From Gammaproteobacteria bacterium (GTDB lineage Bacteria; Pseudomonadota; Gammaproteobacteria; GRL18): DNA of 46,663 bases. Numbering within the stretch: position 1 is the first letter of the stretch; every line of letters starts with the position of its first letter. The translations under genes were made by a program, and so were the position numbers. Below are positions 1 to 46,663 of the stretch, piece by piece. The notes below the pieces were generated by a model. That model did not search any database and was not told where the DNA came from. It was given only the letters and a program-made list of their open reading frames with translations. The stretch spans positions 1-46,663 of the forward strand of contig JALUZF010000303.1 of NCBI GenBank assembly GCA_027012135.1. The letters are read 5' to 3'.

Positions 1-23
1 AAAAGAGTTTTTTAAATTTTTTT

Positions 24-90
24 CGCTCAACGCTCAACGCTCAACGCTCAACGCTCAACGCTCAACGCTCAACGCTCAACGCTCAACGCT
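24..90. repeat. Heptamer tandem array (CGCTCAA)n downstream of moeA
   Basis: Nine uninterrupted head-to-tail copies of the 7-nt unit CGCTCAA (24-86) are followed by a partial copy. Read along the moeA coding strand the unit is TTGAGCG, and the array begins within a few bases of the moeA stop codon. A second short array of the same unit lies between fliP and fliQ. Function is unknown. It is likely a length-variable simple repeat, and being noncoding here it does not shift a reading frame. Confidence 0.95.
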
Positions 91-95
91 CGCTC

Positions 96-1358
96 TCAAT
101 CCACCAATCCCTCAAACGGCTGCACATCCACCATCTCACCAGCCTCAATACTACCGCTTTCCGCCGGTATCACAATAAAACAGTTTGCCCGGCTCATGGC
201 GGTTAATACATGTGAGGCCTGGGTGCCGGCATTTCTGACGGTTAATTCACCGCTTTCAGACTGTTCCAGAATACCCCGCTGAAAATCGGTACGGCCGGGG
301 CGTTTCTTTAGAAACTCGGTGGTTTTCACTTTTACTGTCAGGGGCAATACAATCTTCTGTCCCTGCATACGTTTCAGTGCCGGCTGGACAAACTGGTAAA
401 AGGTGGCAATAACCGAAACGGGATTACCCGGCAGGCCGAAAAACAGGCTTTTACCCAGGGTACCAAAGGCCAGTGGCTTGCCGGGTTTCATGGAAATTTT
501 CCAGAAATTAATCTGGCCGAGTTTTTCCAGAGTTTCTTTTACAAAGTCCGCTTCTCCGACAGAGACTCCGCCTGAGGTAATTACCGCATCGGCCACACTG
601 GCGGCAGTAGTAAAAGCATTTTCAATGGCCTGACGATCATCGGGGATCACGCCCATATCCACCAGTTCAATACCCAGGTTGTTTAACAGGCCGTAAAGTG
701 AATAACGGTTGGAATCGTAAATTTCACCATTGCCCAGCGGTTCACCAATAGAACGCAGTTCATCACCAGTAGAAAAAAAGGCCACTCGCAGTTTTCGGCT
801 GACGGTAACTTCTGCAATGCCCTGGGTGGCCAGAAAGGCCAGATCGGTAGGGCTGAGCTTTTTGCCTTTAGCCAGAAATGTCTGTCCAGTTTTCAGATCA
901 TCGCCTTCCTTGCGGACATTAGCATAAGGTTTGGGGACGGTTGTAATAACCACCGTACCTTCTTCCGGTGTTTCAGTATGTTCCTGCATAACCACTGTAT
1001 CCACACCATCAGGTACCTGTGCACCGGTCATGATCCGGATGGCTTCGCCGGACTGAATTTTTCCGTTATAGGGGTGGCCGGCAAAGGACTGGCCAACCAC
1101 TTTAAGTGTCAGCTTGCTTTGTTCACCAGTATCACTGGATTTAAAGGCATAACCATCCATGCCGGAATTGTCACAGGGCGGGGTATTAAAGGTCGCGATT
1201 ACATCCTCTGCCAGAATACGGTTTAAAGCATGACGTAAATCAACCCGTTCAAAGCCTGCAACTGGCTGGATATCACTGATTATGCGGTTTTGCACTTCAC
1301 TTACGGAAAGAAAAAGATTGTTATTCTGAGTTGTATTTTGAGCCATATTTTGTGTCAT
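96..1358 (-). CDS. moeA: Molybdopterin molybdenumtransferase MoeA
   Basis: Inserts molybdate into adenylylated molybdopterin, the last common step of molybdenum cofactor synthesis, in the cytoplasm. At 420 aa it has normal family length. Visible signatures are PPCDNSGMDGYAF (about 60-72), RIMTGAQVPDG near 110, FSTGDEL near 195, SGGVSVGEADFV near 265, SMKPGKPLAFG near 290 and GLPGNPVSV near 310, all MoeA hallmarks. The first ATG gives an extended N-terminus rich in Gln and Asn (MTQNMAQNTTQNNN); the next in-frame ATG, four codons on, is an alternative start. It lies 30 nt downstream of mobB on the same strand, so the two are probably one operon. Its 3' end abuts the heptamer array. Confidence 0.96.
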   Translation of the reverse strand: MTQNMAQNTTQNNNLFLSVSEVQNRIISDIQPVAGFERVDLRHALNRILAEDVIATFNTPPCDNSGMDGYAFKSSDTGEQSKLTLKVVGQSFAGHPYNGKIQSGEAIRIMTGAQVPDGVDTVVMQEHTETPEEGTVVITTVPKPYANVRKEGDDLKTGQTFLAKGKKLSPTDLAFLATQGIAEVTVSRKLRVAFFSTGDELRSIGEPLGNGEIYDSNRYSLYGLLNNLGIELVDMGVIPDDRQAIENAFTTAASVADAVITSGGVSVGEADFVKETLEKLGQINFWKISMKPGKPLAFGTLGKSLFFGLPGNPVSVIATFYQFVQPALKRMQGQKIVLPLTVKVKTTEFLKKRPGRTDFQRGILEQSESGELTVRNAGTQASHVLTAMSRANCFIVIPAESGSIEAGEMVDVQPFEGLVD

Positions 1359-1388
1359 AGTTCTAAAAAATCCTGTGGGAGACGAAAA

Positions 1389-1988
1389 TTAACTGGATTG
1401 CTGGTTTTCTGATATATCGTTGTCTTTAACGAGTGTCGTAATAAAACCGGCTATTTCTGCAATATTGTTTATATCCAGTATGGGACATGATCTTTCCAGA
1501 GCATACCGTTCGGTTAAATCAGCCTGATCACTGGCAATAGCTATAATATCTGGATCCTGTGGGTATAACAGGGGTTTACCCAGAGACGGCCGATGCAGTT
1601 CTATCTTGGAGATTTGCTCATGTTTAAAACCTTCTACCAGAACCAGGTCAGCCTGCTGCAGATCCAGATGAGGCAGCAACTCAAACAGCTGAGGTTCAGG
1701 ATGCTGTTTCCGGTAAGCCGGGCTTTGTTCCACCATTAAAGCCCAGCGTTTGGCTGAAGCCACTAACATCTGATCTGCTCCGGCCTTACGCAGGCGGTAA
1801 CTGTCCTTACCCGGTTTATCAATATCAAATTTTTCATGGTGGGTATGTTTTACCATAGCAATATGAATACTGGCTTGATTCAGCTCAGGGATTAACTGTT
1901 CCAGCAGGGTGGTTTTACCGGTACCGCTAAAGGCGGCAAAACCCAGTAATGGTGTATTTTTATAACGGGTCAGTGAAATCATGGGCAA
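1389..1988 (-). CDS. mobB: Molybdopterin-guanine dinucleotide biosynthesis adapter MobB
   Basis: GTP-binding accessory protein that helps MobA make the guanine dinucleotide form of the molybdenum cofactor. The P-loop FSGTGKTTLL lies at about residues 20-29. KHTHHEKFDIDKPGKDSYR, around residues 47-65, is the typical MobB segment, and VLVEGFK near 117 is the conserved switch-like strand. At 199 aa it is slightly longer than many MobB proteins because of a C-terminal tail. It is first in a two-gene minus-strand unit with moeA; mobA is not in this window. The divergent nudF begins 45 nt away, so the promoters share a very short gap. Confidence 0.93.
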   Translation of the reverse strand: MPMISLTRYKNTPLLGFAAFSGTGKTTLLEQLIPELNQASIHIAMVKHTHHEKFDIDKPGKDSYRLRKAGADQMLVASAKRWALMVEQSPAYRKQHPEPQLFELLPHLDLQQADLVLVEGFKHEQISKIELHRPSLGKPLLYPQDPDIIAIASDQADLTERYALERSCPILDINNIAEIAGFITTLVKDNDISENQQSS

Positions 1989-2033
1989 AATATATCATAA
2001 TTTACGCCATTTTAAATCTAAAGGCTTATCTGG

Positions 2034-2678
2034 ATGCAGCAGTTTAAATGCAAAGATGTCACACTGATAAACAAAGAGACCGGCTACAGCGGTTTTTTTA
2101 CCATAAATAAATACACTCTGCAGCACAGAATGTTCAGCGGAGAACAGACCAGGATACTGCACAGGGAATGTTTTGAGCGTGGACATGCAGTCGGTGTGCT
2201 GGCTTATGATCCCTGGAAAGACAGAGTTATTTTGCTGGAACAGTTCCGTATCGGCGCCTGGGTTAATGCACTTGAGAATAGCAGTTCATCAGACAATAGT
2301 CCCTGGCTGCTGGAAGTTATTGCCGGAATTGTAGAGCCCGGAGAATCCTGTCAGGAAGTGGCCCATCGAGAGGCTATGGAAGAGGCTGGCTGCCGGTTGC
2401 TGGCTCTGGAACCCATAGGCGATTTTTTATCCAGCCCCGGCGGTACTTCTGAAACCACCCAGTTATATTGCGGCTGTGTTAAAAGTGACGGCATTGGAGG
2501 TATTCATGGCCTTGAAGAAGAAGGTGAAGATATTCGGGTGTGGGTGGTTGATTTTAAGGAAACGGTCCAGTGGCTGAAACAGGGGCGTTTAAATAATGCC
2601 AGTGCCATGATAGCACTGCAGTGGTTAATACTTAACCATGATTCAATAAGAAATAAATGGCAATCAGTTGTTAAATAA
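2034..2678 (+). CDS. nudF: ADP-ribose pyrophosphatase (NUDIX hydrolase)
   Basis: Hydrolyses ADP-ribose to AMP and ribose-5-phosphate. The Nudix box (GX5EX7REX2EEXG) is complete at about residues 98-120, with GIVEPGES and HREAMEEAG at its ends. Flanking segments RECFERGHAVGVL, FLSSPGGTSE, GIHGLEEEGEDIRV and NASAMIALQWL match the E. coli NudF/YqiE subfamily by eye. Length is 214 aa, close to the 209 aa of E. coli NudF. In many gammaproteobacteria nudF is followed directly by a DUF1249 gene (yqiB). Here that gene is 2.1 kb downstream, with a motility-related block in between. Confidence 0.93.
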   Translation: MQQFKCKDVTLINKETGYSGFFTINKYTLQHRMFSGEQTRILHRECFERGHAVGVLAYDPWKDRVILLEQFRIGAWVNALENSSSSDNSPWLLEVIAGIVEPGESCQEVAHREAMEEAGCRLLALEPIGDFLSSPGGTSETTQLYCGCVKSDGIGGIHGLEEEGEDIRVWVVDFKETVQWLKQGRLNNASAMIALQWLILNHDSIRNKWQSVVK

Positions 2679-2709
2679 TACACCAACGATCAAACCGCCT
2701 ACTTGCAAC

Positions 2710-2736
2710 TAAAGATTTTTCCTTTTAAGACGCTAA
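2710..2736 (+). promoter_or_regulatory. Candidate sigma-28 promoter for the 75-aa gene
   Basis: TAAAGATT (2710-2717), an 11-nt spacer and GACGCTAA (2729-2736) match the FliA consensus TAAAGTTT-N11-GCCGATAA at 6/8 in each box with exact spacing. The 75-aa gene starts about 75 nt downstream. The match is weaker than the cheY and cheW sites, so this is a candidate only. Confidence 0.4.
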
Positions 2737-2818
2737 AATTTTTAACTAGTACATATAAACCTGGGAGTACGGGTATTTTTATTCACGCTTCCAGCACTCA
2801 AAATTTCAGGATTTAAAT

Positions 2819-3046
2819 ATGTCTGACGCCATTACTGCTACAGCTCAAACCGGTATCCAGCAGGGTCTTAACGGTTTAAAGAAAAATGCCTCGCAACTGG
2901 CCAGTAAAGCGGCTATGGAAGGTAAGGCAGATATCACGACCCCTGTAGTAGAAATGAAAATGAACAAGTACCAGGTACTGGCATCCGGAAAGGTTATTGA
3001 AACCGTGGATGAAACCCTGGGAGCTCTTTTAAATGAAAAAGTATAA
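2819..3046 (+). CDS. Small motility-associated protein, FlgE/rod-like C-terminal motif
   Basis: 75 aa, soluble, no signal peptide. The N-terminal half is rich in Ala, Gln and Asn and looks helical (ITATAQTGIQQGLNGLKKNA). The C-terminal half contains KMNKYQVLASGKVIETVD followed by ETLGALLNEK. I recall a similar arrangement, a V-x-A-x-x-V-I helix then LGxLLD, in short proteins of flagellated gammaproteobacteria that resemble the C-terminal helix of flagellar axial proteins. The assignment is by motif resemblance only and its function is unknown. A candidate sigma-28 promoter upstream and a sigma-28-type gene downstream support a motility link. It is transcribed in the same direction as the HDOD gene but separated from it by 151 nt. 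Confidence 0.7.
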   Translation: MSDAITATAQTGIQQGLNGLKKNASQLASKAAMEGKADITTPVVEMKMNKYQVLASGKVIETVDETLGALLNEKV

Positions 3047-3197
3047 TCAGCTATTCTATCTGAATATTCCCTCTATCTGAATATTTTCCTGCCTCTATAG
3101 ACTGCCTAAGCGGTAGTTGTCTGCTATACTTTAGTTTTTATATTGCCTTTTAATTAAGACAGGGCGCTGGCTTTATGAACTATCCGGAAAACATATA

Positions 3198-4082
3198 ATG
3201 TCTAACGAAAAAACTTTATCAATATCTATGGAAAAACTGAATAAATTACCGCCGCTTTCCAATGCGGCCCGTAAAATTCTGGAGATTATTAATAATCCGG
3301 ATATTGATATTTCGGTATTTGTGAAAGTTGTAGAGCAGGATCCTGTGCTGTTGGGTAAGCTGATTGGCCTGGCAAATTCCGCTTATTATGGAAACCGTAA
3401 GATAAGTAGTGTAGAACGTGCCATTATTGATATTCTGGGACTGAGAACAGCCAAAAATATAGCTCTGGGTGTGGTTTTAAGCGGGATCTTTGATACCCGG
3501 CAATGTCCGAATTTTAAAGTAGCGGATTTCTGGCTCAATAGTCTGTTAAGTGCACGTCTGGCCAGAGACTTTGCTGTATATATTACAGATATAGAACAGG
3601 ATGAAGCCTATTTATGTGCCATGCTGTATGAAATTGGCCAGATGGCCCTGGCGTTTCTGTATCCGGAAGAGATGAACCGGCTCCTGGCTGAAGAACCGGC
3701 CCTGATAATGGCCGGAGAAGTGGAAAATTTTGGCCGCAATCATTATAGCATCAGTGCTGAGCTGCTTGAAAAATGGAACCTTCCGGAAATTGTCGTGCAG
3801 GTTTTATCAGAATCGGCTGAAATTGAGGACTCCGGAGATAAAACAGAACAGCAGACAGCTGAATTAAGTAAAATGACTCAGCTGATCCTGCTGTGCAAAA
3901 TATTAAGCACGGCTATTTTGTCTAAAGAAAAACAGGTGGAATCTACAGCTGAACAGGCTGATGCACTGCCTGAGTCCTGGCCGGATTTTCTGCAACCCAT
4001 TAAGGCCGAACTGGAAGCTGTGGTAAGAAAAACAGCCGGTAACCTGGAAGATTACCAGGAAATGGCCCGGCTTCTGAGTTGA
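3198..4082 (+). CDS. HDOD domain protein
   Basis: 294 aa with an HDOD domain (about residues 10-215), a metal-independent relative of HD phosphohydrolases found in signalling proteins. Visible HDOD features are LPPLSNAARKILEIINNPDIDI near the N-terminus, VVEQDPVLLGKLIGLANSAYYG, ISSVERAIIDILGLRTAKNIAL, and the later LLEKWNLPEIVVQVL. The C-terminal 80 residues are acidic and less typical. It is followed after only 4 nt by a sigma-28-type factor, so co-expression is very likely. HDOD proteins commonly take part in motility, biofilm and c-di-GMP regulation; whether this one controls the neighbouring sigma factor is inference. Confidence 0.9.
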   Translation: MSNEKTLSISMEKLNKLPPLSNAARKILEIINNPDIDISVFVKVVEQDPVLLGKLIGLANSAYYGNRKISSVERAIIDILGLRTAKNIALGVVLSGIFDTRQCPNFKVADFWLNSLLSARLARDFAVYITDIEQDEAYLCAMLYEIGQMALAFLYPEEMNRLLAEEPALIMAGEVENFGRNHYSISAELLEKWNLPEIVVQVLSESAEIEDSGDKTEQQTAELSKMTQLILLCKILSTAILSKEKQVESTAEQADALPESWPDFLQPIKAELEAVVRKTAGNLEDYQEMARLLS

Positions 4083-4086
4083 TAAT

Positions 4087-4791
4087 ATGTATAGCCCTGA
4101 AGAAAAACAAGCTGCTGATCAATTACTTGAAAAATATACTCCGCTGGTAAAAAAAATTGCCTGGCATCTGTCATCCAGACTGCCGGCAGATATTCATATT
4201 GACGATATTATACAATCAGGGCTAATTGGTCTGCTCGATGCCAGTAAACATTATGATCCGAGCCAGGGTGCTCAGTTTGAAACCTATGCCAGCATTCGGA
4301 TCCGGGGTGCTATTCTTGATGAAGTCAGGCGCAGTGACTGGGTGCCTAAATCAGTGCATAAAAAAGCCCGGGATTTAACCGCTGCCATTGCAGAAATTGA
4401 GCGTCGTACCGGCCGTGATGCCAGAGATATTGAAGTGGCTGAGGAACTGGGCGTTTCCCTGGATGAATATTATACTATTCTGCAGGACAGCAGTTCCTGC
4501 AGAATGCTCAGTTTTGATGATCTGGAAGCGGATGATACCCAGAGCCTGGGTATGTTTGAGGATCGCCACAGTAACGTGGTGTCTGAAGTGATGGATGAAG
4601 AGTTTAAACAACGCCTGTCCCATGCCATAGCCAGTCTCCCGGAGCGGGAACGCATGGTTATGTCGCTGTATTATGATACCGAGATGAACCTTAAGGAAGT
4701 TGGAGCATTAATTGGCATCAGTGAATCCCGTGTCAGTCAGCTGCTCAGCCAGGCCCAGTTAAGATTAGTTGCCAGAATGAATGAAACATGA
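4087..4791 (+). CDS. Second sigma-28 (FliA-type) RNA polymerase sigma factor
   Basis: 234-aa sigma-70 family group 3 protein. Region 2 is clear (PLVKKIAWHLSSRLP, IIQSGLIGLLDASKHYD, FETYASIRIRGAILDEVR, then DWVPKSVHKKAR). Regions 3 and 4 follow (LPERERMVMSLYYDTEMNLKE, IGISESRVSQLLSQAQLRL). It is a clear paralogue of the fliA at 16920. In region 4.2 the canonical SRVSQIHSQA reads SRVSQLLSQA, replacing the usual His. It is coupled to HDOD upstream (4-nt gap) and overlaps DUF1249 downstream by 4 nt (ATGA). No anti-sigma gene (flgM) is adjacent. Whether it recognises the same promoters is unknown. Confidence 0.9.
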   Translation: MYSPEEKQAADQLLEKYTPLVKKIAWHLSSRLPADIHIDDIIQSGLIGLLDASKHYDPSQGAQFETYASIRIRGAILDEVRRSDWVPKSVHKKARDLTAAIAEIERRTGRDARDIEVAEELGVSLDEYYTILQDSSSCRMLSFDDLEADDTQSLGMFEDRHSNVVSEVMDEEFKQRLSHAIASLPERERMVMSLYYDTEMNLKEVGALIGISESRVSQLLSQAQLRLVARMNET

Positions 4792-5228
4792 GCCATACAA
4801 TTATACGCAGACAGTATCAGACCACCACACCGGTTGGTTTGTATGAAGCTAATTTTCGCCGTTTAACCCGGTTATTGCCGGATATCGGCCGACGTAATGT
4901 GGGAGAGTGCATTGAATTAGCGGCAGAAAATACTACCATCACCATTCTTGAACAGTTTAAATATACTTCGATTATCAACCTGCAACAGGTGTTGAATACT
5001 TCCTTTAATCAGCTTTCTGACGTTGAGATGGAACTGCGTATCTGCCACGATGCCCGTCTGCTTGAAGTGGTAGGGTACCAGGGACGTAATCCGGTACAGT
5101 CGGCGCTTTATTATCCGAACAAACACATGCTGCAGCTGGATGAAAAAAAACAGCTGAACTTATTATTAAAGGAAATACTGGAAACTTCTATCCGGCAGCA
5201 ACGCCATCTTGCTGACTCTTTAATTTAG
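4788..5228 (+). CDS. yqiB: DUF1249 family protein (YqiB-like)
   Basis: 146 aa. The pattern GLYEANFRRLTRLLPD, TITILEQFKYTSIINLQQ, MELRICHDARLLEVVGYQ and YYPNKHMLQLDEKKQLNLLL matches E. coli YqiB and the DUF1249 family. The function of that family is unknown. Its start codon overlaps the sigma factor stop (ATGA), which indicates translational coupling. In E. coli this gene follows nudF and precedes cpdA. Here it is separated from nudF by the small protein, HDOD and sigma genes, and is followed by a secreted SPOR-like protein instead of cpdA. Confidence 0.88.
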   Translation: MSHTIIRRQYQTTTPVGLYEANFRRLTRLLPDIGRRNVGECIELAAENTTITILEQFKYTSIINLQQVLNTSFNQLSDVEMELRICHDARLLEVVGYQGRNPVQSALYYPNKHMLQLDEKKQLNLLLKEILETSIRQQRHLADSLI

Positions 5229-5263
5229 GTTTAACACCTTAATGCCCTGGATAATGATAAAAA

Positions 5264-5908
5264 ATGCATAGACAGTCTCTTTTATACACCTTGTTCAGCA
5301 TAATACTGATGTTTTTTTTACCTGCAGTACAGGCTGATGATTTTGATAAAGCCATGCAGGCTTATGCAAAAAGTGATTATGTACAGGCAATAAAACTATT
5401 CACTCCACTGGCTGAACAGGGAGACAGCCGGGCTCAATATAACCTGTGGCTGGCTTATAGTAAAAACGGCGCTACTAAATTATCCCGGCAGTACCTGGTT
5501 CAAAGCCGCAGCAGCGGACTTATTGACAGTTACTTAATAATGGCTTCAGATAAAACCATTGCTGCACTTAATCCAGAGCAGTCATGGCTGTTCAGTCAGC
5601 CGGAAGAAAGTTATACCCTGCAGCTGGCAACCGGAAAAACAATCGATTATCTGAAACAAATGAAGCAGAAACTGATAAACGGGAAAAACCTGGAACAGGT
5701 TCATAACCTGTCTATTTTGAAAGTTAAATTTGTGGATAAGGATCATAATAATACCTCTTCCAGTCGTTATATCCTTGTTTATGGGGTATTTGACTCCTAT
5801 CAAAAGGCCAAAGTAGAAATAACCAGACTGCCTGAATCACTGCAAAAATCCAGCCCCTGGATTAGACAAATTAAAAGTTTGCAGTCTGTAATACAAAAGA
5901 CCCGCTAA
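5264..5908 (+). CDS. Secreted TPR/Sel1-like protein with SPOR-like C-terminus
   Basis: 214 aa. Residues 1-24 form a signal peptide (hydrophobic LLYTLFSIILMFFLPAV followed by QA and D). Residues 25-75 read as a Sel1/TPR-type helical repeat (AMQAYAKSDYVQAIKLFTPLAEQGDSRAQ). The C-terminal half (about 117-210) resembles a SPOR domain: it opens with SYTLQLATGK, contains RYILVYGVFDSYQKAKVEI, and closes with PWIRQIKSLQSVI. SPOR domains bind denuded septal peptidoglycan. It starts 35 nt after DUF1249 and is probably the last gene of that unit. The SPOR call is by motif shape, not alignment. Confidence 0.75.
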   Translation: MHRQSLLYTLFSIILMFFLPAVQADDFDKAMQAYAKSDYVQAIKLFTPLAEQGDSRAQYNLWLAYSKNGATKLSRQYLVQSRSSGLIDSYLIMASDKTIAALNPEQSWLFSQPEESYTLQLATGKTIDYLKQMKQKLINGKNLEQVHNLSILKVKFVDKDHNNTSSSRYILVYGVFDSYQKAKVEITRLPESLQKSSPWIRQIKSLQSVIQKTR

Positions 5909-6270
5909 AAGACAGACTTTCTGTGATCTTTTGCTGTTCTCTTTTTATTGCTTTCTGTTTCCTTGTGATGACTTTCCGCTATTCATTATATTCTATGTCA
6001 TTTTTTTGGCACTTTTTCGGCACTTTTAGTGTTTTACTGGTATTTACCTCCTTTCAGAAGCAGGTTTTATTATGAAAAAGCTGTATTTATAGACTACAAT
6101 TATTCCAAAGGTAATTTTTGGAACATTATTTGCTTGGTTTTAGTATATGTTTTTCACTTTATCTAAAAAAGCCATAAGGCCAGGATATTTAGAAAAACCA
6201 CTAAAGATTTTATCTATAATAAACTAATATAATGGCTATCTATATTTTTAATCAGTAACAGGAAAACAAT
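5909..6270. other. AT-rich intergenic region upstream of the flagellar cluster
   Basis: 362 nt without a credible coding ORF. It holds a candidate sigma-54 promoter (annotated separately) and two direct copies of GGCACTTTT (6008-6016 and 6019-6027) 11 bp apart, about one helical turn. These lie roughly 100 bp upstream of the promoter, a sensible distance for an activator site, but no known consensus was recognised. fliK, often found just upstream of fliL, is not present. Confidence 0.6.
6118..6134 (+). promoter_or_regulatory. Candidate sigma-54 promoter of the fliL operon
   Basis: The sequence TTGGAACATTATTTGCT has GG at -24 and GC at -12 separated by exactly 10 nt, and matches YTGGCACGNNNNTTGCW at all but two defined positions. 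It lies 137 nt upstream of the fliL start codon. Sigma-54 control of fliL operons by FleQ/FlrC-type activators is established in Pseudomonas and Vibrio; its use here is inferred. Confidence 0.65.
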
Positions 6271-6813
6271 ATGGCAGATGAAGATCTGGATCTGGACGAA
6301 GGCGAAGAAGCCCCGAAGTCATCCAAGAAATTGATCATAATCATTGCAGCAGTGGTGGTATTATTAATTGGTGCGGGAGCCGGTATGTATTTTATGGGCT
6401 TTTTTGATGATGAACCGCAACAGACAGAAGCAGGACAGTCTGCTGAAGACGGTGATACAAAAGCGGCAGAGGAAGAAGAAGCCGAACCGGTTGCCGAACG
6501 AAGTTACTGGCCGCTGGAACCGCCTTTTGTACTGAACTTTGAAGGTAAAAGCAAAGCCCGTTATATGCAGATTGGACTGGAAGTGGTAACCACCAATGAT
6601 AAAGCCTTTGCCGCAGTCAAGAAGCACCTGCCGGTAATACGCAATGAAATCGTGTTATTGCTCAGTGGTCAGAAATATGAAGAGATGGTTACACCGGAAG
6701 GTAAGGAACAGCTGCGGGCAGAACTGATAGAAACGGTTAATAATGTGCTGAAACAGCATAAAGTTAAAAAAGGTATTGAGAATATTTACTTTACCAGTTT
6801 CGTAATGCAATAA
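6271..6813 (+). CDS. fliL: Flagellar basal body-associated protein FliL
   Basis: 180-aa inner-membrane protein that rings the stator units and tunes motor torque. An acidic cytoplasmic N-terminus (residues 1-20) is followed by KKLIIIIAAVVVLLIGAGAG, a single membrane helix (about 21-42), an acidic linker, and the periplasmic FliL domain (YWPLEPPFVLNFEGKSKARYMQIGLEV ... ILLLSGQKYEEMVTPEGKEQLRAEL ... IENIYFTSFVMQ). The C-terminal motif F(T)SFVMQ is typical. It is the first gene of the fliLMNOPQR-flhB unit, behind a candidate sigma-54 promoter. Confidence 0.95.
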   Translation: MADEDLDLDEGEEAPKSSKKLIIIIAAVVVLLIGAGAGMYFMGFFDDEPQQTEAGQSAEDGDTKAAEEEEAEPVAERSYWPLEPPFVLNFEGKSKARYMQIGLEVVTTNDKAFAAVKKHLPVIRNEIVLLLSGQKYEEMVTPEGKEQLRAELIETVNNVLKQHKVKKGIENIYFTSFVMQ

Positions 6814-6851
6814 ATAATGATCCAGAAACTTTATAAAGGTGAAAAACCAGC

Positions 6852-7916
6852 GTGACAGATTTACTCTCACAAGAGGAAATTGATGCTTTATTACACGGTG
6901 TTGACGATGGTGATGTCGATACCGAAGAGGATGAAGAGGATGACGGTGATGCCCGGCAGTACGATTTTAATAGTGAAGATCGTATCGTCCGCGGGCGTAT
7001 GCCCACTCTGGAAATGATTAACGAGCGTTTTGCCCGTTATCTGCGCATTAGTATGTTTAATATGTTACGCCGTTCGGCAGAAATTTCCGTGGGTGGTATC
7101 CAGACCTTAAAGTTTGGGGAATACATTCACACCCTTTTTGTACCTACCAGTCTTAACCTGATAAAAATGAAACCCATGCGCGGAACAGCCATACTGGTGA
7201 TAGAACCGACCCTGGTATTTATTCTGGTGGACAATTATTTTGGCGGAGAAGGTAAGTTTCACGCTAAAATTGAAGGCCGGGAATTTACACCCACAGAACA
7301 ACGGGTTATTCATATGTTTATGGAAATCTGTTTTAAGGATCTGGTTAAAGCCTGGGAACCGGTAATGCCCATTGAATTTGAGTTTACCAGCCGTGAAGTG
7401 AATCCCCAGTTTGCCAATATAGTCAGTCCTACCGAAGTCGTCGTGGTCAGCAGTCTGCATGTAGAACTGGAAGGCGGCGGGGGTAATGTTCATGTGACTA
7501 TGCCTTACTCCATGCTGGAACCTATTCGTGAATTACTGGATGCCGGTATTCAAAGTGACCGCAGTGATGTGGATGAACGCTGGAGCCAGGCATTAGGTGA
7601 TGAAATCAAATCAGCAGAAATTGAAATCTCTGCAACCCTGACCCGAACCGAGTTAACTTTACAGGAAGTTATTAACTTAAAAGAGGGTGATATTATTCCA
7701 ATCGATATGCCTGAGACGGTCAGTGTTTATGCAGAAGATATTCCAGCATTTAAGGCAACTCACGGCGTACATAATGGTCATTATGCCATTAAAATTGTGG
7801 ACAAAATGGAGCGTCCAACCCATATGGAAACCGGGATCCCCTTTCTGGATGATACTTATGTCTCCGGTGAAGAAAATGATGACTCAAATAAAGATACAGG
7901 TGATAAACACTCATGA
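6852..7916 (+). CDS. fliM: Flagellar motor switch protein FliM
   Basis: 354-aa C-ring component that binds CheY-P to switch rotation. The N-terminal CheY-docking peptide LLSQEEIDALLHG (residues 4-16) is intact, followed by a long acidic linker. The CheC-like middle domain contains ISVGGIQTLKFGEY-type sequence, and a C-terminal SpoA domain starts near residue 250. The start is GTG at 6852, with AAGGTG about 10 nt upstream; no ATG fits because the docking peptide begins at once. The stop overlaps fliN (ATGA). The docking peptide resembles motifs in CheA and the CheZ tail of this window. Confidence 0.97.
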   Translation: MTDLLSQEEIDALLHGVDDGDVDTEEDEEDDGDARQYDFNSEDRIVRGRMPTLEMINERFARYLRISMFNMLRRSAEISVGGIQTLKFGEYIHTLFVPTSLNLIKMKPMRGTAILVIEPTLVFILVDNYFGGEGKFHAKIEGREFTPTEQRVIHMFMEICFKDLVKAWEPVMPIEFEFTSREVNPQFANIVSPTEVVVVSSLHVELEGGGGNVHVTMPYSMLEPIRELLDAGIQSDRSDVDERWSQALGDEIKSAEIEISATLTRTELTLQEVINLKEGDIIPIDMPETVSVYAEDIPAFKATHGVHNGHYAIKIVDKMERPTHMETGIPFLDDTYVSGEENDDSNKDTGDKHS

Positions 7917-8308
7917 ATGATGAAACCGATAATGTAGAAACTGAGGAAGATCCCTGGGCTGAAGCTATGAACGAACAGGCTGAAGCTGAAGGTGGTTCTT
8001 CTGCAGGCTTTGAGAACCTGGAAGATGAAGGTCAGCAGAATGAGGATGAAATCAACCTGGATGTCATCCTGGATGTTCCCGTGGATATATCCATGGAAAT
8101 AGGGCGTACCAAAATCAGTATTCGCAACCTGCTGAAACTGAATCAGGGGTCGGTTATTGAACTGGATCGCCTGGCGGGTGAGCCTATGGATGTACTGGTT
8201 AACGGGACACTTATTGCCCATGGCGAAGTTGTAGTGGTTAATGACAAGTTTGGTATCCGGCTCACCGATGTTATCAGTCCGGTTGAACGTATCAAGAAAT
8301 TAAAATAA
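7913..8308 (+). CDS. fliN: Flagellar motor switch protein FliN
   Basis: 131-aa C-ring protein. Residues 1-50 are acidic and disordered; residues 55-131 form the SpoA (surface presentation of antigens) domain, with LDVPVDISMEIGRTKISIRNLLKLNQGSVIELDR, VLVNGTLIAHGEVVVVNDKFGIRL and a DVISPVERIKKL end. It overlaps fliM by 4 nt and is followed 2 nt later by fliO, so it is translated as part of the operon. Confidence 0.97.
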   Translation: MNDETDNVETEEDPWAEAMNEQAEAEGGSSAGFENLEDEGQQNEDEINLDVILDVPVDISMEIGRTKISIRNLLKLNQGSVIELDRLAGEPMDVLVNGTLIAHGEVVVVNDKFGIRLTDVISPVERIKKLK

Positions 8309-8310
8309 CC

Positions 8311-8889
8311 TTGAAAATTTCCGGCTTTATAAATAAATATCTTCTCCGGGTGATCTCTCTGCTGGTCTTATTGCTGTGTCTGCAAAATGCCATGGCTGAA
8401 CCTGTTGCGGTCAGCGAGTCGGACGAAGGTGCTCAGACCCTAACACAGGAACAGGAGAAGCAAACCCAGCCAGGTAAAACCGACAAAAAGAGTTTTTCTT
8501 TTTTAATGGCAGAACGAAGCAAAAAGGAAGCTGACAGTTCTCATTCAGACCAGGCACTGAATGTATCCCTGGGGCTGCTTTTTATTTTACTGCTTATTTT
8601 CTCAATGGCCTGGTTTATGCGCAAAATGGGCTATAGCAATATATCCGGGCAGGATAATCTGAAAATACTGGCCACCCTGAACCTGGGACAAAAAGAAAAA
8701 ATTGTCCTGTTACAGGTAGGCAAACAGGAACAGAAGCAGCAACTGGTACTGGGTATTACCGCCAGTCAAATTAATACTCTGTATGTTTTAAAGGAACCCA
8801 TTGAAGCGGACACCGATGGCATGACGCCTGAACAGGGCTTTGCTGCAAAATTAACGGAATCTCTGGGTAATTTTAAAAAGGTCAAATAA
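8311..8889 (+). CDS. fliO: Flagellar biosynthesis protein FliO
   Basis: 192-aa membrane protein that chaperones FliP assembly in the export gate. The start is TTG at 8311, 2 nt after the fliN stop; the next ATG is 26 codons in and would remove the hydrophobic segment LLRVISLLVLLLCLQNAMA, which reads as a signal peptide or first helix. A second hydrophobic stretch (about 88-104, LNVSLGLLFILLLIFSMAWF) precedes the FliO domain (LKILATLNLGQKEKIVLLQVGKQQLVLGIT-type pattern). Position between fliN and fliP confirms the identity of this otherwise divergent family. Confidence 0.93.
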   Translation: MKISGFINKYLLRVISLLVLLLCLQNAMAEPVAVSESDEGAQTLTQEQEKQTQPGKTDKKSFSFLMAERSKKEADSSHSDQALNVSLGLLFILLLIFSMAWFMRKMGYSNISGQDNLKILATLNLGQKEKIVLLQVGKQEQKQQLVLGITASQINTLYVLKEPIEADTDGMTPEQGFAAKLTESLGNFKKVK

Positions 8890-8893
8890 TTTA

Positions 8894-9667
8894 ATGAAAC
8901 AAATACATAATAAGGCTGCTTTTTTAGCCGTGATATACCTGCTCATGGTATTGTTTTTTATTCTGTTTCCTATAAGCGGTTTTGCAGCACCGGATCTTAA
9001 TGTGCTGACGGTTACGCCGGGTAATAATGGTGAAGAAAGCTATTCGGTGACTCTGCAGGCACTGTTCTTTATGACAGTGATCTCGCTGCTGCCGTCCATG
9101 CTGCTGATGATGACCTCCTTTACCCGCATCATTATTGTTCTGGCCATTGTCCGGCAGGCGACGGGTTTAATGCAGGCACCTCCGGCACAGGTTCTGGTTG
9201 GCCTGGGCATATTTATGACCCTGTTTATTATGGCTCCGGTGTTTGAAAAAATGTACAGCGATGGTTTTAAACCCTATCTGGATGATCAAATCGGCATTGA
9301 AGCGGCTGTAGAAAAAGCTTCCAGCCCCCTGCATGAGTTTATGCTGGCCCAGACAAGGGAAAAAGATCTGACCATGTTTACGGAAATAGCCGATGAAGGT
9401 CCGTATCAGACACCCGCTGATGTACCCTTTACGGTATTAATACCGGCTTTTGTCACCAGCGAACTGAAAACGGCCTTTACCATTGGTTTTCTGATTTTTA
9501 TTCCTTTTCTGATTATAGACCTGGTGGTTGCCAGTGTACTGATGTCCATGGGAATGATGATGCTGTCCCCCCTGATTGTTTCGATGCCGTTCAAACTGAT
9601 GCTGTTTGTACTGGTGGATGGCTGGTCTATGATTATGGGAACTCTGGCGTCGAGTTATTATATGTAA
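8894..9667 (+). CDS. fliP: Flagellar type III export gate protein FliP
   Basis: 257-aa polytopic protein; five copies form the core of the export gate with FliQ and FliR. Visible features are a cleavable N-terminal hydrophobic segment, the signature LLMMTSFTRIIIVLAIVRQ (about 72-90), the periplasmic loop, and PAFVTSELKTAFTIGFLIFIPFLIIDLVV followed by SMGMMMLSPLIVSMPFKLMLFVLVDGW. It starts 4 nt after fliO. Unlike its neighbours it is followed by a 76-nt gap, which contains a heptamer repeat. Confidence 0.97.
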   Translation: MKQIHNKAAFLAVIYLLMVLFFILFPISGFAAPDLNVLTVTPGNNGEESYSVTLQALFFMTVISLLPSMLLMMTSFTRIIIVLAIVRQATGLMQAPPAQVLVGLGIFMTLFIMAPVFEKMYSDGFKPYLDDQIGIEAAVEKASSPLHEFMLAQTREKDLTMFTEIADEGPYQTPADVPFTVLIPAFVTSELKTAFTIGFLIFIPFLIIDLVVASVLMSMGMMMLSPLIVSMPFKLMLFVLVDGWSMIMGTLASSYYM

Positions 9668-9675
9668 GAGCAGTA

Positions 9676-9701
9676 TTGAGCGCTGAGCGCTGAGCGTTGA
9701 G
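9676..9701 (+). repeat. Short YTGAGCG heptamer array between fliP and fliQ
   Basis: The units TTGAGCG, CTGAGCG, CTGAGCG and a partial TTGAG run head to tail, starting 8 nt after the fliP stop. The unit is the reverse complement of the CGCTCAA array at 24-90. In both places it reads TTGAGCG on the strand of the gene it follows. It lies inside a gap that is otherwise unusual for this tightly packed operon. Confidence 0.85.
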
Positions 9702-9743
9702 AAAAGAGCCAGGCCTTAGGCTAAATTTATAAGTGGAGAGTTT

Positions 9744-10019
9744 ATGACTCCTGAATCTGTTTTAGATATCCTTCAGGGTGCTGTTTATCTGATTATTATT
9801 CTGCTGTTGATTATTTTGCTGCCGGCTCTGATAGTGGGGTTGATGGTGAGTATGTTTCAGGCGGCGACACAGTTAAATGAACAGACTTTAACCTTTATAC
9901 CTAAATTACTGGTTACCTTTGCTGTTTTAATGTTTGCCGGTCCTTATATGCTGGATCGTATTATGGAATACATGCACCAGATGTTTATTAATATTCCCAT
10001 GTTTTTGAGTGGTGGCTAA
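9744..10019 (+). CDS. fliQ: Flagellar type III export gate protein FliQ
   Basis: 91-aa protein with two transmembrane hairpin helices (about 13-38 and 51-75), exactly the FliQ size. Sequence MTPESVLDILQGAVYLIIIL and GLMVSMFQAATQLNEQTLTFIPKLL is diagnostic. A good ribosome binding site (GGAGAG) precedes the ATG, so it can start independently of fliP despite the 76-nt gap. fliR begins 2 nt after its stop. Confidence 0.97.
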   Translation: MTPESVLDILQGAVYLIIILLLIILLPALIVGLMVSMFQAATQLNEQTLTFIPKLLVTFAVLMFAGPYMLDRIMEYMHQMFINIPMFLSGG

Positions 10020-10021
10020 GG

Positions 10022-10819
10022 GTGTTTACCACTGAGGAAATTACGGCTTTTGTGGGAGCCTTTGTATGGCCTTTTATTCGTATCAGTGCCATGATGCTGG
10101 TAGCACCGCTGTTTTCTTCCAAATCGGTCCCTGTTCGGGTCAGAGTACTGGCTTCAGTGGCTCTGTCTGTAGTGATTATTCCTGTACTACCACCTTTACC
10201 CCTGGTTGATTTCGTCAGTGGGGAAGCCCTGCTGATTGCTGTTAACCAGGTTTTAATTGGCGCGATTATGGGCTTCGCCCTGCAGCTGGCCTTTAACCTG
10301 TTTGTTATGGCCGGACATATTCTGGCCATGCAGGCCGGCCTGGGTTTTTCTTTAATGAACAGTCCTCAGGACGGTGTTCAGGTAACGGTAGTTGGTCAGC
10401 TTTACCTGTTTCTGGCCACCCTGCTGTACCTGGCCATGGACGGGCATTTAATCCTGATCCGTGAAGTACTCAATAGCTTTACTGTGTTGCCGGTTGCGGC
10501 TAATGGTATTGCTCCCACGGGTTTCTGGATGCTGGTCAGTTGGGGAAGCGAAATGTTTCGCAGTGCCGTTATGATGGTGTTACCCGGTATTACCGCTTTA
10601 TTAATGGTTAATGTCAGCTTTGGCGTGATGTCTAAAGCATCTCCGCAGCTTAATCCTTTTTCTATCGGTTTTTTAATCACCATTATCCTGGCTTTTGTTA
10701 TTATTTATATTACCTTGCCGACCTTATGGCCCTATTTTACCCGGATTATGGACTCAATATTCTTACTGATCCAGAATATTCTGGATCAGAGTGCCGCCTA
10801 TAATGCAGGGAAAATATAA
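10022..10819 (+). CDS. fliR: Flagellar type III export gate protein FliR
   Basis: 265-aa integral membrane protein, single copy in the export gate. GTG start at 10022, 2 nt after fliQ. Recognisable segments are AFVWPFIRISAMMLVAPLFSSKSVPVRVRVL, LIGAIMGFALQLAFNLFVMAGHILAMQAGLGFSLMNSP and ALLMVNVSFGVMSKASPQLNPFSIGFLIT. Multiple hydrophobic helices run throughout. Its last base is shared with the flhB start (TAATG overlap). Confidence 0.97.
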   Translation: MFTTEEITAFVGAFVWPFIRISAMMLVAPLFSSKSVPVRVRVLASVALSVVIIPVLPPLPLVDFVSGEALLIAVNQVLIGAIMGFALQLAFNLFVMAGHILAMQAGLGFSLMNSPQDGVQVTVVGQLYLFLATLLYLAMDGHLILIREVLNSFTVLPVAANGIAPTGFWMLVSWGSEMFRSAVMMVLPGITALLMVNVSFGVMSKASPQLNPFSIGFLITIILAFVIIYITLPTLWPYFTRIMDSIFLLIQNILDQSAAYNAGKI

Positions 10820-11946
10820 TGGCAGAGAATCAGGACGGTCAGGAAAAGTCAGAAGAACCCACGGCGAAAAAGAAAGAGGAGTCCCGCAAAAAAGGGCAGG
10901 TGGTACGTTCTAAAGAGCTGACCACTTTGTTTATGCTGGTGATGTCTATTGTGGGCATTATGATTTTTGCCAGGGACATGATTGAAACTATAACCGCCAT
11001 TATGCGTAATAATTTTGCCGTAGAGCGGGATACCCTGTTTCATCCCGGACAGCTGTTTATTCATTTCAGGGGTGAACTGGCTTCTATGCTTTATTCCATT
11101 TTGCCCCTGTTTATTCTTATGGTTATTACGGCCATATTATCGAGCTCCATACTTGGGGGATTTAACTTTTCTTCTGAGTCACTTAAACCCACTCTATCCA
11201 AGATGAATCCTATCAAGGGATTAAAAAAAATCTTTGGCATTAACGGTTTAATTGAATTACTGAAAAGCAGCCTTAAACTGCTGTTATTAGGTAGTATTGC
11301 AGTATATTTTATCTGGTCGGATCGTATGGAAATTTATGGTCTGTCAGAAGAATCTTTTCCGGATGCATTTATTCATGCCATGGAACTGCTGTCCTGGCAG
11401 TTTTTAATCGTGTCTTTAGGCATGATAGTGGTAGCTCTGATTGATGTACCGTATCAGATCTGGAATAACAAAAAACAGTTAAAAATGACCAAGCAGGAAG
11501 TTAAGGATGAGTCCAAGAATTCCGATGGTAATCCTGAAGTAAAAGGCCGTATTCGGCAGCTGCAGCGGGAGATGGCCATGCAGCGTATGATGGCAGATGT
11601 GCCTAAAGCCGATGTTATTATCACCAACCCGACTCATTATGCAGTGGCTTTACAGTACGATCCGCACGGCAGCGGCGCACCGGTTATGCTGGCTAAAGGC
11701 GTGGATCTGGTGGCTCTGCAGATCCGCAATGTCGCCCAGGCTCATGATGTTCCAGTTCTGGAAGCACCGCCTTTATCCCGTGCCATTTATCATAATGTAG
11801 AAATCGGCCATGAAATTCCTGCCGGCCTGTATGTTGCCGTGGCCCAGGTGCTGGCCTATATCTTCCAGCTGAAAAACGGGGAAATTGATGAATCAATGAA
11901 ACCGGATCTGAGTCACCTGCCTATTCCTCCGGAATTTAGTTATTAA
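10819..11946 (+). CDS. flhB: Flagellar type III export switch protein FlhB
   Basis: 375-aa export apparatus protein that switches substrate specificity from hook to filament proteins. A charged N-terminus (EKSEEPTAKKKEESRKKGQ) is followed by four membrane helices and the cytoplasmic domain with the autocleavage motif NPTH at residues 270-273, intact (TNPTHYAVALQYDP). The overlap with fliR indicates translational coupling. It ends the fliL operon; a 120-nt gap with its own promoter motif follows before flhA. Confidence 0.97.
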   Translation: MAENQDGQEKSEEPTAKKKEESRKKGQVVRSKELTTLFMLVMSIVGIMIFARDMIETITAIMRNNFAVERDTLFHPGQLFIHFRGELASMLYSILPLFILMVITAILSSSILGGFNFSSESLKPTLSKMNPIKGLKKIFGINGLIELLKSSLKLLLLGSIAVYFIWSDRMEIYGLSEESFPDAFIHAMELLSWQFLIVSLGMIVVALIDVPYQIWNNKKQLKMTKQEVKDESKNSDGNPEVKGRIRQLQREMAMQRMMADVPKADVIITNPTHYAVALQYDPHGSGAPVMLAKGVDLVALQIRNVAQAHDVPVLEAPPLSRAIYHNVEIGHEIPAGLYVAVAQVLAYIFQLKNGEIDESMKPDLSHLPIPPEFSY

Positions 11947-11968
11947 CTATTAATCATCCTGTCATAAT

Positions 11969-11985
11969 CTGGCATACAATCTGCT
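11969..11985 (+). promoter_or_regulatory. Candidate sigma-54 promoter of flhA
   Basis: CTGGCATACAATCTGCT carries GG and GC separated by exactly 10 nt and matches YTGGCA at -24 and TGCW at -12. It lies in the flhB-flhA gap, about 80 nt upstream of the flhA start codon. Sigma-54 control of flhA units is usual in polar flagellates; direct proof is lacking here. Confidence 0.62.
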
Positions 11986-12066
11986 AACTATACCTGTAAA
12001 TGTTAAAAGCGAATAAAAAACCATAAATTCGTCAAAAAACAGTCACAGGAATACAGTCAGGTTAAT

Positions 12067-14163
12067 ATGGCCACAGCAGCAATTGACGTTAAATCTCAGA
12101 TTACCCAGTTTATCCAGAGCGGATTAGGAACGCCATTATTATTAATGGGCATTCTGGCCATGGTGATTCTGCCATTGCCGACCATTTTACTGGATATGCT
12201 GTTTACCTTTAATATTACCTTTGCTCTGATTATTCTCCTGATTGTAGTCTATGCCAGAAAGCCTCTGGATTTTGCCCTGTTTCCTACCGTTATCCTGATT
12301 GCCACCTTGTTACGTCTGGCGTTAAACGTCGCCTCTACCCGTGTTGTACTGCTTAATGGTCATGAAGGTTCTGATGCAGCGGGAAAAGTCATTCAGTCCT
12401 TTGGTGAAGTGGTTATTGGCGGTAACTATGCCGTCGGCCTGGTGGTGTTTATTATTCTGGTGATCATTAACTTTGTGGTAGTAACCAAGGGTGCAGGACG
12501 GGTTGCCGAAGTCAGTGCCCGTTTTACCCTGGATAGTATGCCCGGTAAACAGATGGCCATTGATGCTGATCTGAACCAGGGGCTGATTGATCAGGAAGAA
12601 GCTAAACGCCGGCGCGAAGAAGTAACCCGTGAGGCCGATTTTTACGGTTCTATGGATGGTGCCAGCAAGTTTGTACGAGGTGATGCCGTTGCTGGTATTT
12701 TAATTACTCTGATCAATGTTATCGGCGGTTTTACTATCGGAGTACTGCAGCATGATCTCAGTGCGGCCCAGGCCGCTGAAAATTATGTACTGCTGACTAT
12801 TGGTGACGGTCTGGTGGCACAGATCCCCGGTCTTATTCTTTCTACTGCAGCCGGTATTATGGTCACCCGTGAAAATCGTGAAGGTGATATGGGGGGCAAG
12901 TTTATTGCTGACATGTTCAATAAACCTAAAACTCTGGGCATTACCTCCGGTATTATGACAATTATGGGGCTGGTTCCTGGAATGCCGCACCTGGCTTTTT
13001 TAAGCTTTGCGGCCTTAACCGGTTTTATTGCCTGGCGCAAAAATCAGCAGGCGAGCACTGAACTGGAAGTCATTCAGGAGCAGCAGGAACAGCAGCTGGA
13101 AATGGAAGAGGCTTCCAGTGATCTCAAGGAACTGAGCTGGGATGATGTCATGCCGGTGGATGCCATTGGCCTGGAAGTAGGCTATCGCCTGATCCCCATG
13201 GTGGATAAGGCCCAGGGCGGACAGCTTATGTCCCGGATTAAAGGTGTGCGCAAGAAACTGTCCCAGGATCTGGGCTTTCTTATTCCGCCGGTTCATATCA
13301 GAGACAACCTGGATCTGGCGCCTAATGTTTATCGCATTGCCCTGATGGGAGTATCGGTTGGTGAAGCCGAAGTGCATCCTGAACATGATATGGCCATTAA
13401 TCCGGGCCAGGTGTTTGGAGAAATTAAAGGCATTAAAACCAAAGACCCGGCCTTTGGCCTGCCGGCAGTCTGGATCAATCAGGATGAAAAAGAAAATGCT
13501 CAGACCCTGGGTTATACCGTGGTGGATGCTAATACGGTTATTGCCACTCACCTGAGCCAGGTGCTCAATGAAAATGCCTCACAATTACTTGGTCATGAAG
13601 AAGTACAGCAATTGCTGGATCGACTGGCCGTGTCGTCACCCAAACTGGTAGAAGAGCTGGTACCCAAGATGCTGCCTCTGAGTACTATTGTGAAAGTGCT
13701 GCAGAACCTGCTCAATGAGTCTATACCTGTTCGTGACTTTAAGACCATTATTGAATGTCTGGCGGAATACGCACCGGTGACCCAGGATGCCGAAATTTTG
13801 ACAGCCCATGTGCGGGTGGCACTGGGACGTTTTATTGTTCAGCATATCAATGGCTTATCCCATGAACTGCCGGTTATTACTCTGGAACCATCTCTGGAAC
13901 AGTTATTGCATCAATCAATGCAGATGTCAGAAGACGGTGGCGGTATAGAACCGGGACTGGCGGAACGGATCCATCAGTCTCTGGCTGAGAGTGCCCAGAA
14001 CCAGGAAATGAACGGCAGTCCGGCGGTTCTGCTGGTGTCTGCCCAGATACGGCCGATGTTAATGCGTTTTGTTAAACATACTATACCGAATATGCATGTA
14101 CTGGCCTATAACGAGGTACCGGACAATATGCAGATCAAAATTGTGGCTACGGTGGGGCAGTAG
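12067..14163 (+). CDS. flhA: Flagellar type III export gate protein FlhA
   Basis: 698-aa export gate protein; a nonamer forms the cytoplasmic substrate-docking ring. The N-terminal half has about eight membrane helices and the family signature LLRLALNVASTRVVLLNG (about 79-96), then GRVAEVSARFTLDSMPGKQMAIDADLNQGLID. The C-terminal cytoplasmic domain starts near residue 345 after a charged, glutamine-rich linker. Length is normal. It follows a candidate sigma-54 promoter and is separated from flhF by about 75 nt, in the same direction. Confidence 0.97.
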   Translation: MATAAIDVKSQITQFIQSGLGTPLLLMGILAMVILPLPTILLDMLFTFNITFALIILLIVVYARKPLDFALFPTVILIATLLRLALNVASTRVVLLNGHEGSDAAGKVIQSFGEVVIGGNYAVGLVVFIILVIINFVVVTKGAGRVAEVSARFTLDSMPGKQMAIDADLNQGLIDQEEAKRRREEVTREADFYGSMDGASKFVRGDAVAGILITLINVIGGFTIGVLQHDLSAAQAAENYVLLTIGDGLVAQIPGLILSTAAGIMVTRENREGDMGGKFIADMFNKPKTLGITSGIMTIMGLVPGMPHLAFLSFAALTGFIAWRKNQQASTELEVIQEQQEQQLEMEEASSDLKELSWDDVMPVDAIGLEVGYRLIPMVDKAQGGQLMSRIKGVRKKLSQDLGFLIPPVHIRDNLDLAPNVYRIALMGVSVGEAEVHPEHDMAINPGQVFGEIKGIKTKDPAFGLPAVWINQDEKENAQTLGYTVVDANTVIATHLSQVLNENASQLLGHEEVQQLLDRLAVSSPKLVEELVPKMLPLSTIVKVLQNLLNESIPVRDFKTIIECLAEYAPVTQDAEILTAHVRVALGRFIVQHINGLSHELPVITLEPSLEQLLHQSMQMSEDGGGIEPGLAERIHQSLAESAQNQEMNGSPAVLLVSAQIRPMLMRFVKHTIPNMHVLAYNEVPDNMQIKIVATVGQ

Positions 14164-14239
14164 AGCAGGTTGTAGAAAATAGATTTGAGGTTGGTTTCAG
14201 GTAAAAAGATGGCTTTGGAAGTTTGGAAGGTGAGTGGTT

Positions 14240-15964
14240 ATGAAGATTAAACGGTTTTTTGCGGCAGATATGCGTGAGGCCTTACGGCTGGTAAAGGATG
14301 AGTTAGGAGCGGATGCGGTTATTCTGTCCAATAATAAAGTCAGCGGCGGCATTGAGCTGGTGGCGGCTATTGATTATGATGAAGAAGCCATTAAACGTCA
14401 GGCGGGTTCCAGCGGTTTGTCTGAACCTCTAAATCGAAGCTCTCAGGCAGGAGGAGCTTCTTCTGCTAATCTGAACCGTCGAAAGCAGATGGAAGGCAAG
14501 ATAGAAACTCAGAAGAAAAATAAAAAACGTTCGGTATTTTCTAAAGTCCGCAAAGCGGCTGTAACGGATAAGCTTGAAGACTCCATTGAGGATGATGTTA
14601 TCCAGTTTAGCCATGCCTCTGTACCTGCGGCTGAAAAACCAGCCCGTCAGGAAGTTTTTTCAAAATTATTTAAACAGGCTTCCGGCAGTAGAGACAAACA
14701 GGATGCTTATACTCAGCCATCGGTGCAGGAGCGCAGACAGCCTTATATTTCTGAGTTACAGCCTGAGCCTTATGGACAGTCTGAGCCATATGAAAAGCCT
14801 GAGTCAGAACTGCAGGAGGCTTTTGATTATCAGCATCTTAAAGGGGCAAAACATAACAAAGCCTCCAGAGAGACAGCTGAACAGAACAATGACTGGGATC
14901 TGGATGATTTCTTTGCCGACAGCGGCAGTGTACGTAAATCGCCTCAAAGGGAAAAAGCAAGTTCTACAGCCCGGACAAAGCGCAGTCAGAAAAAAGCGGC
15001 AGACAAAGTGGAGTGGATACAGGATCCGGCACTGACCTCTATGCAGGAAGAAATTAAATCCCTGCGCGGTATTCTGGAAACTCAGCTTTCCGGACTGGCC
15101 TGGGGGGATTTTTCCCGCCGCCATCCGCACCGTGCTGAATTGCTGTCTCGTCTTTACCGGCTGGGACTGAAATCATCCCTGAGTGAAGAACTGGTCAAAC
15201 AACTGGATGCTGCCGACTCCCTGGAAGACAGCTGGAGACGTTTATTAACCCTGATTGCCCGCAGTCTGCCGACTTCAGACAGCGATTTAATTGATGAGGG
15301 CGGTGTCATTGCTCTGGTGGGGCCAACCGGGGTAGGCAAAACCACCAATATAGCCAAACTGGCGGCCCGTTTTACCCTTAAATACGGGGCAAAAGACCTG
15401 GCACTGGTTACAACTGACAGTTATCGAATCGGTGCCCATGAACAGCTTAAAACCTATGGCCGTATTCTGGGGGCACCGGTCTATGTCGCAGATGATGAAC
15501 AGGAACTAAAACAGATACTGGCTCGTCTGGATGATAAGAAACTGGTACTGATTGATACCGCCGGTATGAGTCCCAGGGACATAAGACTGACCCAGCAGCT
15601 GACTATGCTGCGCCGCAGTTATTCAGATATTAAAGTGCTGGCGGTGCTGTCTGCCGCTGCCCAGACCCTGGCAATGGATGAAGTAATAAGCACTTTTGGT
15701 GCCGATGAACTGGACGGCTGTATTGCCTCCAAGGTAGATGAATCCACTTCGATTGGCGGAATAATTTCAATTCTTATTGAGAATCGGCTGCATCTCAACT
15801 ACATTAGTGATGGGCAGAAAGTTCCTGAAGATATTCATCAGGCAAATACCAAAGACTTTCTGAAACTGGCGCTGGAGATGGTTCGTCAGCATCCGGTGCA
15901 GGTAAAAACAGATGAACTGGCAATGTCTTACTCTGCTGGAGGTCTGTCCCATGCATTTGGCTAA
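14240..15964 (+). CDS. flhF: Flagellar placement GTPase FlhF
   Basis: SRP-type GTPase that sets the site and number of polar flagella. I choose the ATG at 14240 (MKIKRFFAADMREAL, preceded by AAGGTGA 6 nt upstream) over the in-frame GTG two codons earlier, giving 574 aa. An N-terminal B domain is followed by a long low-complexity linker, then the NG domain with the P-loop GPTGVGKTT (residues 361-369), LVTTDSYRIGAHEQLKTYG, LIDTAGMSPRD and a SKVDES motif. It overlaps flhG by 14 nt. Confidence 0.96.
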   Translation: MKIKRFFAADMREALRLVKDELGADAVILSNNKVSGGIELVAAIDYDEEAIKRQAGSSGLSEPLNRSSQAGGASSANLNRRKQMEGKIETQKKNKKRSVFSKVRKAAVTDKLEDSIEDDVIQFSHASVPAAEKPARQEVFSKLFKQASGSRDKQDAYTQPSVQERRQPYISELQPEPYGQSEPYEKPESELQEAFDYQHLKGAKHNKASRETAEQNNDWDLDDFFADSGSVRKSPQREKASSTARTKRSQKKAADKVEWIQDPALTSMQEEIKSLRGILETQLSGLAWGDFSRRHPHRAELLSRLYRLGLKSSLSEELVKQLDAADSLEDSWRRLLTLIARSLPTSDSDLIDEGGVIALVGPTGVGKTTNIAKLAARFTLKYGAKDLALVTTDSYRIGAHEQLKTYGRILGAPVYVADDEQELKQILARLDDKKLVLIDTAGMSPRDIRLTQQLTMLRRSYSDIKVLAVLSAAAQTLAMDEVISTFGADELDGCIASKVDESTSIGGIISILIENRLHLNYISDGQKVPEDIHQANTKDFLKLALEMVRQHPVQVKTDELAMSYSAGGLSHAFG

Positions 15965-16865
15965 TTCGGCCAGTAAAGTACAATACAGCAGGATCCTGCC
16001 GGGATATACAAACCGGCGTCCTGCTGATCAAGCAGAAGGTTTAAGACGTATGACACAGGGGCGACCTGTCAGAGTAATTGCAGTCAGCAGCGGTAAGGGC
16101 GGGGTAGGCAAGACCAATGTCTCTGTCAATCTTGCTATGGCCTTACAGGCCTCGGGGAAAAAAGTGATGATCCTCGATGCTGATCTGGGTCTGGCCAATA
16201 TTGATGTATTGCTGGGCCTGCATCCGAAACTGAATATCTCCCATGTATTAACCGGGGATTATGACCTGTCAGAAATTATTGTGGAGGCCCCCGGCGGAGT
16301 AAAAATCATTCCGGCGGCTTCTGGTGTCAGCAGTATGGCTTCTCTAAGTGATGGTGAAAATGCCGGTATTATTAATGCCTTCAGTGAGCTGGAAAATGAA
16401 CTGGATGTATTAATTATTGATACGGCTGCAGGTATTGACCGAAGTGTGGTCAGTTTTTGTAGAGCCTCGCAGGAAGTCATTGTCGTAGTATGTGATGAAC
16501 CCTCTTCCATTACGGATGCTTATGCGTTAATTAAAGTTTTAAATAAAGAACAGGGTATTAACCGGTTTCGTATTCTGCCGAATATGGCCCATGATATGAA
16601 AGAAGGGCGTGAGTTATTTAATAAAATACTCAAGGTGACGGATCGGTTTCTGGATGTCTCGCTGGATTTTCTGGGTGCTGTACCCTTTGATATTTACTTA
16701 AGAAAATCCGTTAAAAAACAGACTGCCGTGACGCTGGCCTATCCGAGGAGCCCTTCGGCCCAGGCCTTTAATATGGCAGCTGAAAAAATTAATAAATGGC
16801 CTCTGCCCAAAAGAGCAGGGGGACACCTGGAGTTTTTTGTTGAACGTCTGATTGCTTCAAATTAA
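15951..16865 (+). CDS. flhG: Flagellar number regulator FlhG (FleN, MinD-like ATPase)
   Basis: MinD/ParA-family ATPase that limits flagellar number with FlhF. The ATG at 15951 is preferred to an upstream in-frame ATG at 15912 because GGAGGT lies 7 nt before it; this gives 304 aa. The DQAEGLR motif (residues 26-32) corresponds to the FlhF-activating helix of FlhG. Deviant Walker A GKGGVGKTN follows, then ILDADLGLANIDVLLGL and LIIDTAAGIDRSV. It is the usual partner of flhF upstream and fliA downstream. Confidence 0.96.
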   Translation: MHLANSASKVQYSRILPGYTNRRPADQAEGLRRMTQGRPVRVIAVSSGKGGVGKTNVSVNLAMALQASGKKVMILDADLGLANIDVLLGLHPKLNISHVLTGDYDLSEIIVEAPGGVKIIPAASGVSSMASLSDGENAGIINAFSELENELDVLIIDTAAGIDRSVVSFCRASQEVIVVVCDEPSSITDAYALIKVLNKEQGINRFRILPNMAHDMKEGRELFNKILKVTDRFLDVSLDFLGAVPFDIYLRKSVKKQTAVTLAYPRSPSAQAFNMAAEKINKWPLPKRAGGHLEFFVERLIASN

Positions 16866-16919
16866 AACAGTTTAACTAAAATAACAGGCTGAAATTGATA
16901 AAGTCATGGGGACGCGGTG

Positions 16920-17636
16920 ATGAGCCTGACAATGAAAAAAGCGGAAATATATAATCAGTATCAGCAGCAGGACACGGTTGATAAGCATGCGGCCCTGGTC
17001 AAGCGAATTGCCTGGCATCTAAAAAGCCGTCTGCCGGCCAATGTGCTGCTTGATGATCTGATCCAGGCGGGTATGATAGGCCTGCTGGAAGCGGCTAAAA
17101 ATTATGATGCAGCCCAGGGGGCCAGTTTTGAAACCTATGCCAGTATCCGGATCCGTGGTGCCATGCTGGATGAAATCAGAAAAAATGACTGGGCACCCCG
17201 ATCGGTTCATCGCAACAGCCGAAAAGTTGCGGAAGTCGTTCGGCAGATAGAAAATGAAAAAGGCCGTGATGCCCGTGACAGTGAAATTGCTGAAGCTCTG
17301 GAAATGGATCTGGATGAGTACAATAAAGTACTGCAGGATGCCAGCGGTCAGAAAATACTCAGTTTTGAGGAAATCGGCATAGGCGATGAGTCTATACTGG
17401 ATAATATTCCTAATCCCCAGACGGGCATACTGGATGGCCTGCAAAAAGAAGACCTTAAAGCGCATGTCGCTAATGCTATTGCCAGTCTGCCGGAACGGGA
17501 GCGCATGGTAATGGCCTTATATTATTCTGAAGAGCTGAACCTCAGAGAAATCGGAGCCGTTATCGGGGTCAGTGAATCCCGGGTCAGTCAGATACACTCC
17601 CAGGCCATTATCCGGCTTCAGGCCCGCCTGTTATAA
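16920..17636 (+). CDS. fliA: Flagellar sigma factor FliA (sigma-28)
   Basis: Sigma-28 factor for late flagellar and chemotaxis genes, about 238 aa. Region 2 contains IAWHLKSRLP, DDLIQAGMIGLLEAAKNYD and FETYASIRIRGAMLDEIR; region 4 contains LPERERMVMALYYSEELNLREIG and the canonical SESRVSQIHSQAI. An in-frame GTG precedes the ATG by one codon, and another ATG lies at 16932; the ATG at 16920 is a reasonable choice. It sits in the standard flhF-flhG-fliA-cheY order, so it is the housekeeping flagellar copy. A paralogue lies at 4087. Confidence 0.96.
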   Translation: MSLTMKKAEIYNQYQQQDTVDKHAALVKRIAWHLKSRLPANVLLDDLIQAGMIGLLEAAKNYDAAQGASFETYASIRIRGAMLDEIRKNDWAPRSVHRNSRKVAEVVRQIENEKGRDARDSEIAEALEMDLDEYNKVLQDASGQKILSFEEIGIGDESILDNIPNPQTGILDGLQKEDLKAHVANAIASLPERERMVMALYYSEELNLREIGAVIGVSESRVSQIHSQAIIRLQARLL

Positions 17637-17998
17637 TATTATTCCTGCCTGTCGCTGCGTATAAAATAGTGCGTAACTTCCTCTGCTGTTCTCCTGTATT
17701 AGCACTGTACTTTCTGTTTTTTTAAATAAATTCCTGAATATTTCAAATAATAGGCTTTTTTACTGGTAAAAAGTGAATTTATTGCCTAAAAATACATTGA
17801 TACTTTAAGAAAGTCGTCTTATTTAATTAATATTAAATCGCAAACTTAAATTTACTGGAGTTTTTTTGGCTGTGGCCGATAAGTTATAGTAAGAAAAAAA
17901 CCAAATATTGAACGGCTATCAGTATTAAAGAATAATTTAGGCTAGAATTATACTCAAATTAATCCTGAATTATTTTATGTTATTACCTGGAGGTTGAC
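17637..17998. other. AT-rich gap between fliA and cheY
   Basis: 362 nt with no credible ORF. It contains the sigma-28 promoter motif annotated at 17856-17882. There is also a perfect short inverted repeat, TTTTTAC (17757-17763) and GTAAAAA (17766-17772), inside a weaker outer AGGC/GCCT pairing, which is not followed by a T tract and so is not a classic terminator. Nothing else is recognised. Confidence 0.55.
17856..17882 (+). promoter_or_regulatory. Sigma-28 promoter upstream of cheY
   Basis: TGGAGTTT (17856-17863, 6/8 to TAAAGTTT), exactly 11 nt, then a perfect GCCGATAA -10 box (17875-17882). It is about 117 nt upstream of the cheY start codon, on the correct strand, in an otherwise empty gap. 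It implies that the cheY-cheZ-cheA-mot genes can be transcribed by FliA. Confidence 0.72.
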
Positions 17999-18382
17999 TT
18001 GAACAAAGACATGAAAATCCTGATTGTAGATGATTTTTCAACAATGCGACGCATTATTAAAAATCTGCTGAGAGATCTTGGATTTACCAATACAGTAGAA
18101 GCGGATGACGGTAATACAGCCGTTCCAATACTGAACGCGGGTGGAATAGATTTTCTGGTGACAGACTGGAATATGCCGGGTATGACAGGTATTGAGTTAT
18201 TAAAGTATGTCAGAGCGGATGACAAGTTGTCCAATATGCCCGTGTTAATGGTAACTGCAGAACAGAAAAGAGAACAGATTATTGAAGCTGCTCAGGCCGG
18301 TGTAAACGGCTATATTGTTAAACCTTTTACAGCCGCTACCCTGAAAGAAAAAATTGATAAAATTTTTGAACGCATTGATTAG
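17999..18382 (+). CDS. cheY: Chemotaxis response regulator CheY
   Basis: 127-aa single-domain receiver that binds FliM when phosphorylated. Acidic pocket D11-D12, phosphoacceptor D56 (VTDWNMPG), a switch threonine in LMVTAEQ and the lysine of VKPF are all present. The start is TTG at 17999 because GGAGG (17989-17993) is correctly spaced from it; the ATG four codons on would be too far from that site. A strong terminator follows directly, so cheY may be made in excess over cheZ and cheA. Confidence 0.97.
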
Positions 18383-18389
18383 TTAAATT

Positions 18390-18426
18390 AAATTATTGTG
18401 TGCTCCGCTGCGCACAATAATTTTTT
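18390..18426 (+). terminator. Rho-independent terminator after cheY
   Basis: A 14-bp stem (AAATTATTGTGTGC at 18390-18403 with GCGCACAATAATTT at 18410-18423; one G-U pair) with a 6-nt loop is followed by a run of T residues to 18426. It starts 7 nt after the cheY stop codon. It should partly or fully separate cheY expression from cheZ-cheA downstream. Confidence 0.85.
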
Positions 18427-18624
18427 AATAACATGTTTCTTAAGTCAGGGGTTCAGAATGGCGTTCCAGAAAAAGCATTGCTGAATCTGTACCTGAATAA
18501 GTACTCCTGAAACAATTTTCAAAAAGTTGTTTTCTTAAAATATGTCCCTGAAAACTAATGTTTTCTAATATTGTTTTCTAATAATGTTCTCTATTAATAC
18601 TGAGTTACAAGGATAAAATCTTTT

Positions 18625-19380
18625 ATGGTTGATGATGTTGTAATTGATGAAGCGTTTATAAAACGCGCTAAAGATCTTGTTGCCAGTGCTGAAGCCGGTA
18701 ATGATGAAGAAGTAAAAAATATTCTTGATGAATTAGCCACCATGAAGGAAACCAGCCTGTTTCAGGAACTGGGTAAACTGACCCGGGAAATTCATGATAC
18801 CTTCAACGACTTTCGTTCCGACTCCCGAATTAATGAACTGGCAGAAAGTGATATACCCGATGCCAGGGAAAGACTCCATTATGTTATCAATATGACCCAG
18901 CAGGCAGCTGATACTACTATGACCCAGGTAGAAAACGCGATCCCCCTGTGTGAAAACATTACCAGGGGAAGCGCGGAGTTACTGGAGGACTGGGATCGTT
19001 TTACCCAGCGTAAAATGGAAGTAGAAGAATTCCGCCAATTAAGTAAAACTCTTAAAGATTTTCTCCAATCTGCCAATAATGATAGTAAGAGTCTAATGAC
19101 CAATCTCAATGAGGTGCTTATGGCTCAGAGTTACCAGGATATTACCGGGCAGATCATCTATAAAGTGATCAACCTGGTGGAAGATGTTGAAACCAGCCTG
19201 GTTAATCTGATTAAGCTGTCCAGTAAACATCTGGGTGTAGAAGCTGCCACGGGTCAGGAGACTAAAAAGAAAGATAAGAAAAGCCTGGATGGTCCGGTGG
19301 TGCCCGGAGTGGCCGATGAAAAGGAAACCCTGTCAGGCCAGGATGAAGTTGATGATTTACTGTCCAGTCTGGGCTTTTAA
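18625..19380 (+). CDS. cheZ: CheY-P phosphatase CheZ
   Basis: 251-aa phosphatase for CheY-P. The central long helices contain the catalytic region (AQSYQDITGQIIYKVINLVEDVE, about 170-192). A charged, flexible linker follows, and the protein ends in a CheY-binding tail, LSGQDEVDDLLSSLGF (236-251), similar in pattern to the FliM docking peptide. The 242-nt gap before it contains the cheY terminator and near-tandem copies of TGTTTTCTAATA around 18560-18585; its own promoter was not identified. cheA follows 34 nt later. Confidence 0.95.
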   Translation: MVDDVVIDEAFIKRAKDLVASAEAGNDEEVKNILDELATMKETSLFQELGKLTREIHDTFNDFRSDSRINELAESDIPDARERLHYVINMTQQAADTTMTQVENAIPLCENITRGSAELLEDWDRFTQRKMEVEEFRQLSKTLKDFLQSANNDSKSLMTNLNEVLMAQSYQDITGQIIYKVINLVEDVETSLVNLIKLSSKHLGVEAATGQETKKKDKKSLDGPVVPGVADEKETLSGQDEVDDLLSSLGF

Positions 19381-19414
19381 AAAAGGCTTTAAAAAAAAGT
19401 TGAGGAAATAGTTT

Positions 19415-21580
19415 ATGTCATTTGATGCTGATGATGAAATTCTGCAGGATTTTTTAATAGAAGCAGGGGAGATAATTGAGACGCTGAACGAAGAGCTGGT
19501 AGAGCTTGAGCAGCGCCCCAATGATGCTGATCTTCTCAATTCTGTCTTTCGCAGTTTTCATACCATCAAGGGTGGTGCCGGGTTTCTGTCACTGATACCT
19601 CTGGTGGAATTATGTCATCGGGCAGAAGATGTTTTTAACCTGCTTAGAAATGGTGAATTACAGGTTAATTCGGCTATTATGGATGTTATGCTGCCGGTTC
19701 TGGACTCGCTTAATGAAATGTTTGACAGTTTAAGAAACGGGGCTAAACCTGAAGATGCCGATCCGGCTTTGCTGGCGGCACTGGATAATATCCTTAGTGG
19801 TGATATAGGTAGCGCGGATGCAGAACCAGAAGCGCCAGCTTCAGAACCGGCTGTTGAAAATGCCGCTGAAGACGATATTGCCGATGAAGAATTTGAGCAG
19901 TTACTGGATAATATGGATGGCGTTGAAGGCTCTACATCCGCTGCTGCTGACGATGATCTGCCAGGGCAGGGTGATGAAAAAACTGGTGCGGCTAAAGATG
20001 ATGAAATTACTGAAGAAGAATTTGAAAAACTGTTAGATCAGTTGCATGGCAAAGGTAAATTCAATGCTAATGTCAGCGCTGCTGATGCATCGGACATTGC
20101 GGCTTCTGCATCCAGTAATAGTAAAGCGGCTGATGATGAAATTACCGATGAAGAATTTGATAAATTACTGGACGAACTGCACGGTCCGGGTAAATTTGAC
20201 AGCAGTATAGCTAAAAAAACATCTTCTGCTGAAAGCAGTTCTGATAATAAAGCAGCAGATGCCTCTGAACCAGCCGCCAAACCCGAACCCGCAGCAGAAT
20301 CAAAACCTGAGCCAGTTTCTGCTGCGCCGGAACCGGCTGCCGCAAAACCGGCATCCAGACCCTCTGCAAAAAAAGCACCTCCAAAAAAAGACAGCGGCGG
20401 CCCGTCTCCGGTTCCTGCTGAAGCAACGGTACGGGTGGATACCAAACGCCTGGATGATATTATGAATATGGTTGGTGAACTGGTACTGGTGCGTAACCGT
20501 CTGGTGACTCTGGAACAGTCTCTGGGTAACGAAGAAATGTCCAAGGCGGTAGGTAGTCTGGATGTGGTGACTGCTGACCTGCAGATGTCGGTTATGAAAA
20601 CCCGCATGCAGCCCATTAAAAAGGTTTTCGGTCGTTTCCCCCGGGTTGTTCGGGATCTGTCCCGCACCATGAAAAAAGAAGTCAAACTGGAACTTATTGG
20701 TGAAGATACCGATCTGGATAAAAACCTGGTGGAAGCGCTGGCGGATCCGCTGGTGCATCTGGTCAGAAACTCGGTAGACCATGGCGTTGAAATGCCTGAT
20801 GTCCGTGAACAGGCCGGCAAGCCTCGTCAGGGTACTGTGATCCTTGCGGCAGAGCAGGAAGGTGATCATATTATGCTGTCTATTGAAGATGACGGGGCCG
20901 GTATGGATGCTGAACTATTACGTCGAAAAGTCGTTGAAAAAGGCCTTATGGACGAAGAAGCCGCTAACCGTCTGGACGATAAGGAATGTTATGCATTAAT
21001 ATTTATGCCAGGTTTTTCCACCAAGGACGAAATCTCAGATATTTCCGGCCGTGGTGTGGGTATGGACGTGGTCAAAACCCGTATAGCCCAGTTAAACGGT
21101 GGTATTGAAATTGATTCTGAACTGGGTAAAGGTACCAGGATTGCAATTAAAGTACCGCTGACCCTGGCTATTATGCCGACCCTGATGGTTAAATTAAAAG
21201 ACCAGGCCTTCGCACTGCCGCTAGTGAGTGTCAATGAAATTTTCCACCTGGATCTGACTAAAACGAATATGGTGGATGGTCAGCTGGTCATTATGGTTCG
21301 TGACAAACCCCTGCCTCTGTTTTATCTTACCCGTTGGCTGGTTAACGGCTGTGAATACGATGAACTGCCGGAAGAAGGGCATGTGGTTGTGGTACATGTC
21401 GGCACCAGGAAAGTAGGCTTTGTGGTTAATCATCTGATTGGTCAGGAAGAAGTGGTTATTAAACCTCTGGGCTCCTTATTACAGGGTACTGATGGTCTGG
21501 CAGGTGCAACCATTACCGGTGACGGCAAGATTGCTCTGATCCTGGATGTTCCAACCTTAATGACTTCACGGGTACACTAA
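19415..21580 (+). CDS. cheA: Chemotaxis histidine kinase CheA
   Basis: 721-aa kinase. HPt domain with phosphorylated H49 (FRSFHTIKGGAGF); dimerisation helices from about 340 (DTKRLDDIMNMVGELVLVRNRL); ATPase N box near 445-458 (LVHLVRNSVDHG), G1 EDDGAGMD near 491 and G2 GRGVGMDVV; C-terminal CheW-like domain from about 575. The 230-residue region between HPt and dimerisation domain lacks a recognisable folded P2 domain. Instead it is low-complexity and carries three copies of a motif, DDEITxEEFxxLLDxLHG (153-169, 195-212, 240-257). motC follows after 4 nt; cheB, expected here, is absent. Confidence 0.97.
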   Translation: MSFDADDEILQDFLIEAGEIIETLNEELVELEQRPNDADLLNSVFRSFHTIKGGAGFLSLIPLVELCHRAEDVFNLLRNGELQVNSAIMDVMLPVLDSLNEMFDSLRNGAKPEDADPALLAALDNILSGDIGSADAEPEAPASEPAVENAAEDDIADEEFEQLLDNMDGVEGSTSAAADDDLPGQGDEKTGAAKDDEITEEEFEKLLDQLHGKGKFNANVSAADASDIAASASSNSKAADDEITDEEFDKLLDELHGPGKFDSSIAKKTSSAESSSDNKAADASEPAAKPEPAAESKPEPVSAAPEPAAAKPASRPSAKKAPPKKDSGGPSPVPAEATVRVDTKRLDDIMNMVGELVLVRNRLVTLEQSLGNEEMSKAVGSLDVVTADLQMSVMKTRMQPIKKVFGRFPRVVRDLSRTMKKEVKLELIGEDTDLDKNLVEALADPLVHLVRNSVDHGVEMPDVREQAGKPRQGTVILAAEQEGDHIMLSIEDDGAGMDAELLRRKVVEKGLMDEEAANRLDDKECYALIFMPGFSTKDEISDISGRGVGMDVVKTRIAQLNGGIEIDSELGKGTRIAIKVPLTLAIMPTLMVKLKDQAFALPLVSVNEIFHLDLTKTNMVDGQLVIMVRDKPLPLFYLTRWLVNGCEYDELPEEGHVVVVHVGTRKVGFVVNHLIGQEEVVIKPLGSLLQGTDGLAGATITGDGKIALILDVPTLMTSRVH

Positions 21581-21584
21581 ACCC

Positions 21585-22364
21585 ATGATTGACATCCTCA
21601 GTATAACCGGCCTGATCCTGGGTGTTGGAGCCATTATATTAGGCCAGTTTCTGGACGGGGGGCACCTTTCCACACTGGTAAATGGTCCGGCAGCCCTGAT
21701 TGTTCTCGGTGGTACTTTTGGTGCTGTGATGCTGCAGTCGCCGGTTAATGTCTTTTTACGCGGCCTGCGTATTATTACCTGGGTGTTTGTTCCACCCCGT
21801 TTTCATACTGAAGAAACCATTGCCCGTATCGTAGACTGGAGCAATATAGCCCGCAAGGAAGGTCTGCTGGGTCTTGAAATTGTCGCTGAGGAAGAAGAAG
21901 ATCTGTTTGCCCGTAAAGGACTGGAGTTACTGGTGGACGGCAGTGAGCCGGAAGTCATGCGCTCGATTATGGAACTGGAAATTGATGCCAAGGAAAGTTT
22001 TGATACCCTGGCCAGTAAAATTTATGAAGCCATGGGTGGTTTTTCACCCACAATTGGTATTATCGGAGCCGTTATGGGGCTGATTCATGTAATGGGTAAT
22101 CTATCTGATCCCAGTAAACTGGGCAGCGGTATTGCGGTAGCCTTTGTGGCTACTATTTACGGTGTGGGTGCAGCCAATTTATTATTTATTCCTATTGCCA
22201 CCAAGCTTAAAACCCTGGTCAGTAATGAGGTCAGCTACCGGGAGATGATTGTTGAAGGCCTGGTATCCATTGCTGAAGGGGAAAATCCCCGTAATATCCA
22301 GAGAAAACTGGAAGGCTATCTGGATAAAACCAGAGAGGAACAGGAACCAGGAGAGCTTTTATAG
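21585..22364 (+). CDS. motC: Flagellar stator protein MotC (MotA family)
   Basis: 259-aa MotA/TolQ/ExbB-family stator subunit with four predicted membrane helices. Recognisable segments are ILGVGAIILGQFLDGGHLSTLVNGPAALIVLGGTFGAVMLQ at the N-terminus, the large cytoplasmic loop, and GGFSPTIGIIGAVMGLIHVMGNLSDPSKLGSGIAVAFVATIYGVGAANLLFIP near the C-terminus, with a proline-containing helix. It pairs with motD downstream (9-nt gap). In Pseudomonas the second stator MotCD is encoded at this same position. Confidence 0.95.
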   Translation: MIDILSITGLILGVGAIILGQFLDGGHLSTLVNGPAALIVLGGTFGAVMLQSPVNVFLRGLRIITWVFVPPRFHTEETIARIVDWSNIARKEGLLGLEIVAEEEEDLFARKGLELLVDGSEPEVMRSIMELEIDAKESFDTLASKIYEAMGGFSPTIGIIGAVMGLIHVMGNLSDPSKLGSGIAVAFVATIYGVGAANLLFIPIATKLKTLVSNEVSYREMIVEGLVSIAEGENPRNIQRKLEGYLDKTREEQEPGELL

Positions 22365-22373
22365 CGCATTATC

Positions 22374-23249
22374 ATGTCCAGACGCAGAAAAAAGCAGGAA
22401 GAACACGTTAACCTTGAGCGCTGGCTGGTGTCCTATGCCGATTTTATTACCCTGCTGTTTGCTTTTTTTGTGGTTATGTATGCTATTTCTTCCGTTAATG
22501 AAGGTAAGTACCGGGTTCTGTCGGATACCCTTAATGAGGTATTCAAGTCCCGTCCCACTTCACCGGTTCCCATAGACTTTGATAATGCCTTACAGAATAA
22601 AAAGGCTTCATCCAGTGAGCCTGATTATATTGAACTGCCCGTACCGGGACACGACAATAATTTGACGCCTCCGGATAATCCTGAACTGGATGCTCTTTCT
22701 GAACAGATCACGGAAGCGGTACAGCCCTTAATCGATGATGATTTAATTAAAATTAAAAAAAATGATTTCTGGCTGGAAATTGATATTAAATCCAGTATTC
22801 TGTTTAAAAGCGGTACTGCCACCTTATCCGAAGATGCGGAAGATATTCTGGCCAGTATTGCTGATCTGATAAAAGAATACCCCAATGATGTACAGGTAGA
22901 AGGTTTTACCGACAATGTCCCCATAAAAACGGCTAACTTCCCCTCCAACTGGGAGCTGTCCTCTGCCCGTGCCGCCAGTGTAGTACACCTGTTTGAAGAG
23001 GAAGGTGTTGATCCTAAGCGTATGCAGGCCATAGGCTATGGTGAATTCAAACCCATTGCCGATAATAATACCCCGGAAGGGCGAAATGCCAATCGACGGG
23101 TCAACCTGGTTATTCTTGGCAAGGGCGATCCCCGCCGAATCATGCAAAAACGTATTCAAAGCCTCAGAGATCAGCAGCAAAAAAATGCTGACACAGACAA
23201 AACCGGTACTACGAAAGACCCCTTCAACCCGGTCATTGAGCTCCAGTAA
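22374..23249 (+). CDS. motD: Flagellar stator protein MotD (MotB family)
   Basis: 291-aa stator subunit. One N-terminal membrane helix (SYADFITLLFAFFVVMYAI) carries the proton-accepting aspartate D23. The periplasmic OmpA-like peptidoglycan-binding domain (about 145-255) contains VEGFTDNVPIKTANFPSNWELSSARA and GYGEFKPIADNNTPEGRNANRRV. The C-terminal tail is basic and glutamine-rich. It is the second of the motCD pair; 112 nt separate it from parC. Confidence 0.95.
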   Translation: MSRRRKKQEEHVNLERWLVSYADFITLLFAFFVVMYAISSVNEGKYRVLSDTLNEVFKSRPTSPVPIDFDNALQNKKASSSEPDYIELPVPGHDNNLTPPDNPELDALSEQITEAVQPLIDDDLIKIKKNDFWLEIDIKSSILFKSGTATLSEDAEDILASIADLIKEYPNDVQVEGFTDNVPIKTANFPSNWELSSARAASVVHLFEEEGVDPKRMQAIGYGEFKPIADNNTPEGRNANRRVNLVILGKGDPRRIMQKRIQSLRDQQQKNADTDKTGTTKDPFNPVIELQ

Positions 23250-23361
23250 ATAAAGGCATACTTTCTTAACACTTAACATTAACTAACTGGCGTAATTTAT
23301 GCATACTTGAGTAAACAAGTATAAAGTAAGCAGATAGTAAGAACGAACAAGGTATGATTAC

Positions 23362-24156
23362 GTGAGAATTTGGGCTGTTGCAAATCAAAAAGGTGGTGTA
23401 GGAAAAACCACCACGGCCATATCACTGGCTGGCTGGCTGACCATGAAACAGAAAAGGGTACTGGTGGTGGATCTGGATCCTCATGGCTCTATGACCTCTT
23501 ATTTTGGTCTGGATCCGGACTCGCTGGATAAAAGTGTTTATAAGGTATTTCAGAAAGCAGCAGCCAGACAGGTGATGGACATCAATGAAGTTATCCAGCC
23601 GACCCGTTTTGACTACCTGTCCATTCTGCCTGCCTCTACGGCAATTGCTACACTGGATAAACAACTGGGCAGTAAAGAGGGCATGGGGCTGGTACTGGCC
23701 AGACAGCTATTAGGCCTGAAGGGACAGTTTGACTATATTTTTGTGGACTGTCCGCCCATGCTGGGGGTATTAATGATTAATGCCCTGGCTGCCTGTAATC
23801 AGCTGTTAATACCGGTTCAGACTGAGCACCTGGCCCTGAAAGGCCTGGATCGCATGCTCAACACCCTTAAAATGATTAACCGTGCCCGTAAGCATCCCCT
23901 GAATTACGCCATTATTCCAACTATGTTTGACCGGCGTACCCGTGCAGCCATTGAATGTCTGCGCATTATGCAGAAAAAATATGATCCCAAAGCTCTCAGG
24001 CGAACCATTATTCCAGTTGATACCAAATTCAGGGAAGCCTCAAGAGACGGTGTGCCTTTACCGATCTACAGTCCTCATGCCCGGGGTTCCGTAGCATACA
24101 ATTTATTACTGGATAATTTGCTCGCAGAAGCGGCGGCTGAATCAACCCATGAGTAA
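23362..24156 (+). CDS. parC: Chemotaxis-cluster ParA-like ATPase ParC
   Basis: 264-aa ParA/Soj-family ATPase. Walker A KGGVGKTT (residues 10-17), LVVDLDPHGSMTSYFG as the A' region, and FVDCPPMLGVLMINALAACNQLLIPVQTE as Walker B are intact. GTG start at 23362, directly before the RIWAVANQKGG strand. Located between motD and the CheW-domain gene, it corresponds to the ParC of Vibrio and Pseudomonas, which places chemotaxis arrays at the cell pole together with ParP. It is not the chromosome-partitioning ParA. It overlaps parP by 8 nt. Confidence 0.93.
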   Translation: MRIWAVANQKGGVGKTTTAISLAGWLTMKQKRVLVVDLDPHGSMTSYFGLDPDSLDKSVYKVFQKAAARQVMDINEVIQPTRFDYLSILPASTAIATLDKQLGSKEGMGLVLARQLLGLKGQFDYIFVDCPPMLGVLMINALAACNQLLIPVQTEHLALKGLDRMLNTLKMINRARKHPLNYAIIPTMFDRRTRAAIECLRIMQKKYDPKALRRTIIPVDTKFREASRDGVPLPIYSPHARGSVAYNLLLDNLLAEAAAESTHE

Positions 24157-25663
24157 AGAGCAGAACAGTCAGGATTTTTTAGTAGAACAGGATGAAGCTC
24201 TCGGGTTTTATTTTGACTCACTGCTATTGACTGATGAAGTGGAATTCCTGGATGATATGCAGGAATCCCCCAGTACACCTGAATCTGCCACCGAACAGCA
24301 ACAGGCGGATAGCAGCCGGGAAACACTATCTCCTGAAACAGATAATAATGATAACAGCTCTCAAAACGGGGAATCAGTTAAAGGTTTTCTGCAGGCGTCA
24401 AAAATGCGTCAACAGACACCTGGCCAGCAGGAACAGGTCACCCCTGAAAAGCTGACACAGAAACCATTTATCCAGGAAAAAGAACAGTCTGAATTCAAAC
24501 AGTCCGTAAAAAAAGATACCGATGCGCCTGTAATTGCTGCAACCAGGGCAGAGCAATCCCCCCGAACCATTACATCGGGTCCGGTTTCACCCAAACCCAG
24601 AGAAGCCGTTTCTACAGAGTCTCAGGCAACCCGATCTAAATCTGTTAAGCCAGTAAAAGCCGTTGAGCCAGTAATAGTTTTTACTGAAAAAGACAGCAAG
24701 GGAGAGGTTAAGGAAGAAGTCTTAATTCCCAGAAGCCAGCGTCTGGCCCAGAAAAATTCAGCGTATAATGTAACTGCCAAATCGGTATCAGGATCACGTC
24801 CTGTAAAACAATCTGGACGAGAAGCTGCTAGCTCTGCTCCGGCTAAAAAGCATCCGCCTCTGCAGCCCCGTTCAAAGCAGATCCAGTCCCGGGAAAAAAC
24901 TCATACTGCTGAACAGACACAGACACAGACACAGACACAAAAAGCGCCAGAAACACAGGCCAGCCCAAGGGTTACCAAAGAAGCCCCCGAACTGGACCTG
25001 AGCCTTTTTCTGCCTAAAATAAAAACCCTCAGTGATGAAGAAATCAAACAGCAGCTTCAGGCTCTGACTCAGGCGGCCGTCAGCCAGGCGCAGGTAGAAA
25101 CGGAGCTGGAAGAATTATCCCAGTATGAAAAATACAAACAGCAGACCCAGCAGGGTGATTCTGAAGCACTGATCAAAAATATCAACAATGCTCCGGACTG
25201 GGCCATTCCGGAATTTCAGGCTCTGTTATTTGCGGTGTCCGGCCTGAAACTGGCTGTCCCCCTGTCAGAATTAAATGGGATTGTAGAATGGGGGGATGAA
25301 TATATTAATGAGCTTCCGGGCCATACCTCCTGGTACCTGGGTCTGATTAATCATCTGGGAAAGAATGTTCCAGTTGTCGATACCCTGCTGCAGGTGGTAC
25401 CCAAAGAACGCTGGCCTGCAGGACACCTCGAAAAGCCTGAATTTAAGCATATTATTCTTATTGATGAAGGTCGATGGGGACTGGCCTGTGAACAGGTGCT
25501 GGAAATTATTACCTTAAAAACAGAACAGGTTAAATGGCGTTCATCACGCACCAAACGCCGCTGGCTGCTGGGTACGGTTATTGAAGAAAAATGTGCTTTA
25601 CTGGACAGTACAGAATTTGCATCTATGCTTCAAACAGGTAAAGACAGTTTAATCGCTGGTTAA
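24149..25663 (+). CDS. parP: ParP-like array localisation protein with C-terminal CheW domain
   Basis: 504 aa. Residues 1-340 are low-complexity, rich in Gln, Glu, Ser and Lys, with an in-frame (TQ)n stretch near 255-264 encoded by four ACAGAC hexamers (24913-24939). Residues 350-495 form a CheW-like/AIF domain (FQALLFAVSGLKLAVPLSELNGIVEW, WYLGLINHLGKNVPVVDTLLQVV). ParP links ParC to CheA in the polar array. The long disordered N-terminus is longer than the proline-rich region of Vibrio ParP as I recall it. A helix LSDEEIKQQLQAL lies at about 294-306. It overlaps parC by 8 nt. Confidence 0.88.
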   Translation: MSKEQNSQDFLVEQDEALGFYFDSLLLTDEVEFLDDMQESPSTPESATEQQQADSSRETLSPETDNNDNSSQNGESVKGFLQASKMRQQTPGQQEQVTPEKLTQKPFIQEKEQSEFKQSVKKDTDAPVIAATRAEQSPRTITSGPVSPKPREAVSTESQATRSKSVKPVKAVEPVIVFTEKDSKGEVKEEVLIPRSQRLAQKNSAYNVTAKSVSGSRPVKQSGREAASSAPAKKHPPLQPRSKQIQSREKTHTAEQTQTQTQTQKAPETQASPRVTKEAPELDLSLFLPKIKTLSDEEIKQQLQALTQAAVSQAQVETELEELSQYEKYKQQTQQGDSEALIKNINNAPDWAIPEFQALLFAVSGLKLAVPLSELNGIVEWGDEYINELPGHTSWYLGLINHLGKNVPVVDTLLQVVPKERWPAGHLEKPEFKHIILIDEGRWGLACEQVLEIITLKTEQVKWRSSRTKRRWLLGTVIEEKCALLDSTEFASMLQTGKDSLIAG

Positions 25664-25724
25664 TTGTTGCGGCAATATAGAAAAATAATAACTTTGAAGC
25701 TAAACTTTTTATTAAGCTTTAAAT

Positions 25725-25751
25725 TAAACTTTTAATAGTTATTGCCGATAC
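25725..25751 (+). promoter_or_regulatory. Sigma-28 promoter upstream of cheW
   Basis: TAAACTTT (25725-25732, 7/8), exactly 11 nt, then GCCGATAC (25744-25751, 7/8). It lies about 65 nt upstream of the cheW start codon in a 152-nt gap. This is the best-matched FliA promoter in the window and should give cheW and the genes behind it their own FliA-dependent transcript. Confidence 0.78.
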
Positions 25752-25815
25752 TTATACATAACAGACGCCTGCAAAATTACTTGCTTTAGATTGATAGAAG
25801 AATTGAGGACTAATC

Positions 25816-26298
25816 ATGGAATATGATTATGATGATGAACTGGCAGTTGACCCGATGACACAATGGGTTACTTTTATGCTGGATAATGAAAAATACGGTA
25901 TAAATGTTATGCAGGTCAGGGAAGTTTTGCGTGATATCGAGATTGCACCGGTTCCCGGTGCACCCACTTATGTACTGGGGATCATTAACCTGCGTGGTAA
26001 TGTGGTGACGGTAATCGACACCCGCAGCCGTTTTGGTCTGCCGGCCGTAGAAGTTAATGACGAATCCAGAGTTATTATTATTGAAACTATGGATCAGATT
26101 GTGGGTCTATTAGTAGACAGCATTGCCGAAGTGGCAGATATACCCAAATCTCAGATTGAATTAACCCCCAATGTCGGTAATGATGACAGTTCCAGATACA
26201 TTCAGGGCGTACACAGCCGTGAGGGTGAACTGTTGATCCTGGTAGCTGTAGAAAAAGTTCTTAGTGATGAAGAATGGGCTGAAATGGAAATGTACTAA
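25816..26298 (+). CDS. cheW: Chemotaxis coupling protein CheW
   Basis: 160-aa adaptor joining receptors to CheA. CheW fold throughout: QWVTFMLDNEKYGINVMQVREVLRDIEIAPVPGAPTYVLGIINLRGNVVTVIDTRSRFGLP, then IGLLVDSIAEV-type and LTPNVGNDDSSRYIQGV sequence. It ends with LSDEEWAEMEMY. Starts after GAGGAC and follows a strong sigma-28 promoter motif. Position matches polar flagellar clusters, where cheW follows parP. Confidence 0.96.
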   Translation: MEYDYDDELAVDPMTQWVTFMLDNEKYGINVMQVREVLRDIEIAPVPGAPTYVLGIINLRGNVVTVIDTRSRFGLPAVEVNDESRVIIIETMDQIVGLLVDSIAEVADIPKSQIELTPNVGNDDSSRYIQGVHSREGELLILVAVEKVLSDEEWAEMEMY

Positions 26299-26402
26299 AG
26301 CCGGGGGACCTGCCTTGGAGATCTTCAGTGCCTTCTTAACTGAATTTTGTACAGAATGTCGAACTGATTATCGGCTTCCAGTAAAAACAGAGGGAGACTA
26401 GT

Positions 26403-26687
26403 ATGGCTGCAGATTTACCTCCACTGGCACCAGTGAACCCGTCACCGCTGGTCAGGCCAAAAAGGCATTATCATGGTGAGCATCAGCAGGGTTCAAAACA
26501 CAATAAACAGTCTGAAGCTGACGAACAGGCGGAAAATTCAGAAACATTGGAGCAGAAGTTAAAACAGGAACAAAGTCAGGAAAATAGCCTGGAAAATGGC
26601 TTAGCCGTTAGTCCGAAAAGCCTTAATAATTCTGTTAATCAGGATGAGAAACATGCTACAGTACAACATCTTGATGAATATGTATAA
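26403..26687 (+). CDS. Unknown small hydrophilic protein in the chemotaxis cluster
   Basis: 94 aa, no membrane segment or signal peptide, dominated by Gln, Glu, Asn and Lys and probably disordered. The N-terminus has a proline-rich stretch, DLPPLAPVNPSPLVRPKRHYH. A plausible ribosome binding site (GGGAGA) precedes the ATG. It lies between cheW and DUF2802 in the same direction, 17 nt before the latter, so it is probably expressed. I do not recognise a family; a role as a short chemotaxis or flagellar accessory is suggested only by location. Confidence 0.65.
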   Translation: MAADLPPLAPVNPSPLVRPKRHYHGEHQQGSKHNKQSEADEQAENSETLEQKLKQEQSQENSLENGLAVSPKSLNNSVNQDEKHATVQHLDEYV

Positions 26688-26703
26688 TCCTGAATAATAA
26701 AAA

Positions 26704-27144
26704 ATGGACGTCAGTAATTTTTTCAGCAGCTTATCACCAGCCTTAATTTATATCAGCATTGCGGTTTTACTGGTGTTGTTTCTGATGTTGCTGGTTTATG
26801 TCAGTTCCCTCAACCGTTCCCTGCAGCAGTCAAAATCTGAACTTAAACAGGTCAAACAGTTTACTGCTATGCAGCAAAAGCAGCTTAAAGATCTGTCCCA
26901 TGAATTACAGGCCATGACCAGTGCGGCTTATGGTGTGGGTAAACGAATTAATCAGCTTTCGGCACAGCTCAGAGAACTGGATGATCGTCAGGAAGAATTT
27001 GATCTGAAAGAACAGGGCGCACAGTCCATGCAGCAGGCTATTGCCCTGGTACACAAAGGCGCATCCATAGAAGAATTAATGGAAACCTGTGAAATGTCCC
27101 GCGGTGAAGCTGAATTATTAATCATGGTTCACGGGCAGCGCTAA
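26704..27144 (+). CDS. DUF2802 membrane-anchored protein
   Basis: 146 aa. One N-terminal membrane helix (about 12-34, LIYISIAVLLVLFLMLLVYV), a coiled-coil segment (about 35-110, with LQQSKSELKQVKQFTAMQQKQL), and a C-terminal helix-turn-helix-like end (ALVHKGASIEELMETCEMSRGEAELLIMVHG). This is the DUF2802 arrangement, commonly the last gene after cheW in polar flagellar clusters. The molecular function is unknown. It marks the downstream boundary of the motility region; the next genes are on the other strand. Confidence 0.9.
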   Translation: MDVSNFFSSLSPALIYISIAVLLVLFLMLLVYVSSLNRSLQQSKSELKQVKQFTAMQQKQLKDLSHELQAMTSAAYGVGKRINQLSAQLRELDDRQEEFDLKEQGAQSMQQAIALVHKGASIEELMETCEMSRGEAELLIMVHGQR

Positions 27145-27173
27145 AGTCCCGGTACTCTTTCTATATTACGCTG

Positions 27174-27362
27174 CTAACGTGGTGCAATCATCATAAACAG
27201 AAAACTGAAAATAACCAGAGCGATAAAAAAATAAATAAAATTTCTCGGGGTTTTTTTCTGCCAGTCCTTACCATGAAAACGGGTGGGGGCATTGCAGACC
27301 GGACAGCTGCCCGCATCCGGTTCAATTTCATTGCCGCAATGGCTGCAATAGTGTTTTTCCAT
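27174..27362 (-). CDS. Small zinc-ribbon membrane protein
   Basis: 62 aa. An N-terminal zinc ribbon with two Cys pairs (YCSHCGNEI and SCPVCNAPT) occupies residues 6-26, and a C-terminal membrane helix (about 41-60, NFIYFFIALVIFSFLFMMI) follows. Such proteins are common and mostly uncharacterised. It is convergent with DUF2802, 29 nt away. The region upstream of its start contains a foldback element. Confidence 0.8.
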   Translation of the reverse strand: MEKHYCSHCGNEIEPDAGSCPVCNAPTRFHGKDWQKKTPRNFIYFFIALVIFSFLFMMIAPR

Positions 27363-27400
27363 AAGCTCAGTTATTATCCAGTCTGTTACTTTGTCAATAT

Positions 27401-27570
27401 GTAACTATTCAGTGTATCTGACCGTGACTGTCTACAGGTACTGAATTTCCAGGGGCGCTCAAGTACGTCCATGTATCGCTTTGTGAAAACATCCATGTTT
27501 TCAAAACCCTGTAAATCCAGTACCTGTAGCCATTCACTCTACGTTACTTTAATTAATACTGAGTAGTTAC
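27401..27570. mobile_element. Foldback/MITE-like element A
   Basis: A 170-nt noncoding segment bounded by 13-nt imperfect terminal inverted repeats (GTAACTATTCAGT at 27401-27413; ACTGAGTAGTTAC at 27558-27570; one mismatch). An internal 23-bp inverted repeat pairs 27432-27454 with 27507-27529 (two mismatches), and a central hairpin is built from GAAAACAT and ATGTTTTC. GTCAAT occurs just outside both ends (27393-27398, 27571-27576), a possible target duplication. There is no ORF. It shares CCTGTAAA and CTACGTT landmarks with element B at 29147. Confidence 0.6.
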
Positions 27571-27579
27571 GTCAATGGT

Positions 27580-28641
27580 TTAGCAGGATACTTTATGCAG
27601 ATTCAACAAAGCCAGTTCCCGCTCTAACTGCGGATAATCCAGATCCAGAAACTGGGTGTGATTAAAGGTCGTAAAACCTCCGCTGACCTCATACCAGGCA
27701 AAACCACTGCTCCAGGGGGCATCAGGATAAGTTCCCTGATGCTTTCTCGGCAGACAATACAGCTTACCGGGAATATAAATAAGATTATAACTAATATGCT
27801 GCTGATGTAAATGCTCAATAAATGACCAGCTCTCCTGCATATTATCAAATACCCGGCATTCCAGGGGATAGCTTTGGGAGCCGCCGTTGTGCTGCCAGAC
27901 CGGTTCTAAAACCGGTAAAGGGTGATCCTTGATAAACAGGTGAAAATGCAGATGATTAATGGAAGAAAACGCACCATAGGCATTATAAGCCATGCCGAGC
28001 CCCGGCAGAGTTTCGCCCAGTTGTGCGGTTAACTGCCAGATATACTGATGATAATCACGCTGCAGATACTGGGGCAGACATTTTTCAGCATCGGGCACCA
28101 GCAGAGAATGAAAGCGTGCAAAGGGAAATTTATTATAAAAAATCTGTAGTTTTCTATCGTGTAAAGTGCCGGACCAGTAGCACTCTTTCTGTAAAAAAGG
28201 CTTGTTAAAATGAAAACCGTCAGGGTTAAAGTCCAGAAAAATACCTTCAATTACATTCTGGCTCATACGGGCAGGGCGCAGGGAACGGATATGATTAAAC
28301 TGCAGTTCCCACTGGCGATTATTATGATGAACATGACGGAATTCTGTCTGGCTGATCTGTTCAATACCACCCATGGCCATCAGCTTTAAAAATACCAGAA
28401 TATCATCCGGTGCTTCAGTCAGCAGTTGCCCGTCCTGTAACAGACTGCGATATTTATCAGCCAGTTGATGGTATTTTTTCTGTAATGCCTCATTAGTATA
28501 GTCGTGCACATGCTGATCAAAACTGGCATTGGCCAGTACCAGGATAAAAACACCCAGTTCATCATAGTCCAGTAACTGCACCAGACCCTGCTCGAAAATG
28601 TGACGGAATTGTGCTTTTGAAGAAAATATTTCAGGGATCAT
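27580..28641 (-). CDS. HIT-superfamily nucleotidyl transferase/phosphorylase-like protein
   Basis: 353 aa. A HIT-type catalytic motif appears as SSINHLHFHLFIKDHP (near 229-244), with the histidine triad HLHFHL. It is preceded by NKFPFARFHSLLVPD, the strand and loop typical of Ap4A phosphorylase and GDP-hexose phosphorylase relatives. A second half with LIYIPGKLYCLPRKHQG-like sequence is consistent with the duplicated fold of GalT/GDPGP-type enzymes. The substrate cannot be read from sequence. It is a lone minus-strand gene, with the foldback element immediately downstream of its stop. Confidence 0.7.
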   Translation of the reverse strand: MIPEIFSSKAQFRHIFEQGLVQLLDYDELGVFILVLANASFDQHVHDYTNEALQKKYHQLADKYRSLLQDGQLLTEAPDDILVFLKLMAMGGIEQISQTEFRHVHHNNRQWELQFNHIRSLRPARMSQNVIEGIFLDFNPDGFHFNKPFLQKECYWSGTLHDRKLQIFYNKFPFARFHSLLVPDAEKCLPQYLQRDYHQYIWQLTAQLGETLPGLGMAYNAYGAFSSINHLHFHLFIKDHPLPVLEPVWQHNGGSQSYPLECRVFDNMQESWSFIEHLHQQHISYNLIYIPGKLYCLPRKHQGTYPDAPWSSGFAWYEVSGGFTTFNHTQFLDLDYPQLERELALLNLHKVSC

Positions 28642-28754
28642 AATGAGTCTTATTATGACCTAAGTGGTTCTGTTATTACCAGAAAATCACAGAATTATGA
28701 CTAAATAAGGGGGTATTTTTTATCTTTAGTTTATAAAATCGGCCGTTATTGTGA

Positions 28755-28782
28755 TTGTTTCGTGACATATATTAATTATAAT
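28755..28782 (+). promoter_or_regulatory. Candidate sigma-70 promoter of the bufferin locus
   Basis: A perfect TATAAT -10 box (28777-28782) lies 16 nt after TTGTTT (28755-28760), a weak -35. It is about 80 nt upstream of the precursor gene start. The weak -35 would fit an activated promoter. No extracytoplasmic sigma factor gene is adjacent. Confidence 0.45.
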
Positions 28783-28864
28783 CAATCCTAACCTGTTGCT
28801 GAAAAGGACTGGAAGTCAATATCGGCGACAGGCTTTCTTATAATTATTAACGAAGGTATAAAAT

Positions 28865-29128
28865 ATGAATACAGCAAAAAAAATCACAGGTGCAGCCGTT
28901 GCTGCCGCAGCAGCCGCTTTAATCTCGACCGGTTTTACAGCCAGTGCAGTGGCTTCTCCAGCCCAGGACGGTACGGTAAAATGCAGCGGTATTAACTCCT
29001 GTAAAGGCACCACTGCCTGTGCCACAGCCACCAACTCCTGCAAAGGCCAGAACAGCTGTAAAGGTCAGGGCTGGATTAAAGCCACTAAACAGGAATGTGC
29101 AGACAAAGGCGGTAAGGTTGTAGGCTAA
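28865..29128 (+). CDS. bufA2: BufA2-like bufferin precursor (secreted six-Cys RiPP metallophore)
   Basis: 87 aa. A long signal peptide (residues 1-31, alanine-rich, AVAS cleavage region) is followed by a cysteine-rich core with Cys at 40, 46, 52, 59, 65 and 78. The core contains three SCKG units (NSCKGTTAC, NSCKGQ, NSCKGQGW) and ends ECADKGGK. This pattern is what I know as the BufA2 bufferin family, distinct from the DUF2282 (BufA1) type. Bufferins are periplasmic copper-buffering peptides whose cysteines are modified by DUF692 enzymes. bufB and bufC lie downstream, across a 245-nt gap containing a palindrome. Confidence 0.85.
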   Translation: MNTAKKITGAAVAAAAAALISTGFTASAVASPAQDGTVKCSGINSCKGTTACATATNSCKGQNSCKGQGWIKATKQECADKGGKVVG

Positions 29129-29146
29129 TAAGCTATGACTTTTTAG

Positions 29147-29362
29147 TCCGGGTTCCCATAATCCTAAATTAATAAGTTGAACCTACTGCGAATGTCCATA
29201 GCACTGAATCTACAAGGCTTTCCAGAATATTTTGACTTCACCCGTAGGGTGACTACGAATAAAGCCAAAATAACCTGTAAAACCTTGTATCTCCAGCACT
29301 CTGATCATTCTCGCTACGTTTCAACTGATTAATTTAGGATAAGCTGTATGGGAACACCCGGA
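29147..29362. repeat. Foldback element B, long imperfect palindrome between bufA2 and bufB
   Basis: The 216-nt segment folds back on itself over nearly its full length. Arms 29161-29181 and 29320-29340 match at 20 of 21 positions. Outer segments (29147-29160 and 29346-29362) pair apart from short insertions. The middle arms (about 29200-29240 and 29265-29300) pair imperfectly, and the apex is a CACCC-GTA-GGGTG hairpin. There is no ORF and no T tract for a terminator. It could be an inserted MITE or a transcript-level attenuator or stabiliser. It resembles element A near its right arm. Confidence 0.75.
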
Positions 29363-29373
29363 ATATAAATATT

Positions 29374-30309
29374 ATGCCCAATAAAACACCACAGAAAAAA
29401 TATCCTCAGCTGGGTTTTGGCCTGGGCCTGAGAAAAGAACATTATCAGGATGTCATAGACACCCGTCCCGATGTGGACTGGTTTGAGATCCTCACCGAAA
29501 ATTATCTGGTAGAGGGCGGCAAGCCGCTCTATTTCCTGCACCAGGTCGCTGAACATTATCCTCTGGTTATGCATGGCGTATCCATGAATATCGGCAATAC
29601 CGAACCACTGGACAGGGATTACCTGACACAGGTGAAACAGCTTAAAAAATCCATCAATGCCCGCTGGCTGTCCGATCATCTATGCTGGACAGGCACCAAC
29701 GGCACCAATGCCCATGACTTACTGCCCCTGCCTTATACCGAAGAAAGTATTAACCATGTGGTAGAGCGTATTGAACAGGTTCAGGATTTTCTCGGCAGCC
29801 GCCTGTTAATTGAAAATGTGTCCAGCTATATTTCCTATAAACAGTCTGAAATGAGCGAATGGGAATTTTTAAATGAAATTGCTAAACGTTCTGACTGTCT
29901 GCTATTGCTGGATATTAATAATATTTACGTATCAGCCGTTAACCATGAATTTGACCCGCTAAACTATCTTAATGCCATTGACCCTCAACAGGTTCAGCAA
30001 TTTCACCTGGCCGGTCATAGTGATTATGGTGACTATATTATTGATACCCACGACGAACCGGTCTGCAGAGCTGTCTGGGAACTTTATGCACAAGCCGTTG
30101 AACGCTTTGGTGAAACCACCTTTATGATTGAACGGGATGCCAGTATTCCGCCTCTGGCCGAACTGCTCGATGAACTGAACTTTGCCAGAAAAATTGCTGC
30201 AGCAGTTTCTACCCAGGGTATTAACCATCCGCAGATACAGAACCTGCTGGAGAATCTTCCAATAATACAAACTTCTGCCGCTGAGGCTTCAGAAGCTGCT
30301 GCTGTGTAA
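29374..30309 (+). CDS. bufB: DUF692/MNIO multinuclear iron oxidase BufB
   Basis: 311-aa TIM-barrel MNIO enzyme that modifies cysteines of the precursor. Metal-ligand segments typical of DUF692 are present: WFEILTENY, VMHGVSMNIG, WLSDHLCWTG, LLIENVSSYI, LLLDINNIYVSAVNHEFDP, FHLAGHSDYG, DTHDEPV and MIERDAS. The family uses such His, Asp, Glu and Asn residues to hold two or three irons. The ATG at 29374 lies just past the palindrome, with a weak GGAAT ribosome site. bufC follows after 3 nt. The likely product is an oxidatively modified, copper-binding BufA2. Confidence 0.92.
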   Translation: MPNKTPQKKYPQLGFGLGLRKEHYQDVIDTRPDVDWFEILTENYLVEGGKPLYFLHQVAEHYPLVMHGVSMNIGNTEPLDRDYLTQVKQLKKSINARWLSDHLCWTGTNGTNAHDLLPLPYTEESINHVVERIEQVQDFLGSRLLIENVSSYISYKQSEMSEWEFLNEIAKRSDCLLLLDINNIYVSAVNHEFDPLNYLNAIDPQQVQQFHLAGHSDYGDYIIDTHDEPVCRAVWELYAQAVERFGETTFMIERDASIPPLAELLDELNFARKIAAAVSTQGINHPQIQNLLENLPIIQTSAAEASEAAAV

Positions 30310-30312
30310 AGG

Positions 30313-31125
30313 ATGACACCAAAAACCATTATGAACAGCAGTAAATCCCAACCAGACCTGAAAGAACTACAGCGGCAGATGCTGGCCTGGCTGAAGGCAC
30401 ATGATCCCGTAATTAAAGAATCGGTAACCGGAACCGAAAAAGTACCGGCTGATTTACGCCTGGACATTTATGCCAATGCCTACCGTTATCGTCTGATAGA
30501 AGCGCTTGAAGATACCTTTCCGGCTCTGAATACCCTGTTAGGGGATGATGATTTTTTTAATATGGGCCTGCGTTATATTGAACGTTACCCGTCACAGCAT
30601 TTTTCCCTGCGTTTTTTCGGACACCGGCTGGCTGATTTTTTAGCGGCAGAAGATGGTTTCAAAGAGCAGAAAGTACTGTCAGAAATGGCACAGTTTGAAT
30701 GGCTGCTTCGGGCAACCTTTGATGCTGCAGCACAACCGCGCCTGAGCCTGGAAGATTTGCAAAATATAGCGCCGGAACAATGGCCGGAACTGACCTTCAG
30801 TTTTCATCCCTCACTACAGCGTATCAATTTAAGCTTTAATGTCCCCCAGCTCTGGCGGGCTATTGAACAGGAGCAACCCCCCATTGATATTGTCGAGCAG
30901 GAATATCCTGCCGGCTGGGTTATCTGGCGCAGAGATCTAAGAACCTGGTACCGCTCCATGGATGTGGATGAAGCATGGGCCATGGATACTATGCAGGAAG
31001 GTGAAAACTTTGCCACTATCTGTGCTGGTGTCTGTGAATGGATAGATGAACAGCATGCCCCCACCAGGGTCGCCGGGTTTATTCAAAACTGGATTAATGA
31101 AGGCCTTATCTGCTCCGTAAAATAA
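30313..31125 (+). CDS. bufC: DUF2063 partner protein BufC
   Basis: 270 aa. The N-terminal DUF2063 domain is clear: LKELQRQMLAWLKAHD, LRLDIYANAYRYRLIEALEDTFPALNTLLGDDDFF and RYIERYPSQHFSLRFFGHRLADFL. A second domain follows (about 125-270). These proteins bind the precursor and present it to the MNIO enzyme. AAAGG abuts the first ATG, and an alternative ATG lies at 30331. It starts 3 nt after bufB. A DoxX-type membrane gene (bufD), frequent in such operons, is not seen; the operon ends here facing a convergent receiver gene. Confidence 0.9.
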   Translation: MTPKTIMNSSKSQPDLKELQRQMLAWLKAHDPVIKESVTGTEKVPADLRLDIYANAYRYRLIEALEDTFPALNTLLGDDDFFNMGLRYIERYPSQHFSLRFFGHRLADFLAAEDGFKEQKVLSEMAQFEWLLRATFDAAAQPRLSLEDLQNIAPEQWPELTFSFHPSLQRINLSFNVPQLWRAIEQEQPPIDIVEQEYPAGWVIWRRDLRTWYRSMDVDEAWAMDTMQEGENFATICAGVCEWIDEQHAPTRVAGFIQNWINEGLICSVK

Positions 31126-31301
31126 AGAATTTACAATGGAGGTGTAATTTATTGTGTTTCCTGATTAATACAGCCACATCAAGATGGCCTGTGCTCAGAA
31201 ATATATATACTTCTCTATTTAGAACCTAAAGTAGTCCGATTTCAAATAATAATTCAGGTTGTGGTTCTCTACTAACACAATCTAATCTTATTCGTTAATA
31301 A

Positions 31302-31667
31302 CTACTTTTTAATATGAGAGACTTTATTAATAAGTTCAATTAAGCTCTCTTTGTTAAATGGCTTTGAGATATAATAGCCATTGACTTGCTGGATTTTCTG
31401 CCGATAAGCAGGCAGTTCAAGTGTAGATAAAAAAATAATCGGCGTTTTATCATAGCCCAGTGTGTTCCGTATTTTGTTACTGGTTTCCAGACCATTTATT
31501 CCTGGCAGACAGATATCCATTAAAATAATGTCAGGTTCCACCAGGCATAAGTATTTTAGACAGTTTTCACCACTGCCAACAAAACTCAGCTCATATGAAT
31601 TACTGAGAAACTCTTTAATGATAAACTGATGGATTGGTTCATCATCAACTGATAGTATATGTATCAT
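31302..31667 (-). CDS. Single-domain response regulator
   Basis: 121-aa receiver domain without output domain, counted from the ATG at 31667 (AGGA 9 nt upstream), preferred to an in-frame ATG six codons earlier. It has the acidic pair SVDDEP, phosphoacceptor Asp in IILMDICLPGING, a switch Ser/Thr in IIFLSTLEL and KPF near the C-terminus. It is unlike the CheY at 17999 and is not in the chemotaxis unit. It lies 299 nt downstream of the EF-hand gene on the same strand. The partner kinase is unknown; the RstB-like kinase nearby is one possibility. Confidence 0.9.
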   Translation of the reverse strand: MIHILSVDDEPIHQFIIKEFLSNSYELSFVGSGENCLKYLCLVEPDIILMDICLPGINGLETSNKIRNTLGYDKTPIIFLSTLELPAYRQKIQQVNGYYISKPFNKESLIELINKVSHIKK

Positions 31668-31966
31668 TCTAGTCAATCCTCTCATTTTAAGATTGAACCA
31701 ATAGTCTATAATATACTGCAGCTGAAACTATGCGTATTATGTATTAATATGTATTAAAATGTACACCGTGGATTATAGCTGTTTCCTGGCCAGGAAAGTG
31801 TAAAGTAAGCACCTCTTTGTGGAAAGTTATTAATAGCAATATCCGATTGTAGTTATACCTGACATAGCCAACTGCCCCCCTGCCACAAGCCATATTTACC
31901 GCATTTATTTTGATATTACTAAACGGCTAAAACTAAGAAATATATATGTAGTTGTTAATTGAAGCG
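31668..31966. other. AT-rich gap upstream of the lone receiver gene
   Basis: 299 nt without a credible ORF. It contains a tandem 10-nt repeat (ATGTATTAAT then ATGTATTAAA, 31739-31758) and presumably the promoter of the minus-strand receiver gene, which was not pinned down. Confidence 0.4.
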
Positions 31967-32287
31967 TTAGAATGAAGCTGGGAATTCCCTCCGAAATAAA
32001 TCAATAAACTCCTGAGTTGTGACTTTTCCATCACTATTTGTATCGGCTCGTTCAAATTCCCATTTTTGATATTCCTCCACGGTCATTCCTTTCTCTTTCG
32101 CATTTTCTACGAAATCTTCATTTGAACCACTCTTTAAATATTCGTTATAGTCAATATAGCCATCATGATTCAGATCCATTTCTTGATGGGCAGAGGTTAA
32201 CATACTATCTGGAATAAGAGCCGTACACCCATTAAGTGTTCCTGTAAAGAGAATAGCTAAAACTATTGTTATATTATTTTTATTCAT
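31967..32287 (-). CDS. EF-hand lipoprotein
   Basis: 106 aa. A lipoprotein signal ends in TLNGC (Cys 21). Two calcium-binding EF-hand loops are visible: DLNHDGYIDYNE (about 38-49) and DTNSDGKVTTQE (about 83-94), both with the canonical Asp, Asn/Asp, Asp and Glu positions. It is probably an outer- or inner-membrane-anchored periplasmic calcium binder. It is 46 nt downstream of another small lipoprotein gene and follows the RstB-like kinase on the same strand, so it may be part of or regulated by that system (inference). Confidence 0.88.
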   Translation of the reverse strand: MNKNNITIVLAILFTGTLNGCTALIPDSMLTSAHQEMDLNHDGYIDYNEYLKSGSNEDFVENAKEKGMTVEEYQKWEFERADTNSDGKVTTQEFIDLFRREFPASF

Positions 32288-32333
32288 ATTTTTCCTTTAT
32301 GTAAAAATTATTCCGCAACTAATGTTGCAATGC

Positions 32334-32672
32334 TTACTGTTGGGATGGGTTAGTAGAGCATTGTTTACGATCCTTTAGCTTATTTAATGCCGCCATTCGA
32401 TTAGTTGCACTTTCAATAGCATCATTTCTTTCCATATAATTACCTATTCCAAGATCGCCAAAAATAGCTAATACATCTTTCCCGCTAAATTCACTTTCTT
32501 TATTAACATATTTGATGAAGCCCCGCATTTTTGCTAATTCCAGATCAACTTCTCTACATGTCATATTTTCCTTTTCATAGGATGATAATATACCCTGGCG
32601 GCCATAATTTTTAGTTGCGCAGCCCTGTAAAAATAATATACCAGCTGTAATCACAATAGTTATTTTTTTCAT
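32334..32672 (-). CDS. Small lipoprotein of unknown function
   Basis: 112 aa. The lipoprotein signal peptide ends in LQGC (about residues 14-18). The mature part is polar with MTCREVDLELAKMRGFI, a DVLAIFGDLGIGNYMERNDAIESATNRMAALNKLKD segment and a second and third Cys at 58 and near the C-terminus that could form a disulphide. GDLGIGNYMER followed by a helical AxxRxxxL stretch occurs in small lipoproteins of marine gammaproteobacteria as I recall, but no function is known. It lies between the kinase gene and the EF-hand gene on the same strand. Confidence 0.75.
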   Translation of the reverse strand: MKKITIVITAGILFLQGCATKNYGRQGILSSYEKENMTCREVDLELAKMRGFIKYVNKESEFSGKDVLAIFGDLGIGNYMERNDAIESATNRMAALNKLKDRKQCSTNPSQQ

Positions 32673-32782
32673 GGTGTTCTCTCAATTAAAGATTATAAAA
32701 ATACATAGTAACTGCTAAAGTGATTGCTCATCTATCAGCAAGATGTTTAGATTTGTATCAAATTGTATGAAGTTAATGAATG

Positions 32783-34393
32783 TTATTTTGGCAGGGAAAT
32801 TGAAAAGCGGGCACCACCGATCGGAGAGTCATCAATAGTAATGCAGCCGTTATGTGTGTCTATAATTTTTTTGGCAATTGCCAGTCCTAAACCGTGACCA
32901 CCACTGAGCCGGCTTCGGCTTTCATCGAGTCGTGAAAAAGGCTCAAAAATAAGAGGACGATCTTTTTTGGGAATACCGACACCATCATCATCAATATGAA
33001 TCAAAGTGCCTTTTTCTGTTAATTCTAAAATAATACTGATTTCATGCTGACTATACTTGCAGGCATTACGCAGTAAATTATGTATTACTCTGGCCAGATA
33101 ACGAGGGGAACAGCGTATTTTATGTGCTATGGGTACATTATTGTTAACACAATAAATCTTCAGGTTACCAGCATATCCCCTTGCATGTTCAATAATATCT
33201 TCTAACCAAGGTAGCAGTTCAATTGTTTCTAAATCAGGCAATGGTTTTGCTTGCTCAAAACGTGCAAAATTCAACAGTTCATTGACCAGATCTTCTAAAT
33301 CATTAACATCAACATTGAGTCCATCCAGATAGCGTTGTTTTGTTTTTTTATCCGTTTTTTCATTCGTCTTTTCCAGCATTTCAAGAGCAAAGCGCATTCG
33401 GGTAATAGGTGTGCGTAGTTCATGAGAAACAGCATTTGTGAGGTCACGATGTCCTGTAATTAAACAATTGATTCGTTCTGCCATTGCATTAAACTGACTG
33501 GCAAGATTTCCCAATGCTGCACGAGATTTGATATTGACACGAGAGTCCAGTTTACCTTGACCAAAATTATCTGAAGCATTCGTTAATTCGTTAATTGATT
33601 GCCATAAAGGACGAATCCATAAGAAAAGAGTAATTGCCAGGCCCAGAAAAAATAATAAAAATAATCCTGCCAGAAATGAAAGAATAACAGCAATGGGAGG
33701 TTTAATCGGTCCTGCCTGTAGAATATAAGGATATTCTTTTAGTTTTTGTATATAGTATTCATAATCACTGCCATCTATATGTATTATTTTCCCACTTTCA
33801 AATCGCTGATTTAGTTCATTATCATTTGCCAGGGTACTTAATAACTCACCGCTCAGCGCATTGTTTTCTATCAAATTTATAGGGAAACCAAAATAAGGTT
33901 GTAGTTTATGAATAATATCAGGCCACTTTTCCCGGGGCTGAGCGAACAATTTTTGTTTAACTAAATTAAACGTTCCCATTGCCTGTTTATGAGCATTTTC
34001 AGCATTACTTTCAGAAAAAGCAATTGCAATTACAGTATCAGAATCAGGTAGTTTTTTGATGTTATAATCGGCATCATCAATATCTAATTGTATTGAACCT
34101 CCTGATAAGATTATTTTCCAGTTTTTTTCATCAATTAATGGATCATTCAGCTTGAGTAGATGTAATGGATAACCAAAATCCTCCTGTAATCCATTAATAA
34201 CCTGTAACTGTTGTTGATAGTTTAGCCCCTGAAGTTTTTCCTCAATAAGATAAAAAGTTCCTTTTGTTACTTGATCTTCATAATCTAATAATGCTGAATG
34301 CAAATAAAGTGTCGGTAAAAAAAAGACTGCACTGATAAAAATAACAGCAAATAGAATGAGGATGATATAAAGAGGTAAAAACAGCCTGAGCAT
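32783..34393 (-). CDS. rstB: RstB-like sensor histidine kinase with duplicated periplasmic repeat
   Basis: 536 aa. Two membrane helices (about 5-30 and 232-262) flank a 200-residue periplasmic domain. HAMP follows, then the H box AVSHELRTPITRMRFALEML, N box VIHNLLRNACKYS, G1 DDDGVGIP, an F box and G2 GGHGLGLAI. The periplasmic part is a tandem duplication: GTFYLIEEKL ... DFGYPLHLL ... and GTFNLVKQKL ... YFGFPINLI .... The start codon overlaps the regulator stop (TAATG). It most resembles RstB of E. coli; the signal is unknown. Confidence 0.92.
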   Translation of the reverse strand: MLRLFLPLYIILILFAVIFISAVFFLPTLYLHSALLDYEDQVTKGTFYLIEEKLQGLNYQQQLQVINGLQEDFGYPLHLLKLNDPLIDEKNWKIILSGGSIQLDIDDADYNIKKLPDSDTVIAIAFSESNAENAHKQAMGTFNLVKQKLFAQPREKWPDIIHKLQPYFGFPINLIENNALSGELLSTLANDNELNQRFESGKIIHIDGSDYEYYIQKLKEYPYILQAGPIKPPIAVILSFLAGLFLLFFLGLAITLFLWIRPLWQSINELTNASDNFGQGKLDSRVNIKSRAALGNLASQFNAMAERINCLITGHRDLTNAVSHELRTPITRMRFALEMLEKTNEKTDKKTKQRYLDGLNVDVNDLEDLVNELLNFARFEQAKPLPDLETIELLPWLEDIIEHARGYAGNLKIYCVNNNVPIAHKIRCSPRYLARVIHNLLRNACKYSQHEISIILELTEKGTLIHIDDDGVGIPKKDRPLIFEPFSRLDESRSRLSGGHGLGLAIAKKIIDTHNGCITIDDSPIGGARFSISLPK

Positions 34394-35103
34394 TACCAGG
34401 CATCCTTTACAAACAGGTAACCCTTACCCCATATAGTTTTAATTTTTTGTGGGTGTTCAGAAGAATCATTTAGTTTTTTTCTCAAACGTGAAATACGAAT
34501 ATCTACCCAACGATCCAAACCATCATATTCAATTCCCCTGACTGCATGAAGAATTTGATCACGGCTGATCACTTTTCCTGCATGGTTTGCCAAAAAACAA
34601 AGAAGCTCAAATTCATTAGTACTCAGATCAATTTCTGAGCCAGAAAGCGTTACCTGCCTTGCAGCCTGATTAATATATAAATCTCCCAACTGAAAACCTT
34701 GCTTGGCAGGTGTTTCATCTGATAGACCATATCGGCGTAACAGGGCATGAATTCTGGCCAGTAATACTCGTGGTTGCACAGGTTTGATAACATAATCATC
34801 AGCACCTAATTCGAGTCCCAGGATCTGATCGATATCATCATCCCTGGCGGTTAACATTAATACACCGCCTTTAAAATGGGGTTGAATCATTTTATATACT
34901 TCTAATCCATCCAGACCGGGTAACATTAAGTCAAGAATAACAATATCGGGCTGTGCTTTAACAATCCTGTCAACCGCTAAATCACCACGAACTTCATGAG
35001 AAACAAGAAAACCCTGTTTCTCCATATACTCCTGAACCAGGTCAGCCAGGCGCTGATCATCTTCAACGAGAAAAATGTGTTTTTGTGCCATTATGTTGTT
35101 CAT
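34393..35103 (-). CDS. rstA: RstA-like OmpR-family response regulator
   Basis: 236 aa from the ATG at 35103, chosen because it overlaps the upstream 77-aa gene as ATGA; a longer form from 35133 is possible but would overlap that gene more. Receiver domain with VEDDQRL, phosphoacceptor in VILDLMLPGLDG and KPVQPRVLLARI. The C-terminal winged helix has LSTNEFELLCFLANHAGKVISRDQIL, GIEYDGLDRWVDIRISRLRKKL and IKTIWGKGYLFV. These match E. coli RstA closely by eye. It is coupled to the kinase by a TAATG overlap. Confidence 0.93.
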   Translation of the reverse strand: MNNIMAQKHIFLVEDDQRLADLVQEYMEKQGFLVSHEVRGDLAVDRIVKAQPDIVILDLMLPGLDGLEVYKMIQPHFKGGVLMLTARDDDIDQILGLELGADDYVIKPVQPRVLLARIHALLRRYGLSDETPAKQGFQLGDLYINQAARQVTLSGSEIDLSTNEFELLCFLANHAGKVISRDQILHAVRGIEYDGLDRWVDIRISRLRKKLNDSSEHPQKIKTIWGKGYLFVKDAW

Positions 35104-35333
35104 TGTTTTTTTAAGATCTTTCCTGAGAACCATGGATGTACCGCCAGTTTCAATTTGGCTACCTCTAAATCAGTCATAGAATTTCCAACTTCTACAATCG
35201 GTGGATTGTAGTGAATAATATAGTCTATAGCATCTTGCAATCCTCGAATAGATACTCTTTCAGAATCTGAAGAAAGCAGCTTATTCTTTCTTTGTATAAA
35301 AAGTAGCATACCTGCTTTTTCTTGTGGGGGCAT
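35100..35333 (-). CDS. Small protein of unknown function leading the rst-like operon
   Basis: 77 aa, soluble, no signal peptide. GGAG 9 nt before the ATG at 35333 supports its start. Its stop overlaps the rstA-like start (ATGA), which indicates translational coupling. Sequence features are IQRKNKLLSSDSERVSIRGLQDAIDYIIHYNPPIVEVGNSM and a basic end, GKILKKQ. I do not recognise a family. Coding status rests on the ribosome site, the clean overlap and a non-repetitive, balanced composition. Confidence 0.7.
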   Translation of the reverse strand: MPPQEKAGMLLFIQRKNKLLSSDSERVSIRGLQDAIDYIIHYNPPIVEVGNSMTDLEVAKLKLAVHPWFSGKILKKQ

Positions 35334-35485
35334 TACTATTTACTCCAAAAATAATAATAACTCTACTTTAATTCTTTTGTTTAATATTTCTGTAAGAACT
35401 TAGTATGCACTTTGTATCTTTTTGTACGTTCTTTAATAGTTACGGACTGTAATTAAACATTAAAAAAGGATTAGGCGACAATTAA

Positions 35486-35748
35486 CTTTTCCAGTCTGAC
35501 GGCACTTTAGAAGGTACTTGTCAGGACAGGGATTGTTAATCATCATAGAAGATGAATAATTATTATTTGAGAAAGGGGATGATGTTGGATTCACAGCCAA
35601 TTCTGCTGCTCATGTTCTTAAGAATACAGCAGCAGAGACATTGATTTGCCAGGTATTAGAGCACGACGTTGTAGATTATCCGAATAAGAAGAAACGCTTA
35701 TATCGCATTAACGACAGATGGGATATGGTTGATGCGGGACAGATATAG
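35486..35748 (+). pseudogene. Decayed cupin-like gene fragment
   Basis: No intact ORF, but the plus strand reads as protein in pieces. In one frame, 35521-35748 gives GQGLLIIIEDE, a stop (35557-35559), then LLFEKGDDVGFTANSAAHVL, KNTAAETLICQVLEHDVVDY and a basic RINDRWDMVDAGQI end with stop at 35748. A different frame just upstream gives SDGTLEG (35495-35515), suggesting a frameshift. FEKGDDVGFTAN...H.LKN is typical of a cupin core. The 5' end and start codon are missing. It is probably the remnant of a small cupin protein. Confidence 0.55.
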
Positions 35749-35752
35749 TACC

Positions 35753-36148
35753 TCAGATCAGTTTTCGGACATCTGGCAGCATCTTTCTAATATCTTCAAG
35801 CTTATAGGTTTCAGGTATATATTTATTGGACCAGACAATTAAACTTTCCATGACCGGCTCCAGATCGCGTCCTTTCTGAGTCAGGTAATACCGGTAGCGT
35901 TTGGGATGCTCCTGGTATAACTCTCTGCACACTACTTTGTTTTGTTCCAGTCGTTTGAGCCGATCCGTCAGGATATTGCTTGGTATTTTTTCTGCAGAAG
36001 ACTGTAAATCCTTAAATGTATGTTTTCCAAGGAAAATATCTCTGACTACCAATAATGTCCACTTATCCCCAAGAATCTCCAGAATACAGGAAACTGGACA
36101 TTTTGAACGTTTGCAGTCAGGTTCAGACTGATGCTGTTGAATATTCAT
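35753..36148 (-). CDS. HxlR-family transcriptional regulator with N-terminal cysteines
   Basis: 131-aa winged-helix regulator. HxlR hallmarks: CPVSCILEILGDKWTLLVVRDIFLGKHTFKDL, IPSNILTDRLKRLEQNKVV and the wing YRYYLTQKGRDLEPVM. Cysteines at 12, 17 and 21 sit just before the first helix; several HxlR proteins (YodB, HypR, QorR) sense electrophiles or oxidants through a conserved N-terminal cysteine. It is divergent from the GST gene, with inverted repeats between them, and likely controls GST and itself. The convergent pseudogene ends 5 nt away. Confidence 0.92.
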   Translation of the reverse strand: MNIQQHQSEPDCKRSKCPVSCILEILGDKWTLLVVRDIFLGKHTFKDLQSSAEKIPSNILTDRLKRLEQNKVVCRELYQEHPKRYRYYLTQKGRDLEPVMESLIVWSNKYIPETYKLEDIRKMLPDVRKLI

Positions 36149-36168
36149 AGACGTTATTTTAACAGGTT

Positions 36169-36222
36169 ACTTGCATTTTTAAAGTCACAAAGCTAAACTC
36201 AAGTGACTTTAAAAATGCAAGT
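36169..36222. promoter_or_regulatory. Perfect 20-bp inverted repeat, probable HxlR operator
   Basis: ACTTGCATTTTTAAAGTCAC (36169-36188) is repeated exactly in inverse orientation at 36203-36222, with a 14-nt spacer. Each arm itself contains ACTT-N9-AAGT, a weak dyad, so the site could hold two regulator dimers. It lies between the divergent HxlR and GST genes, 26 nt before the GST start codon. Confidence 0.7.
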
Positions 36223-36230
36223 CACTTGAG
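36198..36230. promoter_or_regulatory. Second, overlapping 10-bp inverted repeat
   Basis: CTCAAGTGAC (36198-36207) and GTCACTTGAG (36221-36230) are perfect inverse copies 13 nt apart. They overlap the right arm of the 20-bp inverted repeat. The right copy lies close to the GST ribosome binding site (AAGGAGA, 36234-36240), so binding would block transcription or translation start. Confidence 0.6.
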
Positions 36231-36247
36231 CTTAAGGAGATTTTTCC

Positions 36248-36856
36248 ATGGAATTTATTCTTTATTATCAAAAAGGTACTCGTTCCCAACGGGTCAGATG
36301 GTTACTGGAAGAGCTGGGGCTGAATTATAAGCTTGAATTAATTAACCTCTTTAAAGGTGATGGTTTTAGCAGAGAACACCTGCAACGTCATCCTCTGGGT
36401 CAATTACCGGTATTAATGATAAACGGTCGTCCAATGTTTGAAAGTGGTGCTATTGTTCACTGGCTGGCAGACAGGTATCCAGAAAAAGGATTTTCTCCTG
36501 CTCTTAATACTGATTTGAGGTGTGATTTTAATCAATGGATGTATTTTTCTGTTACCAGTCTTGAAATGCCGGCATGGGAAATTATTCTGCACAGTAAAAT
36601 CATACCAAAAAAGGATGCAGTTAAGGAAATCATCCCATTTGCAAATAAAAATTTATTGCAGGTTTTTGATGTACTTGAAAAAGAAGTGAGTAATAAAAGG
36701 TATATGTTAGGTGACAAATTCAGTGCTGTGGATATAATGGTTGGCTATATCCTGATGTGGTTTCCTGAATATTTGTCTGATTTTCCACAGTTGCAGAAAT
36801 ATACAGGTCATCTGAAACAACGTCCGGCATATATTCGCAGTATTGACGGTAATTAA
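36248..36856 (+). CDS. Glutathione S-transferase family protein
   Basis: 202 aa. The N-terminal thioredoxin-like domain has ILYYQKGTRSQRVRWLLEELGL (active-site Ser/Tyr region at the first helix), HPLGQLPVLMINGRPMFESGAIVHWLADRYP with the glutathione-binding ES pair. The all-helical C-terminal domain contains MLGDKFSAVDIMVGYILMW, the GST N-capping region. It has a strong ribosome site (AAGGAGA). It is controlled in all likelihood by the divergent HxlR gene. The RND pair begins 130 nt downstream in the same direction, so co-expression as a detoxification unit is possible. Confidence 0.93.
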   Translation: MEFILYYQKGTRSQRVRWLLEELGLNYKLELINLFKGDGFSREHLQRHPLGQLPVLMINGRPMFESGAIVHWLADRYPEKGFSPALNTDLRCDFNQWMYFSVTSLEMPAWEIILHSKIIPKKDAVKEIIPFANKNLLQVFDVLEKEVSNKRYMLGDKFSAVDIMVGYILMWFPEYLSDFPQLQKYTGHLKQRPAYIRSIDGN

Positions 36857-36986
36857 GCTGATCTTAATAACAGGCTCTGTAGTTGCGATATTTATTGACA
36901 TTCCGGAGTCATAAAGGTAGTTTCAGATTATATCGTATCATGATAGAAAACTCTTTGATTTGCTTCTTATTTAGCAGGGCCAAAAT

Positions 36987-38036
36987 ATGCAAATACGTAC
37001 CTATCTAACAGGTTTGTCGTTTAGCTACTTATTATTGTTTTTTCCTGTTTGTCAGGCTCTGGAAACAGTCCCTGTGGAGCTACAGACAACGGTGCGAAAC
37101 TTTTATCTTGATGGCGTCGTTGAAGCAATTAACAGGACGACTGTATCAGCACAGACTCTGGGAAAAGTTAAGGAGATTCTGTTTGATGTTGATGATTATG
37201 TGCAGAAAGGTGCAGTTATTGTTGTATTAAAGGATATCGAGCAGCAGGCCCGTGTAAAAAAAGCACAGGCTGCTGTAGTAGAAGCAAAGGCTTTGTACCA
37301 GAAGGCCAATAAAGAGTTTAACCGGATAAAAAAGATTTATGCCCGGAAGTTAGTGTCCAAATCCAAACTGGATGAGGCAAGTGCCCAGCTTCAGGCAACC
37401 AGGGCCAGACTGGATGCTGCAAAGGCGGGACTTGTTCAGGCACAGGAGCAGCTTACCTACACCCAGATTCATGCCCCTTATAGTGGTATTGTTATAGAAC
37501 GCCATGTTGAGCCGGGAGAGATCGTACAGCCAGGTATGCCATTGATAACAGGGATCTCCCTTGATCACCTGCGGGTTAATGTCGATGTCCCACAAAGTTT
37601 GATTAATAAATTACGTAAATTTGCTAAAGTATCTATCGTGCTGCCAGAAACAGGTAAAATAATAAAGGCTCAGCATATTACTATATTTCCCTTTGCCGAT
37701 CCCTATAGTAATACCTTTAAAGTACGTCTGGATTTACCTCCAGATATAAAGCAATTGTTTCCGGGTATGTATGTCAAGGTTGCTCTGGTTACAGGGAAGA
37801 AACAGAAATTAACTGTACCGGCCAGTGCAGTGGTATATCGTTCTGAAGTGACCGGAGTGTATGTTAAAGCTGATAATGGCCGAATTAGCTTCCGTCAGGT
37901 ACGCAGCGGTGGTGAACATGATAAGGACACAATCATTATTCTGGCAGGTCTTGATGTCGGTGAGCAGGTGGCACTGGATCCCATTGCGGCGGGCGCATTA
38001 TTAGTCCAGCAACGCAGGGAGAATCAGGGTGAATAA
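36987..38036 (+). CDS. RND efflux periplasmic adaptor (membrane fusion protein)
   Basis: 349 aa. The signal peptide occupies about residues 1-24 (YLLLFFPVCQA). Barrel-sandwich, lipoyl and alpha-hairpin domains follow: ISAQTLGKVKEILFDVDDYVQKGAVI-type, then a hairpin rich in AxAxxxQA (about 88-150), YTQIHAPYSGIVIERHVEPGEIVQPGMPLI, and the beta-barrel with FPGMYVKVAL. It links the inner-membrane pump to an outer-membrane channel. It overlaps the permease gene by 8 nt; a weak TTGACA-type promoter box lies at 36895-36900. Confidence 0.92.
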   Translation: MQIRTYLTGLSFSYLLLFFPVCQALETVPVELQTTVRNFYLDGVVEAINRTTVSAQTLGKVKEILFDVDDYVQKGAVIVVLKDIEQQARVKKAQAAVVEAKALYQKANKEFNRIKKIYARKLVSKSKLDEASAQLQATRARLDAAKAGLVQAQEQLTYTQIHAPYSGIVIERHVEPGEIVQPGMPLITGISLDHLRVNVDVPQSLINKLRKFAKVSIVLPETGKIIKAQHITIFPFADPYSNTFKVRLDLPPDIKQLFPGMYVKVALVTGKKQKLTVPASAVVYRSEVTGVYVKADNGRISFRQVRSGGEHDKDTIIILAGLDVGEQVALDPIAAGALLVQQRRENQGE

Positions 38037-41000
38037 GCTGGGCATCTCTGGTCGTATAGCCAGGGCATTTCTAACGACACAGATAACACCATTACTGGCT
38101 CTTGTGGCTGTTCTGATTGGTTTGTATGCAGTTCTGGTTACACCACGGGAAGAGGACCCGCAAATTAATGTCACTTTTGCCAATGTGTTTATTCCATTTC
38201 CCGGAGCCACAGCCTCACAAATAGAGCAGCAGGTAACGAAACCGGCGGAGCAGGTGCTGTCGGAAATTGTCGGTATTGATCATATTTATTCTTCTTCTAT
38301 GCCTGGTATGTCTATCCTGACCATTCGTTATAAAGTGGGTGAAAATCGTACTGATGCCATCGTGCGTCTATACAACAAAATTTTCTCCAATGCAGACTGG
38401 TTACCGCCAAATCTCGGTGTCGGCCGGCCAATTATCAAGCCCAAAGGGATTGATGATGTGCCTATCATTTCCGCTACTTTATGGTCCAGAGATACCCAAA
38501 AGGGGGCTTTTGAGCTGGGTCAGGTAGCTCATGCACTGGAAGCAGAGCTGAAAAGAGTACCTGGAACCCGTGATATTTACACCATTGGCTCCGCTGAGCG
38601 CGTCCTGCACGTGGTGCTTGATCCACAGGCACTTTCGGCCTATAACATTGCGATAAGTGAGCTGGCTGACTCCCTGCGTGCGGGTAATCAGACACGTGAT
38701 AACCTGAAAGTGACGACAGACAATAAAGAAATTCTGGTTCAGGCCGGCACGTTTATGAGTACTGCGGATGAAATCGGTCAGCTGGTGGTCGGTGTCCATG
38801 AGGGTAAAGCCGTTTTTCTTTCCGATGTGGCCAGAATAAATGACAGTTTTGCTGTTCCGAAACATTATGTCAGTATTTCTCCGGGTGTTGCAGCCGCTCA
38901 TGCGGGTATCGGTCTGGATCATACCCGGCCCGCTGTTACGATAGCAATAGCTAAAAAACCCGGCAGCAATGCCGTAGAAATAGCGGCTGATGTTATTCAA
39001 CGGCTGGAGCAGCTCAGGGGTATATTTATCCCTGATGATGTGGAAGTGACTATTACCCGAAATTATGGCAAAACCGCTAATGAAAAATCCACTAAACTCA
39101 TACATAAGCTGGTTATTGAGACTATTGCTGTGATTTTGCTGGTGGTTCTGGCACTGGGCTGGCGAGAAGGTATTATCGTCGGCACTGCAGTGGCGGTTAC
39201 CCTGCTGGTCACTCTGTTTGCTTCCTGGGCTTACGGATTCACCCTGAACCGGGTTTCATTGTTTGCACTGATTTTCTCCATTGGTATTCTGGTTGATGAC
39301 GCTATCGTAGTGGTAGAAAATATACATCGACATATGGGCATGCAAAAACAAAAACTGCTGGATTTAATTCCTAAAGCTGTTGATGAAGTAGGAGGACCTA
39401 CGATTCTGGCCACTTTCACTGTTATCGCCGCTCTGCTTCCAATGGCCTTTGTCTCTGGTTTAATGGGTCCCTATATGAGTCCTATCCCGATTAATGCCAG
39501 TATGGGTATGCTGGCATCCTTGATAATAGCCTTTGTTTTTACACCCTGGTTAACGAATATCATGCTGGCGAAGGTTCATGAAAAACATGCTGTCCAGACG
39601 GAAGATAAGGCGGAAAATAGACAGCTGGCTTTTTTTAGAGGCTTGATGTCTCCATTTCTGGAAGGGCGTCGTGGCCGACGAAATCGATGGTTATTACTAT
39701 TAGCTATTTTTGTATTAATTGGTTTTGCCCTGTTTCTGGTATACAACAAATCAGTAGTATTAAAAATGCTGCCTTTTGACAACAAGTCTGAATTCCAGAT
39801 TGTACTGGATATGCCGGAAGGCACAAGTCTGGAACAAAGCAGCCGTGTCCTGAGTGAGATAGGTGACTTTCTTAGTACGGTGCCTGAAGTGACTGATTAT
39901 GAAATTTATGCGGGTACGGCCGCGCCGATCAGCTTTAATGGACTGGTTCGCCAATATTATTTGCGTGCAGGAGCTAATGTTGGTGACATTCAGGTGAACC
40001 TTATTGACAAACATCAGCGTGAGAGAAAAAGTCATGAGATTGCACTGGCAATTCGTGAGCCAGTGCAGAGCATTGCAGGAAAATATTCCGGCAACGCTAA
40101 AATTGTCGAAGTGCCCCCTGGACCACCGGTTCAGTCACCGATTGTGGCCGAAGTTTATGGTCTGGACTATACGGGGCAAATTGGAGCGGCAAAAGACATA
40201 CGCAAAGTATTTGCTTCTACTGCAGATATTATTGATATTGATGACAGTATTGAATACCCTTCGAGTAAATTCACGATAAAAATTGATCGTCAGAAAGCAG
40301 CATTACTGGGTGTCAGACAGGATGCTATTGTGCAGGCATTAGCAACGGTTCTCAATGGTGATGATGTGACCTACCTGCATGACCGTCATCTGAAATATCC
40401 GGCACCTGTACGGCTTGAATATTCTGAACTGGATAAAGCGGATCTTGAGCAGGTGTTATCTTTACGGGTACGTGCAGAAAGCGGCCGCCTGATACCTCTA
40501 CTGGAAATGGTAAGTTTGCATCAGGGGATTCGTGATTACACGATTTATCATAAAGATTTATTACCTGTCGCCTATGTGACAGCCGATATGGGTGGGGCTG
40601 TGGACAGTCCTTTATACGGTATGTTTGCTATTTCTGAGGCGCTGGAAAACAGTTCAAATCTGTCACAATGGTTTATTCATTCACCAGAAAACCCCTATGA
40701 ATACAGTCTTAAATGGGATGGTGAATGGCAAATTACCTATGAAACTTTCCGCGATATGGGGATAGCCTATGCAGTGGGACTGTTGATGATTTACCTGCTG
40801 GTTGTGGCACAGTTTCGTTCTTATCTGGTACCGCTGGTTATTATGGCGCCCATTCCTCTGACCATTATTGGTATTATGCCTGGTCATGCCTTGCTGGGAG
40901 CCAAGTTTACTGCCACATCAATGATTGGTATGATTGCCCTGGCTGGAATCATTGTGCGTAACTCAATTTTGCTGGTGGATTTTATTAAGCAGCAGGTCAG

Positions 41001-41247
41001 TGCTGGTATGTCTTTGCGAGATGCCGTAATCGAATCTGCTGCAGTGAGAGCAAAGCCTATCCTGCTAACGGGTATAGCCGCAATGATTGGCGGGTTTTTT
41101 ATTATTGATGATCCAATCTTTGGCGGCCTGGCGATTTCTCTGATTTTTGGCCTGCTGGTTTCTACCATGCTGACACTGATCGTCATTCCAGTCGTCTATT
41201 ATGCGGCCATGGAGAGCCGTCAGGGGCAGTTGCAGAATCCTGAATGA
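38029..41247 (+). CDS. RND efflux pump permease (HAE-type)
   Basis: 1072 aa, standard RND size with twelve membrane helices and two large periplasmic loops. N-terminal FLTTQITPLLALVAVLIG, the proton-relay helix GILVDDAIVVVENIHRHM in TM4, and FIIDDPIFGGLAISLIFGLLVSTMLTL near the C-terminus are visible. The VDDAIVVVEN form of TM4 fits drug or organic-solute exporters rather than heavy-metal exporters, which carry a different charge pattern. GTG start at 38029. No outer-membrane channel gene is next to it, so a TolC elsewhere is presumed. Confidence 0.94.
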   Translation: MNKLGISGRIARAFLTTQITPLLALVAVLIGLYAVLVTPREEDPQINVTFANVFIPFPGATASQIEQQVTKPAEQVLSEIVGIDHIYSSSMPGMSILTIRYKVGENRTDAIVRLYNKIFSNADWLPPNLGVGRPIIKPKGIDDVPIISATLWSRDTQKGAFELGQVAHALEAELKRVPGTRDIYTIGSAERVLHVVLDPQALSAYNIAISELADSLRAGNQTRDNLKVTTDNKEILVQAGTFMSTADEIGQLVVGVHEGKAVFLSDVARINDSFAVPKHYVSISPGVAAAHAGIGLDHTRPAVTIAIAKKPGSNAVEIAADVIQRLEQLRGIFIPDDVEVTITRNYGKTANEKSTKLIHKLVIETIAVILLVVLALGWREGIIVGTAVAVTLLVTLFASWAYGFTLNRVSLFALIFSIGILVDDAIVVVENIHRHMGMQKQKLLDLIPKAVDEVGGPTILATFTVIAALLPMAFVSGLMGPYMSPIPINASMGMLASLIIAFVFTPWLTNIMLAKVHEKHAVQTEDKAENRQLAFFRGLMSPFLEGRRGRRNRWLLLLAIFVLIGFALFLVYNKSVVLKMLPFDNKSEFQIVLDMPEGTSLEQSSRVLSEIGDFLSTVPEVTDYEIYAGTAAPISFNGLVRQYYLRAGANVGDIQVNLIDKHQRERKSHEIALAIREPVQSIAGKYSGNAKIVEVPPGPPVQSPIVAEVYGLDYTGQIGAAKDIRKVFASTADIIDIDDSIEYPSSKFTIKIDRQKAALLGVRQDAIVQALATVLNGDDVTYLHDRHLKYPAPVRLEYSELDKADLEQVLSLRVRAESGRLIPLLEMVSLHQGIRDYTIYHKDLLPVAYVTADMGGAVDSPLYGMFAISEALENSSNLSQWFIHSPENPYEYSLKWDGEWQITYETFRDMGIAYAVGLLMIYLLVVAQFRSYLVPLVIMAPIPLTIIGIMPGHALLGAKFTATSMIGMIALAGIIVRNSILLVDFIKQQVSAGMSLRDAVIESAAVRAKPILLTGIAAMIGGFFIIDDPIFGGLAISLIFGLLVSTMLTLIVIPVVYYAAMESRQGQLQNPE

Positions 41248-41390
41248 GCATTAATGGGGAAAAATTAGTGCATTGTCCTTATATGTAACTATTATCATTT
41301 AATTGCACAATTTTGCATTTTGTACAGTTAATAACTAATTTCTATTTAATTATTTCTATAGTTTTGTATAAAAAGCTACGGAAGAACAAA

Positions 41391-42182
41391 ATGAAAAATT
41401 TTTTTCTGATCATTTTTTTAATAGCTGTAACAACCCTGGCTAATGCTGCTGACATGAGGCCTTTTGTCTGGGCGGATGATGAAGATTACTGGCCGGCCAT
41501 TTATCGTGGGAATGATGGTAAGCCTGCCGGTATATTTAATGATATTCTCACCGAAGTATTTGCGCGGCTAGATATCCCTTTAAAAAAAGCAGCTTACCCC
41601 TGGAAAAGAGCGCAGAAAATGGTTAAGGATGGTGATGCGGATGGTATGGTTACGGTTTATACCAAAGAACGACAGGCCTATATGATGGCAACCAAACCGA
41701 TCTGGAATATCGGCGAAACCTTGTTTTTTCGACGTGACCAACCCAGATCATGCGAGATATTAAAGTTAATTTCATTCGAAGATATGAAAGAACTAAGGGT
41801 AGTTGAGACCATTGGCTCTGGGTGGACAAAAGAAAAATATATAGAGCATGGAATCAATAATGTAATATGGGTGCCGACAATTGACAGTGCATTCAATATG
41901 CTGGCCAAGGGCAGGGCAGATGTCTTTATTATGTTTAACCTGAATGCTTTTAATTTATTGTCGAAAAAAAGAGCTGCTGAGGGTGTATTGTCGGAGGGAT
42001 ACCAGAATATCATCGCCATAACGCCTTCTTTTGCATCGCTTCCGTTCCGACTTTTGATTAAAAATGATTCACCATTTGTTAAAAGAATAGATGATATTAA
42101 CAGGGTGTTAGAATTAATGAAAAAAGATGGAACTTATCAACGCATCCAGAAAAAGTATGCTGGTATTATACCTGTTTTATAG
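41391..42182 (+). CDS. Periplasmic solute-binding protein, family 3 type
   Basis: 263 aa from the ATG at 41391, chosen over an upstream in-frame ATG at 41313 because GGAAG lies 6 nt before it and a clean signal peptide follows (about 1-19, ending TLANA). The mature domain reads as an amino-acid-type binding protein: KPAGIFNDILTEVFARLDIPL, YPWKRAQKMVKDGDADGMV, VVETIGSGWTKEKYI, and KKDGTYQRIQKKYAG at the end. No ABC permease or ATPase is nearby; instead a GGDEF-EAL gene begins 26 nt downstream, so a sensory role is likely. Confidence 0.88.
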   Translation: MKNFFLIIFLIAVTTLANAADMRPFVWADDEDYWPAIYRGNDGKPAGIFNDILTEVFARLDIPLKKAAYPWKRAQKMVKDGDADGMVTVYTKERQAYMMATKPIWNIGETLFFRRDQPRSCEILKLISFEDMKELRVVETIGSGWTKEKYIEHGINNVIWVPTIDSAFNMLAKGRADVFIMFNLNAFNLLSKKRAAEGVLSEGYQNIIAITPSFASLPFRLLIKNDSPFVKRIDDINRVLELMKKDGTYQRIQKKYAGIIPVL

Positions 42183-42208
42183 TTAAAGGAGATGTAATCA
42201 GTTTAGTT

Positions 42209-44266
42209 ATGAAAAATTATCTGGCATCAAATACACTTCTTGCCATCGTAAAATGCAAAATCGCCAGGCGATTTGCATTCTATATTGTGAGTTTCGGCCT
42301 GCTTGTTGCCTTGTTTATTTCCGCTATCGTTCTTTACAACAAATATCATAACGACCTTGTTAAGCTTAATGAAGAGCTTGTGCATATTGAGCGTTCTATT
42401 AAAAGCTCTCTGTCGCAGAGTTTGTGGCAGATGAACTTTAATGCGTTAGATGTTCTGACTAACGATTTATTTATGAATAAGGATATTGTTTATGTAGCAT
42501 TATATGACGAGGAAGGTAGTATCCTTATTGAGAAAGGAGAAAAACAACAGAAAAATGTCATAGCAAAAACCATCCGCCTTTATCATCAGAGTAATGGAAA
42601 GGAACTTTATCTGGGTAAACTGGATTATATTGCGACAACAAAGAATATTTACGAGAAAAACAAACAGGCTGTTTTCAGTGCAATTATACCCATTATCATT
42701 TTTTTTATATTGTTGAGCATAGCCATTATATTGTTTTTCTGGCATTTCATAGTAAAACATCTGTTAGCCATCAAGGATTATACAGATAAGCTCAATCTTG
42801 AAAGCTATGATAGTGGAGAAATAGATGATCTGGTGCTTGATCGATCTTCTGACATTAGAAAAAAAGAAGATGCATTGAGTATTCTGGTCAGTGCCATCAA
42901 TAATATGCATCATGAGATAGTAGAAAAATATACAGCTATTGAATTTCAGTCTCTACATGATGCACTGACTGGACTGCCCAACAGGAGAATGATCAATCAA
43001 CTCATGATAGATGCAATAGCCCATTGCCACGAGGCTAATGGCTACGGCGTATTATTCTATATTGATCTGGATCAGTTCAAACTATTAAACGACTCAATGG
43101 GGCATACTGTTGGAGACAGGATTCTACTCGAAATTTCCAGTCGTCTGGTAAGCGTTTGTAAACCGGGTTATCAGCCGTCAAGAATAGCGGGTGATGAGTT
43201 TCTTATTCTTCAGAGCAAGGTTGTTACCGGCAGGGAAGAAGCAAAAGCATCCGCCATGGACTTTGCAAAAAAGATATTATCAGGTATCTCTGAAAGAATA
43301 AAAATCGATAACAGCTGCTTTAAGATTAAAGCCTGTATTGGCATTACCATATTCGGGACAGAGGTAAATGCAGAAGTTGTAATGAAGCAGGCTGATAATG
43401 CCTTATATCATGCAAAGGAAACAGGGCGTGGTCAAATAATGTTTTTTGCACCGAATATGCAAAAAATGACTGACAGACGTTTACAGCTGGAACAATTGAT
43501 TGATGATGCAATAGAGAAGGATTTGTTTTTTGTCAATTATCAACCAAAATACGACCATCAGCATAAAATATCTTCAGCTGAAGCATTGGTAAGACTACGG
43601 GGAAAGAACGGCAGTATTGTTTCACCAGGAGAGTTTATTCCTATTGCTGAGGAGAGTGGTCTTGTTATCAAAATCGGGGATCGTATTATAGAAAAAGTCT
43701 TTGAATTTATCAAAACAAATCAGCTTGATATTGAACAGTCAGGCATTAAAAGCATTGCCATTAATGTTTCTCCAACGCAATATTCTGCTCGCGGGTTTAC
43801 CGATAAGGTTGTAGCCTATGCTAAAAAGTTTGAAATTGATCCGGATTTCATTATCCTGGAGATTACCGAAGAAGTTGTAGCTGGCAGCATTGATGCTGTG
43901 CTGGATGTGATGATGCAATTAAAGAAACATGGCTTTAACTTTTCTATTGATGATTTCGGTACAGGATACTCATCGTTGCGCTACCTCAGAAACTTCCCTC
44001 TGAATGAACTTAAAATAGATAAGTCGTTCGTTGATGATATATTAGAAGATGATAAAGCAGTAGCCGTTGTAAAAACGATTATTGATATGGCGCACAACCT
44101 GAAACTCGATGTTGTTGCAGAAGGTGTGGAGAATATAGAACAATTCAATATCCTGCACCAGTATGGATGTGAGTTGTATCAGGGATTTCTTTTTTCAAGA
44201 CCTTTAATGGAAAATGATTTTTTAGCCGAATTAAAAGTCCATAATAAATTACAGAAGTATGGTTAA
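42209..44266 (+). CDS. Membrane GGDEF-EAL protein
   Basis: 685 aa. TM1 (about 22-45) and TM2 (about 152-178) flank a periplasmic sensor of about 105 residues. A short HAMP-like linker is followed by a GGDEF domain from about 245 (LHDALTGLPNRRM; signature reads RIAGDEF at 325-331 in place of GGDEF) and an EAL domain from about 435 (EALVR at 458-462, NVSP, EITEE, IDDFGTGYSSL, KIDKSFV, VVAEGVE, YQGFLFSRP). All EAL landmarks look intact, so it is probably a c-di-GMP phosphodiesterase; cyclase activity is uncertain. It probably senses the state of the binding protein encoded upstream. Confidence 0.93.
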   Translation: MKNYLASNTLLAIVKCKIARRFAFYIVSFGLLVALFISAIVLYNKYHNDLVKLNEELVHIERSIKSSLSQSLWQMNFNALDVLTNDLFMNKDIVYVALYDEEGSILIEKGEKQQKNVIAKTIRLYHQSNGKELYLGKLDYIATTKNIYEKNKQAVFSAIIPIIIFFILLSIAIILFFWHFIVKHLLAIKDYTDKLNLESYDSGEIDDLVLDRSSDIRKKEDALSILVSAINNMHHEIVEKYTAIEFQSLHDALTGLPNRRMINQLMIDAIAHCHEANGYGVLFYIDLDQFKLLNDSMGHTVGDRILLEISSRLVSVCKPGYQPSRIAGDEFLILQSKVVTGREEAKASAMDFAKKILSGISERIKIDNSCFKIKACIGITIFGTEVNAEVVMKQADNALYHAKETGRGQIMFFAPNMQKMTDRRLQLEQLIDDAIEKDLFFVNYQPKYDHQHKISSAEALVRLRGKNGSIVSPGEFIPIAEESGLVIKIGDRIIEKVFEFIKTNQLDIEQSGIKSIAINVSPTQYSARGFTDKVVAYAKKFEIDPDFIILEITEEVVAGSIDAVLDVMMQLKKHGFNFSIDDFGTGYSSLRYLRNFPLNELKIDKSFVDDILEDDKAVAVVKTIIDMAHNLKLDVVAEGVENIEQFNILHQYGCELYQGFLFSRPLMENDFLAELKVHNKLQKYG

Positions 44267-44267
44267 T

Positions 44268-45314
44268 TTATTTCGTTAAAGCAGCCGCAAAATCCAGTAA
44301 CCGCTGAGTTGATTCATAAGCCTTTACTCTGATCGCCTCATCCACAAAAACTTCATTTTTGCCGCTTTCCAGTACATCCAGAATTCCCTGCAGGCTGTTC
44401 ATGGCCATCCAGGAGCAATGGGCGCACATGGTACAGCTGGCACCGACACCGCCGGTGGGGGCTTCAAGCAGGGTTTTATCCGGGGCCGCTTCCTGCATTT
44501 TATAAAAAATTCGGTTATCCGTGGCCACAATAAACGTCTGGGCATCCATATTCTGTACGGCATTAATTAACTGGGTAGTGGAGCCCACTACGTCAGCCAT
44601 TTTGACAACGGTATAGGCCGATTCAGGGTGTACCAGAATTTTGGCTTCGGGATGCTTCTGTTTCAGAGCTTCCAGGGCATCGGCCTTAAATTCATCATGC
44701 ACAATACAGGACGCCTGCCAGAGCAGCATATCGGCACCAGTAACCGATTGAATATATTGCCCCAGATGCCGATCCGGTGCCCAGAGAATCTTTTTACCCT
44801 GGGCTTTTAAATGTTCCACTACTTTAGTGGCAATACCGGATGTCACCACCCAGTCGGCACGGGCTTTAACGGCAGCACTGGTGTTGGAATAAACCACCAC
44901 AGTATGATCAGGGTGTTGATCACAAAAAGGGATAAAATCTTCTGCAGGACAGCCCAGGTCCAGTGAACAATTAGCTTCAAGGTCGGGCATTAAAATGGTT
45001 TTTTCCGGAGACAGGATCTTGGCCGTTTCACCCATAAAACGGACGCCGGCTACAATAATTTTTTCAGCCGAACTGGCTTTACCGAAGCGAGCCATTTCCA
45101 GGGAATCGGATACACAGCCGCCGCTTTCATCAGCCAGTTGCTGTAATATAGGGTCAGTATAATAATGAGCCACCAGGACGGCATTCTGCTCAGCCAGTTT
45201 ATCTTTAATCTGCTGAATTAACTGCCCCTGTTCCTGTTCATTCAGGTGGGGTTTAAGCTGTTCAATGTCAGAAGTGGCGGGAACAGAAGCTTCCCAGTTT
45301 GCTGTACTTTTCAT
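44268..45314 (-). CDS. nadA: Quinolinate synthase NadA
   Basis: 348-aa 4Fe-4S enzyme that condenses iminoaspartate with dihydroxyacetone phosphate in NAD synthesis. Signatures include [98 protein letters not shown], and [16 protein letters not shown] with cluster cysteines. Length is normal for the E. coli-type. It converges on the GGDEF-EAL gene with only 1 nt between stop codons. Confidence 0.97.
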
Positions 45315-45419
45315 AAATCGCTTTATGTCTGAATAAACGTTTAATTATCCACCGATTTTACTTTACAGTCCAGAATTTTATAAACTATATAATATAGAAA
45401 AACCAATAGTGGAAAACCC

Positions 45420-45704
45420 ATGGCAGTAAAAGTCAGTTTACAGATTTCCGATAAGGCTTATGAAAAATTATCTACTTGCAGTGAACAGCTGGGTTTAAGT
45501 CCGAATCAGTTTGCCAGTATCTGTTTTGAGTATGTGGATATCAGCCACAAAGGGATTCTGGCGGCTGCCAGGAAGTTTCAGGCCATATCCAGCCCTCAAA
45601 AGCCTGCAAGGGATAAAAATGATCTGGAGAAGCATTTGCAGAACCTGTCTGATGAACAGGTGGAACTGCTATTGCTTAAGGCGGCTCAGAAAAGCAAGAG
45701 TTAG
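45420..45704 (+). CDS. Small protein of unknown function, RHH-like N-terminus
   Basis: 94 aa. The N-terminus VKVSLQISDKAYEKLSTCSEQLGLSPNQFASICFEYV has the strand, helix, turn, helix pattern of ribbon-helix-helix proteins. The remainder is polar and helical (LEKHLQNLSDEQVELLLLKAAQK). It is divergent from nadA across 105 nt, and no toxin-like partner is adjacent. A TATAAT box lies at 45388-45393, 27 nt before its start. Identity is unknown; the RHH call is a shape argument only. Confidence 0.65.
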   Translation: MAVKVSLQISDKAYEKLSTCSEQLGLSPNQFASICFEYVDISHKGILAAARKFQAISSPQKPARDKNDLEKHLQNLSDEQVELLLLKAAQKSKS

Positions 45705-45717
45705 TTTTTAAATGATA

Positions 45718-46125
45718 TTAGAACTGGGTATCCAGCTGCGTCATTAATACAAAATGACGTAAAAATGGACGGCTTAATAAGGGATTGCGGATCATCTGTC
45801 TATAATCGCCTGCAGCAAACTGCAGGGCGCGGGTTGCTACCGCAGGTCCCAGTTTGGTCAGGCCAAATCCGCCGGTCAGCCATTTTTCCCAGTTCTTACG
45901 ATCAGCTCGTAAGTCCCAGTCCAGGTGGTGATTGTCATATAAAGAAGCGTTAACAGCTTTACCGTTAACTATGGTCAGCAGGCAACGTGGATTATCTTCC
46001 CCGATAAAACCATAGGAAATATTAGCTGTAAATTCAGCTTTTTCCAGTGGTTCCAGAACCAGATTATCATTGTTCCATGCCATGCCCAGCTCCTGGATCC
46101 ACTGTTCTGAAAATAAATCACTCAT
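45718..46125 (-). CDS. Small SCP2-like sterol/lipid-carrier domain protein (tentative)
   Basis: 135 aa, soluble, no signal peptide. Pattern TANISYGFIGEDNPRCLLTIVNGKAVNASLY, then DWDLRADRKNWEKWLTGGFGLTKLGPAVATRALQFAAGDYRQMIRNPLLSRPFLRHFVLM resembles the strand and helix layout of SCP2 sterol-carrier domains, in which a W...L.G motif precedes the C-terminal helices. This is a weak assignment. It is convergent with the previous small gene (13-nt gap) and on the same strand as the PfkB kinase, 140 nt away. Confidence 0.6.
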   Translation of the reverse strand: MSDLFSEQWIQELGMAWNNDNLVLEPLEKAEFTANISYGFIGEDNPRCLLTIVNGKAVNASLYDNHHLDWDLRADRKNWEKWLTGGFGLTKLGPAVATRALQFAAGDYRQMIRNPLLSRPFLRHFVLMTQLDTQF

Positions 46126-46265
46126 TAATTATTTCTCGTAAAATTGCTAGATATTGTTATTTTTATAAAAAAACTTTGTCGTTTTTGTTGTTAGGTTATT
46201 ATGTTGTTTTTATTCTGTTATTAATAAAATAAGCCATGGAAAAATAACCTTTTTTTGCTTTTTTT

Positions 46266-46663
46266 TCAAGTGATTAAACCTTTTTTCGTACATTTTTCCG
46301 CAGCTTTCCTACAGGCATACAGCAGGCCTTGTGTTATTGATTGCTGTTTAAGTTGCTGATGAATCATTGCCGCATTAAAAACATCACCGGCCCCCAGTGA
46401 ATCCACGGTATCTACCCTGAAACCGTCCTGCCAGTAAAAGTCCTGTTTAAATGCTGCTCCTGCACCGGCTTTACCCCAGGCACAGACAATAAGCGTCTGC
46501 GGGTATTGCCGGTTTTTCTCCAGGCAAAAAGAACGGGCATTTGGGGTCTGACTGTTTTGGGCATACTGTTTTGAAAATAACACCATATCCGCATAAGGGA
46601 TCAGGGTTTCGATATTGTCTCTGACTTTCTCAATTTCCAGAGAAATGCGGACTTCAGGTAAAC
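46266..46663 (-). CDS. PfkB-family carbohydrate kinase, partial
   Basis: C-terminal 132 codons of a ribokinase/PfkB-family sugar kinase; the 5' part lies beyond the window edge. At the edge the protein reads LPEVRISLEIEKVRDNIETL then IPYADMVLFSKQYA, followed by TLIVCAWGKAGAG and the PfkB signature DTVDSLGAGDVFNAAMI, where the catalytic Asp and the anion hole GAGD are intact. The VRISLEIEK-type sequence is typical of ketohexokinase-like members, but the substrate is not certain. The reading frame is open to the last base of the window. Confidence 0.88.
   Translation of the reverse strand, partial: LPEVRISLEIEKVRDNIETLIPYADMVLFSKQYAQNSQTPNARSFCLEKNRQYPQTLIVCAWGKAGAGAAFKQDFYWQDGFRVDTVDSLGAGDVFNAAMIHQQLKQQSITQGLLYACRKAAEKCTKKGLIT

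Follow-up and report, generated by a model that had tools for sequence, protein, structure and literature searches.

The window (the whole 46,663-nt stretch analysed) contains what is predicted to be an ordinary three-gene BufA2-type bufferin operon, in which a structured intergenic region separates the precursor gene from the gene for its maturation enzyme. The features of the locus are:

28751-28786, + strand: conserved putative promoter block GTGATTGTTTCGTGACATATATTAATTATAATCAAT upstream of bufA2, near-identical in G001 and recognisable in nine sister-genus genomes
28865-29128, + strand: bufA2, 87-aa precursor with Sec-type signal sequence (predicted) and six Cys (NF050166)
29147-29160, + strand: left arm TCCGGGTTCCCATA of an older bufA2-bufB hairpin, found insert-free in G001 and G005
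29158-29162, + strand: left target-site duplication, ATAAT
29163-29338, no strand assigned: ISL3-derived MITE of 176 nt with ends CCTAAATTAATAAGTTGAA and TTCAACTGATTAATTTAGG, repeated genome-wide, its ends matching an ISL3 transposon
29339-29343, + strand: right target-site duplication, ATAAG, with one mismatch to the left copy
29347-29362, + strand: right arm TATGGGAACACCCGGA of the older hairpin, also insert-free in G001 and G005
29374-30309, + strand: bufB, 311-aa MNIO (DUF692) bufferin maturase (NF050167, PF05114)
30313-31125, + strand: bufC, 270-aa DUF2063 partner protein (PF09836)

An earlier note on this DNA had proposed a BufA2-type bufferin pathway and suggested a profile search as the check; the search bears it out for all three genes. 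BufA2 scores 91.6 bits against the NCBIfam model NF050166 (Cu_RiPP_BufA2; cut-off 60), BufB 384 bits against NF050167 (NCBIfam; cut-off 310) with an E-value of 2.5e-111 against PF05114, and BufC 71.6 bits against PF09836/DUF2063 (cut-off 27.2), while falling below the equivalog cut-off for HvfC (NF050145; 32.9 bits vs 142). The BufA2 N-terminus is hydrophobic and Ala-rich, as expected of the predicted signal sequence. Its cysteines (40, 46, 52, 59, 65, and 78) and its three SCKG units, all exact in the longer form NSCKG, lie just where the note had put them, and all six cysteines are invariant across homologues. An AlphaFold2 model of BufA2 built with 57 homologues (mean pLDDT 57.7, pTM 0.36) is too poor for assigning paired or modified cysteines. 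bufB is the genome's sole MNIO gene; bufC adjoins it in all relatives compared, and the bufA2-bufB order and short spacing are retained in most loci.

The locus closely resembles described Buf2 clusters (Buf_6/12Cys, NCBIfam BufA2; PMC12452194) in its signal-sequence precursor with six conserved cysteines, in its MNIO plus DUF2063/PME-type 1 partner in identical gene order, and in having no sigma/anti-sigma genes, as reported for Buf2. It differs in lacking DoxX, which is optional in the family, and in the MITE between bufA2 and bufB, a feature of this one genome. According to published work on Buf2, cysteines of an exported precursor are modified by BufB and BufC; the chemistry is unsolved, with a mass loss per cysteine and an absorbance that resemble those of Buf1 (PMC12452194). 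In characterised thiooxazoles, each modified cysteine loses about 4 Da (PMC13097082). Captophorins, the MNIO-PME1 thiooxazole metallophores such as bufferin 1, fontiphorin, and bulbicupramide (PMC13097082, PMC12538549), likewise pair an MNIO and a DUF2063 partner with a Cys-rich precursor, but the precursor in the window has CKG units and six conserved cysteines rather than EGKCG repeats or DUF2282.

Several other genes in or around such loci may be of interest. The BufA2 of G005, a genome of the same genus (L063 83-349), carries a lipobox-like LLATGC and may be a lipoprotein, unlike the copy in the window. Five sister-genus genomes have a second BufA2 gene, with no adjoining MNIO, immediately preceding the gene for an OmpR-type response regulator (L069 3869-4132, L072 3043-3333, L074 4833-5099, L076 3281-3631, and L080 1-330); in four of the five a histidine kinase gene comes next, and in four of the five there is a divergent gene for a thioredoxin-fold protein. 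Judged by gene content, these loci are possible copper or redox sensing units. In the window, a divergent gene at 27580-28641 has a weak match to a HIT domain, and in most sister-genus loci bufA2 is likewise preceded by an apparent homologue in divergent orientation; a small EF-hand lipoprotein-like gene at 31967-32287 matches the lanmodulin model weakly and below threshold.

The earlier note had also singled out the missing DoxX-type gene. The bufferin locus indeed has none, and the two DoxX genes of this genome are both on other contigs; as a departure from the norm, however, the absence does not hold up. No adjoining DoxX was seen in the 13 bufABC loci read from the taxonomic family, and in a wider locus set, scanned on the downstream side only, a DoxX match was found in three of 40 downstream ORFs, a further 36 loci having no co-directional ORF of at least 90 aa within 250 nt of bufC. 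Lack of DoxX is thus usual for such loci. Several of the 13 family loci have a nadA-like gene following them, by sequence reading.

Upstream of bufA2, the 36-nt block GTGATTGTTTCGTGACATATATTAATTATAATCAAT has a likely -10 element (TATAAT) at its end and a likely -35 element (TTGTTT), with a 16-nt spacer. It is matched in G001, also of the same genus, with no mismatches outside two variable positions, and in nine sister-genus genomes with 3-10 mismatches of 36. A generic sigma-70 promoter scan did not flag this block, and its matches were no commoner than in shuffles. The conservation of the block supports transcription from a promoter upstream of bufA2. The spacer holds a dyad, TGATATATATCA, which we take to resemble an FNR-type site; similar dyads are present in the -35/-10 spacers of relatives, and the block may be the binding site of a regulator, of the FNR/CRP type or another.

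The most conspicuous feature of the locus, the palindrome described earlier as a single 216-nt element isolating bufA2 from bufB, is exactly where it was said to be and is very stable: as RNA, 29147-29362 folds with an MFE of -79.5, compared with -41.4 +/- 4.1 for shuffles (z -9.2), and folded as DNA it gives a z of -9.5. It is not a single element. With the palindrome as query, the genome gave 27 other long matches, all confined to the 176-nt core, which has the 19-nt terminal inverted repeats of a MITE at its ends (CCTAAATWAATCAGTTGAA); the palindrome is a composite, with this repeated element lying within an older hairpin. Since the MITE is itself a foldback and sits in the loop of that hairpin, the two read as one continuous 216-nt palindrome. 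An Rfam search of the region gave a single sub-threshold chance match only.

The order of events can be read from G001 and G005, both of which have an empty site: a bufA2-bufB gap of 87-88 nt containing TCCGGGTTCCCAT-loop-GGGAAnACCCGG, the same hairpin as the outer arms of the palindrome in the window. The hairpin is therefore the older of the two, and the MITE entered its loop. With the MITE excised, the window site still folds at z -4.2. On both sides the flanking sequence agrees with the buf loci of relatives, and the contig has therefore been joined correctly. The insertion has lengthened the stem and left bufB and bufC intact; the arms of the original hairpin are now 186 nt apart, and it may form more slowly here. 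The distance from stem end to bufB start is 12 nt, where G001 and G005 each have about 26 nt, so bufB output could be lower in this genome.

Of 24 genomes from the taxonomic family, 21 carry members of this MITE family, whose shorter forms go down to 37 nt. Among the 32 copies having both ends, a 5-bp flanking duplication is exact in 20 and has at most one mismatch in 28; these duplications are AT-rich (TTTAA, TTAAA, ATAAT, ATTAT, TTGAA), and none of 6 or 7 bp was seen in the same copies. The copy in the window is 95-97% identical to others, and its insertion may therefore be recent. The origin of the family is seen in a sister-genus genome, G015, in which a pair of MITE-like ends flanks a 4.2-kb stretch with ISL3 transposase pieces (PF01610, PF13542), split by ORFs that we read as an IS21-like insertion. 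One end of this transposon (L182) aligns to the MITE over 73 nt at 81% identity and the other over 113 nt at 89%, so the MITE derives from an ISL3-type transposon by internal deletion. The likeness to ISL3-family insertion sequences and their MITEs thus lies in ends shared with a transposon that has DDE_Tnp_ISL3 and HTH_Tnp_ISL3 domains; unlike ISL3 elements proper, the 176-nt element is non-autonomous and without transposase, and its duplications are 5 bp, ISL3 target duplications being usually 8 bp. The genome that holds the window yielded no ISL3 transposase. One contig of G015 (C1) carries several dozen near-identical 176-nt copies, suggesting a recent burst. At another locus (L091 2329-2381), a 53-nt MITE relative is likewise inside a hairpin, with stem GCCTCACCTT/AAGGTGAGG; targeting of hairpins by the family was considered and rejected, two of the 32 copies lying in hairpin loops.

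If the MITE insertion at this site is peculiar to this genome, is the hairpin? In a wider set of BufB-containing loci, mostly gammaproteobacterial, a strong hairpin was found in 62 of 78 bufA-bufB gaps of at least 25 nt (80%). The rate of strong stems was 13% in dinucleotide shuffles, 29% upstream of bufA, and 12% inside bufB, and in other gaps of the same loci 37% (of 82 co-directional) and 47% (of 43 convergent); the hairpin score is a simple, home-made one and the loci are mutually related, and the argument is one of effect size, not of p-values. Over 61 loci, the median folding z was -2.9 for the gaps, compared with -0.7 for the upstream regions paired with them as controls. Among nine Legionellales loci, almost all of them from Legionella, compensatory changes are seen at 5 of the 10 stem pairs. 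The sister-genus bufA2-bufB intergenic regions do not align, and the gaps of the other bufABC loci in the family usually contain a stem-loop even though they differ in sequence. The conserved feature is the hairpin, not the MITE.

A T-rich tail (4 or more T among the 8 bases that follow) is found after 32 of the 62 strong stems. Some of these hairpins therefore resemble intrinsic terminators, but not all do, and those of this genus do not: the window hairpin has no terminator-like site, and hairpins of this genus lack the T-run that a textbook terminator would have, which makes stabilisation or RNA processing as likely here as termination. Most likely, the bufA2-bufB hairpin would act as an internal terminator or RNA stabiliser, leaving the precursor in excess over the enzyme. 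The earlier suggestion that a structured element between the two genes gives them unequal expression is a reasonable reading, given its recurrence in most related loci and the covariation in Legionella.

The explanation that we favour, and hold to be probable as a whole, is the following. A single promoter upstream of bufA2 would drive the whole operon, and the hairpin just past the bufA2 stop codon would either end most transcripts or shield a short bufA2 RNA at its 3' end. BufB and BufC would be made from read-through, with the peptide in large excess over both enzymes. BufB with BufC would most likely convert some of the BufA2 cysteines to thiooxazole-type groups, and the modified product would bind excess copper in the periplasm. 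A metal-binding peptide is presumably needed in far larger amounts than the enzymes that modify it, which a stem-loop after the precursor gene would suit. Later, in this genome, the 176-nt non-autonomous ISL3-type MITE jumped into the hairpin loop, presumably with near-neutral effect. Two reports give precedents for internal stem-loops that set operon stoichiometry, with the stem-loop following a gene whose product is needed in excess (PMC9045158, PMC8219983); those cases concern ABC importers and Clostridium operons.

Other possibilities differ mainly in what is made of the insertion and of the stem. That the 216-nt foldback evolved as a regulatory element specific to this operon, as its very stable fold precisely between the precursor and enzyme genes might suggest and as the earlier note implied, is now very improbable: its core is repeated across the genome and the family, has transposon-like ends and target duplications, and is missing from the empty sites of the two same-genus relatives, which largely refute the idea. 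The MITE could instead have been adopted on arrival, the longer hairpin markedly altering bufBC expression and being retained for that. The foldback does remain continuous, and its closeness to the bufB start could hinder translation of bufB; we nevertheless think this unlikely, as the insertion is seen in one genome only, its identity to other copies is that of a possibly recent arrival, and the few copies found in hairpin loops make targeting no rule.

Two further readings concern the hairpin itself. It could be a full terminator, with bufBC transcribed from their own promoter. About half of the strong hairpins have T-rich tails, which would fit, but most loci retain the bufA2-bufB order and short spacing, and promoter-like matches near 29135-29162 are at chance level; this too seems unlikely. 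Less probable still is that the hairpin only sequesters the bufB ribosome-binding site, acting on translation: the stem does end 12 nt before the bufB start in this genome, but in most relatives the hairpin is near the bufA stop, tens of nucleotides from bufB.

The corrected picture removes a false lead, the core of the palindrome being a mobile element, and leaves in its place a clean example of a MITE lodged in an RNA hairpin, the empty site still being visible in relatives. The MITE is incidental; what is useful is how general the intercistronic hairpin proves to be. On balance, we lean towards the view that this hairpin, kept in position and not in sequence, is a general and previously undescribed device for setting the peptide:enzyme ratio in BufA2 operons across Gammaproteobacteria; a literature search, with subscription titles mostly outside its reach, found no paper with both "bufferin" and "terminator". 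The rule suggested is a simple one: with a stem-loop placed behind the precursor gene, a cell can probably make a metal-binding peptide, which acts stoichiometrically, in larger amounts than the enzymes of its maturation, which act catalytically.
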